DNA from: Streptomyces sp. WZ.A104
GTDB taxonomy: Bacteria; Actinomycetota; Actinomycetes; Streptomycetales; Streptomycetaceae
Direction: 5' to 3'
Assembly: GCF_002382885.1 (NCBI RefSeq)
Contig: NZ_NWVL01000028.1
Coordinates: forward strand, 1 to 64,000
DNA: 64,000 nucleotides
Position 1 is the first letter of the stretch; the number at the start of each line of letters is the position of its first letter. The notes beneath the pieces are model-generated. The model was given only the letters and a program-made list of their open reading frames with translations. It ran no database searches and was not told the origin of the DNA. This document shows positions 1 through 64,000 of this stretch, piece after piece. The translations under genes were made by a program, and so were the position numbers.

Positions 1-1250
1 CCCGAGGCGCTCAGCCCGGCGGGCGGCCGGACCCAGCCCGTCGCGGCGGCCGGATGCGCGGCGGCCGCGCCGCGTACCTCCCCGGCCCGCAGACCGGGGC
101 CGATCGGCACCTTGGCACCGGCCAGCTGGACGGGCCCGCTGTCGGGGGCGGCGGAAGCACCCGGGGGCGACGAGGCCGGAGCGGAACCGTTCGGCATCGG
201 CGAGGACGGGGCGAGCGGGGATGCCAGCGGGGAGGGCGAGCGCAGATCGGCCCCGCTGCGCCAGGCGGTGTCCTGGTCCCTGCCCCGGTCCTGCGGCGGC
301 CGGGGCGGCTGCTGCGGGGGCGGCGGCACGACCGGCGCGGGCGGTGTCGCACGGCCGCCGCCCCTGCGCTGCTCGATCATCGCCGTGGCCCGGGACGGCA
401 GCCAGGCGGAGGCGGTGCCGCTGTCATCGCTGCCGGAGGCGAAGAGGTGCGGGGCGAGCTGGGCCTGGAGGTCGGCGGGGCTGGGGCGCCGGGTGGCGTC
501 CATCTGCATGCACGACTCGATCAGCGGCCGCAGGTCGTCCGGCAGCCCCTCCAGGTCCGGCCCCTCGCGCAGCAGCATGAACACCGTCTCGACCGGGTTG
601 GCCCCGTGGAAGGGGGCGTGGCCGGTGGCGGCGAAGACGAGGGTGGAGCCCAGCGAGAACACGTCGCTGGCCCCGGTGACGCTGCGGGAGTCCCGGGCCT
701 GCTCCGGCGACATGTACGCGGGCGTGCCGACGGCGACGTTCGTCATGGTCAGCCGGGTGTTGGAGACGCCGGACGCGATACCGAAGTCGATCACCCGGGG
801 ACCGTCCTCGACGACGAGGACGTTGGACGGCTTCAGGTCACGGTGGACGAGGCCCGCGCCGTGGATGGACTGGAGGGCCTCGGCGATGCCCGCGGCCAGC
901 CAGCGCACGGCCTGGGTCGGCATGGGGCCGCACTCGTTCACTATCTCTTCGAGCGAGGGCGCGGGGACGTAGGCGGTGGCCAGCCAGGGCACGGTGGCAC
1001 GCGGATCGGCGTCGACCACGGCGGCGGTGTAGAAGCCGCTGACGGCACGGGCCGCCTCGACCTCGCGCGTGAAGCGGACCCGGAACAGCTGGTCCTCGGC
1101 GAGCTCGGTCCGTACCGTCTTGATCGCCACTCGCCGGCCGGACGCCGAGCGGGCGAGATAGACCAGCCCCATGCCGCCGGCCCCGAGCCGTCCCAGCACC
1201 TCGAACGGGCCGATCCGTCTCGGGTCGTGCTGCGTCAGCTGCTCCACCAC
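1..1250 (-). CDS. Serine/threonine protein kinase, C-terminus cut by window edge
   Basis: Hanks-type protein kinase, phosphorylating Ser/Thr on partner proteins. The visible 416 codons begin at GTG 1250 (GTG GTG GAG CAG), preceded by GGGGAGG. The kinase domain covers about residues 16-270: glycine loop [12 protein letters not shown] at 20-31, ATP lysine K44 in VAIK, catalytic HRDLKPSN with D138, DFG at 155-157 and a SPE (APE-like) motif. The segment after about residue 290 is Pro/Ala/Ser-rich and disordered, as in the juxtamembrane linkers of actinobacterial kinases. No transmembrane helix is seen before the window ends, so whether a sensor domain follows is unknown. The reading frame is open at base 1, so the gene is partial. 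Confidence 0.93.
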
Positions 1251-1431
1251 TTGCCTGCCACCTCCCCGTACGGACCTCGGCGACGAAGTCCGCGAATTAC
1301 CGCCCGGTCGAATCCCGCCCTGCGCGCACCCCGATTGTTGCTGGCTCGGGCGTCGGTTGCGAACCCGGGGGCGGATGTGGGTGTCTCATGTCACTTCGGC
1401 CGGTATCCGCCCACAACGGGTCCGCAACGGG

Positions 1432-2241
1432 TTACGGAAGCAGTTCTCCGGGCTGCAGTACGGCGAAGGCGGCGCCCTGGTCGTCGTGCAGGACCGCCGT
1501 CCGGCCGTAGGGGATGTCGAAGGGCGGCTGGGCGACCCGGCCGCCGAGCCGTACGGCGAGTTCGGCGGCCGCGTCGCAGTCGGCGACGGCGAAGTAGATG
1601 AGGAAGTAGCTCGGCATCTCGGCCGGGAACGCGTCCGTGATGACGCTGCGGCCGCCGACAGCGGTGCCCGGGCCCGGTTCGGCGCCCTCGGGGGACCACA
1701 TCCGGAAGTCGACGAGCGCCTCCGTGTCGCCGGAGACGTCGTGGCCCGCCTCGTCCGGATCGGTGGCGCGGAAGCCGAAGACCTGCTCGTAGAACGGGTC
1801 CACGCGCTCCGGCTGCCGGGTGTAGACCTCGGTCCAGCAGAAGGAGCCGGGGTCGTTCTGCTTCTCGAAGCCCTCGCGCTCCCCGGGCTGCCAGAGGCCG
1901 AAGACCGCTCCCCCCGGGTCGGCCGCCTGCGCGAGGATTCCGGCCTGCCCGGCCCGTACGGGGTCGGTGATGATCTGGCCGCCGTGCTCGCGGATCGCGG
2001 CGACGGTGGCCCGGATGTCGTCGGTGGCGAAGTAGACGCCCCACGCGGTGGGCATCCGGCCGTCCTTCTTGGCGGCCAGCGCGGCGACCAGGCGGCCGTC
2101 GCTCAGCGCGTCCGCGAAGGGCATGCCGTCGCCCGCCCGGAAGGTCCAGCCGAAGAGGCCGCCGTAGAAGCGCTTGCCCGCTTCGAGGTCGGGTAGCTGC
2201 ACGTCCGCCCAGCACGGCGCGGAATGCGCGAATGCGGCCAT
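1432..2241 (-). CDS. VOC (glyoxalase/bleomycin-resistance) superfamily protein, two domains
   Basis: A 269-residue protein with two tandem vicinal-oxygen-chelate domains (about residues 5-118 and 130-265). Each starts with a WADVQLPDLE- or FCWTEVYT-type beta strand followed by a FYGGLFGW or FYEQVFGF helix. The start is ATG 2241 (MAAFAHS), with GGAAGGA 7 bases upstream; longer readings in the same frame have no ribosome site. Family members are metal-dependent lyases, dioxygenases or binding proteins; the substrate cannot be told from sequence. The gene is divergent from the TetR regulator across a 389-base gap. Confidence 0.85.
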   Translation of the reverse strand: MAAFAHSAPCWADVQLPDLEAGKRFYGGLFGWTFRAGDGMPFADALSDGRLVAALAAKKDGRMPTAWGVYFATDDIRATVAAIREHGGQIITDPVRAGQAGILAQAADPGGAVFGLWQPGEREGFEKQNDPGSFCWTEVYTRQPERVDPFYEQVFGFRATDPDEAGHDVSGDTEALVDFRMWSPEGAEPGPGTAVGGRSVITDAFPAEMPSYFLIYFAVADCDAAAELAVRLGGRVAQPPFDIPYGRTAVLHDDQGAAFAVLQPGELLP

Positions 2242-2630
2242 GGGCCCGGATCCTTCCGTAGCAGTGACGCCCGTCACAGTCAACGTAACGTCGGGTCCGG
2301 TCCGGCGCGCCCCGACGCACGCGTATGCCTGCCTGCGCCTGGCCGTACGCATGCCGGACAGACCCAAAGGGAACATCCGGGGAACATTTGCCCGAACAGT
2401 GAAGGGCAGCTCACCATGTGGACGAAAGTTGTCCACCGAAGTTGTCCACAGGCTGTTGATAACACTTACGCCGCGCGCCGCCGCCGGTGCCGCCCCGGAC
2501 TTCCGGCACCCTCGCGCACCGCGGCCGAAAAGCATCGCCCCCCGCCGCCGCACACCCCGCGAGTCCTGCGGCGTTCCCCATTTGCAGTCGGCCGAATCGC
2601 GCTCCCATCGCCCCTCGGTAAGCTGACGGC
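2242..2630. other. Divergent intergenic region with DnaA-box cluster and GAACA repeats
   Basis: This 389-base gap between the VOC gene (-) and the TetR gene (+) should hold both promoters. It contains three direct GAACA(T/G) hexamers starting at 2371, 2382 and 2394. It also contains a cluster of DnaA-box-like 9-mers between 2417 and 2462. The TetR start at 2631 is preceded by CTGACG at 2623, half of the palindrome found at the other acyl-CoA promoters, but the second half is poor. No convincing gene is seen in either strand of the gap. Confidence 0.6.
2417..2462. promoter_or_regulatory. Cluster of DnaA-box-like sites
   Basis: Four candidate DnaA boxes lie in 46 bases. TTGTCCACA at 2442-2450 is identical to the usual Streptomyces DnaA box. 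TTGTCCACC at 2429-2437 has one change. TCGTCCACA on the minus strand at 2417-2425 has one change. TTATCAACA on the minus strand at 2454-2462 has two. dnaA, dnaN and a larger array are absent, so this is not oriC as normally organised. It could titrate DnaA or let DnaA regulate a flanking gene. Confidence 0.55.
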
Positions 2631-3278
2631 ATGACAGGACAAGTACGCACCGTCGACGGCCGCGTGGCCGGTCGACGCGGTCAGGCGACGCGGCAGAAGC
2701 TGCTCGACTGCCTCAGCGAGATGCTCAGCTCCTCGCCGTACCGGGACGTCAAAGTCATCGACGTCGCCCGGAAGGCCGGGACTTCACCCGCGACTTTCTA
2801 CCAGTACTTCCCCGATGTGGAGGGCGCCGTCCTCGAAATCGCCGAGGGAGTCGCCAAGGAGGGCGCCGGGCTGACCGAACTGGTCGCCGGGCGCCCCTGG
2901 GTCGGCAAGGCCGGCTGGCAGACCTCCGAGCAACTCGTCGAGGGATTCCTCGACTTCTGGCGGCACAACGACGCGATCCTCCGGGTGATCGACCTCGGCG
3001 CGGCCGAGGGGGACAAACGGTTCTACAAGATCCGCATGAAGATCCTGAACTCGGTCACCAACTCCCTCACCGATTCGGTGAAGGAGCTCCAGTCCAAGGG
3101 CAAGGTCGACAAGGACGTCAGCCCGGCGGCGATGGCGGGCTCCCTGGTCGCGATGCTGGCCGCGGTCGCCTCGCACCAGAAGGGGTTCACCACCTGGGGC
3201 GTGAAGCAGGCCGAACTGCACCCGAACCTCGCACTGTTGGTCCACCTGGGCATCACAGGCAAGAAGCCCACGAAGTAG
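2631..3278 (+). CDS. TetR/AcrR-family transcriptional regulator
   Basis: A 215-residue TetR repressor. The N-terminal helix-turn-helix is at about residues 20-65 (ATRQKLLDCLSEML, then VIDVARKAGTSPATFYQYF), followed by an all-helical ligand domain. The start is ATG 2631. It is the only TetR gene in the window and lies next to the acyl-CoA dehydrogenase/thiolase pair, so it is the best candidate for the factor that reads the CTGACG-N3-CGTCAG palindromes described here. A half-site CTGACG (2623-2628) abuts its own start codon, which would fit weak autoregulation. The link to the palindromes is inference. Acyl-CoAs are common ligands for TetR proteins in such neighbourhoods. Confidence 0.9.
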   Translation: MTGQVRTVDGRVAGRRGQATRQKLLDCLSEMLSSSPYRDVKVIDVARKAGTSPATFYQYFPDVEGAVLEIAEGVAKEGAGLTELVAGRPWVGKAGWQTSEQLVEGFLDFWRHNDAILRVIDLGAAEGDKRFYKIRMKILNSVTNSLTDSVKELQSKGKVDKDVSPAAMAGSLVAMLAAVASHQKGFTTWGVKQAELHPNLALLVHLGITGKKPTK

Positions 3279-3310
3279 GCCCGAAACCCCCAGCCGCACG
3301 TCCTGTCTCA

Positions 3311-3355
3311 CCGACGGCGGACCACCACGCACCTTCGCCTGTGGTCCGCCGTCGG
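3311..3355. terminator. Bidirectional hairpin terminator
   Basis: A perfect 15-bp stem (3311-3325 with 3341-3355) and a 15-base loop lie between the convergent TetR gene and the nitroreductase-like gene. There is no T-tract, as is usual for Streptomyces. Confidence 0.75.
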
Positions 3356-3402
3356 CGTTCCCGGACGTTTCCCCAGGACACACCCCTGCCTCCCCTACCG
3401 CC

Positions 3403-3882
3403 CTACCGCCTCTCCAGCCGGAACAGCCGGATCTCCCGCTCCACGCGCTTTTGATACGCCGCGTAGGGCGGCCAGAAGGCGAGTGCGGTCTCCCACACCC
3501 GGGCCCGCTCCTCACCCTCCAGCAGGGCCGCGCGTACCGGGATGTCCCGGCCGCGCCAGTTGATGACGGCCTCGTCCGGGCGGGCCAGCAGGTTCGCGGT
3601 CCAGGCCGGATGCCCCGTACGGCCGAAGTTGCTGCCGACCAGAATCCAGCGGCCCTCCGCCTCGTCCTCCGGCATACAGGCCAGCGGGGTGGTCCTCGGC
3701 CGGCCCGTGCGCGCTCCCGGCACCCTGAGGACGAGCCCCGGCAGCATCCGGGCGCTGAGCAGCACCTTGCCCCGGGTGAGCCGGTGCACGGTCCGGTCGA
3801 GGGCGGGCACCACGTGCGGGGCGACCCGCGCGAAGGCGCGGGTGGCGGAGACCTTCTGGACGAGGCGTACGCCGCGGGCCAT
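3403..3882 (-). CDS. Deazaflavin-dependent (F420) nitroreductase-family oxidoreductase
   Basis: A 159-residue protein of the Ddn/nitroreductase F420-binding family, with a split-barrel fold. Diagnostic stretches are LRVPGARTGRPRTTPL, WILVGSNFGRTGHPAW and the EAVINWRGRDIPV strand. Members use F420H2 to reduce nitro compounds, quinones or enones. The start is ATG 3882, overlapping the TGA of the upstream acyl-CoA dehydrogenase by one base, so the two are translationally coupled. Membership in the acyl-CoA operon suggests reduction or oxidation of an intermediate of that pathway, but the substrate is unknown. Confidence 0.85.
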   Translation of the reverse strand: MARGVRLVQKVSATRAFARVAPHVVPALDRTVHRLTRGKVLLSARMLPGLVLRVPGARTGRPRTTPLACMPEDEAEGRWILVGSNFGRTGHPAWTANLLARPDEAVINWRGRDIPVRAALLEGEERARVWETALAFWPPYAAYQKRVEREIRLFRLERR

Positions 3883-5093
3883 CAGACGCCCGCCCTGTGC
3901 GGAGCGGTGGCGGACGACCGGCCGGTCCCGAAGATTCCGGCGCACTGAGCCGCGTGGTCGCGCAGCCGGTGGACCGGACCGAAGAGCAGCTCGTCGCCCG
4001 CCGCCCGCTTGAGATACAGATGCGCCTCGTGCTCCCAGGTGAAGCCGATGCCGCCGTGCAGCTGGACGGCCTCCCCGGCGGCGATCCGCGCCGCCTCCAG
4101 GGCCTGGGCGAGCGCGAGGGGCCCGGCGTCCGGGTCCCAGGCCGCGTAGAGGGCGGCGGAGCGGGCGGCCTCGACCCGTACGTACAGGTCGGCGAGGCGG
4201 TGTTTGACCGCCTGGAACGAGCCGACGGCCCGGCCGAACTGTTCGCGTGCCTTCACGTAGTCCACCGTCCGCTCCAGTGCGCCCGCCGCCGTGCCGACCG
4301 CCTCGGCGGCCAGGACCGCGGCGACCGTGCGCCCGGCGGCGGCCAGCGCGCCGGCCGCGTCGGCGGATTCGGCCGCGCCGAGCAGCTCGGCCCGGGTGTC
4401 GCGCAGCTCGACGCGGGCGAGGGGGCGGGTCTCGTCCACGGCGGTGAGCCTGGTTCGCGCCAGCCCGGCCGCCTCCTCCGGGCGCACCAGGAACAGGAGC
4501 GTACGGCTGCGGGGGTAGCCGCCCGTGTGGGCCGCGACCAGGAGCAGTCCGGCGCTGTGCCCGTCCAGGACCCGGTCGGCCTCGCCGTAGAGCCGCCAGC
4601 CGTCGCCCTCCCGCTCCCCGCGCGCCTGGACGCCGCCCGCGCGGCCGCCGCCCGCCCAGGACCCGTCGCGGTTGTCGCCGGTGAGAGCGAGGCCGGTGGC
4701 GAGGGAGCCGCCGGGGACGGCGAGCGCGGCGGTCAGGGTCCCGTCCGCGATCCGGGGCAGCAGGGTGGCGCGCTGGTCGGGGGTGCCGAGGGCGGCGATC
4801 AGGGGGGCGGCGAGCGCGGCGGTGGCGAGCAGCGGGGAGGGCAGCAGCGCGCGGCCCGTCTCCTCGCAGGCGAGGGCCAGCTCGGTGACCGTGCAGCCCG
4901 CCCCGCCGTACTCCTCCGGGAGCGCGAGCCCCGGCAGACCGAGGTCCCGGGAGAGCCTGCGCCACAGAACCGGGTCGTAGCCCTCGGCGGTGCGCACGGC
5001 GGCCCGGTTCGCGTCCGGCCCCGCGTGCTGGGCGAGCAGGTCGCGCAGGGTGCGGCGGATCTCGTCCTGCTCCGCGGTGAAGGCGGCGTCCAT
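3882..5093 (-). CDS. Acyl-CoA dehydrogenase
   Basis: A 403-residue FAD-dependent acyl-CoA dehydrogenase introducing the alpha-beta double bond. It has the N-terminal helical domain (DEIRRTLRDLLAQHAG, then LGLPGLALPEEYGGAG), a middle beta domain and a C-terminal helical domain. The C-terminal part carries REQFGRAVGSFQAVKHRLAD and HGGIGFTWEHEAHLYLKR. This form resembles the subunits of actinobacterial heteromeric ACADs acting on steroid or branched acyl-CoAs. ATG 5093 is preceded by GGGAAGGAG. Its promoter region shares two operator palindromes (5148, 5278) with the divergent thiolase gene. Confidence 0.93.
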   Translation of the reverse strand: MDAAFTAEQDEIRRTLRDLLAQHAGPDANRAAVRTAEGYDPVLWRRLSRDLGLPGLALPEEYGGAGCTVTELALACEETGRALLPSPLLATAALAAPLIAALGTPDQRATLLPRIADGTLTAALAVPGGSLATGLALTGDNRDGSWAGGGRAGGVQARGEREGDGWRLYGEADRVLDGHSAGLLLVAAHTGGYPRSRTLLFLVRPEEAAGLARTRLTAVDETRPLARVELRDTRAELLGAAESADAAGALAAAGRTVAAVLAAEAVGTAAGALERTVDYVKAREQFGRAVGSFQAVKHRLADLYVRVEAARSAALYAAWDPDAGPLALAQALEAARIAAGEAVQLHGGIGFTWEHEAHLYLKRAAGDELLFGPVHRLRDHAAQCAGIFGTGRSSATAPHRAGV

Positions 5094-5147
5094 CTGCGGG
5101 CTCCTTCCCCTCAGGGACCGGCGGCCCCTCAACTGGCGATACGCAAA

Positions 5148-5162
5148 CTGACGGTGCGTCAT
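5148..5162. promoter_or_regulatory. Operator palindrome site 1 (CTGACG-GTG-CGTCAT)
   Basis: A 15-base inverted repeat with one mismatch from CTGACG-N3-CGTCAG, 55 bases upstream of the acyl-CoA dehydrogenase start. It is part of the nine-site set in this window. Confidence 0.7.
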
Positions 5163-5277
5163 ATTAGGGGCGAGGGGCGGGGAATCCCAGAGTCCCGCAC
5201 GCGCCGGACCGAGGGAAGCCGCCCCGCGCACGCGACCGCACGGGCGCGGCTGCGGATGCGGTTACAGGCGGACATAT

Positions 5278-5292
5278 CTGATGTACCGTCAG
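5278..5292. promoter_or_regulatory. Operator palindrome site 2 (CTGATG-TAC-CGTCAG)
   Basis: The inverted repeat ends four bases before the thiolase ATG at 5297. It therefore covers the place where a ribosome binding site would be, which implies a leaderless or near-leaderless transcript that repressor binding would block completely. Confidence 0.75.
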
Positions 5293-5296
5293 ATTC

Positions 5297-6487
5297 ATGT
5301 CTGCCGCCCCGACTTCACCCCTCCGCCGCCCCCGCAAGGTCGCCGTCGTCGGTATTTCGCTCGCGGACTGCGGGCGCGCCGACGACGCCACCCCGTACGC
5401 CCTGCACGCCCAGGCCGCCCGCCGCGCCCTGGCCGACTCGGGCCTGGACCGCTCGGTCGTCGACGGCTTCGCCTCCGCCGGGCTCGGGACCCTCGCCCCG
5501 GTGGAGGTGGCCGAGTACCTGGGGCTGCGGCCGACCTGGGTCGACTCCACGGCGGTGGGCGGCGCGACCTGGGAGGTGATGGCCGCCCACGCGGCGGACG
5601 CCATCGCGGCGGGCCGGGCCCGGGCCGTGCTCCTCGTCTACGGGTCGACGGCCCGCGCGGACATCAGGGCGGGCCGCCGCACGTCGAACCTGTCGTTCGG
5701 GGCGCGGGGGCCGTTGCAGTTCGAGGTGCCGTACGGGCACAGCCTGATCGCCAAGTACGCGATGGCCGCCCGCCGCCATATGCACGAGTACGGCACGACG
5801 CTGGAGCAGCTCGCCGAGGTGGCGGTGACGGCACGGGCGAACGCGGCGGCGAACCCGGAGGCGATGTTCCGGGACCCGATCACCGTGGACGACGTCCTGT
5901 CGGGCCCGATGATCGCGGACCCCTTCACCAAGCTGCACTGCTGCATCCGCAGCGACGGGGGCTGCGCGGTGCTGCTGGCCGCCGAGGAGTACGTCGCCGA
6001 CACGGCGAAGGCCCCCGTCTGGATACTGGGGACCGGTGAGCACGTCTCGCACTCCACGATGTCCGAGTGGGAGGACTTCACGGTCTCCCCCGCCGCCGTA
6101 TCGGGCCGCCTCGCCTTCGAACGGGCCGGGGTGACGCCCGCGGACATCGACCTGGCCGAGATCTACGACGCGTTCACGTACATGACGCTGGTGACGCTGG
6201 AGGACCTGGGTTTCTGCGCGAAGGGCGAGGGCGGCGCGTTCGTCGAGAAGGGCCGCACGGGCCTGCGCGGAGAGCTCCCGGTCAACACGGACGGCGGCGG
6301 CCTCTCCGCCTGTCACCCCGGGATGCGAGGACTGTTCCTCCTGGTGGAGGCGGTGAGGCAACTGCGCGGCGAGGCCGGGGAGCGCCAGGTCCGCCGCCCG
6401 GGCGGGGATCTGCCGGAGCTGGCGGTGGCCTCGGGCACGGGCGGCTGGTTCTGCTCGTCGGGGACGGTGGTGCTGGGACGGGGATGA
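5297..6487 (+). CDS. Thiolase-fold, lipid-transfer-type enzyme (possible acyl-CoA retro-aldolase)
   Basis: A 396-residue thiolase-superfamily protein. The usual N-terminal nucleophile Cys is missing: the corresponding segment reads DSTAVGGATWEVM. The C-terminal motifs survive as NTDGGGLSACHPGMRG and GGWFCSSG. This is the pattern of SCP2/Ltp-type thiolases, some of which (Ltp2 in steroid degradation) act as aldolases on tertiary beta-hydroxyacyl-CoAs in complex with a DUF35 protein. A DUF35 gene under the same kind of operator lies at 12036-12494, so an Ltp2-like pair is a reasonable inference. ATG 5297 directly follows operator site 2, with no Shine-Dalgarno sequence. Confidence 0.85.
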   Translation: MSAAPTSPLRRPRKVAVVGISLADCGRADDATPYALHAQAARRALADSGLDRSVVDGFASAGLGTLAPVEVAEYLGLRPTWVDSTAVGGATWEVMAAHAADAIAAGRARAVLLVYGSTARADIRAGRRTSNLSFGARGPLQFEVPYGHSLIAKYAMAARRHMHEYGTTLEQLAEVAVTARANAAANPEAMFRDPITVDDVLSGPMIADPFTKLHCCIRSDGGCAVLLAAEEYVADTAKAPVWILGTGEHVSHSTMSEWEDFTVSPAAVSGRLAFERAGVTPADIDLAEIYDAFTYMTLVTLEDLGFCAKGEGGAFVEKGRTGLRGELPVNTDGGGLSACHPGMRGLFLLVEAVRQLRGEAGERQVRRPGGDLPELAVASGTGGWFCSSGTVVLGRG

Positions 6488-6543
6488 GGGGGCGGAAATG
6501 CGGGGGCGGGGGCCTCCTCACAGCCGTACGGTCCAATAGCCCC

Positions 6544-7230
6544 ATGACCGACGACACCGCTACCCCGCACCCCTCCCCCGCCTTCCGCGAGCTCCTGCAC
6601 GCCCAGCGCGTCTGGGACACCGAGCTGCCGTCCTTCGACCCGGCGACCGCCCCGCCCGCCCCGCTCCCCCTCTTCCACCACTGGTTCGCCGAGGCCGTGG
6701 CGGCCGGGCAGCCGGAGCCGCACACCATGAGCCTCGCGACCGCCGACGCCGAGGGGCTGCCCGACGTGCGGACGCTGATGCTGCACGACGCCGACGAGCG
6801 GGGCTGGCACTTCGCCACGCACGCCACCAGCACCAAGGGCCACCAGCTCGCCGCCCGCCCGTACGCCGCGCTCGGCTTCTACTGGCCCGCACAGGGACGG
6901 CAAGTACGGGTCCGGGGCCCGGTCCACCGCTGCACCCCGGCCGAGAGCCACGCCGACCTGCACGCCCGGTCCACCGGGGCGCTGGCCGCCGCCCTCACCG
7001 GGTCGCAGAGCGAGGTCGTGGAGTCGGTGGCCGCCCTCCACCGGGCAGCGGAGACGGCCTGGGAGCGGGCGCGGGAGGAACCGGACGCCGAGGCCCCCAC
7101 CTGGACGCGGTACGTGGTCGAGCCGGCCGAGGTCGAGTTCTTCCAGGGCGACGCCCGGCGGCGGCACGTCCGGCTCCGCTACCGCCGTTCGGAGGGCGCC
7201 GCATGGACGCGCGAGCTGCTCTGGCCCTGA
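6544..7230 (+). CDS. Pyridoxamine 5'-phosphate oxidase-family flavoprotein
   Basis: A 228-residue split-barrel FMN protein resembling PdxH. Segments seen are HTMSLATADAEGLPDVRTLML, WHFATHATSTKGHQL, PYAALGFYWPAQGRQVRVRG and the C-terminal RLRYRR...WTRELLWP, which matches the PdxH C-terminal dimerisation region. A clear PdxH gene also exists at 61997-62764, so this copy is probably a paralogue with another flavin-linked role. The start is ATG 6544, 57 bases after the thiolase stop; co-transcription is possible. Confidence 0.85.
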   Translation: MTDDTATPHPSPAFRELLHAQRVWDTELPSFDPATAPPAPLPLFHHWFAEAVAAGQPEPHTMSLATADAEGLPDVRTLMLHDADERGWHFATHATSTKGHQLAARPYAALGFYWPAQGRQVRVRGPVHRCTPAESHADLHARSTGALAAALTGSQSEVVESVAALHRAAETAWERAREEPDAEAPTWTRYVVEPAEVEFFQGDARRRHVRLRYRRSEGAAWTRELLWP

Positions 7231-7314
7231 GGCCCGCACGGCGGACTTAACCCGGTTTCAACAGGAAAGGGGCACTATGGAGACAGGTGTGAGGTGAGCT
7301 GTTGGGAGGCACCG

Positions 7315-8223
7315 ATGCCACGAGCCCGTTCCCGTTACGCCCCGGACCGGGGTCTGACCGGCCGCATGGTCACCACCATGTTCCTGATCGGCCTGCTGTA
7401 CGTGGTCTTCGTGGGCGTGCTCCTCGCGGCCCTGCGCGGCTCCTGGCCGATCATCCTGATCATCACGGGCGGCCTGTTCATCGCCCAGTTCTGGTTCAGC
7501 GACCGCATCGCCGCGTACGGCATGGGCGCCCGCGAGGTCACCCCCGAGCAGGCCCCCGAGCTGCACGGGACCATCGACCGGATCTGCGCGCTGGCGGACA
7601 TGCCGAAGCCCAAGGTGGCCATCGCCGAGAGCGACGTACCGAACGCGTTCGCCACCGGCCGCAGCGAGAAGACGGCCCTGGTCTGCGCGACGACGGGCCT
7701 GCTGCGCCGCCTGGAACCGGAGGAGCTGGAGGGCGTCCTCGCCCACGAGATGTCGCACGTCGCGCACCGGGACGTCGCCGTCATGACGATCGCCTCGTTC
7801 CTAGGCGTACTGGCGGGCATCATCACCCGCATCGCCCTGTGGGGCGGCTTCGCGCGCAGTCGTCCTGGCAACGACCCGGCGGGCATCCTCCTCCTGCTCA
7901 TCCCGCTGATCAGCGCCGTCGTGTACGCGATCAGCTTCCTGCTGACCCGGCTGCTCTCCCGCTACCGGGAACTGTCCGCCGACCGCGCCGCCGCCCTCCT
8001 CACCGGCCGCCCCTCCGCCCTCGCCTCCGCCCTGACGAAGGTCAGCGGGCAGATGGCCCGCATCCCGACCGAGGACCTGCGCAAGGCGGAGCCGTACAAC
8101 GCGTTCTACTTCGTCCCGGCGTTCTCCGCGAAGGAGAGCCTGGGCCGGCTGTTCTCCTCCCATCCGACCCTGGAACAGCGCCTGGACCAGCTGTCCCGCA
8201 TCTCCACCGACCTGTCCCGCTGA
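7315..8223 (+). CDS. htpX: Membrane zinc metalloprotease HtpX
   Basis: A 302-residue M48 peptidase that degrades misfolded membrane proteins. There are two N-terminal membrane helices (about residues 15-60), the zinc site HEMSH in VLAHEMSHVAHRD, two further hydrophobic segments, and the third ligand Glu in RELSADRAAA. ATG 7315 has GGGAGG five bases upstream. The next gene encodes a PspAB-like protein, a pairing known in actinobacteria and consistent with an envelope-stress function. Confidence 0.93.
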   Translation: MPRARSRYAPDRGLTGRMVTTMFLIGLLYVVFVGVLLAALRGSWPIILIITGGLFIAQFWFSDRIAAYGMGAREVTPEQAPELHGTIDRICALADMPKPKVAIAESDVPNAFATGRSEKTALVCATTGLLRRLEPEELEGVLAHEMSHVAHRDVAVMTIASFLGVLAGIITRIALWGGFARSRPGNDPAGILLLLIPLISAVVYAISFLLTRLLSRYRELSADRAAALLTGRPSALASALTKVSGQMARIPTEDLRKAEPYNAFYFVPAFSAKESLGRLFSSHPTLEQRLDQLSRISTDLSR

Positions 8224-8252
8224 GCGCTTCAACGTAGTGAGGAGTCACGCCC

Positions 8253-8846
8253 GTGGGCCTGCTCGACGCGATCCTCGGCCGGAGCAAACCGGTCCGCCCC
8301 GACCTCGACCAGCTCTTCGCCGTCCCCTCGGCCGCCCTGACCCTCCAGGCCGCGACCGGCTTCACGCCGACCGGCCTGGGCTCCGTCTGCTTCGCGGGCG
8401 TGGAGGGCGGCGGTTTCGCGCGCCTCCAGGAGGACGTACGGGAGCTGCTCGACGCGGATACGGAGCGCGGGGGCATCCCGGTGGAGTTCAGCCGGGACGC
8501 GTACGGCTACACCTGGCTGCTGGCCAGCCACCCGGCCGACGACACGGCGGGCCTGGTCAACGACCTGCACGCGGTGAACACCCTGCTCCAGGACGGCGGC
8601 TTCGGCCCGCACCTGCTGTGCTCGCTGATCGGCTTCCGGGACGGGGAGGGCGCCGGGGGCCGGTCGCTGGCGCTCGTGTACCTGTACAAGCGCGGCACGT
8701 TCTACCCGTTCGCCCCGCTGCCCGGCGGTGCCGAGAAGCGGGACAACCAGCTGGAGCTCCAGGTGCGGGGAGCCCTCGGCGACGACCTCCGGGTGGAGAA
8801 GGACCTGACGCGGTGGTTCCCGGTGTGGGGTGCGCCGGGGCTGTGA
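8253..8846 (+). CDS. pspAB: PspA-associated protein PspAB-like
   Basis: A 197-residue soluble protein starting MGLLDAILGRSKPVRPDLDQLF and resembling the actinobacterial PspAB family that accompanies the HtpX/PspA envelope-stress system. No catalytic motif is evident. GTG 8253 has GAGGAG upstream, and the gene follows htpX after 29 bases, so they are probably one operon. Its TGA lies inside the first unit of a 20-bp tandem repeat. Confidence 0.8.
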   Translation: MGLLDAILGRSKPVRPDLDQLFAVPSAALTLQAATGFTPTGLGSVCFAGVEGGGFARLQEDVRELLDADTERGGIPVEFSRDAYGYTWLLASHPADDTAGLVNDLHAVNTLLQDGGFGPHLLCSLIGFRDGEGAGGRSLALVYLYKRGTFYPFAPLPGGAEKRDNQLELQVRGALGDDLRVEKDLTRWFPVWGAPGL

Positions 8847-8900
8847 GGCCCGCGCCGGAGCTGTGAAGCCCGCGCCGGGTCCATGAGGCCCGCGTCGGCA
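8841..8900. repeat. Three 20-bp tandem repeats at the end of pspAB
   Basis: Units at 8841, 8861 and 8881 follow CTGTGAGGCCCGCGCCGGAG with 3-5 changes. The stop codon of pspAB is in the first unit. The array lies in the convergent gap before the P450 gene. Confidence 0.75.
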
Positions 8901-8910
8901 CTCCGGCACC

Positions 8911-10128
8911 TCACCACCGGACCGGAACCTTCCGTTCTCCGCGAACGAGCAGCCCCGACATCCGGTCCCCCGGAGCCCCGTCCGGGGCGAGCGTCGGGCA
9001 GCGGTCGAGCAGGGTGCGGAAGACGATGCGCCCTTCGAGGCGGGCCAGCGGTGCGCCCAGGCAGTGGTGGACGCCGTGACCGAACGCCAGATGCCCACGG
9101 TCCCCGGCTGCCGTACGGCGGATGTCGAAGCGGGCCGGGGAGGCGACGCGGGCCGGGTCCCGGCCCGCGTCGGCCAGGGCGATCAGGACCACTGCGCCCG
9201 CGGGGACGACCCGGCCGCCGATCTCCACCGGCTCGACGGCCACCCGGGGCGGTGCGGTCTCCACCGGGGCGTCGTAGCGCAGCATCTCCTCCACCGCCCC
9301 CGCCACGAGGCCGTCCAGGTCGCCGCGGAGCAGGGCGAACTGCTCGGGGTGGGCGAAGAGCGCGCGGACGCCCTTGCAGATGAAGTTCACCGTGGACTCG
9401 TGCCCCGCCAGAAGCAGCAGGAGAGCCATCGAGAGCAGTTCGTCCTCGCTCATCCGGTCCCCGCCCTCGTCGACCGTGTGGATCAGGTCGCTGAGCAGGT
9501 CGTCCCCCGGCGCCTCGCGCTTGGCGGCGATCAGCCCGTCGAGATACGGCACCGCCGCCGCCTGCGCGGCCCGCGACGCCTCGGCACCGGTGGGCGCGGT
9601 GATCTCGTCGGACCACTGCCGGAAGGCACCCCGGTCCAGGTCCGGAATGCCGAGCAGCTCACAGATGACGGTGATCCGGAGCGGGTAGGCGAGCGCGTCC
9701 ACCAGATCGGCCCGGCGGTCCTCGGCGGCGAGCATGTCGCTCACCAGCCCGTCGGTGACTTCCTGGATGCGCGGGGCGAGAGCGGCGACGCGGCGCGGGG
9801 TGAACGCGCGGGCGGCCAGCCGCCGCAGCCGGGTGTGGTCCGGCGGGTCGCTCAGCAGCATGTGGGCGTTGCCGGGGCCGTCCGTGGCGGGCGGTGCGTC
9901 GAGACCGGTGGCCAGATGGCCGTTGCGCCGCCAGTCCCGGCTGAGCCGGGGGTCGGTGAGCGCTTCCCGGCAGGCGTCATGGCCGACGACGAGCCAGAAC
10001 CGCTCCTCGCCACCCCCGCGGATCTCGTGGACAGGCCCGCGGGCCCGCAGCACGGCGTAGGCGGGGTAGGGATCGGACCCGAAGGCGGGATCGATGTCGA
10101 GGAGATCGACTGCGGCCGGGTCCGTCAC
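8911..10128 (-). CDS. Cytochrome P450 (flanking the RiPP precursor gene)
   Basis: A 405-residue class I bacterial P450 of the CYP105/107 type. The I-helix LLLAGHEST carries the usual acid/alcohol oxygen-activation pair, the ExxR motif is EMLR in VEEMLRYDAP, and the haem loop is FGHGVHHCLGAPLARLE. The start is GTG 10128 with GGGGAG six bases upstream; longer readings extend into a repetitive leader. It is divergent from the 28-codon precursor gene and may hydroxylate or crosslink its product, or be an unrelated neighbour. No ferredoxin gene is adjacent. Confidence 0.92.
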   Translation of the reverse strand: MTDPAAVDLLDIDPAFGSDPYPAYAVLRARGPVHEIRGGGEERFWLVVGHDACREALTDPRLSRDWRRNGHLATGLDAPPATDGPGNAHMLLSDPPDHTRLRRLAARAFTPRRVAALAPRIQEVTDGLVSDMLAAEDRRADLVDALAYPLRITVICELLGIPDLDRGAFRQWSDEITAPTGAEASRAAQAAAVPYLDGLIAAKREAPGDDLLSDLIHTVDEGGDRMSEDELLSMALLLLLAGHESTVNFICKGVRALFAHPEQFALLRGDLDGLVAGAVEEMLRYDAPVETAPPRVAVEPVEIGGRVVPAGAVVLIALADAGRDPARVASPARFDIRRTAAGDRGHLAFGHGVHHCLGAPLARLEGRIVFRTLLDRCPTLAPDGAPGDRMSGLLVRGERKVPVRW

Positions 10129-10380
10129 AACAGCTCCCCTGATGAGTCGTGTGAGTCGAGTGAGTCGTTGAGTTGAGTCGTGTGAGGCGTGGTGGTGGTC
10201 CGGCCCGTGAGCCCCAGCGGTTCGTCCGGCCACACTAGCCCGCCGAACTTCCTGCCGTAACAGTGAGTTGCCGAAATTTTTCCTGTAACTCTGTTTATAC
10301 GACGTCACATTGGGCCATGTTCCTACCGCTGACGACGGTGGTCACACCGTCGATGTTCCCCATGTACGAGGAGGTGTCTG
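10129..10380. other. Divergent promoter region of the P450/RiPP locus
   Basis: A 252-base gap with an unusually AT-rich stretch (about 10258-10312), the likely divergent promoter area, although no clean -35/-10 pair can be assigned. Close to the P450 start are four GAGTCG hexamers (10144, 10153, 10162, 10175), spaced 9, 9 and 13 bases, inside the P450 leader. Confidence 0.5.
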
Positions 10381-10467
10381 ATGGCTAAGCGCATTCTTTA
10401 CAAGGCTGCGAGCAAGTTCGGCTTCACGACCAAGGGAGCCGCCGGGGCCTACCCCTGGATCCCGTAG
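10381..10467 (+). CDS. Putative P450-modified RiPP precursor peptide (28 aa)
   Basis: ATG 10381 to TAG 10467 encodes 28 residues: a basic, amphipathic leader (MAKRILYKAASKFGF, then TTKGAAG) and an aromatic C-terminus AYPWIP with Tyr24 and Trp26. GAGGAGG ends six bases before the ATG, an excellent ribosome site. It lies between two P450 genes and is followed by a strong hairpin before the second one, the usual layout for abundant precursor and less abundant enzyme. Short precursors with C-terminal Tyr/Trp next to P450s are known for cittilins, biarylitides and tryptorubin-type atropopeptides, where the P450 makes aryl crosslinks. The assignment to that class is inferred; I do not recognise this exact core. 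Confidence 0.75.
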   Translation: MAKRILYKAASKFGFTTKGAAGAYPWIP

Positions 10468-10483
10468 TACGTCAGTCCCGATG

Positions 10484-10516
10484 ACGGCCCGGCCCCGCCT
10501 GTCGGGGCCGGGCCGT
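10484..10516 (+). terminator. Hairpin between precursor gene and P450 (attenuating terminator)
   Basis: A perfect stem of 13 bp (10484-10496 with 10504-10516), extendable to 14 bp with a 5-base loop, starts 16 bases after the precursor stop. It has no T-tract. It probably lowers read-through into the downstream P450 gene and protects the precursor mRNA. Confidence 0.7.
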
Positions 10517-10538
10517 TCACCGACCCAGGGGTGTCCCG

Positions 10539-11789
10539 TTGACCGAACAGACCATGCCCCGCCCCCCGGTCCGCACGGGCACGACGCAGGCCGGGCTGAT
10601 GGAGCAGTACGAGAAGGACCGCCTCGGCCATCTCCTGGCCTCGGTCGAGCGGCACGGCCCGGTGGTGGAACTGACCGAGGGCACCGTCCTCGTCAACGAC
10701 CCGGCCGCCGTCCACGACGTACTCCGGCGCACGAACACCGACTTCCTCGTCACCGGCAACATCCGGCGCGACGAGGTCAGCGGTGTGCGCGGCGACCCGG
10801 CCACCGAAGCGTGGATGCGGGGTCGGCGCGCCACCCAGAAGGGCATGTCTCCCCCAGCGCTGGAGGCCCACCGGGTCTGGCTGACGGAAGAGACCGGCCG
10901 ACTGTGCGACCGTTGGCAGGCCCGCTCCTCGGTCACCGACCCCGTCGCGGAGCTGGAGCAGCTGTCCGCCCGCTCCTTCGCCCGGTTCTGCTTCGGCACC
11001 CGCGACGCCGGGGCCGCCGCCGCACGCACCGGCGACCTGCTGAACTCGCTCACACCGCTGATCAGCAGCCCCTTCCACTTCCCGCCCGCCGTACGCCGCT
11101 TCCTGCCCCGCTACCGCCGGTCGGTCAGCGCGCAGAAGAAGCTTGAGGAGGAGCTGCGCCGGGCGCTCGACGGGCCAGGCGAGGGCGGACTCGTCGCGTC
11201 GCTGGCCACCGCCGGCCTGGACGGCGAGGCGACGGTCCGCATGCTCGTCTCCAACGGCCTCGCCTCCTACCGGGTCCCGGCGGCCGCCGTCACCTGGGCC
11301 CTGGTGGCACTGGCCCGCGAGCCGGACGTGGCCGAGGAGTGCGCGGCCGCCGTGGACCCGGGCGGCGGCGCCACCCCGGACATCCTGCGCTGGACGATCG
11401 CCGAGTCGCTGCGCCTGTGGCCGCCCAACTGGCTGATCCTGCGCACGGCCAACGGCCTGCAGACCTGCGGCGACTGGAGCATTCCGGCCGGCGCGGCGGT
11501 CATGATCTCGCCGTACGTCATGCACCGCACCGCACCGGTCTTCACCGACCCCTCGGCGTTCCGCCCGCACCGCTGGGCGTCGCTCCAGCCGGCCGCCGGG
11601 GAGTACCTCCCGTACGGGATCGGCAGCCGCTGGTGCGTCGGCAAGGCGCTGGCGGACCTGGAGCTGGCGACCGTCCTGTCCACCCTCGTGGCCCGGTTCC
11701 GCTTCACCGTGGAGCGCATGGACCCCCTCCCGGATGTACGGACGACGCTGCTCCCGGCCGGCCTCACCCTGGGGCTGCGGCCCCGCTGA
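10539..11789 (+). CDS. Cytochrome P450, candidate RiPP-modifying enzyme
   Basis: A 416-residue P450. The ExxR motif is ESLR in IAESLRLWPPNWLILR, and the haem loop is PYGIGSRWCVGKALADLEL with the thiolate Cys. The I-helix reads NGLASYRVPAAAVTWAL and lacks the usual acid/Thr pair, which points to an unusual reaction such as radical aryl coupling rather than standard hydroxylation. The start is TTG 10539 with AGGGG upstream; ATG 10554 is an alternative. It is only 71 bases after the precursor gene in the same orientation, so it is the most likely processing enzyme. Confidence 0.9.
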   Translation: MTEQTMPRPPVRTGTTQAGLMEQYEKDRLGHLLASVERHGPVVELTEGTVLVNDPAAVHDVLRRTNTDFLVTGNIRRDEVSGVRGDPATEAWMRGRRATQKGMSPPALEAHRVWLTEETGRLCDRWQARSSVTDPVAELEQLSARSFARFCFGTRDAGAAAARTGDLLNSLTPLISSPFHFPPAVRRFLPRYRRSVSAQKKLEEELRRALDGPGEGGLVASLATAGLDGEATVRMLVSNGLASYRVPAAAVTWALVALAREPDVAEECAAAVDPGGGATPDILRWTIAESLRLWPPNWLILRTANGLQTCGDWSIPAGAAVMISPYVMHRTAPVFTDPSAFRPHRWASLQPAAGEYLPYGIGSRWCVGKALADLELATVLSTLVARFRFTVERMDPLPDVRTTLLPAGLTLGLRPR

Positions 11790-12035
11790 GGCCCCCGGCC
11801 TCAGCCGTTGAGGACCGCGTGGTCCAGGAACGCGGTCCAGGCGGCCGCGACGAGTGGGTGGGCATCCCCGCCCCGGACGGCAACACGTACCCGCTGAGCT
11901 GGCGGTGCGGGGCGCCGGAGGAGGAGGAGGAGGAGGAGTTCGTTGACCCGGAGCTGCCGCACGGGCTGGTGTCGGCGCAACTGGCCCCGGCGGCGACCGA
12001 GGGCGGGTGACGGCCGGCGGCCCCAGCCCGCGAGT
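11790..12035. other. Intergenic stretch with possible gene fragments
   Basis: No confident gene. A 64-codon + frame (GTG 11819 to TGA 12010) contains a run of seven Glu codons and looks low-complexity. The opposite strand ends with a protein-like tail (AHPLVAAAWTAFLDHAVLNG, stop at 11801) but has no intact upstream domain. Either could be a remnant. Confidence 0.35.
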
Positions 12036-12494
12036 TCAGGCAGTCGGCTCAGGCAGCGGCCGGAAGACCGGTACGGCCTCCCCGCCCTCCGCCTCCTCCG
12101 CGCCCCGGAACGTGACCGTCAGCCCTATCCCGACGCGGAGCCCGGCAGGTGCGCACTCCACGACCTCCGTCATCATCCGGGGCCCTTCGGCGAGGTCGAC
12201 GACGGCGGCGACGTACGGGACACGGGAGCCGAAGGGCGGCAGGTCGTTGCGGTGGACGACGGACCAGGTGTAGAGGGTGGCGTCCCCGCTCGCGGGCTCC
12301 CACTCCACGTCCTCGCTCCAGCAGTACGGGCAGAACTCGCGCGGGTAGTGGTGCGCCCGGCCGCAGGCGGCGCAGCGGCGGATCAGCAGCCGCCCCTCCC
12401 CCGCCGCGTCCCAGTACGGGCGGGTGAAGGCGTCCGGCTCCGGGAGGTCGAAGCGCGGGACCGCCGCGCGGTCCGGAGGCGTCCCCGGGCTCAC
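12036..12494 (-). CDS. DUF35 / Zn-ribbon OB-fold protein
   Basis: A 152-residue protein with an N-terminal rubredoxin-like zinc ribbon (CAACG, then CPYC ten residues later) and a C-terminal OB fold (YTWSVVHRNDLPPFGSRVPY). DUF35 proteins bind and steer thiolase-fold partners; in steroid degradation the DUF35 part of ChsH2 activates the Ltp2 aldolase. GTG 12494 overlaps the stop of the DoxX-like gene (GTGA). The unit is preceded by an operator palindrome of the same type as the thiolase gene at 5297, supporting a partnership between the two. Confidence 0.9.
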   Translation of the reverse strand: MSPGTPPDRAAVPRFDLPEPDAFTRPYWDAAGEGRLLIRRCAACGRAHHYPREFCPYCWSEDVEWEPASGDATLYTWSVVHRNDLPPFGSRVPYVAAVVDLAEGPRMMTEVVECAPAGLRVGIGLTVTFRGAEEAEGGEAVPVFRPLPEPTA

Positions 12495-12943
12495 AGGAAC
12501 AGCCCGAACGCCGCGTCCAGCGACCACGTCTGCCAGGCCATCGCGAACAGGGCCACCAGCGAGATCAGCGCCATCATCGCGTTCTGCCCCTGCTCGGCCC
12601 AGTCGTGGATCATCAGGACCAGGTAGAGGAGGTTGAGGAGGAGCCCGGCGGCCAGGGCGACCGGGGTCAGGAACCCGGTCACCAGGCCCAGCCCGATGGC
12701 CAGTTCGGCGTAGACGACGACGTAAGCCATGAGCTTCGGGTGCGGCGCGACGATCCGCCGGAAGCCCGTGCGCACGGCGCCCCAGCGGTGCTTGCCCGCG
12801 ACGTCCGCCGCCCAGGCGATGCCCGTACCGCGTTCGAACCAGCCCTTCTTGTCCTTGTGCCGCCAGCTCTCCAGCCACCACAGGCCGAGGCCTATGCGCA
12901 GGACGGCGAGCCATTCCGCACCGCTGAGCCAGATCGTCCGCAT
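12491..12943 (-). CDS. DoxX-like integral membrane protein
   Basis: A 150-residue membrane protein with about four helices (LRIGLGLWWLESW; MAYVVVYAELAIGLGLV; LTPVALAAGLLLNLLYLVLM; AMMALISLVALFAM). It resembles DoxX/DoxD-type proteins. ATG 12943 has GGAGG upstream. It is the first gene of the DUF35 unit and starts 22 bases downstream of operator site 3. Its role in the pathway is unknown; DoxX-like proteins are often tied to quinone or thiol redox reactions. Confidence 0.82.
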   Translation of the reverse strand: MRTIWLSGAEWLAVLRIGLGLWWLESWRHKDKKGWFERGTGIAWAADVAGKHRWGAVRTGFRRIVAPHPKLMAYVVVYAELAIGLGLVTGFLTPVALAAGLLLNLLYLVLMIHDWAEQGQNAMMALISLVALFAMAWQTWSLDAAFGLFL

Positions 12944-12964
12944 CGGGCCTCCGATCGCTAGTTT

Positions 12965-12979
12965 CTGACGGTACGTCAG
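12965..12979. promoter_or_regulatory. Operator palindrome site 3 (CTGACG-GTA-CGTCAG)
   Basis: A perfect 6-3-6 inverted repeat 22 bases upstream of the DoxX-like start, flanked by T on both sides. Confidence 0.8.
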
Positions 12980-13141
12980 TTCAGCGGATGCGGGGCGCCC
13001 GGCGCAAGAGGTGCGCACGCACCTCGGCACGGGCGGCCCCGCAACGCCCCGCGACACCCCGCGACCCCCCGTGATCAATTCGCAACCGATTTCCCTCTTG
13101 ACCGAGACCCATCAACAGAGCGGGCGATTACGCTCCGAACC

Positions 13142-14338
13142 ATGCCCAACAGCCCGTCCATCGCAGGCAGCCACGACGCCGTCGCCCTCACCGACCGTAC
13201 GGACGACCGGCCCGTCTACGTCATCGGCGGCGGCCCCGGAGGCCTCGCCGTCGCCGCGGCGCTCCGCGCACGGGACGTACGGGCGGTGGTCCTGGAGAAA
13301 TCGGACCGGGTCGGCGCGTCCTGGCGGGGCCACTACGACCGGCTGCACCTGCACACCACCCGCCGCTGGTCGGCGCTGCCGGGGCTGCGGATACCGCGCA
13401 GGTTCGGGCGATGGGTCGGCCGGGACGACCTGGTGCGGTACCTGGAGAAGTACGCCGAACACCACGAGCTGGAGGTGGTGACGGGCGTCGAGGTGACCCG
13501 TGTCGACCGGGCCCCCGACGGCTCCGGCGACTGGCAGCTCACCGCGACCGGCGGCCGGGTCCTGCGGGGCCGCGCGGTCGTCGTGGCCACCGGCTACAAC
13601 CACACCCCGCGCATCCCCGACTGGCCGGGCCGCGACACGTTCACGGGCGAGCTGCTGCACGCGGCGCAGTACCGGAACCGCGCCCCGTACGCGGACCGGG
13701 ACGTCCTGGTCGTCGGCATCGGCAACACGGGCGCGGAGATAGCGGCGGACCTGGCGGAGGGCGACGCGTCCCGGGTGCGCATCGCGGTCCGCACGCCCCC
13801 GCACATCGTGCGCCGCTCCACCGCGGGCTGGCCCGCCCAGGCCACCGGCGTCCTGGTCCGCCGGCTGCCGGTGTGGCTCGTCGACCGGGCGGGGGCCGTA
13901 CTGGCCCGAATCACCGTGCCCGACCTGACCGCCCACGGCCTCCCGCGCCCGGAGACGGGCCTGTACTCCCGGGCCCGGCAAGGCGCGATCCCGGTCCAGG
14001 ACGTGGGCCTGATCGACGCGGTGAAAACCGGCGCGGTGGCGCCCGTCGCCACGGTCGCCTCGTTCGACAAGGACACGGTGATCCTGGCCGACGGCACCCG
14101 TCTCACCCCGGACACCGTCATCGCCGCGACCGGCTACGACCGCGCCCTGGAGCCCCTGCTCGGCCACCTGGACGTCCTGGACGCCCGGGGCCGCCCGCTC
14201 AGCCACGGCGCCCGCTCCCCGAAGCAGGCCCCGGGCCTCTACTTCACCGGCTTCACCAACCCGATCAGCGGGATGCTCCGCGAACTGGCCCTGGACGCCG
14301 AGAGAATCGCCAAAAGGGTGGCGCGGGCGTCGCGCTGA
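13142..14338 (+). CDS. FAD/NAD(P)H-dependent flavin monooxygenase-like oxidoreductase
   Basis: A 398-residue class B flavoprotein monooxygenase-like enzyme. It has two Rossmann dinucleotide sites: VIGGGPGGLAVA near the N-terminus for FAD and VVGIGNTGAEIA near residue 200 for NADPH. It also has the family signatures SWRGHYDRLHLHT and VVVATGYN, and a C-terminal GLYFTGFTNP. Such enzymes oxygenate N, S or ketone substrates or hydroxylate amino-acid derivatives. The start is ATG 13142. It faces the DoxX/DUF35 unit; the shared gap contains operator site 3, 163 bases upstream, so regulation with the regulon is possible but not shown. Confidence 0.88.
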   Translation: MPNSPSIAGSHDAVALTDRTDDRPVYVIGGGPGGLAVAAALRARDVRAVVLEKSDRVGASWRGHYDRLHLHTTRRWSALPGLRIPRRFGRWVGRDDLVRYLEKYAEHHELEVVTGVEVTRVDRAPDGSGDWQLTATGGRVLRGRAVVVATGYNHTPRIPDWPGRDTFTGELLHAAQYRNRAPYADRDVLVVGIGNTGAEIAADLAEGDASRVRIAVRTPPHIVRRSTAGWPAQATGVLVRRLPVWLVDRAGAVLARITVPDLTAHGLPRPETGLYSRARQGAIPVQDVGLIDAVKTGAVAPVATVASFDKDTVILADGTRLTPDTVIAATGYDRALEPLLGHLDVLDARGRPLSHGARSPKQAPGLYFTGFTNPISGMLRELALDAERIAKRVARASR

Positions 14339-14443
14339 GGGACGAGTGGACCGCCCGGAGCCTGCGAGCACGGTGCGCCGCGTGAGCGATTTCTGTGAAG
14401 TGACCGTGGACGAGGTCGGCGTACCGCTCCGCTGACTCGCTGA

Positions 14444-14584
14444 ACACGTTCACGACACCCCGCCAGCGAGCGAACGGTACGGTCCGGGTACTACCGTGTG
14501 CACGAGGAGCTGGCGCCGATCGCGCTCGAAGTCATCGGCGATCAGGCCAACCTGGTGCAGGCCCTTCTTCCGAGGAGTCGATGA
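14444..14584 (+). pseudogene. Possible C-terminal remnant of a gene upstream of the VOC gene
   Basis: The frame is open from 14444 and ends at TGA 14582-14584 with a protein-like tail (GYYRVHEELAPIALEVIG, then DQANLVQALLPRSR). It overlaps the next ATG as ATGA, just as intact operons in this genome do. A stop at 14441 closes the frame upstream and no start fits. It is probably the last 45 codons of a deleted gene. The family is not recognised. Confidence 0.4.
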
Positions 14585-14937
14585 TGTCCGTCCGCCGTGT
14601 CGTGCCCAACATCCGGATCGGTTCGGAGGACGTTCAGGAGAGCCGGGAGTTCTACGGACTGCTCGGCTTCGAGGAGGTCATGAACCTCGGCTGGATCACG
14701 ACCGTCGCGGCGGCGTCCCGTCCGCAGGAGCAGGTCAGCTTCATGACCCACGACCTGACAGCCCCGGTCGTCCCCGACCTCAGCGTCGAGGTGGACGATG
14801 TGGACGCGGCCTACGCCCTCTTGCGGGAGAGCGGCGCGGAGATCCTCCACCCGCTCCAGGACGAGCAGTGGGGCGTACGGCGGTTCTTCGTCCGGGACCC
14901 GAACGGCCGGGTGGTCAATGTGCTGAGTCACCGCTGA
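14581..14937 (+). CDS. VOC-family protein, single domain
   Basis: A 118-residue glyoxalase/bleomycin-resistance fold protein. Visible features are VVPNIRIGSEDVQESREFYGLLGF at the N-terminus, the central SVEVDDVDAAYALLRESG, and the C-terminal RRFFVRDPNGRVVNVLSHR with the typical Asp-Pro-Asn-Gly turn. Function is not deducible. There are two consecutive start codons (ATG ATG at 14581/14584), and the first overlaps the stop of the upstream remnant frame. GAGGAG precedes the start. Confidence 0.87.
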   Translation: MMSVRRVVPNIRIGSEDVQESREFYGLLGFEEVMNLGWITTVAAASRPQEQVSFMTHDLTAPVVPDLSVEVDDVDAAYALLRESGAEILHPLQDEQWGVRRFFVRDPNGRVVNVLSHR

Positions 14938-15011
14938 CAGAGGTGCCACACGGCGGTGGCCCCTCCGGGAAGCGCCCGGCTTTCGCCGGTGTTCTGCCTA
15001 TCGTGAGCGCC

Positions 15012-15977
15012 ATGGACGTGTTCGACGAGCTGTTGCAGGGTGTGCGGGGCAAGGGGGCGGTGTTCGGCCGGTCGATGCTGTGGCCGCCGTGGTCGCTGCG
15101 GTTCACCGACGGGGCCTATCTGACCATGTGCATGCCGCTGCGGGGTGCGGGGTGGATCGTGCCCGAGGGCGGCGAGCCGCTGCGGGTGGAGGCCGGTGAC
15201 GCCGCGATCGTACGGGGACCGGCGCCGTTCGTCTTCACCGATGAGCCGGCGAACGGCACGGGGCCGGGGGGCGGTTCCGGGCCCGATTCCGGATCGGGCG
15301 AGCACGTGCGGGAGGTGCGCTGGAGGCGGGGGCAGGACATGGCCGACGCTCCGGGCGGTGATCCCGAGCTCGACTCGCCCACCGTCCTGCTGGTCGCCAC
15401 CTACGACGTACGGACGGAAGTCCCGCAGCGGCTCCTGCGAGCGCTCCCGCCCGCCCTCGTCGTCTCCGACGACGAGGACTGCTCACCCCTGCGCGACTAC
15501 CTGGAGGCGCGGATGGGCGGCAGGCGGCCGGGGGATCAGATCGTCCTCGACCGGCTCCTGGACTGGATGCTCGTGTGTACGCTGCGGGACTGGTTCGACC
15601 GGCCCGAGGCCGACCCGCCGGGCTGGTACGGCGCACTCGGCGACGAGGTGGCGGGCCCGGCCCTGCGGGCGATGCACGAGGACCCGGCGCACCCCTGGAC
15701 GACGGCGGAGCTGGCGAGCCGGGCGGGGGTCTCGCGGACGACCCTGGCCAAGCGGTTCACGGAACTCGTGGGGGACGGGCCGGTGGCGTATCTGACCGAG
15801 TGGCGGATGACCCTCGCCGCCGACCTGCTGACCCGGCCCGAGCTGACCGTCGCGGCGGTCGCCCGGCGGGTCGGCTACGCGGACGCCTTCGGCTTCAGCG
15901 CGGCGTTCAAACGGCTGCGCGGCGAGAGCCCGAGCGCGTACCGGCGGGAGGCGGTGGCGTCCGAGGCGGTGGGGTGA
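15012..15977 (+). CDS. AraC-family regulator with cupin-type N-terminal domain
   Basis: A 321-residue regulator. The N-terminal half is an AraC-type cupin sensor (MLWPPWSLRFTDGAYLTMCM, then GDAAIVRGPAPFVF). The C-terminal 100 residues hold two helix-turn-helix motifs (WTTAELASRAGVSRTTLAKRF and LTVAAVARRVGYADAFGFS AAFKR). The start is ATG 15012, with GTG 15003 as an alternative; neither has a strong ribosome site. Such regulators often control a neighbouring oxidoreductase; the convergent NmrA-like gene is the obvious candidate. The TGA stop lies in the first unit of a tandem repeat. Confidence 0.88.
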   Translation: MDVFDELLQGVRGKGAVFGRSMLWPPWSLRFTDGAYLTMCMPLRGAGWIVPEGGEPLRVEAGDAAIVRGPAPFVFTDEPANGTGPGGGSGPDSGSGEHVREVRWRRGQDMADAPGGDPELDSPTVLLVATYDVRTEVPQRLLRALPPALVVSDDEDCSPLRDYLEARMGGRRPGDQIVLDRLLDWMLVCTLRDWFDRPEADPPGWYGALGDEVAGPALRAMHEDPAHPWTTAELASRAGVSRTTLAKRFTELVGDGPVAYLTEWRMTLAADLLTRPELTVAAVARRVGYADAFGFSAAFKRLRGESPSAYRREAVASEAVG

Positions 15978-16070
15978 GACCGGGGGTCCCGCGCCCCGGT
16001 GGGGTGGGGTGAGACCCGGGGGTCCCGCGCCCCGGTGGGGTGGGGTGAGGCCGGACGCCCCGCGCCCAGG
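15970..16070. repeat. Tandem repeat, about 36 bp x 2.8, after the AraC gene
   Basis: Units start at 15970 and 16005, with a degenerate third at 16041. Each begins TGGGGTGAGACC and continues GGGGGTCCCGCGCCCCGG. The AraC stop codon is within the first unit. Confidence 0.75.
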
Positions 16071-16106
16071 CGGGAGGCGGCGAGGCGGGAAAGGGCGAAG
16101 CGGGAC

Positions 16107-16144
16107 GGGCCCGGGTGGGCCCGGTGTCAGGCCCACCCGGGCCC
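16107..16144. terminator. Bidirectional hairpin terminator
   Basis: A perfect 14-bp stem (16107-16120 with 16131-16144) and 10-base loop lie between the convergent AraC and NmrA-like genes. Confidence 0.75.
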
Positions 16145-16177
16145 CCGGGCCGCCCCGATGTCAGGCCGTCCCAGGCC

Positions 16178-17059
16178 TCAGGCCCACGACCCCTTCGCCG
16201 CCGCGTCACGGACGAAGTCGGTGAAGTCGCGCGGCTCCCGGCCCAGCGCCCGTCGTACGCCGTCCAGTACCGGGGCCTCCCGGCTCGCGGCGATCGGCCT
16301 CAGCACGACGGTCCAGAGCTCGGCCTCGGCCTCCGGGACGCCCTGGGACAGCAGCCCGTCCCGGAAGGTGGACTCGTCGATGGTGACGTGGGTGGCGCGC
16401 ACCCCGGTCTCCTTGGCGATCTCGTCCAGGGCCTCCGCGATGCTGAGCGCCCGTCGGCCGGACAGTTCGTACACCTCGCCCGTGTGGCCGTCCTCGGTGA
16501 GCGCGGCCACGGCCACGTCCGCGATGTCGTCAGCGTCGACGAACGCCGCCCGGCCGTCCCCGGTGGGCAGGGCCAGCGTTCCGCCGCGTACGCCGCCGAG
16601 GAAGGCGCCCTCGTTGAAGTTCTGGGCGAACCAGCCCGGCCGCAGGATCGTCCAGGGCACTCCGGAGGCCCGGACCGCCCGCTCACCCTCACCGTGCGGG
16701 CCGCCGTCGTCGTGACCGGGGCCGAAGTAGCCGGGCGTGCCGGTGCCCCGTGCCGAGAGCAGGACGATGCGCCGCACCCCGCTCGCGACGGCCTGTTCGA
16801 CGAAGGCCGGTGTCGGGGAGGGAGAGGCGTCCTGCGGGACGATGTAGACGGCTGCGGCCCCGGCCAGGGCCGCCTGCCAGGTGGCGCGGTCCTGCCAGTC
16901 GAAGGGGGTGTCGCCGGACCGCGAGGCCGCCCGGGTCTCCACCCCCCGCTCGCGGAGGCGGGCCACGACCCTGCGGCCGGTCTTGCCGGTACCGCCGACC
17001 ACGAGCACGGGGCCCTGCGTCTCGGATGTTTCAGGTGCCTGGGGCGTCTGGGATGTCAT
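16178..17059 (-). CDS. NmrA-like NAD(P)-binding protein (atypical SDR)
   Basis: A 293-residue atypical short-chain dehydrogenase. The N-terminal dinucleotide site is VLVVGGTGKTGRRVV; ILRPGWFAQNFNEG and FVDADDIADVAVAAL are family signatures. Members are NAD(P)H-dependent quinone/azo reductases (QorB-like) or redox-sensing proteins. The start is ATG 17059. The gene is convergent with the AraC regulator and ends near a hairpin. Confidence 0.87.
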   Translation of the reverse strand: MTSQTPQAPETSETQGPVLVVGGTGKTGRRVVARLRERGVETRAASRSGDTPFDWQDRATWQAALAGAAAVYIVPQDASPSPTPAFVEQAVASGVRRIVLLSARGTGTPGYFGPGHDDGGPHGEGERAVRASGVPWTILRPGWFAQNFNEGAFLGGVRGGTLALPTGDGRAAFVDADDIADVAVAALTEDGHTGEVYELSGRRALSIAEALDEIAKETGVRATHVTIDESTFRDGLLSQGVPEAEAELWTVVLRPIAASREAPVLDGVRRALGREPRDFTDFVRDAAAKGSWA

Positions 17060-17161
17060 GGATCAAGCGTGCGCCGGGCGCGGCCGGGCGCCCATGGGCC
17101 AGCGTCCGCGAAGGATGTCCGAGCGTCCGGCAGGGCCGGGGACACCGGGAAGGGAGCGGGC

Positions 17162-17202
17162 ACGACCGAGGCCCGGATCCTGGGGATCCGGGCCTCGGTC
17201 GT
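17162..17202 (-). terminator. Terminator of tRNA-fMet
   Basis: A perfect 19-bp stem (17162-17180 with 17184-17202) with a 3-base loop lies 9 bases beyond the 3' end of the tRNA in its direction of transcription. Confidence 0.85.
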
Positions 17203-17211
17203 CTTCATCAG

Positions 17212-17285
17212 TAGCGGGGACAGGATTTGAACCTGCGACCTCTGGGTTATGAGCCCAGCGAGCTACCGAGCTGCTCCACCCCGCG
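17212..17285 (-). tRNA. tRNA-Met (CAT), initiator
   Basis: A 74-base cloverleaf with anticodon CAT in CTCATAA. It has the three G:C pairs of the anticodon stem (GGG/CCC) and an unpaired 5' C (C1xU72) typical of initiator tRNA. The D-arm AGCTCGGTAGCT and T-arm GGTTCAAATCC are normal. The CCA end is not encoded. It is transcribed leftwards and followed by a 19-bp hairpin. Confidence 0.95.
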
Positions 17286-17339
17286 TCGGTGAACACCACC
17301 TTACGCCACGGATTACCCCTCCGTGACCACGGGCCTTCG

Positions 17340-17505
17340 CCTGCACGAACCACGTGAGCCTTTTACCCGCACAGAGACGTGAGCCATTGCCTGCACGGAG
17401 GCACGTGAGCCACTACCCGCACAGACCATGCGAGCCATCGCCTGCACAGGCCATGCGACCCATTGTCCGCACAGACCATGCGAGCCTTTGCCTGCACACC
17501 CATTC
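17340..17505. repeat. Tandem minisatellite, about 25 bp x 6.6, ending at operator site 4
   Basis: Units start at 17340, 17366, 17390, 17416, 17441, 17466 and a partial one at 17491. Each has the form CC(T/C)GCACAG-NCCATGCGAGCC-NTTG, with CCTGCAC and CCCGCAC versions alternating at first. The array ends exactly where the first operator palindrome begins. It has no coding sense and no CRISPR-like unique spacers. Confidence 0.85.
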
Positions 17506-17520
17506 CTGACGCAGCGTCAG
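17506..17520. promoter_or_regulatory. Operator palindrome site 4 (CTGACG-CAG-CGTCAG)
   Basis: A perfect 6-3-6 inverted repeat upstream of the acyl-CoA synthetase/enoyl-CoA hydratase operon. The second site follows 24 bases later, centre to centre. Confidence 0.8.
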
Positions 17521-17529
17521 TTCAGTAAC

Positions 17530-17544
17530 CTGACAGAGTGTCAG
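17530..17544. promoter_or_regulatory. Operator palindrome site 5 (CTGACA-GAG-TGTCAG)
   Basis: A perfect inverted repeat with a compensating change (A/T instead of G/C in both arms). The symmetric substitution argues that the dyad itself is selected. Confidence 0.75.
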
Positions 17545-17602
17545 CCAACCGGCCGGCCTCGCCCCTTCCCCGGCGGGCCATCGAGCAGGAGTGGGCGGAA
17601 CG

Positions 17603-19831
17603 ATGCTTGGATCGACTCACGGCACCCTCACCACCGACTTCCGCGCCCGGGTGGTGGCCTGCGGCGAGGAGCCGCACGCCTCGGTCGTCAGTCTGCCGAC
17701 GGCCACACGGCAGGGCGGGCTCGATGTCAGCGGGCGGCCGCTGCACCTGGCCGTACCCGACCTGGACCGCTTCTTCCGGCCCCGCTCGGTGGCCGTCGTC
17801 GGGGCCTCGGACGCCGAAGGGCGCCCCAACACCGGCATCACCCGGCAGCTCATCGCCTGGGCCGAACGGGTCGGGGCGCGGCTGCACCCGGTGCACCCGG
17901 CCCGGGAAGCCGTCTTCGGCACCGCCTGCTTCCCCTCCGTCGCCGAACTGCCCGAACCCGTCGACCTGGCGGTCCTGCTGATCGCGGACCCGCTCCCGGT
18001 GATCGACGAGCTGGCCGAGGCCAAGGTGCCCTTCGCGGTCGCCTTCGCCTCCGGGTTCGCGGAGACCGGGGAGGCGGGCGCGGTGGCCCAGGCCCGGCTG
18101 GCAGCGGCCGTGGAGCGATCCGGGCTACGGCTGCTCGGGCCGAACACCAACCTCAACGCCTTCGAGAGGTTCCGGGACGACCTGGAGGGCCCGGCCATCG
18201 CCCTGATCACCCAGTCCGGACACCAGGGCCGCCCGCTGTACGCCCTCCAGGAGCTGGGCGTCCGGCTCTCGCACTGGGCCCCGACGGGCAACGAGGCCGA
18301 TCTGGAGACCGCCGACTTCCTCGCGTACTTCGCCCAGCTCCCCGAGGTGGGGGCCATCGCCTGCTACGTCGAGGGGCTCAAGGACGGCCGGTCCTTCCTG
18401 CTCGCCGCCGACCGGGCCGCCCGCGCCAAGGTCCCGGTCGTCGCGGTGAAGGTGGGCCGCACGGAGACCGGGGCCGAGGCCGCCGCCTCGCACACCGGGA
18501 AGCTGACCGGGGCGGACCAGGTGGTGGACGCGGCGATGCGGCAGTTCGGGGTGATCCGGGTGGACGGGCTCGACGAGCTCCAGGACACCGCGGCCCTGCT
18601 GGCCCGCGCCCGGCCGCCACAGGCCCAGGGTGTCGCGGTGTACTCGATCTCCGGCGGCACCGGCGCCCACTTCGCGGACCTGGCGACGGCGGCGGGGCTC
18701 TCGCTGCCCACCCTCTCCCGGGCCAAGCAGGACGAGCTGCACACCTGGATACCGGGCTACCTGAACGTCGCCAACCCCATCGACAACGGCGGCCACCCGG
18801 TCGGCGACTGGCGCGGCCGGAAGATCATCGACGCGATCCTCGCCGAACCGTCCGTCGGGGTGCTGATCTGTCCGATCACCGGCCCCTTCCCCCCGATGAG
18901 CGACCGGCTCGCCCAGGACCTGGCGGACGCGGCGGAGGCCACCGACAAGCTGATCTGCGTGATCTGGGGCTCGCCCGTCGGCACCGAGGACGCCTACCGC
19001 ACCACGCTGCTGGGCTCCTCCCGGCTCGCCACCTTCCGTACGTCTCGCAACTGCGTGACCGCCGTGAAGGCCTACCTCGACCACCACCGCTTCGCCGCCC
19101 GCTACGACTCCCCCTTCGAGGACGCCCCGCGCACCCCGTCGCCCTCCTTCCGCAAGGCGCAGGGCCTGATGCGCCCGGGGCAGCAGCTCAGCGAGCACGC
19201 GGCGAAGCAGCTGCTGCGCGCGTACGGAATCCGCGTGCCGCGCGAGCAGCTGGTGACCAGCGCCGCGGCCGCCGTACGGGCCGCCGGGCCGGTCGGCTAC
19301 CCGGTGGTGATGAAGGCCTCCGGGCCCCGGCTCGCCCACAAGACGGAACTGGGCCTGGTGAAGGTCGGCCTCACCTCCGCCAGCCAGGTCCGGGACGCCT
19401 ACCGGGAGTTGACCGACATCGCCCGGTACGAGTCGGTGGACCTGGACGGCATCCTGGTCTGCCAGATGATCGACCGGGGCGTCGAGATGATGGTCGGCGT
19501 CACGCACGACGCCCTCTTCGGCCCGACGGTCACCGTGGGGCTCGGCGGGGTCCTGGTGGAGGTGCTTCACGACGCGGCGGTCCGGGTGCCTCCCTTCGGC
19601 GAGCGGGACGCCCGGGACATGCTGGGCGAGCTGCGCGGCCGGGCGCTCCTGGAGGGGGTGCGCGGCGGGGCCCCGGTGGACGTGGACGCGCTCGTCGAGG
19701 TGGTGCTGCGGGTCCAGCGGATGGCCCTGGAGCTGGGCGACGACCTGACCGAGCTGGACATCAACCCGCTGGTGGTACTGGGCCGCGGGCAGGGCGCGGT
19801 GGCCCTGGACGCGCTGGCGGTGTGCCGGTGA
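17603..19831 (+). CDS. ADP-forming acyl-CoA synthetase (fused subunits)
   Basis: A 742-residue NDP-forming acyl-CoA ligase. The order is a CoA-binding Rossmann domain (RFFRPRSVAVVGASDAEGRPN, about residues 45-150), succinyl-CoA-synthetase-like flavodoxin domains (to about 480), and an ATP-grasp domain at the C-terminus (GYPVVMKASGPRLAHKTELGLV to LTELDINPLVVL). Members interconvert acid + CoA + ATP with acyl-CoA + ADP + Pi; substrates range from acetate to aryl or branched acids. ATG 17603 is chosen over GTG 17591 because only it leaves room for the AGGAG upstream. It is preceded by two operator sites and overlaps the hydratase gene by GTGA. Confidence 0.92.
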   Translation: MLGSTHGTLTTDFRARVVACGEEPHASVVSLPTATRQGGLDVSGRPLHLAVPDLDRFFRPRSVAVVGASDAEGRPNTGITRQLIAWAERVGARLHPVHPAREAVFGTACFPSVAELPEPVDLAVLLIADPLPVIDELAEAKVPFAVAFASGFAETGEAGAVAQARLAAAVERSGLRLLGPNTNLNAFERFRDDLEGPAIALITQSGHQGRPLYALQELGVRLSHWAPTGNEADLETADFLAYFAQLPEVGAIACYVEGLKDGRSFLLAADRAARAKVPVVAVKVGRTETGAEAAASHTGKLTGADQVVDAAMRQFGVIRVDGLDELQDTAALLARARPPQAQGVAVYSISGGTGAHFADLATAAGLSLPTLSRAKQDELHTWIPGYLNVANPIDNGGHPVGDWRGRKIIDAILAEPSVGVLICPITGPFPPMSDRLAQDLADAAEATDKLICVIWGSPVGTEDAYRTTLLGSSRLATFRTSRNCVTAVKAYLDHHRFAARYDSPFEDAPRTPSPSFRKAQGLMRPGQQLSEHAAKQLLRAYGIRVPREQLVTSAAAAVRAAGPVGYPVVMKASGPRLAHKTELGLVKVGLTSASQVRDAYRELTDIARYESVDLDGILVCQMIDRGVEMMVGVTHDALFGPTVTVGLGGVLVEVLHDAAVRVPPFGERDARDMLGELRGRALLEGVRGGAPVDVDALVEVVLRVQRMALELGDDLTELDINPLVVLGRGQGAVALDALAVCR

Positions 19832-20649
19832 GCGGGGAAGCGGCGGGCACCGGGCCGGAAGCGGCGACCGTCCTGCACTCCCTCGACGGCGGTGTCTCGT
19901 GGATCACCCTCAACCGGCCCGAGGCCATGAACGCCGTCACCTGGGACCAGCGGGAGCGAATCATCGCCCTGCTGGCCGAGGCCTCCGCCGACCCCGCCGT
20001 ACGGGCCGTCGTGCTCACCGCCACCGGCCGCGGCTTCTGCGCGGGCGCCGACCTGCGCGGCACCCCGGCCCCCACCCGCGAACGGGCCCCCGGGGACGTC
20101 GCCCGGACGATCCGGCTCGGCGCGCAGCGGCTCGTCGCCGCTGTACTGGACTGCGAGAAGCCGGTGATCGCCGCCGTCAATGGGACGGCGGCCGGGATCG
20201 GCGCGCATCTGGCGTTCGCCTGTGATCTGGTCCTGGCGGCCGACACGGCGAGGTTCATCGAGGTCTTCGTACGCCGGGGGCTCGTCCCGGACGGCGGCGG
20301 CGCGTATCTGCTGCCCCGGCTCGTGGGACCGCAGCGCGCCAAGGAGCTGATGTTCTTCGGGGACGCCCTCACGGCGGCGGACGCCGAGCGGCTGGGACTG
20401 GTCAACCGCACGGTGCCGGTAGGGGAGTTGGAGGCCCTGGCCAAGGAGTGGGCCGCCCGGCTGGCGACGGGCCCCACCCGGGCCCTCGCCCTGACCAAGC
20501 AGTTGGTGAACGCCTCCCTGGACGGCGACCGGGCCACCGCGTTCGCGGCCGAGGCCGCCGCCCAGGAGATCAACATGACCACCCGCGACGCCGACGAGGG
20601 CGTGGCGTCCTTCGTCGAACGCCGGACGCCGGAGTACCGGGGCCGCTGA
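19828..20649 (+). CDS. Enoyl-CoA hydratase/isomerase family protein
   Basis: A 273-residue crotonase. The N-terminal SWITLNRPEAMNAV and the oxyanion-hole segments FCAGADLRG and NGTAAGIGAHLAFACDLVLA are clear. The residues in the catalytic-Glu region read FVRRGLVPDGGGAYLLPRL, with Asp in place of one of the two hydratase Glu residues, so isomerase or hydrolase activity is possible. GTG 19828 overlaps the stop of the acyl-CoA synthetase gene, so the pair is translationally coupled and under operator sites 4 and 5. Confidence 0.92.
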   Translation: MSGEAAGTGPEAATVLHSLDGGVSWITLNRPEAMNAVTWDQRERIIALLAEASADPAVRAVVLTATGRGFCAGADLRGTPAPTRERAPGDVARTIRLGAQRLVAAVLDCEKPVIAAVNGTAAGIGAHLAFACDLVLAADTARFIEVFVRRGLVPDGGGAYLLPRLVGPQRAKELMFFGDALTAADAERLGLVNRTVPVGELEALAKEWAARLATGPTRALALTKQLVNASLDGDRATAFAAEAAAQEINMTTRDADEGVASFVERRTPEYRGR

Positions 20650-20677
20650 GAGGGGCACGGCTGCGGGAATCAGCGGG

Positions 20678-21613
20678 TCAGCCGGTCACCGGCGGGTTGA
20701 AGCGATGGAAGACGGGTTCCGACCAGCGCAGCGGGGAGGCGGCGGCGATCTCCCGTACGGCGGTGACCTCGAACTCCACGAGACGCTCCGCCCCCGCAAC
20801 CCGCGCCACCGCGTCCCCGTCCCAGACCGTGCGGGCGAGACCGGTCAGCTGGAGGGAGGTCCCGGTGTCCCAGCCGGGCACGAGAAGACCGGCGGCCGGG
20901 TTGAGTTCGAGGTTGCCCAGGGTCAGGAACATGCCGTTGCCCGCGTAGTCGGGCCAGCGCAGCAGCCGGGGCGTGAGCACCTGGACGAAGCCCGGATTGC
21001 CACCCCGGTGCGAGGCGTCGGCGTCGCCCCGGTCGGACGCGGTGGCGACGAAGAACGTGTCGGCGGCCCGCAGCGCCTCCTGCTGCGCGGGGCTCAGGGC
21101 GTCGCCGGCCGAGACCGTGTGCCGCTGCCCGGTCTCCTCGCCCGGACCGATCCGGCGGTGCCGGCGCGCCTGGATGTACTTGGGGCAGTTGGCGACGGCC
21201 TGGTCGAGCGTGACGCGGAGCCCGTCCCCGTCACGGACCGCCCGGCCGTTCATCCGCATCCGGCGACGGGTGGCCGGTTCGATGCCGATCATGCCGACCC
21301 GGGCGGGGGCGGCCCCGCCCGTACCGGCGCCGGACAGCAGACCGGCCAGCGGGTCGTCGGGCGGGGGCAGTGCCTCGATGATCAGCGTGTCCGGGGCGGG
21401 AACACTCAGGAACCCCGGTTCGCCGGTGAGCTGGGTCGCCCAGATCCGCCCCCGCTCGTCCGCGCCCCCCACCACCAGGAAGGGCTGTCGGCCGAGGAAG
21501 TCCGCCGCCACCTCGGGGATGTCACGGCGGATGGCCCGCTGCGCACCGGCCGCCCGCCGGGCGAGACCCGCCCGCTCCTGGACGGCGACCTCACCCCGGT
21601 GATATCCGCTCAT
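20678..21613 (-). CDS. Pyridoxamine 5'-phosphate oxidase-like (FMN split-barrel) protein
   Basis: A 311-residue protein with two related split-barrel segments. The first is at about residues 35-135 (FLVVGGADERGRIWATQLTG), the second at about 185-295 (TFFVATASDRGDADASHRGGNPGF, then NPAAGLLVPGWDTGTSLQL). This double arrangement matches PPOX-family proteins sometimes fused to ferredoxin reductases; no such module is present here. The start is ATG 21613. It is convergent with the enoyl-CoA hydratase gene, with only 28 bases between stops. Confidence 0.82.
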   Translation of the reverse strand: MSGYHRGEVAVQERAGLARRAAGAQRAIRRDIPEVAADFLGRQPFLVVGGADERGRIWATQLTGEPGFLSVPAPDTLIIEALPPPDDPLAGLLSGAGTGGAAPARVGMIGIEPATRRRMRMNGRAVRDGDGLRVTLDQAVANCPKYIQARRHRRIGPGEETGQRHTVSAGDALSPAQQEALRAADTFFVATASDRGDADASHRGGNPGFVQVLTPRLLRWPDYAGNGMFLTLGNLELNPAAGLLVPGWDTGTSLQLTGLARTVWDGDAVARVAGAERLVEFEVTAVREIAAASPLRWSEPVFHRFNPPVTG

Positions 21614-21714
21614 GGTCCTGCACCCTGCCCTTCCACTCCGCCCGCGCCTGCCTGTGCCTGCCTGTGCGCCTGTGCGCCTGTGCGCCTGCGCCCAGAAGTC
21701 CGCTCTGCCGGTGC

Positions 21715-22170
21715 CTAGAAGAAGCCGCAGGTGGGAGCCCCGGCGGTCGGGGCGTCCGCCGGGTCGGCCCCGGTCGGCGCGTACACCTCCAGGCGGATGC
21801 CGTCGGGGTCGGCGAAGAAGATGCCGCCCGAGACGCCGCTCTCGCCGTGCGGCACGACGCCCTCGTGGGCGAACTCCGCGCCCAGCCCGCGCAGGACCTC
21901 TTCGGTGGCCCGGACCTCCTCGACGGAGTCCACCTGGAACGAGAGGTGGTGGAGACCGGGGAGCGCGGTCGCGAACGTACCTTCGCTCTGCTGCCACAGG
22001 GTCACCACGAGCCGCGCGCCGCGCCCCAGGAAGATCCAGCGGCGATCGGCGTCCTTGCCTTCGGCCAGCACCTCGAAGTCGAAGACCTCGCGGTAGAAGG
22101 CGGCCGAGCGCTCCAGGTCGGTGACGTTGAGGCCGACGTGGCCCGTCTGGAGGTTCTTCACCCTGCTCAT
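21715..22170 (-). CDS. VOC-family dioxygenase/lyase-like protein
   Basis: A 151-residue single VOC domain. TGHVGLNVTDLERSAAFYREVF supplies the first metal-ligand His, GLHHLSFQVDSVEEV the second, and FFADPDGIRLEVYAP the Glu-containing C-terminal strand, so the His/His/Glu metal site of extradiol dioxygenases and glyoxalases is complete. ATG 22170 has GAAGGA upstream. It is divergent from the CGNR gene. Its substrate is unknown. Confidence 0.88.
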   Translation of the reverse strand: MSRVKNLQTGHVGLNVTDLERSAAFYREVFDFEVLAEGKDADRRWIFLGRGARLVVTLWQQSEGTFATALPGLHHLSFQVDSVEEVRATEEVLRGLGAEFAHEGVVPHGESGVSGGIFFADPDGIRLEVYAPTGADPADAPTAGAPTCGFF

Positions 22171-22341
22171 GGTCGATCCCGTTCCTTCGGTCAGGGTCGC
22201 GAGACGCTCTCGTAACCGTTGATATGGAGTTTGAGGGTTAGAAGGAGAGAAGGTCAACCGGTGATCTTCGTTTGGCTGGTTATGATCGAACGGATCAGTC
22301 ACCCCCCTCCCGCGTGCCCGCGTAACGGAAGGAGCCCAGCC

Positions 22342-22929
22342 GTGTCGCATCCCCCCGGGGCCGACCCCCGGCCACTGACCGGTGAGCCGCTCGCGCTCGA
22401 TCTGCTCAACACCCGCTGGATCGACGGCGACGGCCCGCACGACCTGCTGGACTCCACCGCCGGGCTGGCCGTCTGGCTGAACAGCCCCCCGGTACGCGAA
22501 CAGCTCCGGCCCACTCCCGACCCGGCCGCCGACCGCGCCACGCTGGACCGGCTGCTCCTGGCCCGGTCGGCGCTCGACGCACTGGCCGCCACTGCCGCCC
22601 GCCAGGATCCGGCCACCCCCGAGGGCGCCGGCCGGCTGAACGAGGTCCTCTCCCACGGGCGCATCCGCCGCACGCTGGGGCCCGACGGGGTGCCGGAGTC
22701 GGTCACGGAGATGGACGACCCGTCCTGGGCCCCCGCCTGGTACGCGGCGGAGAACTGGCTGCGCCTGGTCGCGGACCGGCCCGACCGCATCCGCCCCTGC
22801 GCGAACCACGCCTGCGTCCTGCACTTCTACGACGTCTCCAAGAACGGGACGCGCCGCTGGTGCTCCATGGCGGGCTGTGGCAACCGCGCGAAGGCGCAAC
22901 GCCATTACGCCCGGCGCTCCGGGACCTGA
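22342..22929 (+). CDS. CGNR zinc-finger / ABATE-domain regulator
   Basis: A 195-residue protein. The N-terminal ABATE domain begins GEPLALDLLNTRWIDG, and the C-terminal CGNR zinc finger reads RPCANHACVLHFYDVSKNG, then RRWCSMAGCGNRAKAQRHYARR. It is a presumed DNA- or RNA-binding stress regulator. GTG 22342 is chosen because AAGGAG lies seven bases upstream; the frame is open further upstream but without ribosome site. It is divergent from the VOC gene and may regulate it. Confidence 0.88.
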   Translation: MSHPPGADPRPLTGEPLALDLLNTRWIDGDGPHDLLDSTAGLAVWLNSPPVREQLRPTPDPAADRATLDRLLLARSALDALAATAARQDPATPEGAGRLNEVLSHGRIRRTLGPDGVPESVTEMDDPSWAPAWYAAENWLRLVADRPDRIRPCANHACVLHFYDVSKNGTRRWCSMAGCGNRAKAQRHYARRSGT

Positions 22930-22975
22930 CATCGGACCCCGCCCGGAACGGCCGGCCGCCCCCACGGGTTCACAT

Positions 22976-22990
22976 CTGACGAGCCGTCAG
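22976..22990. promoter_or_regulatory. Operator palindrome site 6 (CTGACG-AGC-CGTCAG)
   Basis: A perfect 6-3-6 inverted repeat ending five bases before the first possible ATG of the flavin reductase gene. Confidence 0.8.
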
Positions 22991-22995
22991 CTCTA

Positions 22996-23625
22996 ATGGA
23001 CGGCGTGATGGGACACGCAGGCATGGCCGCCACCGCCGTCCGGTACCTCAGGTCCGTCGGCGCAGCCACGACAGCCGCACCGGCCGGAACGCCACCCGGG
23101 ACACTGCCCCGGCCAGGTCTCAGAGCCGTCCGGGACGACGAGCGGCGGCCCGTCGCGCCGGACGAATTCCGGCGCGTGCTGGGGCACTTCGCCAGTGGCG
23201 TCACCGTGATCACCGCCCGTGACACGGACGGGCCGGCGGGCTTCGCCTGCCAGTCCTTCGCCTCGCTCTCGCTGGACCCGCCGCTGGTGTCCTTCATGGT
23301 CGCCCGTACGTCGACGACCTGGCCGCGCGTCGCCCGCGCCGGGGCGTTCTGCGTGAACATCCTGGGGGCCGGACAGGGCGCGCTGTGCCGGGGGTTCGCG
23401 GTGAGCGGGGCCGACAAGTTCGCGGGGGTGGCCTACGAGGACGCCCCGGCGACCGGGTCGCCGCTGCTGGACTCCGTGCCCGCCTGGATCGACTGCCGTA
23501 TCCACGCCGTGCACACCGGCGGCGACCATCTCATCGTGGTCGGCCGGGTGGAGGCGCTGGGGGCGACGGACGAGGGCGAGCCCCTCCTCTTCCACCGGGG
23601 GGCGTTCGGCCGTTTCAGCCGCTAG
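22996..23625 (+). CDS. Flavin reductase-family protein
   Basis: A 209-residue FMN/FAD reductase of the HpaC/HsaB type, which supplies reduced flavin to a partner monooxygenase. The core starts APDEFRRVLGHFASGVTVIT, with GFACQSFASLSLDPPLVSF and CVNILGAGQGALCRGFA. Three ATG codons (22996, 23008, 23023) are possible; the first directly follows operator site 6 with no ribosome site, as for the thiolase gene. No oxygenase component is adjacent; the flavin monooxygenase-like gene at 13142 is not a typical two-component partner. The stop overlaps the convergent MFS gene by 11 bases. Confidence 0.88.
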   Translation: MDGVMGHAGMAATAVRYLRSVGAATTAAPAGTPPGTLPRPGLRAVRDDERRPVAPDEFRRVLGHFASGVTVITARDTDGPAGFACQSFASLSLDPPLVSFMVARTSTTWPRVARAGAFCVNILGAGQGALCRGFAVSGADKFAGVAYEDAPATGSPLLDSVPAWIDCRIHAVHTGGDHLIVVGRVEALGATDEGEPLLFHRGAFGRFSR

Positions 23626-24931
23626 CTACGGCCTTGGCGGTCCGGGCGCGGCGGATCACCAGCGCCATCAGGGCCGCCGTCGCACACAGCGCCCCCGACG
23701 CGTACCAGACCACGTCGTAGCTGCCGAACACGTCCCGGGCCACCCCGCCGAGGAACGCCACCACTGCCGCGCCCACCTGGTGCGAGGCCAGCACCCAGCC
23801 GAAGACGATCGCACTGTCGTCGCCGTACTGCTCCCGGCACAGCGCCAGCGTCGGCGGGACGGTGGCCACCCAGTCGAGACCGTAGAACACGATGAAGAAG
23901 ACCATCGACGGCCGCACCTCGGGCGCCATCAGCATCGGCAGGAACAGCAGAGAGATCCCGCGCAGCGCGTAGTAGACGGCCAGCAGCCTGCGCGCGTCGA
24001 AGCGGTCGGTCAGCCAGCCCGAGAAGATGGTGCCGATGATGTCGAAGACCCCGATCACCGCGAGCAGCGAGGCGGCCGCCGTGACCGGCATGCCGTGGTC
24101 GTGGGCGGACGGGACGAAGTGGGTGCGGACCAGGCCGTTGGTGGTGGCCCCGCAGATCGCGAACGTTCCGGCCAGCAGCCAGAACGGCCCGGTGCGCGCC
24201 GCGTCGAACAGCACCTTCACCGTGCGGCGCGCGACGCCCCGGGCGGGCGCGGGCTTGTCCACGTACTCCCCGCCGTACGGGGCGAGGCCCGTGTCGGCCG
24301 GGTGGTCGCGCATCAGGAGCCAGACGAACGGGACGACGACCAGGGCCGCGAGGGCGACGGTGACCGAGGCGGGCCGCCAGCCGTGCTCGACGACGATCCA
24401 GGCGCAGAGCGGGAGGAAGACCAGCTGTCCGGAGGCGCCCGCCGCGGTGAGGATGCCGGTGACCAGGCCCCGGCGGGCCACGAACCAGCGGTTGGTGACG
24501 GTCGCGGCGAACGCCATCGCCATGGACCCGGTGCCGAGGCCGACGAGCAGCCCCCAATAGATCATCAGCTGCCAGGAGGCCGTCATCCAGACGCTCGCCA
24601 GCGCCCCGGCCGCCACCATGGTCAGCGCGGTCGCCACGACCCGCCGGATGCCGAACCGGTCCATCAGCGCGGCGGCGAACGGGGCCGTCAGCCCGTACAG
24701 CGCCATGTCGATGGAGACCGCGAGCCCGATCTCGCCCCGCGACCAGCCGAACTCCGTGTGGAGCGGGTCGATGAGCAGGCCGGGCAGGGAGTTGAAGGCC
24801 GCGCCGCCGATGATCGTCACGAAGGTGACGGCGGCCACGATCCACGCCCGGTGGACGCGGGGGCGGCGGCGCGTCTCACGGGGCGGCCGTCGCTCGTCGT
24901 CTCGGGCAGCGCTCTCGGTTGTCTGGGTCAC
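23615..24931 (-). CDS. MFS transporter
   Basis: A 438-residue major facilitator with 12 predicted helices and a central cytoplasmic loop (about residues 205-240). It resembles the monocarboxylate/oxalate:formate type of MFS proteins: AWIVAAVTFVTIIGGAAFNSLPGL in helix 1, WSRGEIGLAVSI leading into helix 2, and a DRFGIRR loop. GTG 24931 is preferred (AGGAAG nine bases upstream) over GTG 24955. Its place among acyl-CoA genes suggests uptake of a carboxylic acid substrate, but no operator palindrome was seen at its promoter. Confidence 0.87.
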   Translation of the reverse strand: MTQTTESAARDDERRPPRETRRRPRVHRAWIVAAVTFVTIIGGAAFNSLPGLLIDPLHTEFGWSRGEIGLAVSIDMALYGLTAPFAAALMDRFGIRRVVATALTMVAAGALASVWMTASWQLMIYWGLLVGLGTGSMAMAFAATVTNRWFVARRGLVTGILTAAGASGQLVFLPLCAWIVVEHGWRPASVTVALAALVVVPFVWLLMRDHPADTGLAPYGGEYVDKPAPARGVARRTVKVLFDAARTGPFWLLAGTFAICGATTNGLVRTHFVPSAHDHGMPVTAAASLLAVIGVFDIIGTIFSGWLTDRFDARRLLAVYYALRGISLLFLPMLMAPEVRPSMVFFIVFYGLDWVATVPPTLALCREQYGDDSAIVFGWVLASHQVGAAVVAFLGGVARDVFGSYDVVWYASGALCATAALMALVIRRARTAKAVASG

Positions 24932-25070
24932 GCGGACCAGCTTCCTGGCCTGCACCTTTCCGTACGAGTGGCCGGGAGGACACGGTTCGCAGGAATCGGG
25001 CCATGCCGTGGCCCGGGGCGCCGGAAGAAGTTCGGGAGAAGCGGCTCGCCCAGGACCTCCGGTTGCGCTC

Positions 25071-25505
25071 TCAGCGCCTCCGGCCCCCCGCGTGGACGGC
25101 CCAGGCCGCCGCCGCGCCCACCGTGTACCAGAACAGGTCCGGGGCGTTGAACGTCGAGCCGAGGACCAGCCGGGCGGCCGTGCTCCGCGCCGAGAGGTCG
25201 GCGGGCACCCCGGTGAGCTGGAGGAACTCGACCGCCCAGCTCAGGGCGAGTGCGGCGCCCGCCACCGCGACCGGCCGCGCGCGGGGCGCGCACAGGGCGG
25301 CCAGCGCGCAGAGCAGCACCGTGTAGAGCGCGCTCCCCGCGTGCTTGGCGAAGGCGCCGTCGGTCCCGGCGCGTACGGCGAGGCCCGCGGCCACGGTGAG
25401 GACGGCCGCGGCCGCCGCCACCGCGCGGGCCCGGAGCGCGGAGGGCGGGCGGCGACGGACGTGTGCCGCCTCGGGAATGGACGCGGTCCCTGTCGGCTTC
25501 TCCAT
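25071..25505 (-). CDS. DUF2809-like small membrane protein
   Basis: A 144-residue protein with four or five hydrophobic helices. Recognisable stretches are the RARAVAAAAAVLTVAAGLAV helix, LSWAVEFLQLTGVPADLSARS and FNAPDLFWYTVGAAAAW, a pattern of the DUF2809/VanZ-like family. Function unknown. The start is ATG 25505. It is divergent from the GlxA-like regulator at 25579, with only 73 bases between starts. Confidence 0.75.
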   Translation of the reverse strand: MEKPTGTASIPEAAHVRRRPPSALRARAVAAAAAVLTVAAGLAVRAGTDGAFAKHAGSALYTVLLCALAALCAPRARPVAVAGAALALSWAVEFLQLTGVPADLSARSTAARLVLGSTFNAPDLFWYTVGAAAAWAVHAGGRRR

Positions 25506-25578
25506 CACGTCAGTAATCTGTATCAGCTCATGGTCTGTACCAGCCACCGGGTCCCCCGTGGTCGCCGAGGAGGCCTTC

Positions 25579-26565
25579 ATGCCGCACCGCGTCGTCGTCC
25601 TGGCCCTCGACGGACTGCTCCCCTTCGAACTGGGTATTCCGCAGCGGATCTTCGGCCGCTCCGTCAGCATGGAGCCGGGCGGACCGAGCAAGCCTCTGTA
25701 CAACGTCGTGACCTGCTCGGTCCGCCCGCCGGGACCGGTCCGTACGGACGCGGACTTCTCCGTCCTCGTGGAGCACGGCCCGGAGCTGCTGGCCACCGCC
25801 GACACGGTCGTCGTCCCCGCCTCCTACGAGCTGGGCCCGGTATTCGAGGAGGGCAGGCTCACCGAGGACCTGGCGGCCGCGCTCGCCCGGGTCCGGCCCG
25901 GCACCCGGATGGTGTCCATCTGCACCGGCAGCTACGTCCTGGCCGCAGCCGGGTATCTCGACGGCCGCCCCGCCACCACGCACTGGGCCTCCGCCGACCA
26001 TTTCCAGCGGACGTTCCCGCAGGTCCGCGTCGACCCGGGCGTCCTGTTCATCGACGACGGGGACGTTCTCACCTCCGCCGGGGTCGCCGCCGGCATCGAC
26101 CTGTGCCTGCACCTCGTGCGCCGCGACCACGGCGCGGCCGTCGCGAACGAGGTCGCCCGCCGCACGGTGGTCCCCCCGCACCGGGACGGCGGCCAGGCCC
26201 AGTACATCCACCGGCCCCTCCCCGAACCGCAGTTCGCGACCACCACCGCCGCCCGGGCCTGGGCGCTCGCCCGGCTGGAGCGGCCGATCCTGCTGCGGGA
26301 CATGGCGGAGCAGGAGGCGATGAGCGTACGGACGTTCACCCGCCGCTTCCGCGAGGAGGTCGGGATCAGCCCCGGCCAGTGGCTCACGCAGCAGCGCGTG
26401 GAGCGGGCCCGCCATCTGCTGGAGTCGACGGACCTGTCGATCGACCAGGTCGCCCGGGACGCCGGCTTCGGCACGGCGACCTCCCTGCGCCAGCACCTCC
26501 AGGCGGCCCTGGGCGTGCCGCCGACGGTTTACCGGCGTACGTTCCGGGCCTCGGCGAACACCTAA
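25579..26565 (+). CDS. GlxA-family transcriptional regulator (DJ-1/PfpI + AraC)
   Basis: A 328-residue regulator. The N-terminal DJ-1/PfpI-like amidotransferase-fold domain (VVVLALDGLLPFELGIPQRIFG to about residue 190) has the nucleophile-elbow SICTGSYVLAAAG with Cys. The C-terminal AraC helix-turn-helix pair reads RDMAEQEAMSVRTFTRRFREE and STDLSIDQVARDAGFGTATSLRQHL. ATG 25579 has GAGGAGG upstream. Likely targets are the divergent membrane protein gene or itself. Confidence 0.92.
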   Translation: MPHRVVVLALDGLLPFELGIPQRIFGRSVSMEPGGPSKPLYNVVTCSVRPPGPVRTDADFSVLVEHGPELLATADTVVVPASYELGPVFEEGRLTEDLAAALARVRPGTRMVSICTGSYVLAAAGYLDGRPATTHWASADHFQRTFPQVRVDPGVLFIDDGDVLTSAGVAAGIDLCLHLVRRDHGAAVANEVARRTVVPPHRDGGQAQYIHRPLPEPQFATTTAARAWALARLERPILLRDMAEQEAMSVRTFTRRFREEVGISPGQWLTQQRVERARHLLESTDLSIDQVARDAGFGTATSLRQHLQAALGVPPTVYRRTFRASANT

Positions 26566-26813
26566 GGATTGTCCCTGCCGCCCCCGACGTTGGTGACCAT
26601 CCTGCGCAGGACCTTGAGCGCGGCCACGTACTCCTCACCGCTGATGCCTTCGTGGACCACGGCACGCAGCTCGGTCGCCGGCTCGCGCAGTCCCACCTTG
26701 GCCGCCTCCCCGGCATCGGTGAGGTGCAGGCACTGCCCGGTACCGATCCGCAGCCAGCCGCGGTGGACCAGCTGGTCGATGGTGCGCTCAACCTCGTGCG
26801 GTCCGTCCGCCAC
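26562..26813 (-). pseudogene. C-terminal fragment of a winged-helix (MarR-like) regulator
   Basis: 83 codons from GTG 26813 encode VERTIDQLVHRGWLRIGTG, LTDAGEAAKVGLREPATELR and EEYVAALKVLRRMVTNVGG, the recognition wing and C-terminal dimerisation helix of a MarR-type protein. The same frame stays open to about 26868 (AWPEAPRREEVVTQLTSVADG) and is then closed by a stop. The N-terminal helices and any ribosome site are missing. Most likely a truncated gene, but a very short functional protein cannot be excluded. Its stop overlaps the GlxA-like stop. Confidence 0.55.
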
Positions 26814-26899
26814 GGAGGTCAGCTGGGTGACGACCTCCTCGCGGCGCGGCGCCTCCGGCCAGGCGGTGTCCGGTCACCGCCCCGGACCGAGCCGGTGGA

Positions 26900-27949
26900 T
26901 CAGAAGACCAGGACCCCCCGCGCCACCCTCCCGTGATGCGCGTCGTCGGCCGCCTTGGCGAAGTCCTCCACCGGGTACGTCTCCGTCACCAGCTCGTCCA
27001 GCAGCAGCCGGCCCTCCCGGTACAGGTCCGCGTACAGGGCGATGTCGCGCTGCGGCCGCGAGGAGCCGTAACGGCACCCGAGGATCGACTTGTCCAGGTA
27101 CATCGAGGAGACGACGAACGACGCCTCGGCACTCGCCGCCGGTACGCCCAACAGCACCGCCTGTCCGTGCCGGTCCAGCAGGTCGATCGCCTGCCGGATC
27201 AGCTCGGTGCGGCCGACGCACTCGAAGGCGTGATCGGCGCCGGCGGGGAGGATGTCGCGTACGCCGTCGGCGCTCGTCAGGAAGTGCGTGGCGCCGAACT
27301 GCCGGGCCACCGCCTCCTTCGCCGGGTTGCTGTCGACGGCGACGACGGTGAGCGCACCCGCCAGCCGGGCCCCCTGGAGCACGTTGAGGCCGATGCCGCC
27401 GGTGCCGATGACCACGACGCTGTCACCCCGGTCGACCTTCGCCCGGTTGAGTACGGCCCCGACACCGGTGAGGACCCCGCAGCCGATCAGGGCGGCGGAG
27501 GTGAGGGGCAGGTCGGCCGGGATCTTCACGGCCTGCACGGCACGCACCAACGTACGTTCCGCGAAAGCCGAGTTGGAGGCGAACTGGAAGAGTTCCTCGC
27601 CGGCGCGCGAGAACGGTCTTCCCGGGCGGCCGATCGCTCTCCTGCACATCGTCGGCCTGCCCCGGTCGCACTGGGCGCAGGCCCCGCAGTTGGCGAGGGT
27701 GGACAGCGCGACGTGATCACCGGGCCGTACGTGGCTGACGCCGGGGCCCACCGCCTCCACCACGCCCGCGCCCTCGTGGCCGAGCACGACGGGGACCGGA
27801 AAGGGGATCGTGCCGTCGATCACCGACAGGTCGCTGTGGCAGAGACCGGCGGCGGCCACCGCCACCAGGACCTCCCCCGGGCCCGGTTCGCGTATCTCCA
27901 GGTCATCCACGACCTCGGTCCGTGTGCCGTCGAAGACGACGCCTCTCAT
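26900..27949 (-). CDS. Zinc-dependent alcohol dehydrogenase (MDR family)
   Basis: A 349-residue medium-chain dehydrogenase. The catalytic zinc site is [12 protein letters not shown] and GHEGAG, the structural zinc site is [15 protein letters not shown], and the NAD site is [15 protein letters not shown] with Asp in VVAVDSNP, implying NAD rather than NADP. It resembles class III and mycothiol/aryl alcohol dehydrogenases. ATG 27949 overlaps the stop of the upstream acyl-CoA dehydrogenase (ATGA). It is the last gene of the SDR-ACAD-ADH unit. Confidence 0.93.
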
Positions 27950-29097
27950 CTCGGCTCCCTCGGTAGGCCGAGCACCCGCTCGGCGATGATGTTCCGCTGG
28001 ATCTCGTCGGAGCCGCCGTAGATGGTGTCGGCCCGGGTGAAGAGGAACAGGTGCTGTGCGTCGGTGAGTTCGTAGGGGCGCGCCGGTGACCAGGGTCGCT
28101 GCCCGACGGCCCCCGCCTCGCCGCTCACCTCCACCGCCAGCTCGCCGAGCCGCTGGTGCCAGCCGCCCCACAGCAGCTTCGCCACGCTGGGCGCGCCCGG
28201 GTCGCCGGTGGCGCCCAGGGTGCGCAGGGCGTGCCGGCGCATGGTGACCAGCTCGGCCCACTGGCGTACGAGCCGGGCTCTGATGACCGGGTCCTCGGCG
28301 GCCCCGCTCGCCTCGGCGGCGCGCACGACGCCCTCCAGCTCGGCGGCGAACCCGATCTGCTGGGCCAGGGTGGAGACCCCCCGCTCCAGGGCGAGGAGGC
28401 CCATGGCGACCTGCCAGCCGTTGCCCTCCCCGCCGACCGTCTCGGCGGCCCGGGCCCCGTCGAAGAACACCTCGTTGAACTCGCTGGTCCCGGTCATCTG
28501 CCGGATCGGCCGTACGTCGATCCGGCCCGGCTGGTCCATGTCGACCAGGAGGAAGGAGAGGCCGTGGTGACGGGTGGAACCGGGTTCGGTGCGGGCGAGG
28601 ACGAAGCACCAGTCGGCGTCCTGGGCGAGCGAGGTCCAGATCTTCTGCCCGGTCACGGCGTACCCGCCGGTCCCGTCCGGGGCGGCGACGGTCCGCACAC
28701 CCGCGAGGTCGGACCCGGCGCCCGGTTCGCTGTACCCCTGGCACCACAGGGTCTCGCCCCGGGCGACGGGGGGCAGATGGCGGTGCTTCTGCTCCTCGGT
28801 GCCGTACGCGATGAGGGTCGGGGCGAGGAGGTTCTCCCCGATGTGGCCCATGCGGGCGGGGGCGGTGGAGCGGGCGTACTCCTCGGCCCAGACGACCTGT
28901 TGGGTGAGGGTGGCACGGCGGTTGCCGTAGCCCTCGCCGTCCTCGCCGGGCCAGCCGAGCCCGATCCAGCCCGCCCGGCCCAGCTCACGTTCCCACGCGC
29001 GGGGGGTGGGGGCGGGGGTTCGGGCGAGATGGGATTCCAGCCAGGTGCGGGCTCGGGTGCGGAAGTCGTCGTCCTCGGACGTGAAGCGAAAGTCCAT
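27946..29097 (-). CDS. Acyl-CoA dehydrogenase
   Basis: A 383-residue ACAD. It has FAD/substrate segments [19 protein letters not shown] and [19 protein letters not shown], and the C-terminal [21 protein letters not shown]. The position that usually holds the catalytic Glu (YEGTSEIQ) is Gly. In actinobacterial steroid-type ACADs such subunits pair with a second, differently built subunit; here the partner may be one of the ACADs with a GFTWE motif at 3882 or 32150. ATG 29097 has GGAGGAA upstream. Confidence 0.93.
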
Positions 29098-29209
29098 GCG
29101 TTCCTCCTGCTCGTCCCTGAGAGCTCCGCCCCCAGCCCCCGCTGCTCCCTCGCCGGAGTGGCCGCTGGTTCCGGCCCCGCTCCTCCGTCGGGCGGAGCCA
29201 GGAGGGTGG

Positions 29210-30124
29210 TCATTGGTTCGGCCGGGCCCCCGACCTCGCCGCCGCCGCCATCTCCTCCAGCCGCGCCAGCATCGGCATCGGGTCGGTGCCCACCGTCCCC
29301 GGGAGGAAGTCCGCGATCCGCTCCGGGGTCCAGGGGCCCTCCGCGTAACCGGCCCGCAGCTCCCTCGGCTGGGCCCAGACCGCGATCTTGGGGCCCGCGA
29401 TCGTGTACACCTGGCCGGTGATCCTCTCCTCCCGCGCCCGGTCGCTGAGCAGGTAGACCACCAGCGCCGCCACGTCCTCCGGCTCGCCGATCTCCTTCAG
29501 CTCCATCGGGACCCCGGCGGACATCCGGGTCCGGGCGACCGGGGCGACCGCGTTCGCCGTCACGCCGTACCTGTGCAGGCCGAGCGCCGCACTGCGGACC
29601 AGCGAGATGATGCCGCCCTTGGCCGCGCTGTAGTTGGCCTGGGAGACGCTGCCCTGGTGGTTGCCGCTGGTGAAGCCGATCAGCGTGCCGCCGCCCTCCT
29701 GCTTGCGCATCACCGCCGAGGCCGCCCGGAAGACCGTGAACGTGCCCTTGAGGTGGGTGGCCAGGACCGGGTCCCACTCCTCCTCGGACATGTTGAACAG
29801 CATCCGCTCGCGCAGAATCCCGGCCACGCAGACCACCCCGTCGAGCCGGCCGTACTCCGCCAGCGCGGTGTCCACGATCCGCTGTCCGCCCGCCATCGTG
29901 GAGATGTCGTCGGCCGCCGCGACCGCCTCGCCGCCCGCCGCCTCGATCTCCTTGACGACGGACCGGGCTATCTCGCTGGTCGGCTCGGAGCCCTCGACGG
30001 AGACGCCGTAGTCGTTGACGACGACCCGCGCCCCCTCCGCCGCCGCGGCGAGCGCGACCGCCCGCCCGATGCCCCGGCCGGCCCCCGTCACGGCGACCAC
30101 CCTGCCTGCCAAGAAGTTCCCCAT
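29210..30124 (-). CDS. SDR-family 3-hydroxyacyl-CoA-type dehydrogenase
   Basis: A 304-residue short-chain dehydrogenase. The NAD site is VAVTGAGRGIGRAVAL. The insert VVNDYGVSVEGSEPTSE is typical of the MFE-2 (17-beta-HSD4) 3-hydroxyacyl-CoA group. The catalytic Ser is in GFTSGNHQGS and the Tyr/Lys pair in ANYSAAKGG. It probably oxidises a beta-hydroxyacyl-CoA. ATG 30124. It is the first gene of an SDR-ACAD-ADH unit (112-base gap to the ACAD) and is divergent from the cyclase-family gene across operator site 7. Confidence 0.92.
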   Translation of the reverse strand: MGNFLAGRVVAVTGAGRGIGRAVALAAAAEGARVVVNDYGVSVEGSEPTSEIARSVVKEIEAAGGEAVAAADDISTMAGGQRIVDTALAEYGRLDGVVCVAGILRERMLFNMSEEEWDPVLATHLKGTFTVFRAASAVMRKQEGGGTLIGFTSGNHQGSVSQANYSAAKGGIISLVRSAALGLHRYGVTANAVAPVARTRMSAGVPMELKEIGEPEDVAALVVYLLSDRAREERITGQVYTIAGPKIAVWAQPRELRAGYAEGPWTPERIADFLPGTVGTDPMPMLARLEEMAAAARSGARPNQ

Positions 30125-30146
30125 GCCTGGCCCCTTCCCGTGGTTT

Positions 30147-30161
30147 CTGACGGACCGTTAG
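30147..30161. promoter_or_regulatory. Operator palindrome site 7 (CTGACG-GAC-CGTTAG)
   Basis: An inverted repeat with one mismatch in the 84-base gap between the SDR and cyclase starts; one bound repressor could block both promoters. Confidence 0.75.
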
Positions 30162-30208
30162 ATTTTATGGGCAGTCGGATACTCCGGCACAAGCCCCAGG
30201 AGGCCCCC

Positions 30209-31135
30209 ATGTCCCTGCCCGCCGCGTTCCACGAGATCGCCGAGCGCGTGAACAACTGGGGCCGCTGGGGGGAGGAGGACGAGCGCGGGACGCTCAACCT
30301 GATCACCGACGCCGTCGTACGGGAGGCCGCCGCCACCGTCCGAACCGGCCGCCGGATACCGCTCGCCCTGCCGCTCCAGCAGGACGGGGTGCAGAGCGGG
30401 CTGATCCCGGGCCGGGTCAATCCGCTACACACGATGGTCCAGATCAACCAGGAGATCTTCGGCCCCGGCACGGTCGCCACCAGCGACGACGCCGTCACGA
30501 TGGGGCTCCAGGCCGCGACCCACTGGGACGCCCTCACCCACGCCTCGCACAGCGGGAAGATCTACAACGGCCGCCCGGCGGACACGATCACGGCGCACGC
30601 CGGAGCGCGGTTCTCGTCCATCGCCGCCGTGGGCCACCTCGTCTCGCGCGGCGTGCTTCTTGATGTCGCGCGCGCCCGGGGCGTGGACCGGCTGCCGGGC
30701 GATCACGCCGTCACGCCGGAGGACCTGTCGGCGGCGGAGGAGTTCGGAGGCGTACGGGTACGGGCCGGGGACATCGTGCTCGTACGGACCGGGCAGGTGC
30801 AGGTGGCGCTGGCCGGGGACCGGCACGCCTACGGCTACCCGTCACCGGGGCTCTCCGTGCGCACGCCCGAGTGGTTCCACGCGCGGGACGTGGCCGCCGT
30901 CGCCAACGACACCCTGACCTTCGAGATCTTTCCACCGGAGATCGAGGACCTGTGGATGCCGGTGCACGCCCTGCACCTGGTGGAGATGGGCATGCTCCAG
31001 GGCCAGAACTGGAACCTGGAGGCGCTGTCCACCGCCTGTGCGGAGGAGGGACGGCGCGCGTTCCTGCTCACGGCCACGCCGGAGCCGTTCACCGGGGCCA
31101 CCGGCTCTCCGGTCGCCCCGGTCGCGGTCCTGTGA
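30209..31135 (+). CDS. Cyclase-family metal-dependent hydrolase (KynB-like)
   Basis: A 308-residue protein of the cyclase/kynurenine-formamidase-like family. The metal-binding motif appears as ATHWDALTHASH (family form HxGTHxDxPxH). Also visible are GVLLDVARARGVDRLPG, RAGDIVLVRTGQ and PVHALHLVEMGMLQGQNWNLEAL near the end. Members hydrolyse amide, ester or lactone bonds. ATG 30209 has CAGGAGG six bases upstream. Within the regulon it could open a lactone or cyclic intermediate. Confidence 0.9.
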   Translation: MSLPAAFHEIAERVNNWGRWGEEDERGTLNLITDAVVREAAATVRTGRRIPLALPLQQDGVQSGLIPGRVNPLHTMVQINQEIFGPGTVATSDDAVTMGLQAATHWDALTHASHSGKIYNGRPADTITAHAGARFSSIAAVGHLVSRGVLLDVARARGVDRLPGDHAVTPEDLSAAEEFGGVRVRAGDIVLVRTGQVQVALAGDRHAYGYPSPGLSVRTPEWFHARDVAAVANDTLTFEIFPPEIEDLWMPVHALHLVEMGMLQGQNWNLEALSTACAEEGRRAFLLTATPEPFTGATGSPVAPVAVL

Positions 31136-31156
31136 GCGGCGGAACGGGCCCCGGCG

Positions 31157-31188
31157 GACCGCCGACCGCCGACCGCCGACCGCCGACC
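31157..31188. repeat. Heptanucleotide tandem repeat GACCGCC x 4.6
   Basis: Perfect GACCGCC units at 31157, 31164, 31171 and 31178 plus GACC lie in the convergent gap after the cyclase gene. Confidence 0.85.
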
Positions 31189-31244
31189 TCAGCCTTCAGG
31201 CCTCAGGCCAGTGGTGAGCGGCCCCGACGGGAAAGCCGCGGTCC

Positions 31245-31742
31245 TCAGGCCAGGTTGGTGAAGACGCACGTGGGCGGCTCGCACGTCTCGCCGCCCTGGA
31301 TGACCACCGTGGGCGTCTCCTGGGGTCGCACCGGCGCGCTCCGGTCGACCTCGCACCAGATCTGCTTCCCGGCGCCCTCCGGCTGCCAGCCCCAGCGGTC
31401 CGCGAGGCCGTCCACCAGCTCCAGGCCCCGGCCGTTGGTGTCGTCGCCCTCCGCGTGGCGCTGGAGCGGCGGGCGGTCGCTGGCGTCCGCGACCTCCACC
31501 CGGACCGTGCCGCCCGCCCCGGAGGCTCCGGTCCCGCCGAACAGCATCCGCAGCACGGCCGGGCAGCCCGTGTGGACGACCGCGTTGGTGACCAGCTCCG
31601 AGATCAGCAGGATGAGCGTTTCGGCGAGCGGCTCGTCATCGCCTATCCCGGAACCGACCAGGCGCGACCGCGCCCACTTACGGGCCCGCCCCACCTCTGC
31701 GGGATCCGGACCGACCTCCAGCTGAACCTGAAGCACCTGCAC
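31245..31742 (-). CDS. ATP-binding regulatory protein (RsbW-like HATPase)
   Basis: A 165-residue GHKL-type ATPase/anti-sigma-kinase-like protein common in Streptomyces. The N box is LISELVTNAVVHTG, followed by VRVEVADASDRPP and the G-box region GRGLELVDGLADRWGW. The start is GTG 31742, with GTG 31736 as an alternative. Such orphan proteins are thought to act in partner-switching or alongside DUF397/HTH proteins; no partner is adjacent here. Confidence 0.85.
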   Translation of the reverse strand: MQVLQVQLEVGPDPAEVGRARKWARSRLVGSGIGDDEPLAETLILLISELVTNAVVHTGCPAVLRMLFGGTGASGAGGTVRVEVADASDRPPLQRHAEGDDTNGRGLELVDGLADRWGWQPEGAGKQIWCEVDRSAPVRPQETPTVVIQGGETCEPPTCVFTNLA

Positions 31743-32149
31743 CGCTCACACCATCCGAACCGGCGGACACATCGCCTCGCGCCTTCTCAGGGTCACGGAA
31801 CGTGTTTCCCTTACGCGAAAGCATGGTTGACGTACAGTCACCGCAACAAGCGCTTCGGGCATATTCCAGCGCGAAGGAGTACGCGTGGTGCATACTGTGC
31901 GACGCACGCTGCGGGGAGTCGAACAGGAGCGCGCAGAGACCGCGAGAATCGCTTCCCGGGCAGGCCCGGCGCATCTCCGGCAAGAGCCCTCGCCCCGGAC
32001 CGGAGCCGCCGCACAGGCCGCCCCCGGATCGCCCGGTTCCAGAACCACTCGCATCCCACGGAGCGTACCCGAGCCGGACCCCGACTCCACCCGGTGACGA
32101 ATCACGCAAAGGACACAAGCCGGTATCGACGCCGACCGGCTGCACTGAG
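31743..32149. other. 407-base gap with possible short + strand ORF
   Basis: Promoter region of the ATPase gene (-) and downstream region of the ACAD gene (-). It is less GC-rich than the genes. One candidate small ORF runs from GTG 31885 to TGA 32097 (70 codons, basic, Pro/Arg/Ser-rich) with GAAGGAG five bases upstream. Its third-position GC bias is weak and it has no recognised domain, so I do not call it a gene. No repeat or RNA structure stands out. Confidence 0.4.
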
Positions 32150-33142
32150 TCACCCTCCACCCCCGGCTTCCGCACCTGCGCGACCGTACGCCGCCGAGCT
32201 GCCGGGAAGCGGCCCTGCGGCCCCCAGATCGGCGGCGAGCAGCTCCTCGGCCGCCGCCCCGCCGAGCCAGCACGCGGACCGCAGCCAGGCCCGTTTGAGG
32301 TGGAGGTGAACATCTGCCTCCCAGGTGAAGCCCAGTCCGCCATGGATCTGGAGGCAGTCGCGGGCGTTGCGGACGGCCGCATCGTCGGCGAGCAGCTTGG
32401 CCGCCGCGATCTCCACCGGATCGCCGGTGACCGCTGCCGCGTACACGGCGGCGCGGGCCGGTTCGGTGCGGGCGAGCATGTCGGCGCAGAGATGTTTGAC
32501 CGCCTGGAACGATCCGATGGGCCATCCGAACTGCTCGCGCTCCCCGGCGTGTTGAACGGCCGCCTCGGTGGTCCGGGCGGCGCTGCCGAGCTGTTCGGCG
32601 GCGGTCAGCAGCGCGGCCTCGCACCGGAACCGCTCCGAGTGCGCCGTGGTGCGCTCCGCCGGCGGCATCCGGTGCAGCGGCGTGAGCGGGTCCATCGACC
32701 GTACGGGCCGGGCGGCGGCCGCACAGGCGTGCAGCGCCTCCCCGGTGAGCGCCTCCGCGCCCGCCAGCACCGCGTCCGCCTCCCCCAGGTGCGCCACCGG
32801 CAGACGCCCGTCCGCCGCCGTCACCACCGCCTCGCCCTCCGCGGCCCCCTTCACCAGGCCCGCCGCGAGGTGGGTGGCGACCAGCGGGCCCGGCAGCAGT
32901 GCCCGGCCCGCCTCCTCGAAGAGCAGCACGGCTTCCGGGAGCCCGAGCCCCACCCCGCCTTCCGCCTCCGGGAGCCGCAACGCGAAGAACCCGGCCGCGC
33001 CCAGCTCCCGCCACAGGCCCCGGTCCACCGCCCCGCCCCGCTCCACCGCCGCCCGCAGCCGGCCACGGTCGAACACCGCCCCGAGCAGGTCGCGCATCCC
33101 GGACCGCAGGGCCCGCTGGTCGTCCGAGAGCTGGAAGTCCAC
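32150..33142 (-). CDS. Acyl-CoA dehydrogenase, short form
   Basis: A 330-residue ACAD, shorter than usual (380-400). The N-terminal domain (DFQLSDDQRALRSGMRDLLG) is present, the middle beta domain is reduced, and the C-terminal half carries REQFGWPIGSFQAVKHLCADM and HGGLGFTWEADVHLHLKRA. It follows the full-length ACAD by five bases and is probably the second subunit of a heteromeric enzyme, as in ChsE-type pairs of steroid degraders. GTG 33142. Confidence 0.9.
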   Translation of the reverse strand: MDFQLSDDQRALRSGMRDLLGAVFDRGRLRAAVERGGAVDRGLWRELGAAGFFALRLPEAEGGVGLGLPEAVLLFEEAGRALLPGPLVATHLAAGLVKGAAEGEAVVTAADGRLPVAHLGEADAVLAGAEALTGEALHACAAAARPVRSMDPLTPLHRMPPAERTTAHSERFRCEAALLTAAEQLGSAARTTEAAVQHAGEREQFGWPIGSFQAVKHLCADMLARTEPARAAVYAAAVTGDPVEIAAAKLLADDAAVRNARDCLQIHGGLGFTWEADVHLHLKRAWLRSACWLGGAAAEELLAADLGAAGPLPGSSAAYGRAGAEAGGGG

Positions 33143-33147
33143 GGTGG

Positions 33148-34302
33148 TCAGCGCCCCTTCGGCAGGCCGAGGATGCGCTCGGCGACGATGTTCCGCTGGA
33201 TCTGCGAGGTGCCCGCCGCGATCGTGTACGAGAGGGAGGAGAGCCGGTCCAGGACCCATTCCCGGTCCATGTCGAACGCGTCAGCGCCCAGCACCTCCGC
33301 CGCCGCCTCGTACAGCTCCTGGCGGACCCCGGAGTAGCGCAGCTTGAAGACCGAGCCGCCGATACCCGGGACCCCGCCCGTGCGCTGGGACTCGCTGACG
33401 TTCCACTGGGTGAGCCGCCACAGGGACCGCAGCTCGGCGTTCAACCGGCCCAGCCTCCGCCGCAGCACCGGGTCGTCCCAGCGCCCGTTGGACCGGGCCT
33501 CGTCGGCGAGCACGTCCAGGGTGCGGCGGCAGGCCACGACCTCGCCGACGAAGGCCGTACCGCGTTCGAAGGAGAGGGTGACCATGGTGACCCGCCAGCC
33601 GTCGTTCTCGGCCCCGACCCGGTTGCGTACCGGCACCCTGACCTCGTCGAGGAACATCTCCGCGAACTCCGTGGACCCCGCCAGGGTCCGCAGCGGGCGG
33701 ACCGTGATGCCGGGCGCGTCCATCGGCATCGCGAGCCAGCTGATCCCCCGGTGCTTCGGCGCCTTCGGGTCCGTACGCACGAGCAGTTCGCACCAGTCGG
33801 CGACCTCCGCGTGCGAGGTCCAGATCTTGCTGCCGCTGATCACGTAGTCGTCGCCGTCGCGCACCGCCCGCGTCCGCAGTGCGGCCAGGTCGGACCCCGC
33901 GTCCGGCTCGCTGAACCCCTGGCACCAGACCTCGTCGCCGCGCAGCACCGGGGGCAGCCAGCGGGCCCGCTGCTCGGCCGTGCCCTCGGCGGCGACGGTC
34001 GGCCCGGCGTGCAGCAGCCCGACGAAGTTCGCCCCGACATAGGGCGCTCCGGCCTTCTCCGTCTCCTCCAGGAAGATCAGATGCTGGGTCGGGGTCGCAC
34101 CCCGCCCGCCCGCGTCGACCGGCCAGTGCAGGCCCGCGTACCCGGCGTCGTACAGCATCCGCTGCCAGGTCGTGTCGTACGCCCGGCGCGCGGGCCAGTC
34201 GTCGGGCGAGGGCTTGGCGGGCAGGCCGGGGAGCACGGCGGCCAGCCACTCCCGCAGCCGCCCCCGGAACTCCTCCTCGGCCTTCGTGTACGCGAGATCC
34301 AC
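33148..34302 (-). CDS. Acyl-CoA dehydrogenase, full-length partner
   Basis: A 384-residue ACAD with WCQGFSEPDAGSDLAALRTRA, KIWTSHAEVADWCELLVRTD and the C-terminal AAGTSQIQRNIVAERILGLP. The usual catalytic Glu before GTS is Ala, so catalysis presumably depends on the partner subunit encoded just downstream. GTG 34302 starts 11 bases after the amidohydrolase stop, in one operon: amidohydrolase, ACAD, ACAD. Confidence 0.92.
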   Translation of the reverse strand: MDLAYTKAEEEFRGRLREWLAAVLPGLPAKPSPDDWPARRAYDTTWQRMLYDAGYAGLHWPVDAGGRGATPTQHLIFLEETEKAGAPYVGANFVGLLHAGPTVAAEGTAEQRARWLPPVLRGDEVWCQGFSEPDAGSDLAALRTRAVRDGDDYVISGSKIWTSHAEVADWCELLVRTDPKAPKHRGISWLAMPMDAPGITVRPLRTLAGSTEFAEMFLDEVRVPVRNRVGAENDGWRVTMVTLSFERGTAFVGEVVACRRTLDVLADEARSNGRWDDPVLRRRLGRLNAELRSLWRLTQWNVSESQRTGGVPGIGGSVFKLRYSGVRQELYEAAAEVLGADAFDMDREWVLDRLSSLSYTIAAGTSQIQRNIVAERILGLPKGR

Positions 34303-34313
34303 GGTTCCGCCGC

Positions 34314-35513
34314 CTACTTGTCCAGGTCCAGGCCGAGCATCCGGATGGCGTTTCCGCGCATCAGTTTGTAGACGGTCTCCTCGTCCAGTCCCTTGACGTG
34401 GTCGAGCGCGACCTCCTTGGTGTGCGGGAAGGTCGAGTCCACGTGCGGGTAATCGGTCTCGAAGGTGGCGTTGTCCCGCCCGACGACGTCGAGCGCGGAG
34501 ATGCCGTGCTTGTCGCGGAAGAAGCAGCAGAAGATCTGCCGGTAGTAGTACGTGGACGGCGGCTCGGGGATCAGATCGCGCACCCCGCCCCAGGCCCGGT
34601 GCTCCTCCCACACGTCGTCGGCGCGCTCCAGGGCGTACGGTATCCACCCCATCTGGCCCTCGCTGTAAGCCAGTTTCAGCGTCGGGAACTTCACCAGCAC
34701 CCCGCTGAAGAGGAAGTCCATCATCGAGGCCATCGCGTTGTTGAAGGAGAGCGAGGCCTGCACGGCCGGGGGCGCGTCCGGGGAGGCCGCGGGCATCTGG
34801 GAGCTGGACCCGATGTGCATGTTGACGACCGTGCCGGTCTCCTGACAGACCGCGAAGAACGGGTCCCAGTAGCCGGTGTGGATGGACGGGAGTCCCAGGT
34901 GGGTGGGGATCTCGGAGAAGGTGACCGCCCGTACGCCCCGGGCCGCGTTCCGCTTGATCTCCGCCACCGCGAGGCCGATGTCCCAGAGCGGGATGATGCA
35001 GAGCGGGATGAGGCGTCCGCCGCTGTCGCCGCACCACTCCTCGACCATCCAGTCGTTGTAGGCGCGTACGCAGGCGAGGGCGACCTCCTTGTCGTGCGCC
35101 TCGGCGAAGGTCTGCCCGCAGAAGCGCGGGAAGGTCGGGAAGCAGAGGGAGGCCTCGACGTGGTTGAGGTCCATGTCCTTGAGCCGTTCGGCCGGGTCCC
35201 AGCAGCCGGGACGCATCTCGGCCCGGGTGATTCCCTCCAGGGTCATGTCGTCGCGGTCGAAGCCGACGGCGGCGATGTTCCGCTTGTACGGGAACTTCAG
35301 GTCCTCGTAGATCCACCAGTCGGCCGGCGGCCCGTCCGGGTCCATCGTGATGACGTACTTCCCGCCCGTGTACGCCAGCTCACCGATGCCCGCCGTCAGC
35401 GGCTGCGGCCCCCGCTCGCGGTACTTCGCGGGGAGCCAGGCGGCGAAGAGGTGCGCGGGCTCGATCACATGGTCGTCGACGCTGACGATCCGAGGCAGTT
35501 CCGTGTCCGTCAT
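34314..35513 (-). CDS. Amidohydrolase-family (Amidohydro_2) protein
   Basis: A 399-residue TIM-barrel metal enzyme of the amidohydrolase-2/ACMSD type (hydrolases and non-oxidative decarboxylases). The N-terminal SVDDHVIEP replaces the classical HxH with DxH. NMHIGSSSQMP, KLAYSEGQMGWIPYALERAD and the C-terminal ETDYPHVDSTFPHT are signatures. ATG 35513 has GGAGGGG 11 bases upstream. First gene of the operon with the two ACADs; operator site 8 lies upstream. Confidence 0.9.
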   Translation of the reverse strand: MTDTELPRIVSVDDHVIEPAHLFAAWLPAKYRERGPQPLTAGIGELAYTGGKYVITMDPDGPPADWWIYEDLKFPYKRNIAAVGFDRDDMTLEGITRAEMRPGCWDPAERLKDMDLNHVEASLCFPTFPRFCGQTFAEAHDKEVALACVRAYNDWMVEEWCGDSGGRLIPLCIIPLWDIGLAVAEIKRNAARGVRAVTFSEIPTHLGLPSIHTGYWDPFFAVCQETGTVVNMHIGSSSQMPAASPDAPPAVQASLSFNNAMASMMDFLFSGVLVKFPTLKLAYSEGQMGWIPYALERADDVWEEHRAWGGVRDLIPEPPSTYYYRQIFCCFFRDKHGISALDVVGRDNATFETDYPHVDSTFPHTKEVALDHVKGLDEETVYKLMRGNAIRMLGLDLDK

Positions 35514-35575
35514 GGTGTGCCGTCCCCTCCGCGCACCCGGCGCACCCGTCGGGTTCCCGGGCGCGGGCGCCATTT

Positions 35576-35590
35576 CTGATGGTCCGTCAG
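35576..35590. promoter_or_regulatory. Operator palindrome site 8 (CTGATG-GTC-CGTCAG)
   Basis: An inverted repeat with one mismatch, 63 bases upstream of the amidohydrolase start. It shares the CTGATG arm with site 2. Confidence 0.75.
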
Positions 35591-35665
35591 ATTCGGTTGC
35601 GGCCATCAGGCTAGCCCCGCACCCCTGGACCGACAAGGCGCGGAGCCCTACGCTCTCCGCACTAT

Positions 35666-35680
35666 CTGACTACTCGTCAG
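35666..35680. promoter_or_regulatory. Operator palindrome site 9 (CTGACT-ACT-CGTCAG)
   Basis: An inverted repeat with one mismatch ending 15 bases before the AMP-ligase start, just upstream of its GGAGGGA ribosome site. Confidence 0.7.
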
Positions 35681-35695
35681 CTCGGAGGGACCCCT

Positions 35696-37267
35696 GTGAC
35701 CGCCGTGAACGACGTGACCGCGACCGCCCACGCGCTGGGCGCGTCCCGCACCTTCTGGGAGCTGATCGAGGCGCGCGCCGCCCTCACCCCCGACCGCCCG
35801 GTCCTGCTCCAGGAGGACCGGTCCCTGACCTTCGGCGGGCTGCGGGACCGCGCCGAGCGCGTGGCCGCCGGGCTGTACGGGATGGGCGTGCGGGCGGGCA
35901 GCGTGGTCGCCTGGCAGCTGCCGACCCGGCTGGAGACGGCCCTGCTCTCCTTCGCCCTGACCCGGCTCGGGGCCGTACAGACCCCGGTCATCCCGTTCTA
36001 CCGGGACCGCGAAGTGCGGTTCGCCCTCAGGGAGTCGGGTGCGGCGTTCTTCGCCGTGCCGGGCGTCCGGCGCGGCTTCGACCACACCGCGATGGCCGAG
36101 CGGATCGCCGGGGAACTGGCCGACCCGCCGCGCGTCTTCGAGGCGTACGACACCCTCCCCGACGGCGATCCGGCCGTGCTGCCGCCCCCGCCCGGACCGG
36201 AGACGGGCGAGGAGATCCGCTGGATCTACTGGACCTCGGGCACCACATCCGACCCCAAGGGCGTCCTGCACACCGACCGTTCCCTGATCGCGGGCGGCTC
36301 CTGCCTCGCCCATGCCCTGAAACTCTCGGCGGACGACGTGGGTTCGATGGCGTTCCCGTACGCGCATGTCGCCGGGCCCGACTACACGGTGATGCTGCTG
36401 CTGTACGGGTTCCCGGCGGTGATGTTCGAGCAGTTCGCGCTGCCGGACGCGCTGGCGGAGTACCGGCGCCACGGGGTGACCGTGGCGGGCGGGTCGACCG
36501 CGTTCTACGCGATGTTCCTGGCCGAGCAGCGCAAGGCGCCGGACCGGCCGCTCATCCCGTCGCTGCGGCTGCTCGCGGGCGGCGGGGCGCCGAAGCCGCC
36601 GGAGGTGTACCACGCGGTGGTACGGGAGATGGGCGTCCAGCTCACCCACGGGTACGGCATGACCGAGGTCCCGATGATCACCATGGGAGCGCCGGACGAC
36701 ACCCCGGAGAACCTGGCCCTGACCGAGGGGCGGCCGCCGGAGGGGATGGAGATCCGGATCGCCGACGAGCACGGCAAGCCGCTCCCGTGCGGAAGCGAGG
36801 GCGAGGTGCGGCTGCGCGGGGAGGCGGTCTGCCGGGGGTATCTGGACGCCGCCGCCTCCGCCGCGGCCTTCGACGCCGAGGGGTTCCTGATCACCGGGGA
36901 CCTGGGGCGGCTCCAGGAGAGCGGGCACCTCACGCTCACCGGGCGGCTCAAGGACATCATCATCCGCAAGGGCGAGAACATCTCCGCCAAGGAGATCGAG
37001 GACCTGCTGCACATCCACCCGGGCGTGGCCGACGCGGCGGTCATCGGGCTCCCGGACGCGGAGCGCGGCGAACGGGTCTGCGCGGTGGTCGAACAGCCGC
37101 CAGGCGCCCCGCCCCTGACGCTCGCCGAACTCTCCGCCCATCTGCGGGGCGCGGGGCTCTCCGTCCACAAGCTGCCCGAGCAGCTGGAGGTGCTCGACGC
37201 GCTGCCCCGCAACGAGACACTGCGCAAGGTGCTCAAATACCGGCTGCGGGAACGGTTCGGCGGGTGA
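35696..37267 (+). CDS. AMP-forming acyl-CoA ligase / synthetase
   Basis: A 523-residue ANL-superfamily enzyme activating a carboxylic acid through acyl-AMP. The P-loop is YWTSGTTSDPKGVLH, A5 is HGYGMTEVPMITMG, A7 is FLITGDLGRLQESG, and A8-A10 are GRLKDIIIRKGENISAKEIE and the catalytic Lys in LRKVLKY. The expected first step of the pathway in this region. GTG 35696 has GGAGGGA upstream. It is divergent from the amidohydrolase-ACAD operon and followed by a strong terminator. Confidence 0.93.
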   Translation: MTAVNDVTATAHALGASRTFWELIEARAALTPDRPVLLQEDRSLTFGGLRDRAERVAAGLYGMGVRAGSVVAWQLPTRLETALLSFALTRLGAVQTPVIPFYRDREVRFALRESGAAFFAVPGVRRGFDHTAMAERIAGELADPPRVFEAYDTLPDGDPAVLPPPPGPETGEEIRWIYWTSGTTSDPKGVLHTDRSLIAGGSCLAHALKLSADDVGSMAFPYAHVAGPDYTVMLLLYGFPAVMFEQFALPDALAEYRRHGVTVAGGSTAFYAMFLAEQRKAPDRPLIPSLRLLAGGGAPKPPEVYHAVVREMGVQLTHGYGMTEVPMITMGAPDDTPENLALTEGRPPEGMEIRIADEHGKPLPCGSEGEVRLRGEAVCRGYLDAAASAAAFDAEGFLITGDLGRLQESGHLTLTGRLKDIIIRKGENISAKEIEDLLHIHPGVADAAVIGLPDAERGERVCAVVEQPPGAPPLTLAELSAHLRGAGLSVHKLPEQLEVLDALPRNETLRKVLKYRLRERFGG

Positions 37268-37272
37268 GGAGA

Positions 37273-37308
37273 GGCGTTACGGGGGCGGCGCGCCGCCCCC
37301 GTAACGCC
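37273..37308. terminator. Bidirectional palindromic terminator
   Basis: A perfect palindrome with arms 37273-37290 and 37291-37308, lying between the convergent AMP-ligase and EF-hand genes. Confidence 0.85.
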
Positions 37309-37316
37309 CGGAACGT

Positions 37317-37838
37317 CTACGCGTCCGGCTCGATCACCGTGAAGTACGCGGCGAACGCCGCCATCACATCGCTCTCCGCGATCTGTCCGTCCCGGTCCGT
37401 GTCCAGGCTCTGGGCCGCGATGCCCGCGATCTCGTCGCCCGCCCCGAGCACCCGGAGCGCCCGCTCCACCGCCGCCACCGATGCTCTGCCGCCGTTGTCG
37501 CTGTCCGCGACGGCGATGGCCGCCCGCAGGAAGGGCCGGGCGATCTCCGCGAACCTTTCCGGATTGTCCCGGAGCCGCTTCACCGCCCCGCCCACGAACT
37601 CCTCACGGGTGACCCGCTGGTCCCCGTCCACATCGGCGATCCCCGCCATGCCCTGCCAGAAGGCCTCGGCACCGGTGTAGAGCGCCTGGCCCTTGTCGCA
37701 GCGGGCCGTCGTACCGAACTCGGTGAGCAGACGGGCGGCTGCGGCGTTGAAATCGGCGCGATCGATGTAGCCGTTGCCGTCCTGGTCGAAGGCGGCGAAG
37801 CGGTGCGCGATCTTTCGCTCGTACTCTGCGCTGTCCAT
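37317..37838 (-). CDS. EF-hand calcium-binding protein (calerythrin-like)
   Basis: A 173-residue protein with four EF-hands: DQDGNGYIDRADF (about residue 18), DVDGDQRVTREEF (about 69), DSDNGGRASVAAV (about 113) and DTDRDGQIAESDV (about 146). The third loop has a poor consensus (Val at the last ligand position) and may not bind. The size and layout match sarcoplasmic/calerythrin-like proteins found in Streptomyces. ATG 37838; no strong ribosome site. Confidence 0.93.
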   Translation of the reverse strand: MDSAEYERKIAHRFAAFDQDGNGYIDRADFNAAAARLLTEFGTTARCDKGQALYTGAEAFWQGMAGIADVDGDQRVTREEFVGGAVKRLRDNPERFAEIARPFLRAAIAVADSDNGGRASVAAVERALRVLGAGDEIAGIAAQSLDTDRDGQIAESDVMAAFAAYFTVIEPDA

Positions 37839-37921
37839 GCGGGGAGCGTACGACGCCCGGGGCCTTCACGTGTCACCGAGAAGCTGTTCCTGTGTGACAA
37901 CCTCGCATCACCGGGCCCGAC

Positions 37922-38296
37922 TCAGGCGCTCAGCGGACTGCGCTCCTCGTCGGCCGCCGACCGCGCGTCGGGGTAGACGTCGAAGAGGCGGCGCACCCCG
38001 AGCGCCCCCAGCACCTTGTTGACGTGCGAACCGTCCTCCGCGCCCCGGGCCGGAAGGATCAGCCGCAGCCTGCCGCCGCAGGACTTCATCAGCCGCCGCG
38101 ACGCGATCAGTACGCCCACACCACTGGAGTCGCAGAAGAAGACGTCGGACAGGTCGAGCACCACATCGCGCCGCCCCTCGGCGACCGCCTCGTGGACGGA
38201 CTGACGCACGACGGGTGAGGTCACCAGATCGAGTTCGCCCCGTATCCGGAGCACGGTCCAGTCACCCTGCTCGGTCTCGTCCACCTTCAGCGTCAC
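37922..38296 (-). CDS. STAS-domain anti-sigma factor antagonist
   Basis: A 124-residue STAS protein, presumably binding an RsbW-like kinase and controlled by Ser phosphorylation in FFCDSSGVGVLI. The domain runs from TVLRIRGELDLVTSP to the C-terminus. GTG 38296 is chosen for the GAGAGG nine bases upstream. It is divergent from the sigma-factor gene at 38626. In S. coelicolor a similar antagonist and sigma factor lie together, from memory. Confidence 0.9.
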   Translation of the reverse strand: MTLKVDETEQGDWTVLRIRGELDLVTSPVVRQSVHEAVAEGRRDVVLDLSDVFFCDSSGVGVLIASRRLMKSCGGRLRLILPARGAEDGSHVNKVLGALGVRRLFDVYPDARSAADEERSPLSA

Positions 38297-38625
38297 GCGA
38301 CTGGACCTCTCGTTCCGGGGGCTCCCGGCAACCCGGAAGTTTCCGTTCCTCCTCGCGGCTGCCCCACCGCGCCTCCATGAAACACCGACGTGCCCGCCGG
38401 AGCCCAGGCGGTTTCCGGCGGAAATGCTCACTTCGGCCCGTTTTCGCTGTTCAGAGATGGCGAGGAAGCGCCTGTGGCCGAAATGCACTACCGTCGGCGG
38501 CCACACCGCGCGGCAACGCAGTTGCCGCAAAGGCGCGTACGCCGCCCGCCCGGCGGACTACATTCGGTCAGCGAGGGCAGAGGGTGGATCTACCGGGCTG
38601 GGCAGAGGGCGGGGCTGGGGGTTTC
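38297..38625. other. Divergent control region between STAS and sigma-factor genes
   Basis: 329 bases with no convincing gene. It contains a TTTCC-GGC-GGAAA dyad at 38412-38424 and further TTTCCG and GTTTTCGC tracts that stand out from the GC background. It probably holds both promoters. Confidence 0.45.
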
Positions 38626-39219
38626 ATGGCGAAGGACACACCGCCGCGCTGGGACCGCAGGATGCAGCAGAGGCTGGCCCGCGGCGAGGCGGCGGCGCTC
38701 GGTGAGCTGTACGACCGGTTCGCCTCCCTCGTCCACAGCCAGGCCCACCGGATGCTGGACGACGAGGACGCCGCGGACTTGGTGACCCGCGAGGTCTTCG
38801 CCCAGGTCTGGGAGAACCCCGAGGCGTACGACCCGAAGCAGGGCTCGATGCGTTCCTGGGTGGCCCGGCTCACCCACCTCCAGTCCGTACGGCGGCTGCG
38901 CCGGGCGGCGGCCACGTCGTACGAGGCGGAGCACGGCGAGGGCGCCGTGCCCGACCCGGAGGAGCTGGAGCGGCGGGTGAGCAGCGCCACGGCGGCCGCC
39001 CGCGCCGACTACATCGTCTCCTCGATGCCCGCCCCGCTGCGGCAGGCACTGGAGCTGGCCTACATCCAGCGCCGCGACTACCGCCAGACCGCCGCGGACC
39101 TCGGGGTCACCGAGGACGAGGCCCGTCGCCGCCTCCGGCTGGGCCTCCAGCTGCTCTCCACCGCCAACGCCCGCCCGCTCGAAGGGACCGCGCCACCCGG
39201 TTACGGACGAGCCCGGTGA
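38626..39219 (+). CDS. RNA polymerase sigma factor, ECF type
   Basis: A 197-residue sigma-70-family protein. Region 2 is at about residues 15-85 (ALGELYDRFASLVHSQAHRML, then EVFAQVWENPEAYDP and MRSWVARLTHLQSVRRLRR), and region 4 at about 125-185 (SMPAPLRQALELAYIQRRDYRQTAADLGV). ATG 38626. It overlaps its downstream neighbour by GTGA; that neighbour carries a zinc-finger anti-sigma motif, so the pair is a sigma/anti-sigma module. Confidence 0.92.
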   Translation: MAKDTPPRWDRRMQQRLARGEAAALGELYDRFASLVHSQAHRMLDDEDAADLVTREVFAQVWENPEAYDPKQGSMRSWVARLTHLQSVRRLRRAAATSYEAEHGEGAVPDPEELERRVSSATAAARADYIVSSMPAPLRQALELAYIQRRDYRQTAADLGVTEDEARRRLRLGLQLLSTANARPLEGTAPPGYGRAR

Positions 39220-40640
39220 GCGGCGACGGCCGGGAGAGCGACGGCCGTGACGAGGAGGTGCGGGGCGCGCGCCGGATACCGGGCCCGCGCTGGGCGGCGG
39301 ACGACCTCGACCTGGAGTCGATGCCGCCGCCCGTGCTGCCGCCGCCCGGCGACGCGGCCGCGCCCGACGAGGTCGTACCGGAACAGGCCGCGCCGGAGGA
39401 CGCCGGGCCGGCTGCACACGTGGCCGAACGGATCGCGCCCGGCGACGACGTGTACGAGGACGGCCTGCGGGAGGCCCCCATGCCCTCCGGAACCGAGCCG
39501 GACGAGTGGCCGGGACCGCCCCGGCCGACACCCGCGCCGGTCCTCTCGCACCAGGTCCTCAAGGCGCTCCTCGGTGCCTGGGCGCTGTCCGCCTGTTCGG
39601 CGGAGGAGACCGCCGCCGTGGAGGACCACCTCACCGGGTGCGCCCCGTGCGCGGACGAGGCGCTGCGGCTGCGGGACGCCGTGGGGCTGCTGCACACCGG
39701 CGGCTCGCTGGACCTCGATCCGACCTTGCGGACCCGGGTGATGGACGGCTGCCTGGGCCGTCGCCCGGCCCGGATTCCCGTTCCCGAGTGGGCCGCGCCG
39801 TACGACGCCGAGACCGCCCGGCTGGACGCTCTGCTCCGCGACATCGGGGACGCCGAATGGCATGCGCCGGTGCGGCTCCAGTGGTTCGAGGAGGAGCGCC
39901 CGGTCAGCCGCCGGGCGACGGTCGCCGCGGTGATCGGCCATCTGAGGGCGGTCGACGGGCTGCTGTCCGCCGCGCTCGGCCTCGACGACCCGCTCGGCGG
40001 CGGCGACGTACCGCTCGACCCCACCGAGCGCACCGAGGCGTACTGGTCGGCGACGCGGCCGCCGGCCACCCGTGCCGTCCGCGAGCCCTGGCGGGACCAG
40101 AGCCACGAGCTGATCCGTACGGCGTCCCTCGCCGGGCGGAACGTCGCCGAGACCTACGTCTCCTACGGTGCCTTCGCCCTGCCGCTCCAGGACGCGCTGC
40201 TGGAGCGGGCCTTCGAGTGCTGGGTGCATGGCGGGGACATCGCCGACGCCGTGGACTACCCGTACAAGGCCCCGTCCGCCGCCCATCTGCACCGGATGAT
40301 CGACCTCGCGGCCCGGCTGCTCCCGGCCGCCCTCGCGGGCCGCCGCGGCGCCGGACTGGCCGGACCGGTCAGGGAACTGGTCGCGGCCGGGGCGCCGGGC
40401 CGCTCGCTCCACCTGGAGATCGAGGGGCACGGCGGGGGCGACTGGTACATCGCGCTGGACTCACCGGCCGCCGTCGGGTCGCCCGAGCGCGCGGTGGCGA
40501 CGGTGGCCCTGGACGGGGTGGAGTTCTGCCGGCTCGTCGCGGGCCACATCCCGCCGGTGGAAGCGGCGGCGGGCCAGGAGGGCGACCGGGAGGCCATCCG
40601 CGACGTGCTGTTCGCGGCGGCCTCGCTCAGCCGGTTGTGA
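39216..40640 (+). CDS. Zinc-finger anti-sigma-like protein fused to a maleylpyruvate-isomerase (mycothiol) fold
   Basis: A 474-residue protein. Residues 1-110 are acidic, Pro-rich and disordered. A zf-HC2/ZAS motif follows (VEDHLTGCAPCADEAL, i.e. HxxxCxxC). From about residue 190 comes an MDMPI-type four-helix domain (TARLDALLRDIGDAEW, VAAVIGHLRAVDGLLSAAL, then CWVHGGDIADAV), the fold of mycothiol-dependent maleylpyruvate isomerase, with a C-terminal MDMPI_C-like region. GTG 39216 overlaps the sigma-factor stop. The fusion suggests an anti-sigma factor sensing thiol state; no membrane helix is seen. Confidence 0.88.
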   Translation: MSGDGRESDGRDEEVRGARRIPGPRWAADDLDLESMPPPVLPPPGDAAAPDEVVPEQAAPEDAGPAAHVAERIAPGDDVYEDGLREAPMPSGTEPDEWPGPPRPTPAPVLSHQVLKALLGAWALSACSAEETAAVEDHLTGCAPCADEALRLRDAVGLLHTGGSLDLDPTLRTRVMDGCLGRRPARIPVPEWAAPYDAETARLDALLRDIGDAEWHAPVRLQWFEEERPVSRRATVAAVIGHLRAVDGLLSAALGLDDPLGGGDVPLDPTERTEAYWSATRPPATRAVREPWRDQSHELIRTASLAGRNVAETYVSYGAFALPLQDALLERAFECWVHGGDIADAVDYPYKAPSAAHLHRMIDLAARLLPAALAGRRGAGLAGPVRELVAAGAPGRSLHLEIEGHGGGDWYIALDSPAAVGSPERAVATVALDGVEFCRLVAGHIPPVEAAAGQEGDREAIRDVLFAAASLSRL

Positions 40641-40655
40641 CGCGGCGCCCGAGGG

Positions 40656-41531
40656 CTACGCGAAGATCACCGTACGGCGGCCGTTGAGCAGGATGCGCCG
40701 CTCCGCGTGCCACTTCACCGCGCGCGCCAGCGCCTGGCACTCCACGTCGCGCCCGATCGCGACCAGCTGGTCCGGGGTGACGTCGTGACCCACCCGCTCG
40801 ACCTCCTGCTCGATGATCGGGCCCTCGTCGAGGTCGGCGGTGACGTAGTGCGCGGTGGCGCCGATCAGCTTCACCCCGCGCGCGTGTGCCTGGTGGTAGG
40901 GCTTGGCGCCCTTGAAGCTCGGCAGGAACGAGTGGTGGATGTTGATGATCCGGCCGCTCAGCTGCTTGCACAGGTCGTCGGAGAGGACCTGCATGTAGCG
41001 GGCCAGGACGACGAGCTCGACGTTCTCCTCGCGGACCAGCTCCAGCAGCTGCGCCTCGGCCTCGGGCTTGTTCTCCTTCGTCACCGGGAGGTGCCGGAAG
41101 GGGATGCCGTACGAGGCGACCAGCTCGGCGAAGTCCGTGTGGTTGGAGACGACGGCCGCGATCTCGACCGGCAGCGCGCCCGTACGGGAACGGAACAGCA
41201 GGTCGTTGAGGCAGTGGCCGAACTTGCTGACCATCAGCACGACCCGCATCTTCTCCTCGGGCCGGTGGATCTGCCACTCCATCCGGAAGGCCTCCCCGAT
41301 CGCGGCGAAGCTGGCCCGCAGCTTGTCCACCGTCACGGTGGCGTCCGAGGAGAAGTGGACGCGCATGAAGAACAGACCCGTGTCGTGGTCCCCGAACTGC
41401 TGACTGTCCTCGATGTTGCAGCCGGTCATGAAGAGGTAGCTCGACACGGCGTGCACGATGCCCTGTTTGTCGGGGCAGGAGAGCGTGAGGACGTACTGCT
41501 GGGGCGGGGCGGTGGGCTGCGGTGCGGTCAT
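40656..41531 (-). CDS. purU: Formyltetrahydrofolate deformylase PurU
   Basis: A 291-residue enzyme hydrolysing 10-formyl-THF to formate and THF, which balances one-carbon pools. The N-terminal ACT domain (LTLSCPDKQGIVHAVSSYLF) is regulatory. The C-terminal formyltransferase-like domain has GRIINIHHSFLPSFKGAKPYHQA with the catalytic Asn/His and TADLDEGPIIEQ with the Asp. Full length for the family. ATG 41531. Confidence 0.96.
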   Translation of the reverse strand: MTAPQPTAPPQQYVLTLSCPDKQGIVHAVSSYLFMTGCNIEDSQQFGDHDTGLFFMRVHFSSDATVTVDKLRASFAAIGEAFRMEWQIHRPEEKMRVVLMVSKFGHCLNDLLFRSRTGALPVEIAAVVSNHTDFAELVASYGIPFRHLPVTKENKPEAEAQLLELVREENVELVVLARYMQVLSDDLCKQLSGRIINIHHSFLPSFKGAKPYHQAHARGVKLIGATAHYVTADLDEGPIIEQEVERVGHDVTPDQLVAIGRDVECQALARAVKWHAERRILLNGRRTVIFA

Positions 41532-41559
41532 CCTCGTAGGGTGCCACAGCCGCCGGGTG

Positions 41560-42057
41560 CTAGGCGGTCCTGGTCATGATGCGGATGACGTCCAGGGAGC
41601 GCGGGGGCGTGTCCGGGTCCTCGGAGTCGTTGACGGCGAGCAGCACGTGCGCCTCGCGCGCCGCCCGGACCGCCTCCGGCCAGCCCTGATGGTCCAGATA
41701 GGCGGAGACGGGGGCGTCCGCGCCGACCTGGTGCATGATCCGCAGGACGCGCAGGGCGGCCGTGTCCACGGCGGCCGCCTCGGCGGCGTCCCTGAATATG
41801 GTGCCGACGTACTTCTCGGCGGACCAGTTGTCGAGCCAGGTGTCCTCGACCAGTCGGTAAACGGCGTCGGTGACGTCCCCGTATCCCTCCCGGCCGGCGA
41901 GCCAGCACTCGTGGTGGAAGTCGGGGTCGGAGAGCATGTGCAGCGCCGAGCGCACGTTGGTGCGCCAGCGCCACCACGGCATGTCAGTGAGCGGCATGCC
42001 GCCCATGGTGGAGGAGCGACGGCCGCGACGGGAAGAGTTCTCCGAACCTTGCTGCAC
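41560..42057 (-). CDS. Conserved Streptomyces hypothetical protein
   Basis: About 165 residues. The body (WWRWRTNVRSALHMLSDP, EGYGDVTDAVYRLVEDTWLD, EKYVGTIFRDAAEAA, LRVLRIMHQVGADAPVSAYL) looks like a helical repeat protein of a type conserved in Streptomyces, but I cannot assign a function. The start is uncertain: GTG 42057 gives a Ser/Arg-rich N-terminus; ATG 42006 or 41997 would start at the conserved part. It lies behind PurU on the same strand. Confidence 0.75.
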   Translation of the reverse strand: MQQGSENSSRRGRRSSTMGGMPLTDMPWWRWRTNVRSALHMLSDPDFHHECWLAGREGYGDVTDAVYRLVEDTWLDNWSAEKYVGTIFRDAAEAAAVDTAALRVLRIMHQVGADAPVSAYLDHQGWPEAVRAAREAHVLLAVNDSEDPDTPPRSLDVIRIMTRTA

Positions 42058-42180
42058 GGTCGTCGATCGTACGTTCCTCGGCCGCACCCCCGCACGGCCC
42101 CCCGTAATTCACCGGGACATCACCGAGCGTTGAGAATCACACACCGCGCCGTTACCCCGGGCGCGGAAGGATTCGGTGCC

Positions 42181-43452
42181 ATGACCGGACGGCGACGCGC
42201 CCTGTTCCCCCGCCCCTTCCAGCACGGCATCACCGCGGCGGCCGCAGGTGCGTTGCTGCTGACCGGCTGCGGTGTGCTCCCTGGAACCTCGGGGGGATCC
42301 AGGGAGCCCGTGACCGTGATGACGTGGGCGCCCGACCGCTCGGACGACGTCAGCGCGGTGCAGAAGGCCGGAGTGCCCGTGATGGCCCGGGCGTACGCCC
42401 GCTGGGTCAACGACACCGGCGGTATCGGGGGGCGCGAGCTGCGGGTGATCGTCTGCGACGAGGGCGACACCGCGCTCGGCGCCGAGCGGTGCGCGCGGGA
42501 GGCCGTCAAGAAGGAGGTGGCCGCCGTCGTCGGCTCGTACAGCCGGCACGGGCAGAGCTTCATGCCCGCGCTGGAGGCGGGCGGCGTCCCGTACATCGGC
42601 GGCTACGGCGCCTCCACCGAGGAGTTCAGCAGCTACCTCTCCTACCCGGTCAACGGCGGCCAGTCCGCGCTGCTGGCCGGTCACGGCCAGCAGCTGGCGC
42701 GTTCCTGCGCGCGGGTCTCGCTGGTCCGGCCCGACACGATCGGCGGCGACGGCATGCCGCAGCTCCTCGACAACGGGCTGTTGGCCGCCGACCGGCCGAA
42801 GTCCACCGACATCCTGGCCCCCGAGGACGCCACCTCCTACGACAAGCAGGCCGCGAAGGCTCTGGAGCGGTCCGGCGGCAGCTGTGTGACGGCGGTGCTC
42901 GGTTCCCGCACGGAGACGTTCTTCGACTCCTTCCGCCGACTGGAGGCGGAAGGCGAGCGGGTCACGGTCTCCTCCGTCCTCGGCAGCGTCAGCCAGCCGC
43001 TCATCACCCGCACGGGCGGCCGGAACAGCCCGTTCGAGGGGGCCCACGTCACCGGCTGGTACCCGGAATCGGGCGACGCCCGGTGGAAGGAGATGCGCTC
43101 GGTGGTCAAGCGTTACGCCTTCGGGGACAACCGCATCGACCCGGACGACACCGCCGTCCAGACGACGTGGATCGCGTACACGGCGCTGCGGGCGGCCGTC
43201 GCGGCGATCGACGACGACAAGGTCACCTCGGGCCGGATCGCCGCCGCCCTCAACCGGGGCACCGAGGTCGACACCGGCGGCCTGACCCCGACGCTCCGCT
43301 GGCGCTTCCGGGACCTGGTGGGCGCGTCCGCCTACCCGCGCATCGTCAACACGAAGGTGACGTTCCAGGTGGTCCGCGAGGGCCGTCTCACCGCCGAGAG
43401 GGAGGGCTTCGTGGACGTCGCGGAGGCCCTGACGGACGCCCCGCACATCTGA
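42181..43452 (+). CDS. ABC-type substrate-binding lipoprotein (branched-chain amino-acid type)
   Basis: A 423-residue lipoprotein. The signal peptide has a twin-basic start and lipobox LLLTGCG with the lipidated Cys about residue 33. The mature part is a periplasmic-binding-protein type I fold: MARAYARWVNDTGGIGGRELRVIV, VAAVVGSYSRHGQSFMPALEAGGVPYIG. It resembles LivK/urea-binding proteins. No permease or ATPase genes are near, so it may serve as a sensor or use a distant transporter. ATG 42181. Confidence 0.9.
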   Translation: MTGRRRALFPRPFQHGITAAAAGALLLTGCGVLPGTSGGSREPVTVMTWAPDRSDDVSAVQKAGVPVMARAYARWVNDTGGIGGRELRVIVCDEGDTALGAERCAREAVKKEVAAVVGSYSRHGQSFMPALEAGGVPYIGGYGASTEEFSSYLSYPVNGGQSALLAGHGQQLARSCARVSLVRPDTIGGDGMPQLLDNGLLAADRPKSTDILAPEDATSYDKQAAKALERSGGSCVTAVLGSRTETFFDSFRRLEAEGERVTVSSVLGSVSQPLITRTGGRNSPFEGAHVTGWYPESGDARWKEMRSVVKRYAFGDNRIDPDDTAVQTTWIAYTALRAAVAAIDDDKVTSGRIAAALNRGTEVDTGGLTPTLRWRFRDLVGASAYPRIVNTKVTFQVVREGRLTAEREGFVDVAEALTDAPHI

Positions 43453-43455
43453 CGG

Positions 43456-43483
43456 CCGGGGCCCGGTCGGCGCCGGACCCCGG
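43456..43483. terminator. Hairpin after the binding-protein gene
   Basis: An 11-bp stem with one mismatch (43456-43466 with 43473-43483) and 6-base loop, directly after the stop at 43452. Confidence 0.6.
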
Positions 43484-43515
43484 TCTTCCGCTCAGCGGGC
43501 TCGGAGGCCCAGGAG

Positions 43516-43560
43516 GGCTCGGAGGGCTCGGAGGGCTCGGAGGGCTCGGAGGGCTCGGAG
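43516..43560. repeat. Nonanucleotide tandem repeat GGCTCGGAG x 5
   Basis: Five identical 9-bp units (43516, 43525, 43534, 43543, 43552), with degenerate half-units before them, fill the gap between two convergent genes. Confidence 0.9.
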
Positions 43561-43569
43561 GCCGGTCGC

Positions 43570-45201
43570 TCAGAGCTCGGTGTACGCGTGCTTGGTGAGG
43601 CCGTACTTCGCGGCGATCACGTTCCAGAGCCGCGACGCCTCGCGCTTGGCCTGGGTGGCCACCCCGCTCTGCTCGTTGCCGCTGGCCGTCTCCTTCGTCG
43701 TCCGGGCCTGGCCGCCCTTGCAGACGTTCTTGTTCTTCTTGGCCTGCCGGGCCCAGGTGGCGTAGTGCTCGTCGGCCGCGGCGGATGCCTTCCACGCCCG
43801 GGTGAGCGAGGACGTCAGTTCGGCGTGGCGCGGCAGCTCGTCCAGGGTCAGGCCGTCGAGTCGGGTCAGCAGGTCGCGGCGCTGCTGGGCGGCGCCCCTG
43901 AGATCGGTGTTCGCCCGGTCCAGGTCCTTGCAGGACTTGATCTTCTCGACCGCGCTGATCACCGCGGCGCGGCTGTTGTTGCTGTCGGCCAGGAGCTTGT
44001 CCAGCGCCTCGGCCTGCGGCTTCGCGGGGTCGGGCGCCGCCTTGGGGGTGGGCTCCTCGGCCGGGGGTGAACTCTGCGCCGCCACCGTCTGCTTGTCGTC
44101 CTTGGGGGAGTCGCCGCCGCCGCTCATCAGGGCGCCCGCGCCGAGCCCGAGGACCGCGCAGCCGACGACGACGGCGGCGATCAGCGGGACGTGCGCGGAG
44201 CGCCGGCGCGGCGGCTCGCCGTCCTGGTGCGGGGGCGGCCCGTCGTGCTCCGCACGGCCCTGGAGCCCCTGGAGGCCGGACTGGTAGCCCGGGGAAGCCT
44301 GGTGGGACTGGGGAGCGTGGGGCGGCAACTGCTCGCCCCGGTGCGGCTGCTGGGGCTGGTGGCCCTGCTGCGGAGGCTGCTGGTACGGGGGCGGGGCCTG
44401 CTGCCCCTGGTGCGGGGGCGGGGCCTGCTGCCCCGTGTCGAACTGCGGCATCTGCCGTGTGCCGCCCGCCGGCCCCTCCGCGCGGAACAGGTTGTCGAAC
44501 TCCGCGGGCGGCTGCCGGTCCCCCGGCGCGCCCGGCCTGCCCCCGTACGGGGCGCCGCCGGGCACCGGAGGTATGTACTGCGTGGCATCCGCGTCGCCGC
44601 CGTGCTGGGGCATCCCGACGGGCCCGGAGCCTCCCGGGACGGGCGCGATGTACTGCGTGGCGTCCGCGTCGCCGCCGGGAACACCGGGAGCCCCGGGGCC
44701 TCCCCGCGTGCCCGGCACGGCCTCCGGCGGCAGCGGCTGCGCGTACGGCAGGGGCTGGGACTGCTGCTGCGACCGGGGCTGCTGGTACGAGCCGTGCTGC
44801 TGGGCCTGCTGCTGGTACGAGCCCTGCTGCTGGGGTTGCTGATACGCCCCGGGCTGCTGGGGTTGCTGATACGCGTCCGGCTGCTGGTACGCCCCGGCGC
44901 CCGGCGTCTGCGCGGGCGGAAGGGGTTGTGCCTGCGCCTGGGGCTGCGGGTAGCCATAGTGTCCCGACGCCTGCGGGTCCGGCTGCGGCGGCGCGTCGGA
45001 CTGCGGCCCCCACGGCTGCCCCCACGGCTGTCCGCCCGCGGGGGCCGCCTGCTCGCCGTGTCCGCCGTGCGTGCCCTGCCCTCCGGCCGCGGGTCCCCCC
45101 TGGGTCCAGGGGGCACCGCCGTCGGCGGGCAGGACGACACCCTCGTGCGCGGGTCGTGCGGCGGGGAGCTGTTGCTCGCCGCCCTGTCCGCTCTGCGTCA
45201 C
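43570..45201 (-). CDS. Q/P/G-rich single-pass membrane protein with repeated DATQYI motifs
   Basis: A 543-residue protein. Residues 1-335 are disordered and rich in Gln, Pro, Gly and Tyr, with AYQQPQQ/SYQQ repeats and two copies of GDADATQYI(A/P)PVPGG. One transmembrane helix (VPLIAAVVVGCAVLGLGAGALM, about 340-362) is followed by a ~180-residue helical extracytoplasmic domain (KLLADSNNSRAAVISAVEKIKSCK, then RLWNVIAAKYGLTKHAYTEL). The DATQ motif resembles the phosphothreonine sites that Ser/Thr kinases make for FHA domains, which is inference. GTG 45201 has AGGAG five bases upstream. Function unknown. Confidence 0.88.
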   Translation of the reverse strand: MTQSGQGGEQQLPAARPAHEGVVLPADGGAPWTQGGPAAGGQGTHGGHGEQAAPAGGQPWGQPWGPQSDAPPQPDPQASGHYGYPQPQAQAQPLPPAQTPGAGAYQQPDAYQQPQQPGAYQQPQQQGSYQQQAQQHGSYQQPRSQQQSQPLPYAQPLPPEAVPGTRGGPGAPGVPGGDADATQYIAPVPGGSGPVGMPQHGGDADATQYIPPVPGGAPYGGRPGAPGDRQPPAEFDNLFRAEGPAGGTRQMPQFDTGQQAPPPHQGQQAPPPYQQPPQQGHQPQQPHRGEQLPPHAPQSHQASPGYQSGLQGLQGRAEHDGPPPHQDGEPPRRRSAHVPLIAAVVVGCAVLGLGAGALMSGGGDSPKDDKQTVAAQSSPPAEEPTPKAAPDPAKPQAEALDKLLADSNNSRAAVISAVEKIKSCKDLDRANTDLRGAAQQRRDLLTRLDGLTLDELPRHAELTSSLTRAWKASAAADEHYATWARQAKKNKNVCKGGQARTTKETASGNEQSGVATQAKREASRLWNVIAAKYGLTKHAYTEL

Positions 45202-45374
45202 CGGGACTCCTACGTGTGAACCTACGGAATCGTCGGCTCACGCTATCGGGTGGTCACCCGCCTCCGCCAAGCGCGTAGGGCCCCTCACGACCCCTTCACA
45301 GCGGGGGTAACATCCGGCCGCCCCACGACGCTGTTATCGGACGGACCCGCGCGACCGGGCCCGCAACCGCGGGC

Positions 45375-46757
45375 TCACGCCGCCTGGAGCTCCAGCCGCT
45401 CACCGAACTCCCGTACCACGGGCTCCTCGGCGTAGGGCGCGAGCCGCTGCTGGAGGTCGTCGAGGTATTCGGCGCCCCGGGTGGAACGCACCGTCCCCAG
45501 GAGCTCCATCGCCCGCGTCCCCGTGTGGCAGGCCCGCTCCACCTCGCGCTGCTGGACCTGGGCCGAGGCGAGGAGCACCAGCCCGATGCCCCGGCGCCGC
45601 GCCCGGGTCTCCGGCAGCGCGGCCAGCGCCTCCCTGGCCCGCCGGGCGGCCTCCTGCGCCTGCCCCAGGTCCCGGTGGCAGTGGGCCAGTTCGTCCGCGA
45701 GGTAGCCCGCGTCGAAGTGCGCGATCCAGACCGGGTCGTCGCCCGTGTCCGGGTCGGCCTGCTCCAGCGCGGCGGCCGCCCGCCCCGCCACCGCGTGGCA
45801 GGTCCTGGCGTCCCCGAGCAGCGCGTGCCCCCGGGCCTCGGCCGCGTAGAACATCGCCTGGGCGCGGGGGGTGACCTGCCCCCGGGCTCCTTCCTGTGCG
45901 GCGCGGGCCAGTTGGGCGATCTCGCGCGGGTTGCCGAGCTGGGCGGCGAGATGGCTCATGGAGGCGGCCAGCACATAGCCGCCGTAGGCCCGGTCGCCCG
46001 CCGCCTGTGCGAGCCGCAGGGCCTGGATGTAGTACCGCTGGGCGAGGCCGGGCTGACCGGTGTCGACCGCCATGTACCCGCCGAGTTCGGTGAGCCGGGC
46101 CACCGCGCCGAACAGCTCACGCCCCACCTGTTCGCGGTACGCCCCCGAAAGCAGCCCGGAGACCACGCTGTTGAGGTAGTGCACGAGCACCGGGCGGACA
46201 TGGCCGCTGCCGAAGCGGTGGTCGAGGTCGGTCAGGGCGGTGGTCATCGCCCGCACCGCCTCCACGTCGGACATCCCGACCCGGGCCCCGGCCGGCCGCT
46301 CGACCTGCGGGTCGGTGCCGGAGATCAGCCAGTCCCGGCTGGGCTCGACCAGTGCGGAGGCGGCGATGGCCGAACCGGTGAGCAGATCGCGGCGGCCCAC
46401 GTCGCTGCGCCACAGCTCGCAGACCTGCTCGACGGCCCCGGCCACGGTCGGCGCGTACTGGAGGCCGACGCCGGAGGCCAGGTTCTTGCCGTTGGCCATG
46501 CCGATCTCGTCGATGGTGACCGTACGGCCGAGCTTGCGGCCGAGCGCCTCGGCGATGATCCCCGGGGCCCGGCCGCGGGGTTGCTGTCCGCGCAGCCAGC
46601 GCGCCACGGAGGTCTTGTCGTAGCGCAGGTCGAGCCCTCGCTCGGCCCCGACCATGTTCACGCGGCGCGCGAGGCCCGCGTTGGAACAGGCGGCTTCCTG
46701 GATGAGCGTCTGGAGCCGTTCGTTGGGCTGGCGGGCTACGAGAGGCCTTGCAGCCAT
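45375..46757 (-). CDS. NsdA-like TPR regulator
   Basis: A 460-residue protein. The N-terminal helix-turn-helix-like region (LQTLIQEAACSNAGLARRVN, then DLRYDKTSVARWLRGQQPRG) is followed by TPR-like repeats (GLAQRYYIQALRLAQAAGDRAYGG, ARRAREALAALPETRARRRG). The family includes NsdA, a negative regulator of Streptomyces development and antibiotic production. ATG 46757 is chosen because AGGGGGA lies five bases upstream; an in-frame extension to 46823 lacks a site. It is divergent from the Prim-Pol gene across a gap of about 255 bases. Confidence 0.88.
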   Translation of the reverse strand: MAARPLVARQPNERLQTLIQEAACSNAGLARRVNMVGAERGLDLRYDKTSVARWLRGQQPRGRAPGIIAEALGRKLGRTVTIDEIGMANGKNLASGVGLQYAPTVAGAVEQVCELWRSDVGRRDLLTGSAIAASALVEPSRDWLISGTDPQVERPAGARVGMSDVEAVRAMTTALTDLDHRFGSGHVRPVLVHYLNSVVSGLLSGAYREQVGRELFGAVARLTELGGYMAVDTGQPGLAQRYYIQALRLAQAAGDRAYGGYVLAASMSHLAAQLGNPREIAQLARAAQEGARGQVTPRAQAMFYAAEARGHALLGDARTCHAVAGRAAAALEQADPDTGDDPVWIAHFDAGYLADELAHCHRDLGQAQEAARRAREALAALPETRARRRGIGLVLLASAQVQQREVERACHTGTRAMELLGTVRSTRGAEYLDDLQQRLAPYAEEPVVREFGERLELQAA

Positions 46758-47012
46758 ATGTCCCCCTGAAGCATCGGTTATGTGCAGCGATCGGTGGAAG
46801 GGATCACTGCCCGGCACATACACAAGAAATGCGCATATTCCATCGGCATTCGGTACGGTCGGCGGTCCTGAAGGTGGTTACCCGCCCTTCGGTACGACGC
46901 CTCACGCGCGCCCCCGTCCATGCTCCGATGCGCCCCGCGTGCAGGATCGATGCACCGTGACCCGGTCATGGGGAGGCCGTAACCCCCGGTGACGCCGGGA
47001 GTTGTGCTGGTC

Positions 47013-47690
47013 GTGGAAGAGCCCATCGGAGTCACGGAAGCCGCACAAGTACCTCAGCAGCGGGGGGATCACCTGCTCGACGCCGCGGTGCGGTATGCGG
47101 AAGAGCGTCACTGGGACGTGTTCCCCGGCACCTGGCTGGAGGCGGTGGAGGGCAGGGAGCGCTGCTCCTGCGGCGAGCCGGCCTGTGCCCTGCCCGGGGC
47201 CCACGCGGACCGGCCCGACTGGGCGGGCCAGGCGACCGGCAGCGGGGCCGCCGCCCGGCGTATGTGGTCCCGGCAGCCGCGCGCCTCGGTGCTGCTGCCG
47301 ACCGGGCGCACCTTCGACGCGCTGGAGGTCCCGGAGGCCGCGGGCTTCCTGGCGCTGGCGCGGATGGAGCGGATGGACCTGACCCTCGGCCCGGTCACCT
47401 GCACGCCCGACCGCCGGATGATGTTCTTCGTGCTGCCCGGGGCCGCGGCCAAGGCCCCCGAGCTGGTGCGCGCGCTCGGCTGGAACGCCGAGGCGATCGA
47501 TCTGACCGGCCGGGGCGAGGGCCACTACATCGCCGCTCCGCCGACCCGGGTCGGCGGGCGCGGGGCCGTGCAGTGGGCCCGCAAGCCCACCCACGTCAAC
47601 CGCTGGCTGCCCGATGTGGACGAGCTGATCAGCCCGCTGGCGTACGCCTGCGCACGTGAGGCGGCCGACGCCCGCACCCGGACCGCGTAG
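47013..47690 (+). CDS. Bifunctional DNA primase/polymerase (Prim-Pol) domain protein
   Basis: About 225 residues of Prim-Pol N-terminal type. The start of the conserved part is LLDAAVRYAEERHWDVFPGTWLE, then CSCGEPACALPGAHADRPDW, RQPRASVLLPTGRTFDALEVP and the C-terminal GRGEGHYIAAPPTR...WLPDVDELI. No helicase or phage genes are near, so this is the chromosomal stand-alone form found in Streptomyces, with unknown role. The start is ambiguous: GTG 47013 fits the conserved N-terminus (VEEPIG); GTG 47004 or 46989 are upstream in frame. Confidence 0.82.
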   Translation: MEEPIGVTEAAQVPQQRGDHLLDAAVRYAEERHWDVFPGTWLEAVEGRERCSCGEPACALPGAHADRPDWAGQATGSGAAARRMWSRQPRASVLLPTGRTFDALEVPEAAGFLALARMERMDLTLGPVTCTPDRRMMFFVLPGAAAKAPELVRALGWNAEAIDLTGRGEGHYIAAPPTRVGGRGAVQWARKPTHVNRWLPDVDELISPLAYACAREAADARTRTA

Positions 47691-47695
47691 GGCTT

Positions 47696-47742
47696 CGAAA
47701 GCCTTTCGTAGGGTGGTCCCCACCACGTGGGGATATCGAAAG
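47696..47742. promoter_or_regulatory. Palindromic elements before the ABC exporter
   Basis: CGAAAG-C-CTTTCG (47696-47708), CCCCAC-CAC-GTGGGG (47718-47732) and a third CGAAAG (47737-47742) are packed into the 60 bases between the Prim-Pol stop and the ABC ATPase start. They probably include an operator; the factor is unknown. Confidence 0.55.
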
Positions 47743-47750
47743 GCTGTGCC

Positions 47751-48614
47751 ATGCCGGACCAGGCGGATGCACGTACGGAAACAGACACGCGCATCGACAG
47801 AGGCGCGGGTACAGAAGCAGACGCGACAGCGGGCGGTGCGCCGACGGCGCCCCCCGCTGTCCGCGTACAGGGGCTGTGGAAGCGGTTCGGGGAGCAGGTC
47901 GCCGTCTCGGGGATCGATCTGGAGCTGCCCGCGGGCAAGTTCATCGGGCTGGTGGGGCCCAACGGGGCCGGTAAGACGACCACGCTCTCGATGATCACCG
48001 GGCTCCTCCGGCCCGACATGGGGACGATCGAGGTCGCGGGCCACAACGTGTGGACGGACCCGGTCGAGGTGAAGTCCCGGATCGGCGTGCTGCCGGAGGG
48101 GCTGCGGCTCTTCGAACGGCTGTCGGGACGCGAACTTCTCGCGTACAACGGGCGGTTGCGCGGGCTCCCCGGTGACGAGGTCGACAAACGGGCCACCCAG
48201 CTGCTCGACGTGCTGGACCTGGCGGGTGCGCAGCACAAGCTGGTCGTCGACTACTCGACCGGTATGCGGAAGAAGATCGGCCTCGCGGCCGCACTCCTCC
48301 ACAACCCCGAAGTGCTGTTCCTGGACGAGCCTTTCGAGGGCGTCGACCCGGTCTCCGCACAGACGATCCGCGGGGTGCTGGAGCGCTACACCCGGTCCGG
48401 GGCGACCGTGGTCTTCTCCAGCCATGTCATGGAGCTGGTCGAGTCGCTGTGCGACTGGGTGGCGGTGATGGCGGCGGGCCGGATCAAGGCGCGCGGCACA
48501 CTGGCCGAGGTACGCGGCGACGCCCCCTCGTTGCAGACGGCCTTCCTCGAACTGGTCGGCGCGAGCGGCCGGGACACCGGTGACGCCCTCGACTGGCTGG
48601 GCGGCTCCCGATGA
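47751..48614 (+). CDS. ABC transporter ATP-binding protein
   Basis: A 287-residue ATPase of the drug/CcmA-like exporter group. Walker A is GPNGAGKTTT, the Q-loop GVLPEGLRLFERL, the signature is the divergent YSTGMRKKIGLAAALLHNP, and Walker B is VLFLDEPFEGVDP. The first 40 residues are a charged Thr/Ala-rich extension. ATG 47751. It overlaps the permease gene by ATGA, forming a two-gene exporter. Confidence 0.93.
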   Translation: MPDQADARTETDTRIDRGAGTEADATAGGAPTAPPAVRVQGLWKRFGEQVAVSGIDLELPAGKFIGLVGPNGAGKTTTLSMITGLLRPDMGTIEVAGHNVWTDPVEVKSRIGVLPEGLRLFERLSGRELLAYNGRLRGLPGDEVDKRATQLLDVLDLAGAQHKLVVDYSTGMRKKIGLAAALLHNPEVLFLDEPFEGVDPVSAQTIRGVLERYTRSGATVVFSSHVMELVESLCDWVAVMAAGRIKARGTLAEVRGDAPSLQTAFLELVGASGRDTGDALDWLGGSR

Positions 48615-50254
48615 GCGTGCTGGACACTCCGGTCACCGCCGCCGCCCCGGCCGCGCCGACGTCGGGCCTGACCCCGGTCTTCGTACGGCTGAAGCTGTCG
48701 CTCCTGCGGAACGGGCTGCGGCAGTCCGCCGGGCGCAGGGCCGCGTTCATCGTCTCCCTCGTCCTCACCCTGCTGGTCGCCGCGGGGCAGGTCCTGGGCC
48801 TGGTCCTGCTGCGCGGCGACGAGCACGCGGGCACGGTCGTGGTGCTGCTGACCGGCGTCGTGGCGCTCGGCTGGGCGGTGCTGCCGCTGTTCTTCCCCAG
48901 TGGTGACGACACCCTCGACCCGACCCGGCTGGCGATGCTGCCGCTGCGGCCGCAGCCGCTGGTGCGGGCCCTGCTGGTGTCGTCGATGATCGGCGTCGGC
49001 CCGCTGTTCACGCTGTGCCTGGTGACCGGCTCGGTCCTCGCGCTGGCTCAGGGGGCGGTCGGGGTGGTGTTCGCGGTCCTTGCCGTCCCGCTGACGATGC
49101 TGCTCTGCGTGGCGCTGTCGCGGGCGGTGGCCACCGCCAACGTACGGCTGCTGAACTCCCGCAAGGGCCGCGACCTCGCGGTGCTCAGCGGGCTGGTGAT
49201 CGCGGTGGGCATCCAGTTCGTCAACTTCGGCGCGCAGCGGCTCGGGCAGTCCGGCGGGCTCTCCGCGCTCGAACCGGCGGCGGGCGTGGTCCGCTGGCTG
49301 CCCGGCGCCTCCGCGATAGGGGCGGTGGACTCGGCGTCGGACGGTTCGCCGGGCATCGCGGTCCTCCAGCTGCTGATCACGGCGGCAGCCCTGGCCGCGC
49401 TGCTGTGGACGTGGCAGCGGAGCCTGGTGAAGCTGATGACCGCGCCGGACGGCTCGACGCTGGCGGCCGCCGAACCGTCCCGCAAGGAGTCGTCCGCCGG
49501 CCGCGGCGGACTGGCGGGGCTGCTGCCGGAGGGCCGCACGGGGACCGTCGTACAGCGGAGCCTGCGGTATGTGGCGCGGGACCCGAAGACGAAGGCGGGC
49601 TGGGTGACGGCGCTGGCGATCGGCGCGATCGTGCCGCTGCTCAACGCGTTCCAGGGCACCGGCTCGGTGTACTTCGCGTGCTTCGCCGCGGGCATGCTCG
49701 GTATGCAGATGTACAACCAGTTCGGGCAGGACACCTCGGCGTTCTGGATGGTGGCGCTGACGATCTCCTCGCCCCGGGACGCGTACGTCGAGCTGCGGGC
49801 CCGCGCGCTGGCTCTGTTGCTGATCACGCTCCCGTACACGCTGGTGGTCTGCGCGGTGACGGCGGCGGTGATCGGCGACTGGGAGACCCTGCCCGGGGCG
49901 CTGGGCCTGTCCTTCGCGCTGCTGGGCGCGATGGTGTCGACGGGGGCGGTGGCCTCGGCGCTGTTCGCGTACTCGATCCCGCAGGAGGGCGCGTTCAAGA
50001 ACGTGGCTCCGGGACAGGGCGGACTGGCCTGGATATCGATCCTCGGTGGCATGGTGGCCACCTCGCTGCTGGCCTCGCCGGTGATCGCGATGACGATCTG
50101 GCTGCACCTCGCGGACCACCATGGCGCGCTGTGGCTCATGGTGCCGGGAGGCGTCGCGTACGGGGCGTTCATCGGGTGGGCCGGGCTGAAGCTCGCCGCG
50201 ACGCGCACGGCGAACCGGCTGCCGGAGATCCTGACGGCGGTCAGCAAGGGGTGA
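48611..50254 (+). CDS. ABC transporter permease
   Basis: A 547-residue membrane protein with about 10-12 helices, e.g. AAFIVSLVLTLLVAAGQVLGLVLL near residue 50 and VVGVVFAVLAVPLTMLLCVAL. A soluble loop (about residues 275-320) precedes the last group of helices. It pairs with the ATPase just upstream. The substrate is unknown. The gene is convergent with the alpha/beta hydrolase gene, 37 bases away. Confidence 0.9.
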   Translation: MSVLDTPVTAAAPAAPTSGLTPVFVRLKLSLLRNGLRQSAGRRAAFIVSLVLTLLVAAGQVLGLVLLRGDEHAGTVVVLLTGVVALGWAVLPLFFPSGDDTLDPTRLAMLPLRPQPLVRALLVSSMIGVGPLFTLCLVTGSVLALAQGAVGVVFAVLAVPLTMLLCVALSRAVATANVRLLNSRKGRDLAVLSGLVIAVGIQFVNFGAQRLGQSGGLSALEPAAGVVRWLPGASAIGAVDSASDGSPGIAVLQLLITAAALAALLWTWQRSLVKLMTAPDGSTLAAAEPSRKESSAGRGGLAGLLPEGRTGTVVQRSLRYVARDPKTKAGWVTALAIGAIVPLLNAFQGTGSVYFACFAAGMLGMQMYNQFGQDTSAFWMVALTISSPRDAYVELRARALALLLITLPYTLVVCAVTAAVIGDWETLPGALGLSFALLGAMVSTGAVASALFAYSIPQEGAFKNVAPGQGGLAWISILGGMVATSLLASPVIAMTIWLHLADHHGALWLMVPGGVAYGAFIGWAGLKLAATRTANRLPEILTAVSKG

Positions 50255-50291
50255 CCCCCTGCCGACGGCTCCAGGGGTTACCTGACAGGCC

Positions 50292-51185
50292 CTACGGGGC
50301 GACCGGCTCCCGGTCGCCCCGGCTGTCCTCGTGGAGCTGTTCCAGGAACGGCTCCACCGCCGCCCGCCAGCCCTCCGGCTGGTCGTAGTGGATGAGGTGG
50401 CCCGCGTCCGCCACCTCCGCGTACTGACCGCGGGGCAGGACGCGGACCATCTCCTGGGCCTCGGCGCGGCCCAGCTCCCCGTCGAGGCCGCGCAGCACCA
50501 GCGCCGGGCACCGCACCTGGGCCAGCTCCTCCCAGTGGGCGTCGAAGACCCAGGTGGCGCGGGAGCGGAGCATCTGGCGGCGGGAGAAGACGGGACGCCA
50601 GCCGTCCTCGCACTCGGCCATCACCTCGGCGTAGAACTCGCCGCGAGCGGGGCTCGGCCGCTCCACCCAGGGGTCGTCCTCACCGAACCACTTCCGTACG
50701 TCGGCGAGGGTGGCGAAGGGCAGCGGCCAGGAGTCGAACCAGTCGCTCCACTCGCGCTGGGAGGCGGCGCCGAGGGCGGAGGCCCGCATGTCGCAGATGA
50801 CGACGGCGCGGACGAGGTCGGGGCGCTTGGCGGCGAGCTGCCAGCCGGTGAGCGCTCCCATGGCGTGGCCGACGACGGTGACGGGACCGAGCCCGAGCTG
50901 TTCGATCGCGGCCTCGGCGTCGCAGACGTAGGCCTCGCGGGTGTACGGACCCTCGGCCGGCTTCTCGCTGCGGCCGTGGCCCCGCTGGTCGAGGCCGACC
51001 GCGCGATACCGCTCGGCCAGCCAGCGGGCGGTGGGGGCCCAGTGGGAGGCCCGGCCCATGAGCCCGTGAAGCAATAAGACGCCGGGGGCGCGGTCGCTCT
51101 CCGCACGCCCCTTGGGCGGGTCGGCGAACTCCCATGCCGCGAGGCGTACGCCGTCGGTTCCGGTCACATCGATGCGCCGCACCAT
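50292..51185 (-). CDS. Alpha/beta-hydrolase fold protein with Ala at the nucleophile position
   Basis: A 297-residue alpha/beta hydrolase. The oxyanion segment is LLLHGLMGRASHW, the strand-loop is VGLDQRGHGRSEKP, and the elbow is VVGHAMGALTG where GHSMG is expected, so the nucleophile is Ala. The acid (LRGLDGELGRAE) and His (DAGHLIHYDQPEG) regions are kept. Either it uses another residue or it is a non-hydrolytic homologue. ATG 51185 (MVRRIDVTG). Confidence 0.88.
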   Translation of the reverse strand: MVRRIDVTGTDGVRLAAWEFADPPKGRAESDRAPGVLLLHGLMGRASHWAPTARWLAERYRAVGLDQRGHGRSEKPAEGPYTREAYVCDAEAAIEQLGLGPVTVVGHAMGALTGWQLAAKRPDLVRAVVICDMRASALGAASQREWSDWFDSWPLPFATLADVRKWFGEDDPWVERPSPARGEFYAEVMAECEDGWRPVFSRRQMLRSRATWVFDAHWEELAQVRCPALVLRGLDGELGRAEAQEMVRVLPRGQYAEVADAGHLIHYDQPEGWRAAVEPFLEQLHEDSRGDREPVAP

Positions 51186-51424
51186 AGTCCTGGCACCCCC
51201 TTCTGGTCCTCGATCACCGTGTGGTTCCGCCCCGCCAGGCTATCGAACTCGTATTCGAAAACGGAGGCGTGCCACCCAACACCCCACGTTCGAGTGACAC
51301 CCGTCCAGGATTGGCGCCGACCGCCGTGGGGAGATCTTCACCAGGAGGCGGACCGCTCGGGGACAACGGGCCGCGGGGACTGGCCTTGAGAGCTCGGGGC
51401 TCCGGGTCAGCACAGGGGAGGACA

Positions 51425-51452
51425 GGCCCCGGCGTCTTCGGACGCCGGGGCC
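51425..51452 (-). terminator. Hairpin terminator downstream of dmdR1
   Basis: A perfect 12-bp stem (51425-51436 with 51441-51452) with a four-base loop, about 300 bases past the dmdR1 stop in its direction of transcription. Confidence 0.75.
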
Positions 51453-51490
51453 GACCCCTGTCCGGGGGCGCCCCCGGAAGGGGCCCTGAG

Positions 51491-51538
51491 ACCGCTCCCG
51501 AAACCGGTCCCGAGACCGCGTTCGAGACCGCTCCCGGG
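51491..51538. repeat. 12-bp tandem repeat x 4
   Basis: Units ACCGCTCCCGAA, ACCGGTCCCGAG, ACCGCGTTCGAG and ACCGCTCCCGGG start at 51491, 51503, 51515 and 51527. Confidence 0.8.
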
Positions 51539-51752
51539 GTCGGCTCCGCCCGGCGACGACAACGATGGCAACAAAGGGAACAAGGGCCCCACAGGGCTCG
51601 GTGGGCACCGTCCGGTGCGCGTGCCGGTATGACGGGCGCATTCCCTGCTCCCTCCCCTGCCTGGGCTCAGCCTGGCACGCGATGCGCCCCCGGCGCTGCG
51701 ATTCCGGAGGGAAACCAGCGCCCGGCCGCCTCGGCCCCGGGCAGCGAACGCG

Positions 51753-52445
51753 TCAGCGCTTGGCGACGAAGACGTGCGATGCGATCTCGGCGTCCAGCTC
51801 GGCCGCCTCCCCGCTGGAGCCGACCAGCACTCCGCCGGGCGACTCGGTCACGCTGACCACGGACCCGGGCTGCACCCCGGCCCGGCGCAGCGTGTACATC
51901 AGCTGGGCGTCGGTCTGGATCGGCTCGCCGATCCGCCGCACCACCACGGTCTTGCCCTCGGTGCCCGGGTCGAGCTCGGCCAGGCTCACCATGGAGGCGT
52001 CCAGGAACGGGTCGGCCTCGGCCTTCTCGCCCAGCTCCTCCAGGCCCGGGATGGGATTCCCGTACGGCGACTCGGTCGGGTGACGCAGCAGCTCCAGCAC
52101 GCGCCGCTCCACCGCCTCGCTCATCACGTGCTCCCAGCGACAGGCCTCGGCGTGGACCTGCTCCCACTCCAGGCCGATCACGTCGACGAGAAGACACTCG
52201 GCGAGCCGGTGCTTGCGCATCACACGGGTGGCGAGGCGGCGGCCCTCCTCGGTCAGCTCCAGGTGGCGGTCCCCCGCGACCTGGACCAGACCGTCGCGCT
52301 CCATACGGGCCACCGTCTGGCTGACGGTCGGACCGCTCTGGTCCAGCCGTTCGGCGATACGGGCGCGCATGGGCACGACGCCTTCCTCTTCCAGTTCGAG
52401 GATGGTGCGGAGATACATCTCCGTGGTGTCGATCAGTCCGGACAT
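51753..52445 (-). CDS. dmdR1: Iron-dependent DtxR-family repressor DmdR1-like
   Basis: A 230-residue DtxR/IdeR regulator. The winged helix (TEMYLRTILELEEEGVVPMRARIAERL, TVSQTVARMERDGLV) is followed by the metal-binding/dimer domain (HRLAECLLVDVIGLEW, then HAEACRWEHVMSE with the Cys/Glu/His ligands, and LLRHPTESPYGNPIPG). An SH3-like C-terminal domain completes it. The N-terminus MSGLIDTTEMYLRTILELEE is essentially the Streptomyces DmdR1 sequence as I remember it. It represses siderophore and iron-uptake genes. ATG 52445. A long antisense frame covers it. Confidence 0.93.
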   Translation of the reverse strand: MSGLIDTTEMYLRTILELEEEGVVPMRARIAERLDQSGPTVSQTVARMERDGLVQVAGDRHLELTEEGRRLATRVMRKHRLAECLLVDVIGLEWEQVHAEACRWEHVMSEAVERRVLELLRHPTESPYGNPIPGLEELGEKAEADPFLDASMVSLAELDPGTEGKTVVVRRIGEPIQTDAQLMYTLRRAGVQPGSVVSVTESPGGVLVGSSGEAAELDAEIASHVFVAKR

Positions 52446-52466
52446 ACGTGCCCCTCGATGCTGTGA
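51774..52466 (+). CDS. Antisense ORF over dmdR1 (adm-like), translation uncertain
   Basis: A 230-codon frame runs antiparallel to nearly all of dmdR1 (Gln/His/Leu/Gly-rich, no domain). In S. coelicolor an antiparallel gene, adm, overlapping dmdR1 has been described, so this frame may be its counterpart. In high-GC DNA such antisense frames also arise passively. The start is ATG 51774 with no clear ribosome site. Confidence 0.3.
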   Translation: MRCDLGVQLGRLPAGADQHSAGRLGHADHGPGLHPGPAQRVHQLGVGLDRLADPPHHHGLALGARVELGQAHHGGVQERVGLGLLAQLLQARDGIPVRRLGRVTQQLQHAPLHRLAHHVLPATGLGVDLLPLQADHVDEKTLGEPVLAHHTGGEAAALLGQLQVAVPRDLDQTVALHTGHRLADGRTALVQPFGDTGAHGHDAFLFQFEDGAEIHLRGVDQSGHTCPSML

Positions 52467-52579
52467 CTAGAAAACGTCGTGCGATGGCCCTGTACCAATT
52501 CTGACGTATAGCGGCGACAACCGTGCCGCCCCGGCGCGAGACCCGTGGAAGAGCGTGCGGACGAGGCCGCCGGGCGCTA

Positions 52580-52605
52580 TTGACAGGCCACTGGTCCAGA
52601 CCGCA
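52580..52605 (+). promoter_or_regulatory. Promoter with DasR-like site before the SIS gene
   Basis: TTGACA at 52580-52585 is followed by ACTGGTCCAGACCGCA (52590-52605), which matches the DasR element ACTGGTCTAGACCACT at 13 of 16 positions and would cover the promoter spacer. DasR represses amino-sugar genes and releases DNA when GlcN-6-P is high, which suits a phosphosugar-binding product. Confidence 0.6.
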
Positions 52606-52678
52606 ACGTGATCGGCGGCGCGGGCATTCCCACCCCGTCGATCCACCCCGTCGTCCCCCGCCGAAAGGGCTCTCCCCG

Positions 52679-53434
52679 ATGAGCGACAGCAAGCTGGCCG
52701 GTCAGTTCTTCGACGCGGCGATCGGCCTGCTCCAGCGGGTGCGCGACGAGGAGGCGGCCTCGATCGACGCCGCGGGCACGGCCATCGCCGACACCGTGGA
52801 GGCCGGCGGCCGGCTGTTCGCGTTCGGCGCGGGGCACTCCTCGCTCGCCGCCCAGGACGTCGTCTACCGGGCGGGCGGCCTGGCCCTGATGAACCTGCTC
52901 ACCGTCCCCGGCGTCGTCGGCGTGGACGTCATGCCCGCCACCCTGGGCTCGGCCCTGGAGCGGGTGGACGGGCTCGCCTCGGCCGTCCTGGACACCAGCC
53001 CCGCCACCGCCGGGGACGTCCTCGTGATCATCTCGCTGTCCGGGCGCAACGCGCTGCCCGTGGAGATGGCGCAGAACGCCCGCGCCCTCGGGCTGAAGGT
53101 CATCGGCGTCACCTCGGTCGCGTACGCCGAGAGCACCCGCTCCCGGCACGCCTCGGGCGGCTTCCTGCGGGACCACTGCGACATCGTCCTGGACAGCAAG
53201 ATCGCGATCGGCGACGCGGAGCTGACGGCCCCCGGCATCGAGGCCCCCTTCGCCCCGGCCTCGACGGTGGTGACCAGCGCGATCATGCAGGCGATGCTGG
53301 CGTCCGCCGCCGAGCGGCTGGTGTCCCGGGGCATCGAGCCGCCGCTCCTGCGCTCGGGGAACGTCGACGGCGGCCACGAGTGGAACGGCCGGGTGATGAC
53401 GGAGTACCGGGACCGGATCTTCTACCGGCACTGA
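52679..53434 (+). CDS. SIS-domain phosphosugar-binding protein
   Basis: A 251-residue SIS (sugar isomerase) protein. It has the helical N-terminus DAAIGLLQRVRDEEAASIDAAG, RLFAFGAGHSSLAAQDVVYRAGG, and the phosphosugar loop DVLVIISLSGRNALPVEMAQNA. It resembles stand-alone SIS proteins linked to N-acetylglucosamine or N-acetylmuramic acid phosphate metabolism (UPF0309-like). The DasR-like site upstream supports an amino-sugar role. ATG 52679. Its stop overlaps the start of a 46-bp repeat array. Confidence 0.92.
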   Translation: MSDSKLAGQFFDAAIGLLQRVRDEEAASIDAAGTAIADTVEAGGRLFAFGAGHSSLAAQDVVYRAGGLALMNLLTVPGVVGVDVMPATLGSALERVDGLASAVLDTSPATAGDVLVIISLSGRNALPVEMAQNARALGLKVIGVTSVAYAESTRSRHASGGFLRDHCDIVLDSKIAIGDAELTAPGIEAPFAPASTVVTSAIMQAMLASAAERLVSRGIEPPLLRSGNVDGGHEWNGRVMTEYRDRIFYRH

Positions 53435-53590
53435 GGTCCGGTACACGGCCCGCTGAGGCCCGGTACACCGCCCCCCGCTCAGGTCCGGTACACGGCCCGC
53501 TGAGGCCCCGTACACCTCCCACTCAGGTCCGGTACACGGCCCGCTGAGGCCCGCGGTACACCGCCCCCACTCAGGTCCCGTACACCGCCC
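53434..53590. repeat. Tandem repeat, about 46 bp x 3.4, between SIS and histidine-kinase genes
   Basis: Units start at 53434, 53481, 53525 and 53573, each beginning AGGTCCGGTACACGGCCCGC followed by TGAGGCCC-GTACACC. GTACAC recurs about every 22 bases. The array begins in the SIS stop codon and runs into the end of the kinase gene (stop at 53571). Confidence 0.85.
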
Positions 53591-54764
53591 ACCGGTGCGC
53601 CCTCGGGAACGTGACCCGGGCCGTGAGCCCCCCGCCCCGGTTCGCCGTGGCGCTCACCGCGCCGCCGTGCGCGCGGGCGACCGATGCCACGATGGAGAGC
53701 CCGAGGCCCGCGCCCTCGCCGGGGGCATGGCGGCGGGCCTGCGCACGACGGAACGGCTCGAACAGCAGCGGCACGGTCGCCGGGTCGACGGCCGGGCCGG
53801 TGTTGGCGACCTCCAGGCCGCCCGGCCCGACCCGGACCCGTACGCTCCCGCCGGGGTGGTTGTGGCGCAGCGCGTTGGCGACCAGGTTGTGCACGAGGTG
53901 GTCCAGCAGCACCGGATCGCCCTCGACACTCACCGGCCGGGCCTCCACCTCGACGGTGACGGACCGTTCCTTCGCCTCGGCCGCCAGCGCCTCGGTGACC
54001 GTCGTCGTGGCCGTGCCCAGGTCGACCCGTTCGCGCCGCCGCAGGCCCTCGTCGGAGACCGCGAGGAGCAGCAGGCCCTCGATGAGCTGCTCGCTGTCGT
54101 CGGCGGTGTCGATGAGCTTGTCGCGAATCCAGGCGACCTTCTCGGGCGGCGGATCGTCGGCCAGGCCGATCTCGGCGGCGGCCCGCTGCACGGCGAGCGG
54201 GGTGCGCAGCTCGTGGGCGGCGTTGGCGGCGAACCGCTGCCGGGCGGCGACCAGCTCCTCGATCCGGTCGAGCATCCCGTCGAAGGTGTCGGCCAGCTCC
54301 TTCAGCTCACCGCGCGGGGCCTTCAGCGCGATGCGCTCGTGCAGGTTGGTGCCGGACAGCCGGCGGGCGCGGGCGGTGATGACGCCGACCGGCCGCAGCA
54401 CCCGGCCCGCCATCCACCAGGCGAGCGCGACGGAGAGCGCCGAGTAGCCGGCGAGGGAAACCGCGGAGACGGTGAGGAGCTGGTTGAGCGCGGCGTCCCC
54501 GGCGGCGGTGCTGAGCTTCTGCGCGACGGCGATCTGGCCGGGTTCGAGCCTGGTGGTCCGCGCCCAGTCCCCCGAGGGCAGCGCGGGAGTGGCGGCGGAG
54601 GCCGCGTCCAGCTGGGACGCGGGTACGGCGGGGGCGACGGCGGTGACGATGCTGGCGTACAGGCCCTCGCTGACCAGCAGGTAGACGAGCCCCATCAGCA
54701 GGACCCCGGCCAGCATCAGGAGCCCGCCGTACAGGGCGGTGAGCCGGGTGCGCTCGCTGTTCAC
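53571..54764 (-). CDS. Two-component sensor histidine kinase
   Basis: A 397-residue membrane kinase. Helix 1 (LTALYGGLLMLAGVLLMGLVYLLV), a ~70-residue extracytoplasmic loop, helix 2, HAMP (GRVLRPVGVITARARRLSG), the H box ANAAHELRTPLAVQRA with the phosphorylated His, N box LVHNLVANALRHNHPGG and G box GEGAGLGLSIVASVARAHGG. GTG 54764 overlaps the response regulator stop (GTGA). The last residues lie within the tandem repeat that follows the SIS gene. Confidence 0.94.
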   Translation of the reverse strand: MNSERTRLTALYGGLLMLAGVLLMGLVYLLVSEGLYASIVTAVAPAVPASQLDAASAATPALPSGDWARTTRLEPGQIAVAQKLSTAAGDAALNQLLTVSAVSLAGYSALSVALAWWMAGRVLRPVGVITARARRLSGTNLHERIALKAPRGELKELADTFDGMLDRIEELVAARQRFAANAAHELRTPLAVQRAAAEIGLADDPPPEKVAWIRDKLIDTADDSEQLIEGLLLLAVSDEGLRRRERVDLGTATTTVTEALAAEAKERSVTVEVEARPVSVEGDPVLLDHLVHNLVANALRHNHPGGSVRVRVGPGGLEVANTGPAVDPATVPLLFEPFRRAQARRHAPGEGAGLGLSIVASVARAHGGAVSATANRGGGLTARVTFPRAHRWAVYGT

Positions 54765-55444
54765 CGGGCGCCACCCGCCCGCGGCCCGTCGCCGATGCGG
54801 TAACCGGCGCCCGGGACCGTCTCGATCACCGGGGGCGCCCCGAGCTTGGCGCGGAGCTTGGAGAGGGTGACGCGGACGGCGTTGGTGCGGTAGCTGGTGT
54901 CCTCCTCCCACACCTCCTCGATCAGGTCGTCGCCGCTGACGACCGCGCCCTCGGCCCGCAGCAGGGTTTCCAGCACGGCGAACTCCTTGCGGGAGAGGGA
55001 CAGGTAACGGCCGTCGCGGCAGACCTGGCGGCGGGCGGTGTCCAGGGTCAGCCCGGCCCGTTCCAGGACGGGCGGGAGCGCGGGGCGGGCGCGGCGGCCG
55101 AGCGCGAGGACCCGGGCGAGGAGTTCGTCGTACGCGAACGGCTTGGTCAGGTAGTCGTCGGCGCCGATCCCGAGCCCTGCCACCCGGTCACGTACGGTCC
55201 CCGATGCGGTGAGCATCAGAATCCGGGTGAGCAGTCGCATCGCGACGACCTTCCGGCACACCTCGTCGCCGTGCAGCCCGGGCAGATCGCGGTCGAGGAT
55301 CATCACGTCGTACGCGCCGAACCGCAGCCGGTCCAGTGCCGCCCGGCCGTCGGGGGCGATGTCCACGGCGACGGCGTCACGGCGCAGCCCCTCGGCGATC
55401 ATCTCCGCCAGGAATTCCTCGTCCTCCACCACCAGCACACGCAT
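54761..55444 (-). CDS. OmpR-family response regulator
   Basis: A 227-residue regulator. The receiver domain has the acidic pair EDE, the phospho-acceptor Asp in VMILDRDLPG, and LTASG and the Lys in LTKPFAYDEL. The C-terminal winged helix (LSLSRKEFAVLETLLRAEG, then TNAVRVTLSKLRAKLG and GAGYRIG) completes it. ATG 55444. It faces the lipoprotein/adaptor/ABC operon across 132 bases and very likely controls it, as in other VanR-like systems. Confidence 0.94.
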   Translation of the reverse strand: MRVLVVEDEEFLAEMIAEGLRRDAVAVDIAPDGRAALDRLRFGAYDVMILDRDLPGLHGDEVCRKVVAMRLLTRILMLTASGTVRDRVAGLGIGADDYLTKPFAYDELLARVLALGRRARPALPPVLERAGLTLDTARRQVCRDGRYLSLSRKEFAVLETLLRAEGAVVSGDDLIEEVWEEDTSYRTNAVRVTLSKLRAKLGAPPVIETVPGAGYRIGDGPRAGGAR

Positions 55445-55576
55445 GGGCCCTGTGTACCCGAAAGCGATGTTTCGCCGGTGTAAGCATCGGCGCTGAGAGA
55501 AACGAAACCGCGTCCTCGCGCACGCTCGGGCTGTTCGTATCCGGCCTGTCAGCAACGGACGAGGAGCCCCGCAGCG

Positions 55577-56098
55577 ATGACGATCACCACGCCCCATTCC
55601 CGCCCCGTTCCCCGCACCCTTCTCCACCGGACCGCCGCCGCTCTGGCCGCCGCGGCCGTCGCCCTGACGGCGGCCGGCTGCTCGGACGGCGGCGGCACCA
55701 AGGACGGTGGACCGGTTTCCTCCTCGAAGAAGACGAAGGAGGACCAGGCGCTGGAGCACCGCAAGTGCCTGCGTGACCAGGGCCTGGACATTCCCGAGCC
55801 GAAGCCGGGCCAGGACGGCATCGGCATCACCATCGACGGCGGTTCCCTGAGCAAGAAGGAGATGGAGAAGGCGTTCAAGGCCTGCCAGGACAAGGCGGTC
55901 GGCGGCGGTCCCAAGGAGCTGACCCAGGCGGAGAAGGACAAGATGGTCGCCTTCGCCCGGTGCATGCGCAAGAACGGCTTCGACATGCCCGACCCGAAGT
56001 TCGACGGCGGGGCGATGCAGGCGGCGCCCGCGATGAAGCCGAAGGACATGAAGAAGTTCGAGAAGGCCAACAAGGCGTGCGAAAGCGTCGGCCGATGA
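55577..56098 (+). CDS. Secreted lipoprotein with repeated Cys motifs
   Basis: A 173-residue lipoprotein. The signal sequence ends in lipobox LTAAGCS. The mature part has two related units: KCLRDQGLDIPEPKPG with ACQDK, and ARCMRKNGFDMPDP with ACESV, suggesting an internal duplication and two disulfide pairs. It is a family often found with this type of ABC system, possibly a ligand sensor. GGAGC upstream of ATG 55577. It overlaps the next gene by ATGA. Confidence 0.85.
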   Translation: MTITTPHSRPVPRTLLHRTAAALAAAAVALTAAGCSDGGGTKDGGPVSSSKKTKEDQALEHRKCLRDQGLDIPEPKPGQDGIGITIDGGSLSKKEMEKAFKACQDKAVGGGPKELTQAEKDKMVAFARCMRKNGFDMPDPKFDGGAMQAAPAMKPKDMKKFEKANKACESVGR

Positions 56099-57156
56099 GG
56101 CGGGGACGGGCCGCGGCGGCAGCGGTGGTGGTGCTCGCCGTGGCGGCGGGTTCGCTCGCGCTCACCCGGCTCGGCTCCGGCGAGGAGGGCGACGGAGGGG
56201 CGAGGAACACCGGGCTGCCCCCGGCCACGGCACCGGTCGAGCGCGGCGATCTGCGCGACAGCGCGCAGGCGGACGGCACGCTCGGCTACGACAGGGAGCG
56301 CAAGGTCAACGCGGGCGCGGCGGGAACCATGACCTGGACGCCGCGCACCGGCTCGACCGTGCGGCGGAACGAGCGGCTGTACGAGGTCGACGGCCGTCCG
56401 GTCCGCCTGATGTACGGCTCCGGGCCCATGTACCGGACGCTGAAGCCGGGCGACAAGGGCCGGGACGTGGAGCAGTTGGAGCGCAATCTCGCGGAGCTCG
56501 GCTACACGGGCTTCACCCCGGACGACGAGTACACCGAGCTGACGGCGGCGGCCGTCAAGCGCTGGCAGAAGTCCCACGACGCGAAGCGGACCGGGAAGGT
56601 GGGGCCGCAGGACGTCGCGTTCGCGGCGGGGAAGGTCCGGATCAAGAGCGTCGAGGCAGGGGCCGGCGAGCAGGCCCAGCCGGGCGCCCCGGTCCTCGTC
56701 ACGACCGGCTCCGAGCGCGTCGTGACCTTCCGGCTGGACGTGGCCGAGAGCCAGTTGGCCAAGGCGGGCACGAAGGTCACGGTGGATCTGCCGGACGGCA
56801 CCACCGCGCCCGGGAAGGTCTCCGCGGTCGGCCGGACGGCGGAGCCGGGCGACGACCCGCAGGACGACAGCCCCAAGGTCACGCTGACCGTCTCGTTCGA
56901 CAAGCCGGACGACGTCGGCGGGTTCGACCAGTCCCCGGTCACGGTCAGCCTGACCGGCGAGACCCGCAAGGACGTCCTGACGGTCCCGGTGAACGCGCTG
57001 CTCGCCCTGCCCGGCGGCGGCTTCGGCCTCCAGGTCGTCCGGGGCGGCACGGTCCGCGAGGTGAAGGTCGAGCTCGGCATGTTCGCCGAGGGCCGGGTGG
57101 AGGTCTCGGGCGGCGGGCTGCGTGAGGGTACGAAGGTCGGGGTGCCGAAGATATGA
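56095..57156 (+). CDS. Periplasmic adaptor (membrane-fusion) protein with peptidoglycan-binding domain
   Basis: A 353-residue HlyD/MacA-like adaptor. One N-terminal helix (AAAAAVVVLAVAAGSLALTRL), a lipoyl/beta-barrel region (RKVNAGAAGTMTWTPRTGSTV), an inserted PG_binding_1 domain (DKGRDVEQLERNLAELGYTGF, then TAAAVKRWQKSHD) and a C-terminal barrel (VSLTGETRKDVLTVPVNALLAL). It links the ABC exporter to the cell wall. ATG 56095 overlaps the lipoprotein stop; it overlaps the ATPase gene likewise. Confidence 0.9.
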   Translation: MRRGRAAAAAVVVLAVAAGSLALTRLGSGEEGDGGARNTGLPPATAPVERGDLRDSAQADGTLGYDRERKVNAGAAGTMTWTPRTGSTVRRNERLYEVDGRPVRLMYGSGPMYRTLKPGDKGRDVEQLERNLAELGYTGFTPDDEYTELTAAAVKRWQKSHDAKRTGKVGPQDVAFAAGKVRIKSVEAGAGEQAQPGAPVLVTTGSERVVTFRLDVAESQLAKAGTKVTVDLPDGTTAPGKVSAVGRTAEPGDDPQDDSPKVTLTVSFDKPDDVGGFDQSPVTVSLTGETRKDVLTVPVNALLALPGGGFGLQVVRGGTVREVKVELGMFAEGRVEVSGGGLREGTKVGVPKI

Positions 57157-58022
57157 GCAGGCACGCGGATACGGGCAGGCACGCGGGTACGGGCACGGCT
57201 CCCGGCACGAGCGCGGCCCCCAGTACAAGCGCGGCTCCCGGCACAAGCGCGTACGCAGGTACGGGCACGGACGCGCACGCCGGTACGGGCACGGGCACGG
57301 CCCCCCGCACCCGCACGGTCGTCGCCCTCGCCGACGTCACCAAGGAGTACCCGGGCCCGGTCGCCGCGCTGCGCGGGGTCGACCTCACCGTCGAGGAGGG
57401 CGAACTCCTCGGCATCGTCGGCCCCTCCGGCTCCGGCAAGTCCACACTGCTGCACATCATCGGCACCCTGGACCGCCCCACCGCCGGGTCCGTCCACATC
57501 GCCGGCCACGACGTGGCGGCCCTCTCCGACCGCCGCCTCTCCGCGCTGCGGGCCCAGCACGTGGGCTTCGTCTTCCAGGCGTTCCACCTGGTCCCCGGCG
57601 TCAGCGCCCGCGACAACGTGGCCGAGGGCCTCCTCTACTCCGGCCTCACCCGCTCCGTACGCCGTCGCAAGGCCGCCGAGGCGCTGGAGCGGGTGGGCCT
57701 CGCGGACCGCGTGGACCACAAGCCGCACCAGCTCTCGGGCGGCCAGAAGCAGCGGGTGGCCATCGCCCGGGCGGTGGTCGGCGAACCCGCGCTGCTGCTG
57801 GCCGACGAACCGACCGGGGCGCTGGACTCGACGTCCGGGGAAGCGGTGATGCAGCTGCTGCGCGACCTCAACCGGGAGGGGGCCACTATCGCGGTCATCA
57901 CGCACGACACGGAGATCGCGCGGGAGCTGCCGCGCGAGGTGCGCATCCGGGACGGCCAGGTGGTGGCGGACGTACGGAATCCTTCCTCCGTACCGTCCAT
58001 GGTGACGGGGGCGGGCCGGTGA
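57153..58022 (+). CDS. MacB/LolD-type ABC ATPase with repetitive N-terminus
   Basis: A 289-residue ATPase. Walker A is GPSGSGKSTLLHII, the signature LSGGQKQRVAIARAVV, Walker B LLLADEPTGALDS, and the H-loop VITHDTE. The first ~55 residues are a low-complexity Gly/Thr/Ala repeat (AGTGT, GTSAAP) encoded by repetitive DNA, absent from family relatives. ATG 57153 overlaps the adaptor stop. It forms a MacAB-like exporter with the FtsX-type permease. Confidence 0.93.
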   Translation: MSRHADTGRHAGTGTAPGTSAAPSTSAAPGTSAYAGTGTDAHAGTGTGTAPRTRTVVALADVTKEYPGPVAALRGVDLTVEEGELLGIVGPSGSGKSTLLHIIGTLDRPTAGSVHIAGHDVAALSDRRLSALRAQHVGFVFQAFHLVPGVSARDNVAEGLLYSGLTRSVRRRKAAEALERVGLADRVDHKPHQLSGGQKQRVAIARAVVGEPALLLADEPTGALDSTSGEAVMQLLRDLNREGATIAVITHDTEIARELPREVRIRDGQVVADVRNPSSVPSMVTGAGR

Positions 58023-59227
58023 GCCGCACAGGCCGGGGCCGGCTGAAGGCAGCCCGGCTGGGCCCCCGGGACGTACTGCACGTGGGCTCGGCGGGCCTGC
58101 GCAGCCGCCCGATGCGGGTGGTGCTCTCGGCCCTGGGCATCGCCATCGGTATCGCCACGATGATCTCGGTGGTCGGCATCTCCGCCTCCAGCCAGGCCCA
58201 ACTGCTCCGCGAACTGGACAAGTTGGGCACGAACCTCCTCGTGGCCTCGCCGGGCGAATCGATGTTCGCCGGTGAGGACGTCAAACTGCCCGAGGAATCG
58301 GTCGGAATGGTGGGCCGGATCAAGGGCGTGCAGGAGGTCGGCGCGACAGCCGACCTGGACACGACCGTGCGCCGCAACGAGAAGATCGACGAGGGCGACA
58401 CGGGCGGGATCTCCGTCAAGGCGACGACAGCCGATCTGCTCCGCGTCCTGCGGGGCGAGGTCAGCAGCGGCAGCTGGCTCAACGCGGCGACCGGCCGCTA
58501 CCCCTCCGTCGTACTCGGCCATGTCTCCGCCGAACGCCTCGGCGTCACGAAGCCGGGCCAGCAGGTGTGGCTGGGCGACCGGTACTTCACGGTCGTCGGC
58601 ATCCTGGCCCCTCTCCCGCTCGCCCCGGAGATCGAGCGCTCCGCCCTGATCGGCTGGGAGGGCGCGAAACGCCTGCTGTCCTTCGACGGCCACCCGACGT
58701 CGGTGTACGAGCGCTCGACGGACGCGGCGGTCAACGACGTGCGCAAGGCGATGGCGGCGACGGTCGACCCGCGGAACCCGCAGAACGTGAAGGTGACCGA
58801 CCCGTCGTCGGCGCTCCGCGCGAAGGCGGCGACCGAGGGGGCGTTCAGCAGCCTGCTGCTGGGCCTGGGCGGCATCGCGCTGCTGGTCGGGGGCGTCGGA
58901 GTGGCCAACACCATGATCATTTCGGTCCTGGAGCGCCGGTACGAGATCGGCCTGCGCCGCTCCCTGGGCGCGACCCGGGGCCAGATCCGCATCCAGTTCG
59001 TCACGGAGTCGCTGATGCTGTCCGGCCTGGGCGGCCTGGCGGGCGTGGCCCTGGGCGCGGCGGCGACGGGGGTCTACGCGTCGTCCGGCGGACTGCCCTG
59101 GGTGGTCCCGCTCTGGGCGGTCGGCGGGGGCTTCGGCGCGACGCTGGTGATCGGCACGGTGGCGGGCCTCTACCCGGCGGTCCGGGCGTCCCGCCTGTCC
59201 CCGACACTGGCGCTGCACGCGGCATAA
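58019..59227 (+). CDS. FtsX/MacB-type ABC permease
   Basis: A 402-residue permease with one N-terminal helix (MRVVLSALGIAIGIATMISVVG), a ~220-residue MacB-like extracytoplasmic domain (LLVASPGESMFAGED to STDAAVNDVRKAM) and three C-terminal helices (LLLGLGGIALLVGGVGVANTM onwards). The motif ERRYEIGLRRSLGATRGQI is typical of FtsX-type proteins. GTG 58019 overlaps the ATPase stop. It probably exports peptides, lipids or antibiotics under control of the adjacent two-component system. Confidence 0.93.
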   Translation: MSRTGRGRLKAARLGPRDVLHVGSAGLRSRPMRVVLSALGIAIGIATMISVVGISASSQAQLLRELDKLGTNLLVASPGESMFAGEDVKLPEESVGMVGRIKGVQEVGATADLDTTVRRNEKIDEGDTGGISVKATTADLLRVLRGEVSSGSWLNAATGRYPSVVLGHVSAERLGVTKPGQQVWLGDRYFTVVGILAPLPLAPEIERSALIGWEGAKRLLSFDGHPTSVYERSTDAAVNDVRKAMAATVDPRNPQNVKVTDPSSALRAKAATEGAFSSLLLGLGGIALLVGGVGVANTMIISVLERRYEIGLRRSLGATRGQIRIQFVTESLMLSGLGGLAGVALGAAATGVYASSGGLPWVVPLWAVGGGFGATLVIGTVAGLYPAVRASRLSPTLALHAA

Positions 59228-59477
59228 GGGGTTCCCTCCACCGCGGCCCGCCAGGGGGGTTGCCTCTCTCCCGGTCCGCCAGGGGGTTACCTCTCTCCCG
59301 GTCCGCCAGGGGGTTACCTCTCCCCCAGTCCGCCAGGGGTTCCCTCCTCCCCTGGTGGCCAACGGCGCGGGGTCACACCCCAGCTGACCAACGGGGCGGG
59401 GTCACACCCTCGCTGACCAACTGGGCAGTTTCACATCCCCTCGGTGGCCAGTGGGGTTCACACCCCCTTGGTCGCCA
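59228..59477. repeat. Two abutting degenerate tandem arrays (27 bp x 5, then about 30 bp x 4)
   Basis: First array: units of the type GGGGGTTACCTCTCTCCCGG-TCCGCCA starting near 59228, 59254, 59282, 59309 and 59336. Second array: units like ACGG(C/G)GCGGGGTCACACCC-NNCTGACCA starting near 59362 and 59391, with two more degenerate copies. They fill the whole gap and the second enters the end of the PAS-GAF gene (stop at 59458). Confidence 0.8.
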
Positions 59478-60879
59478 ACGCCAGGTCGACCGCCCCCGCG
59501 ACCCGGGCCGCCACCGTCTCCGCGTACGCCGTGTCCTGGCGTTCGAACGCGGCCCGGTTCGCCGCGCGCAGGAACGTCAGGACGCCGAGCGTCCGGCCCC
59601 GGCTCCGGAGCACCGCGCAGAGGGCGTGCGCCGCGTCCCGGGGCCAGCGGCGCTCGGCGGCCCAGGCCGGGCCGGAGCCCCCGGCGGCAGCGCTCGTACG
59701 GACGGTGCCGGTGCGTTCGACGGACTGGAGGGCGGGGTGGCCGGGGGCGTAGCGGGCCGGGATGGAGCCCCCCGCGACCAGCAGACACGGGCCGGGCGCG
59801 TCCGAAGGCGTGGCGGCCGTGCGCACCAGGCGCTCGCCCGCCATGAGGTCGACCAGGACGTGGTCGGCGAACCCGGCCAGCGCGAAGTCGAGCAGGGAGG
59901 TCGCCGCCTCCATCGGGTCCTCGCACTCGGATGCCGTGCGGGCGGCCCGGTGGAGCTGGCTCGTCCGGAACCGCAGCCGGTCGGCCTCCTGTTCCGCGAG
60001 CTTGGCGGCGGTGACGTCCCGGAAGAGCCACCCCACCCCCAGCGGAACCGGCTCCTCCGTCAGCGGCGAGGCCAGCCGCAGGAACCCGCTGCGCCAGCAC
60101 CGGCGGCGCTCGCCCTCCGCCGTCCGCAGCGTCACCCACAACTCGGCCGGGGCGCTCGGCGCGCCCTCGGCGAGCACATGGTGCAGGGCCGCCTCCAGCT
60201 CCTCGACGCCCTGGACCACCAGCTCGCCGAGCGGACGTCCGAGCAGGGTGGTGCGGCCGCCGCCGAGCGCGCGGGAGGCATACGCGTTGACCACCGTCGG
60301 GCGCAGGTCGACATCGACGAGCACCACACCCCAGGACGCGTCCTCCAGCAGCGCTTCGCTCAGCGCGATGGCCCGCTCCAGGTCGATCTGGGCGTGCACC
60401 TCGCTGAACGCGCAGTACACCCCTGCCGGTTGCCCGTCGGCGCCGCGCACCCCGGCGGACTGGGTCCGCACCAGCACCCGCCCGCCGTCCTTGCGCAGCA
60501 GCGCGAACTCGTGCACCTGCCGCCCGGGCGCCCCCATGGCCGACATCAGCCGCGTCTGCACCTCTTCCGCGTCGGCCCGGCGCGCCGCCCAGCCCGCGAA
60601 GCCCTTACGCCCCACGGCCTCCTGCGCCGACCAGCCGAGGATGCGTTCGGCCTCGCGGTTCCAGTGGGTGACGGTGCCGCCCGCGTCGAACGCGCAGAGC
60701 GCGGCGTCCATACCGTCGAGCAGGGCGGCCAGCAGCTCGGACCCGTCGGGCCCGGAGCCCGGGAACCCCTCACCGGAGACCGGAACATCCGGACGCACCG
60801 GGCCGCCCGGGGGCCCGCTGCCGGAATCCTCGTCCGGACCGAGCTCGTCCGTGGTCCCACTGCTCCTGGAAGCACCCAC
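59458..60879 (-). CDS. PAS-PAS-GAF sensory protein
   Basis: A 473-residue soluble sensor. PAS 1 is at about residues 40-150 (AALCAFDAGGTVTHWNREAERILGW), PAS 2 at about 165-285 (WGVVLVDVDLRPTVVNAYASRALGG) and a GAF domain at about 310-470. In Streptomyces this set is usually followed by a SpoIIE/PP2C phosphatase; here the protein ends after GAF (AGAVDLALATKGV), so no output domain is present. GTG 60879 is chosen because GGGAGG lies six bases upstream. Confidence 0.87.
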   Translation of the reverse strand: MGASRSSGTTDELGPDEDSGSGPPGGPVRPDVPVSGEGFPGSGPDGSELLAALLDGMDAALCAFDAGGTVTHWNREAERILGWSAQEAVGRKGFAGWAARRADAEEVQTRLMSAMGAPGRQVHEFALLRKDGGRVLVRTQSAGVRGADGQPAGVYCAFSEVHAQIDLERAIALSEALLEDASWGVVLVDVDLRPTVVNAYASRALGGGRTTLLGRPLGELVVQGVEELEAALHHVLAEGAPSAPAELWVTLRTAEGERRRCWRSGFLRLASPLTEEPVPLGVGWLFRDVTAAKLAEQEADRLRFRTSQLHRAARTASECEDPMEAATSLLDFALAGFADHVLVDLMAGERLVRTAATPSDAPGPCLLVAGGSIPARYAPGHPALQSVERTGTVRTSAAAGGSGPAWAAERRWPRDAAHALCAVLRSRGRTLGVLTFLRAANRAAFERQDTAYAETVAARVAGAVDLALATKGV

Positions 60880-61049
60880 TCCGTACCTCCCGCAGAACGT
60901 GTCGGCTGTTCTCCCACGCGTCACCGCGCGTATTGCTGCACGTCAGCCCATTCAACTCGAACGTGACCCAGCACACACCAACTTCACCGAAATCATTTCC
61001 CGGGATCGACGTTTTCCGATGGATTCACGCCACGCGGAGACATGTACAG

Positions 61050-61676
61050 GACACAACGGGGACGCCGGGGCCGGAGTTCACCGGCGACACCACGATGCGT
61101 GGCGGGGACGACACACGAAGTCCACCGGTTCGCGACGCTCGCCGCCACGGCCCCCGTACCCGCCGCCACCCCGCAGCACGGTCCCGACGACGCCCCGGGC
61201 CGCTTCGACAACGTCGACCTGGTGCACGGGGTACGGCTGTCCTGGGGCCGGACGACGAGGAGAGCGAGGAGTGCGCACCCGGGAGGGACCCTGGCTTCGG
61301 CGGCACGCGTATCTCGGCCGACGTGGAGGGACTGACCCTGTTCACCGAACGGAACGGCGACCGGTACCTGCTGGCCTCCAGCCAGGGCGACGACTCGTTC
61401 GCCGTGTACGGCCTCCGGACCGGCCGCGGCAAGGGTGCGGGGTAGGCGGGCGGCTTCCGCGTGACCGCCGCCTCGGCGACGCTGGACGGGTCCGAGGAGT
61501 GCGACGGCGCGGCGGCGGTGAACCAGCCGCTCGGCCGCCGGTACTGGGGCGGTCTGCTCGTCGTCCAGGACGGCCGGGCCCCCCCGGCGCAGGACGGACG
61601 GGAGGCCACCGGCTTCAAGTTCGTCGATCTGCGGAAGGTCCGGGGCGCGCTGGGCCTGCCCCCCGCCGCCGAATAA
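61050..61676 (+). pseudogene. Degraded beta-propeller phytase-like gene
   Basis: Pieces of a BPP-type 3-phytase are recognisable in order. APGRFDNVDLVHGVRLSWG lies in one frame (to about 61250). SADVEGLTLFTERNGDRYLLAS and QGDDSFAVYG lie in the next frame. Then GSEECDGAAAVNQPLG, GGLLVVQDGRAP and FKFVDLRKV follow in the same frame after an in-frame TAG at 61443. The N-terminal DDPAIW-type blade and the middle blades are missing. A frameshift plus large internal deletion (junction near 61245) and a nonsense codon make it a pseudogene. Confidence 0.75.
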
Positions 61677-61681
61677 ATCGG

Positions 61682-61711
61682 TTGAACCCCGATCCGGGCC
61701 GCTCCTACTCT
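61682..61711 (+). promoter_or_regulatory. Strong sigma-70-type promoter of the small transcript
   Basis: TTGAAC (61682-61687) and TACTCT (61706-61711) are separated by 18 bases. Start expected near 61718. Confidence 0.65.
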
Positions 61712-61742
61712 GACGGCACACAGGAAAGGAGGTGTTCCGGAA

Positions 61743-61781
61743 GTGATTTCTCTTCGGACTCGTGAGGTGGCTGCGGGCTGA
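61743..61781 (+). CDS. 12-codon ORF in the small transcript
   Basis: GTG ATT TCT CTT CGG ACT CGT GAG GTG GCT GCG GGC TGA, with GGAGG ten bases upstream. The TCT/CTT/ATT codons are unusual for this GC-rich genome. It could be a leader peptide whose translation controls RNA folding. Confidence 0.45.
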   Translation: MISLRTREVAAG

Positions 61782-61844
61782 CGCCCGTCGTCGCGCTCTT
61801 TCTGCAGTGCAGGCCGGACGCCGGCCAATCCCAAGCAGTCACCG

Positions 61845-61909
61845 ACCCGCAGGCTCGCCGGTAAGTCCGGCCGGCTCCTCTGTGCACGGAGGAACCAGAG
61901 CCTGCGGGT
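61845..61909 (+). terminator. Terminator of the small transcript
   Basis: ACCCGCAGGCTC (61845-61856) pairs with GAGCCTGCGGGT (61898-61909); the 41-base loop has its own short hairpins. It is followed by TTCTGCGTTC. Confidence 0.7.
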
Positions 61910-61996
61910 TTCTGCGTTCAAGCGGGTCGAGCCGGTTGCAGGATTGGTGCGTCCAGGCCGTCGAGCCGGTTGCGCGGGTGGTGGTGGATCAGTGGA

Positions 61997-62764
61997 CTAC
62001 GGGCAGAGCCGCTCGACCCGCCAGGCGGCACCGGAGGCCGCCCCGCCCTCCCGTACGTACCGCAGCCGGTCGTGCAGCCGGTTCTCGTGCCCCTGCCAGA
62101 ACTCAATCGTCTCCGGGACGACCCGGAAGCCGCCCCAGTGCGGCGGGGCCGGGACCTTCTCGCCCTCGGGGTAGCGGGCGGCCAGCTCCTCGTACCGGGT
62201 GAGCAGCTCCTCGCGGGAGCCGGCCACGGTGGACTGGGCACTGGCCCACGCGCCGAGCTGGGAACCGTGCGGGCGGGTGCGGAAGTATCCGACGGTCTCC
62301 TCGCGGGAGACCCGGTCGGCGGTGCCGGTGACGATGACCTGGCGGGCCATCGGGTGCCAGGGGAAGAGCAGCGAGACGTACGGGTTGGCGGCCAGCTCTC
62401 GGCCCTTGCGGGAGTCGTAGTTCGTGAAGAAGACGAAGCCCCGGGAGTCGTACTGCTTCAGCAGCACGGTGCGCGAGGACGGCCGTCCGTCCGGGGTGGC
62501 GGTGGAGACGATCATCGCGTTGGGCTCGTACAGCACCCCGCCGACGGCGACCTGGCGGAACCAGCGGGCGAACTGGTCCATCGGGTCGGGGCTGAGGTCG
62601 CGCTCGGTGAAGTCCTCGGAGCGGTACTGCTCGCGCATGACGGCCGGATCGATGACGAGGTCGTTGCGGGACCCCTCATCGGAGCCGGCCGGGCGAGTCG
62701 CCGCGTCATCCGGTGCGGGCACAGCGTGATCCGGATGCGGCACGGAGTGATCTGATGTGGGCAC
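61997..62764 (-). CDS. pdxH: Pyridoxamine 5'-phosphate oxidase PdxH
   Basis: A 255-residue FMN enzyme making pyridoxal 5'-phosphate from PNP/PMP. The N-terminal [87 protein letters not shown] and the C-terminal [13 protein letters not shown]...WRVERLCP are the full set of PdxH signatures. The start GTG 62764 adds a ~40-residue polar extension; a later start is possible. It is divergent from citrate synthase. Confidence 0.95.
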
Positions 62765-62999
62765 GGCCCCATCCTGCCGCAGCGGCCGAGTCTGCCCCGC
62801 TCCGAGGGGCCGTAACCACACGGCGGCGAAATGGAGGCCTGTGCCGGATGTCACGCTTCCCCGCATCGGAGGAACCCGCCAATATCTTGGGGCAGGCCTC
62901 TGTGGCCTTCGCACAGCACAGCACAGCCCGACGCAGCGCTGCGCAGCCTGCCGCTCATCGCCTGTCGCCCACCGCCCGCCGAACTGAGGGAGCCGCCTG

Positions 63000-64000
63000 A
63001 TGTCCGACTTCGTACCCGGTCTTGAGGGAGTCGTCGCGTTCGAAACGGAGATCGCCGAACCGGACAAGGAAGGCGGTTCGCTCCGCTATCGCGGGGTCGA
63101 CATCGAGGACCTCGTCGGCCATGTCTCCTTCGGGAACGTGTGGGGCCTGCTGGTGGACGGGGCGTTCAACCCCGGCCTGCCGCCCGCCGAGCCGTTCCCG
63201 ATCCCGGTGCACTCGGGTGACATCCGGGTCGATGTCCAGTCCGCGCTGGCGATGCTGGCGCCCGTCTGGGGTCTGAGGCCGCTGCTGGACATCGACGAGA
63301 CGACGGCCCGCGACGATCTGGCGCGAGCGGCGGTGATGGCCCTGTCCTACGTCGCCCAGTCGGCACGCGGCCAGGGGCTGCCTATGGTGCCGCAGAGCGA
63401 GATCGACAAGGCGGAGTCCGTGGTGGAGCGGTTCATGATCCGCTGGCGCGGAGAGCCGGACCCCAAGCACGTCAAGGCGGTCGACGCGTACTGGACCTCG
63501 GCGGCCGAGCACGGAATGAACGCCTCCACGTTCACGGCCCGGGTCATCGCGTCGACGGGCGCGGACGTCGCGGCCGCGCTGTCCGGCGCGGTGGGCGCGA
63601 TGTCGGGCCCGCTGCACGGCGGCGCCCCGTCCCGCGTCCTCGGCATGATCGAGGAGATCGAGCGCACGGGCGACGCGACCGCGTACGTGAAGCAGGCCCT
63701 GGACCGGGGCGAGCGCCTGATGGGCTTCGGCCACCGCGTCTACCGCGCCGAGGACCCGCGCGCCCGCGTGCTGCGCCGCACGGCCCGCGAACTGGCGGCG
63801 CCGCGCTTCGAGGTGGCGGAGGCGCTGGAGAAGGCGGCGCTGGAGGAGCTGCACGCACGGCGCCCGGACCGCGTCCTGGCGACGAACGTCGAGTTCTGGG
63901 CGGCGATCGTGCTGGACTTCGCGGAGGTCCCGGCGCACATGTTCACGTCGATGTTCACGTGTGCCCGTACGGCGGGCTGGTCGGCGCACATCCTGGAGCA
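63000..64000 (+). CDS. Citrate synthase, partial at window end
   Basis: The first 333 codons of a citrate synthase-family enzyme condensing acetyl-CoA and oxaloacetate. The start is [33 protein letters not shown]. The active-site His residues are in [12 protein letters not shown] and [17 protein letters not shown]. The catalytic Asp lies beyond the window. The form (short, starting near [10 protein letters not shown]) is the type found next to pdxH in Streptomyces; methylcitrate synthase activity cannot be excluded. ATG 63000 with GAGGGAG upstream. Confidence 0.95.

Follow-up and report, generated by a model that had tools for sequence, protein, structure and literature searches.

A probable P450-RiPP locus in Streptomyces with a conserved Tyr-Pro-Trp precursor between two cytochrome P450 genes

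In the 64-kb window examined here, by which we mean the whole stretch of DNA that was analysed, a reading frame of 28 codons lies between two cytochrome P450 genes. The question that it raises is whether this frame encodes the substrate of the neighbouring enzymes, and if so, what each of them would do to it. We will argue that this is likely a three-gene P450-RiPP (cyptide) locus, in which the downstream enzyme, called P450-A, would join Tyr24 and Trp26 of the peptide, and the divergent one, P450-B, would probably oxidise the product further. Since the peptide gene is conserved with both P450 genes across species, its product is very probably a small cyclic peptide in which one P450 makes a bridge between Tyr and Trp, with the second P450 probably altering the peptide further.

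The precursor gene and its conservation

The precursor gene is located at 10381..10467 on the forward strand, starts with ATG, and encodes the product MAKRILYKAASKFGFTTKGAAGAYPWIP. The conserved tail is GAYPWIP, in which Tyr24 and Trp26 are the putative crosslink partners. The sequence upstream of the ATG is AGGAGGTGTCTG, the 5′ flank of the frame carries AGGAGGTG, and the ribosome-binding site GAGGAGGT is found at 10368..10375 (+), where a GGAGG/GAGGA-type site is kept at the four closest loci. From the stop codon, 71 nt lead to the TTG start of P450-A at 10539. For comparison, both strands of the window were scanned for short ORFs of 18–45 aa preceded by a good ribosome site (n=26), and the precursor alone (1/26) has at least two Trp/Tyr among its last seven residues. 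The observation of this ORF is correct and well above chance. None of the NCBIfam models matched the 28-aa peptide, and among the part of the neighbouring genes that was covered no protease or exporter was identified.

The search of the genome collection with P450-A gave four close relatives, from S. sp. rh34 (locus L009), S. anulatus, S. durocortorensis and S. californicus, which are 91–95% identical and each preceded by the same peptide gene. Used as a query against 393 Streptomyces genomes, the 28-aa peptide itself was found in the genome of the window and in four others, two of them divergent. At the two divergent loci the identity of P450-A is 66% (L033) and 62% (L034), and the precursors there are MAKRMLFRAASKLGITTKGVAGAYPWIPSSR and MAKRMLFKAASKLGITVKGAVGAYPWIP, respectively. 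The GAYPWIP segment is invariant across the precursors, even where P450-A has fallen to 62% identity. The precursor of L033 has three additional residues (SSR) at its C-terminus, and the mature C-terminus is therefore uncertain. In all, the precursor stands directly 5′ of an orthologous P450-A at 7/7 loci examined, i.e. the window and at least six other Streptomyces. A precursor profile run over a partial sample of the phylum (396 genomes) gave no copy outside the window's own genome.

The variable columns of the precursor alignment are distributed over the three codon positions as 3/5/15, with the third position richest (chi-square p 0.005), and the pairwise dN/dS is 0.09–0.18. The gene is thus protein-coding and under purifying selection. 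These results confirm the original prediction of a 28-aa frame with a strong ribosome site and an aromatic C-terminus, as judged by the position of the ORF, its flank, and the conservation of both frame and peptide; the P450 gene 71 bases downstream, the divergent P450 gene upstream and the hairpin in the gap are likewise all present in the sequence. That prediction was to be abandoned if the peptide proved not to be conserved near homologous P450s; the peptide and P450-A were found to co-occur at every orthologous locus.

The gap between the precursor and P450-A contains a strong RNA hairpin (10484..10516, +), with a GC-rich 14-bp stem (10484–10497/10503–10516) and no T-run. The hairpin region has a minimum free energy of −41.9 kcal/mol (z −3.0) in the window, and the hairpin is also found in the close relatives. 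The same gap in L033 (z −1.7 for the whole gap) and L034 (z −3.2) holds strong hairpins of unrelated sequence. This element is probably an attenuator or an RNA-stability element that would favour the precursor over P450-A. Upstream of the precursor, at 10333..10352, there is a perfect 8-bp inverted repeat, CGACGGTG-GTCA-CACCGTCG, which is perfect also in L010, has one mismatch in L009, and is absent from L011 and L012; it is possibly an operator. Scans for sigma-70 promoters and terminators found nothing.

P450-A and its peptide-linked relatives

P450-A (10539..11789, +), the putative Tyr-Trp crosslinking macrocyclase, has the heme motif YGIGSRWCVG and an ESLR motif, while its I-helix reads ASYRVP in place of AGxET, such that the acid-alcohol pair is lost. 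Its top NCBIfam model is the RiPP crosslinker ApyO (E 4.9e-44), with a score of 150.7 that lies below the equivalog cut-off of 525. ApyO is the aminopyruvatide P450, which forms a C−C bond in YLY (PMC13192836); the aminopyruvatide precursor and cluster differ from those considered here.

The remote relatives of P450-A, at about 30–34% identity, fall into two groups, with and without an adjacent peptide. One uniform rule was applied at all loci, which asks for a peptide beside the P450 that is short and basic and whose C-terminus is aromatic. By this rule, a peptide is found beside every member of the P450-A clade and at 0/12 of the other non-orthologous P450 loci tested. The candidate upstream peptides end in LAGFYKY at L040, GGRYHWATPTG at L036 and SGRYPYWPYQLR at L039, and in two tandem GGRYIHFD units at L019. 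In a tree of 17 P450s, the peptide-linked and peptide-less enzymes are split at 100/99, with P450-A grouping with four other peptide-linked P450 types (clade 100/99). The canonical I-helix AGxE-T/S-T is replaced in all peptide-linked P450s (ASYRVP, GGHGVP, AAQSAP, AGYGVP), and the acid-alcohol pair is retained in nearly all relatives without a peptide. The corresponding Fisher value, 1.6e-4, takes no account of common ancestry and serves as a description only. Taken with the conserved peptide/P450-A pair, the presence of remote peptide-linked P450s in the clade of P450-A supports the reading of a compact P450-RiPP locus that had been put forward originally.

It can be noted that the I-helices of P450-A and of the L033, L034, L036, L039, L040 and L019 enzymes have a proline in common (VP or AP), which replaces the acid-alcohol pair. 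A proline-containing I-helix of this kind is possibly a diagnostic mark of the peptide-linked RiPP P450 clade, and the loss of the pair may reflect a mechanism of phenol/indole coupling rather than hydroxylation.

Two of the candidate precursors are worth describing in their own right. At L019 (G240:C26) the peptide MAKVLRALGAKSKLGGRYIHFDTAAAPQSRMGGRYIHFDA is encoded about 270 nt 5′ of the P450, and with GGRYIHFD repeated in tandem it may be a P450-RiPP precursor with more than one core, in which the motif is Tyr-x-His. At L039 (G328:C57) the peptide MKRTRRLVARLVGRKRVSGRYPYWPYQLR is encoded about 206 nt 5′ of the P450, and the four aromatics of its YPYWPY segment suggest more than one crosslink.

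Two other readings of the peptide have to be weighed at this point. It could be a true P450-modified RiPP on which P450-A acts differently, by hydroxylation, by bonding an aryl group to the backbone or to Ile/Pro, or by forming more than one bond. The cores that accompany the relatives of P450-A do differ (FYKY, YHW, YPYWPY, YIH), and P450-RiPP enzymes vary in the bonds that they make; laurentirubin B carries as many as four modifications (PMC11450843). Against this, the Tyr-x-Trp spacing and the invariant Tyr, Pro and Trp agree with the tripeptide that is crosslinked in micitide 982, and the absence of the acid-alcohol pair would speak against ordinary hydroxylation, so we regard such a deviation as improbable. 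Far less probable still is a regulatory reading, in which the short ORF would serve the P450 gene as a leader peptide or uORF instead of supplying an enzyme substrate. Its place directly 5′ of P450-A with a hairpin after it would suit such a role, but GAYPWIP at the C-terminus is the best conserved part of its amino-acid sequence, and the peptides beside related P450s, though different, are aromatic too, as expected of substrates. Crosslinking of a precursor by P450-A is the reading that we retain.

The second P450

We now turn our attention to P450-B, a CYP107L/PikC-like monooxygenase and putative second tailoring enzyme with a canonical AGHEST I-helix. Its best gene call is 8911..10128 on the reverse strand; the longest ORF, reaching 10308, is a mechanical over-extension. 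The matches in the PDB are CYP107L-type/PikC enzymes with E values of about 1e-124 to 1e-127, a group for which we take CYP107L to be the proper label. In the genus sample, the best four matches of P450-B (69–100%) all lie at precursor-bearing loci, and the next ones, at 65% or less, are widespread. P450-B is upstream and divergent in the window and its close relatives; the L034 copy lies on the downstream side in convergent orientation, still adjacent. That the adjacency is kept through this rearrangement indicates a joint function, and the suggestion that a second P450 could act on the peptide is strengthened by it.

The alternative is that P450-B is merely a chromosomal neighbour with no part in the biosynthesis of the peptide. 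At L009 the precursor and P450-A are intact and no P450-B is present within 5 kb, and CYP107L-type P450s with 56–65% identity to P450-B are common in Streptomyces (62/393 genomes above the cut-off). The copies at the RiPP loci, including that of L034, nevertheless constitute a clade of their own (100/100), apart from these widespread enzymes, the adjacency has survived a change of both side and orientation, and no P450-A homologue stands beside the related copies found elsewhere. We therefore consider a bystander role unlikely, although it deserves more weight than the two readings of the peptide discussed above. P450-B probably belongs to the locus as a tailoring enzyme, one that appears optional because it is missing within 5 kb at L009 and the L033 contig ends just past P450-A.

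Known systems and the proposed mechanism

Among the closest parallels is micitide 982, in which one P450 (MciB) crosslinks Tyr-Pro-Trp between Tyr C6 and Trp C5′, and whose natural core, 26a, consists of Tyr/Pro/Trp units (PMC13383641, PMC13250620). Tyr-Pro-Trp stands at the crosslink site there and at the putative one here, so that the two are alike in this core motif. The two synthesis accounts of micitide 982 contain no second P450, whereas the present locus has P450-B. The expectation that the Tyr-Pro-Trp core would match no known member is accordingly not borne out. A literature search for AYPW with P450 gave nothing relevant.

In the broad sense the locus has the features of a cyptide, with a short precursor carrying C-terminal aromatics beside a P450 of a peptide-linked lineage. 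Lapparbin, rubrin and roseovertin are reportedly cyptides from the survey of Nam et al. (JACS 2023), which is said to comprise 19 groups; they come from a short precursor with a P450 macrocyclase next to it, as is proposed for this locus. The bond in lapparbin is Tyr C6–Trp N1′. Its natural core is 32d, not the proline compound 32a, so that a residue other than Pro probably occupies the middle position. Identity with lapparbin was rejected on account of this difference. The locus may already stand in the lists of the 2023 mining surveys, including these 19 groups.

Atropopeptides and biarylitides had also been named as kin, and neither published definition fits. Atropopeptides/bitryptides have a KSLK-type leader (KSLK, RSLK, ESLK, KSRK, KPLK, PSLK) and Trp at core position 2 (xWxxxx / xWxxWx) (PMC11450843). 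None of the six motif variants occurs in the precursor, and the core AYPWIP has Tyr at position 2 and Trp at 4; membership in this class was rejected on both grounds. Biarylitides have a five-residue precursor encoded by an 18-bp gene (PMC13417212), and were rejected since the precursor has 28 residues and not five. The two-enzyme arrangement has a counterpart in laurentirubin B (lau; LauB1 + LauB2), where a second P450 modifies the product after the crosslinking P450 (PMC11450843). This system, like the one proposed here, is a two-P450 RiPP; unlike it, laurentirubin B is an atropopeptide with an xWxxxx core and a KSLK leader.

On this basis the following mechanism can be proposed. The strong ribosome site would drive synthesis of the 28-aa precursor, with the downstream hairpin probably holding expression of P450-A below it. 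Docking on P450-A would involve the N-terminal part of the precursor, a basic amphipathic helix that extends from residue 1 to about residue 18. A fusion of precursor, linker and P450 obtained by reading through the TAA at L009 was predicted with AlphaFold2 from an eight-row alignment, and because its pLDDT is only 51, it lends no support to this docking. P450-A would then couple the Tyr24 side chain oxidatively to that of Trp26, spanning Pro25 and removing two hydrogens for each bond, to give a strained Tyr-x-Trp biaryl ring. The leader would be cut off by a housekeeping protease encoded outside the locus, leaving something like AYPWIP, to which P450-B, where present, probably contributes another oxidation. 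It is quite possible, and here we are more tentative, that the product is a doubly processed Tyr-Pro-Trp macrocycle, in which the biaryl ring made by P450-A is followed by a site-specific oxidation or a second ring from the co-inherited CYP107L-type P450-B. Such a pairing would define a family of cyptides made by two P450s and distinct from the atropopeptides.

The precursor and its linkage to both P450s are well supported, and the locus is small and easily expressed. Its Tyr-Pro-Trp core is invariant and a second P450 is inherited along with it, and it would allow a direct test of the way in which a macrocyclase and a hydroxylase P450 combine on a single peptide. Every peptide-linked P450 seen has lost the acid-alcohol pair of the I-helix, a simple mark in the sequence that may help to tell RiPP-crosslinking P450s from ordinary ones.
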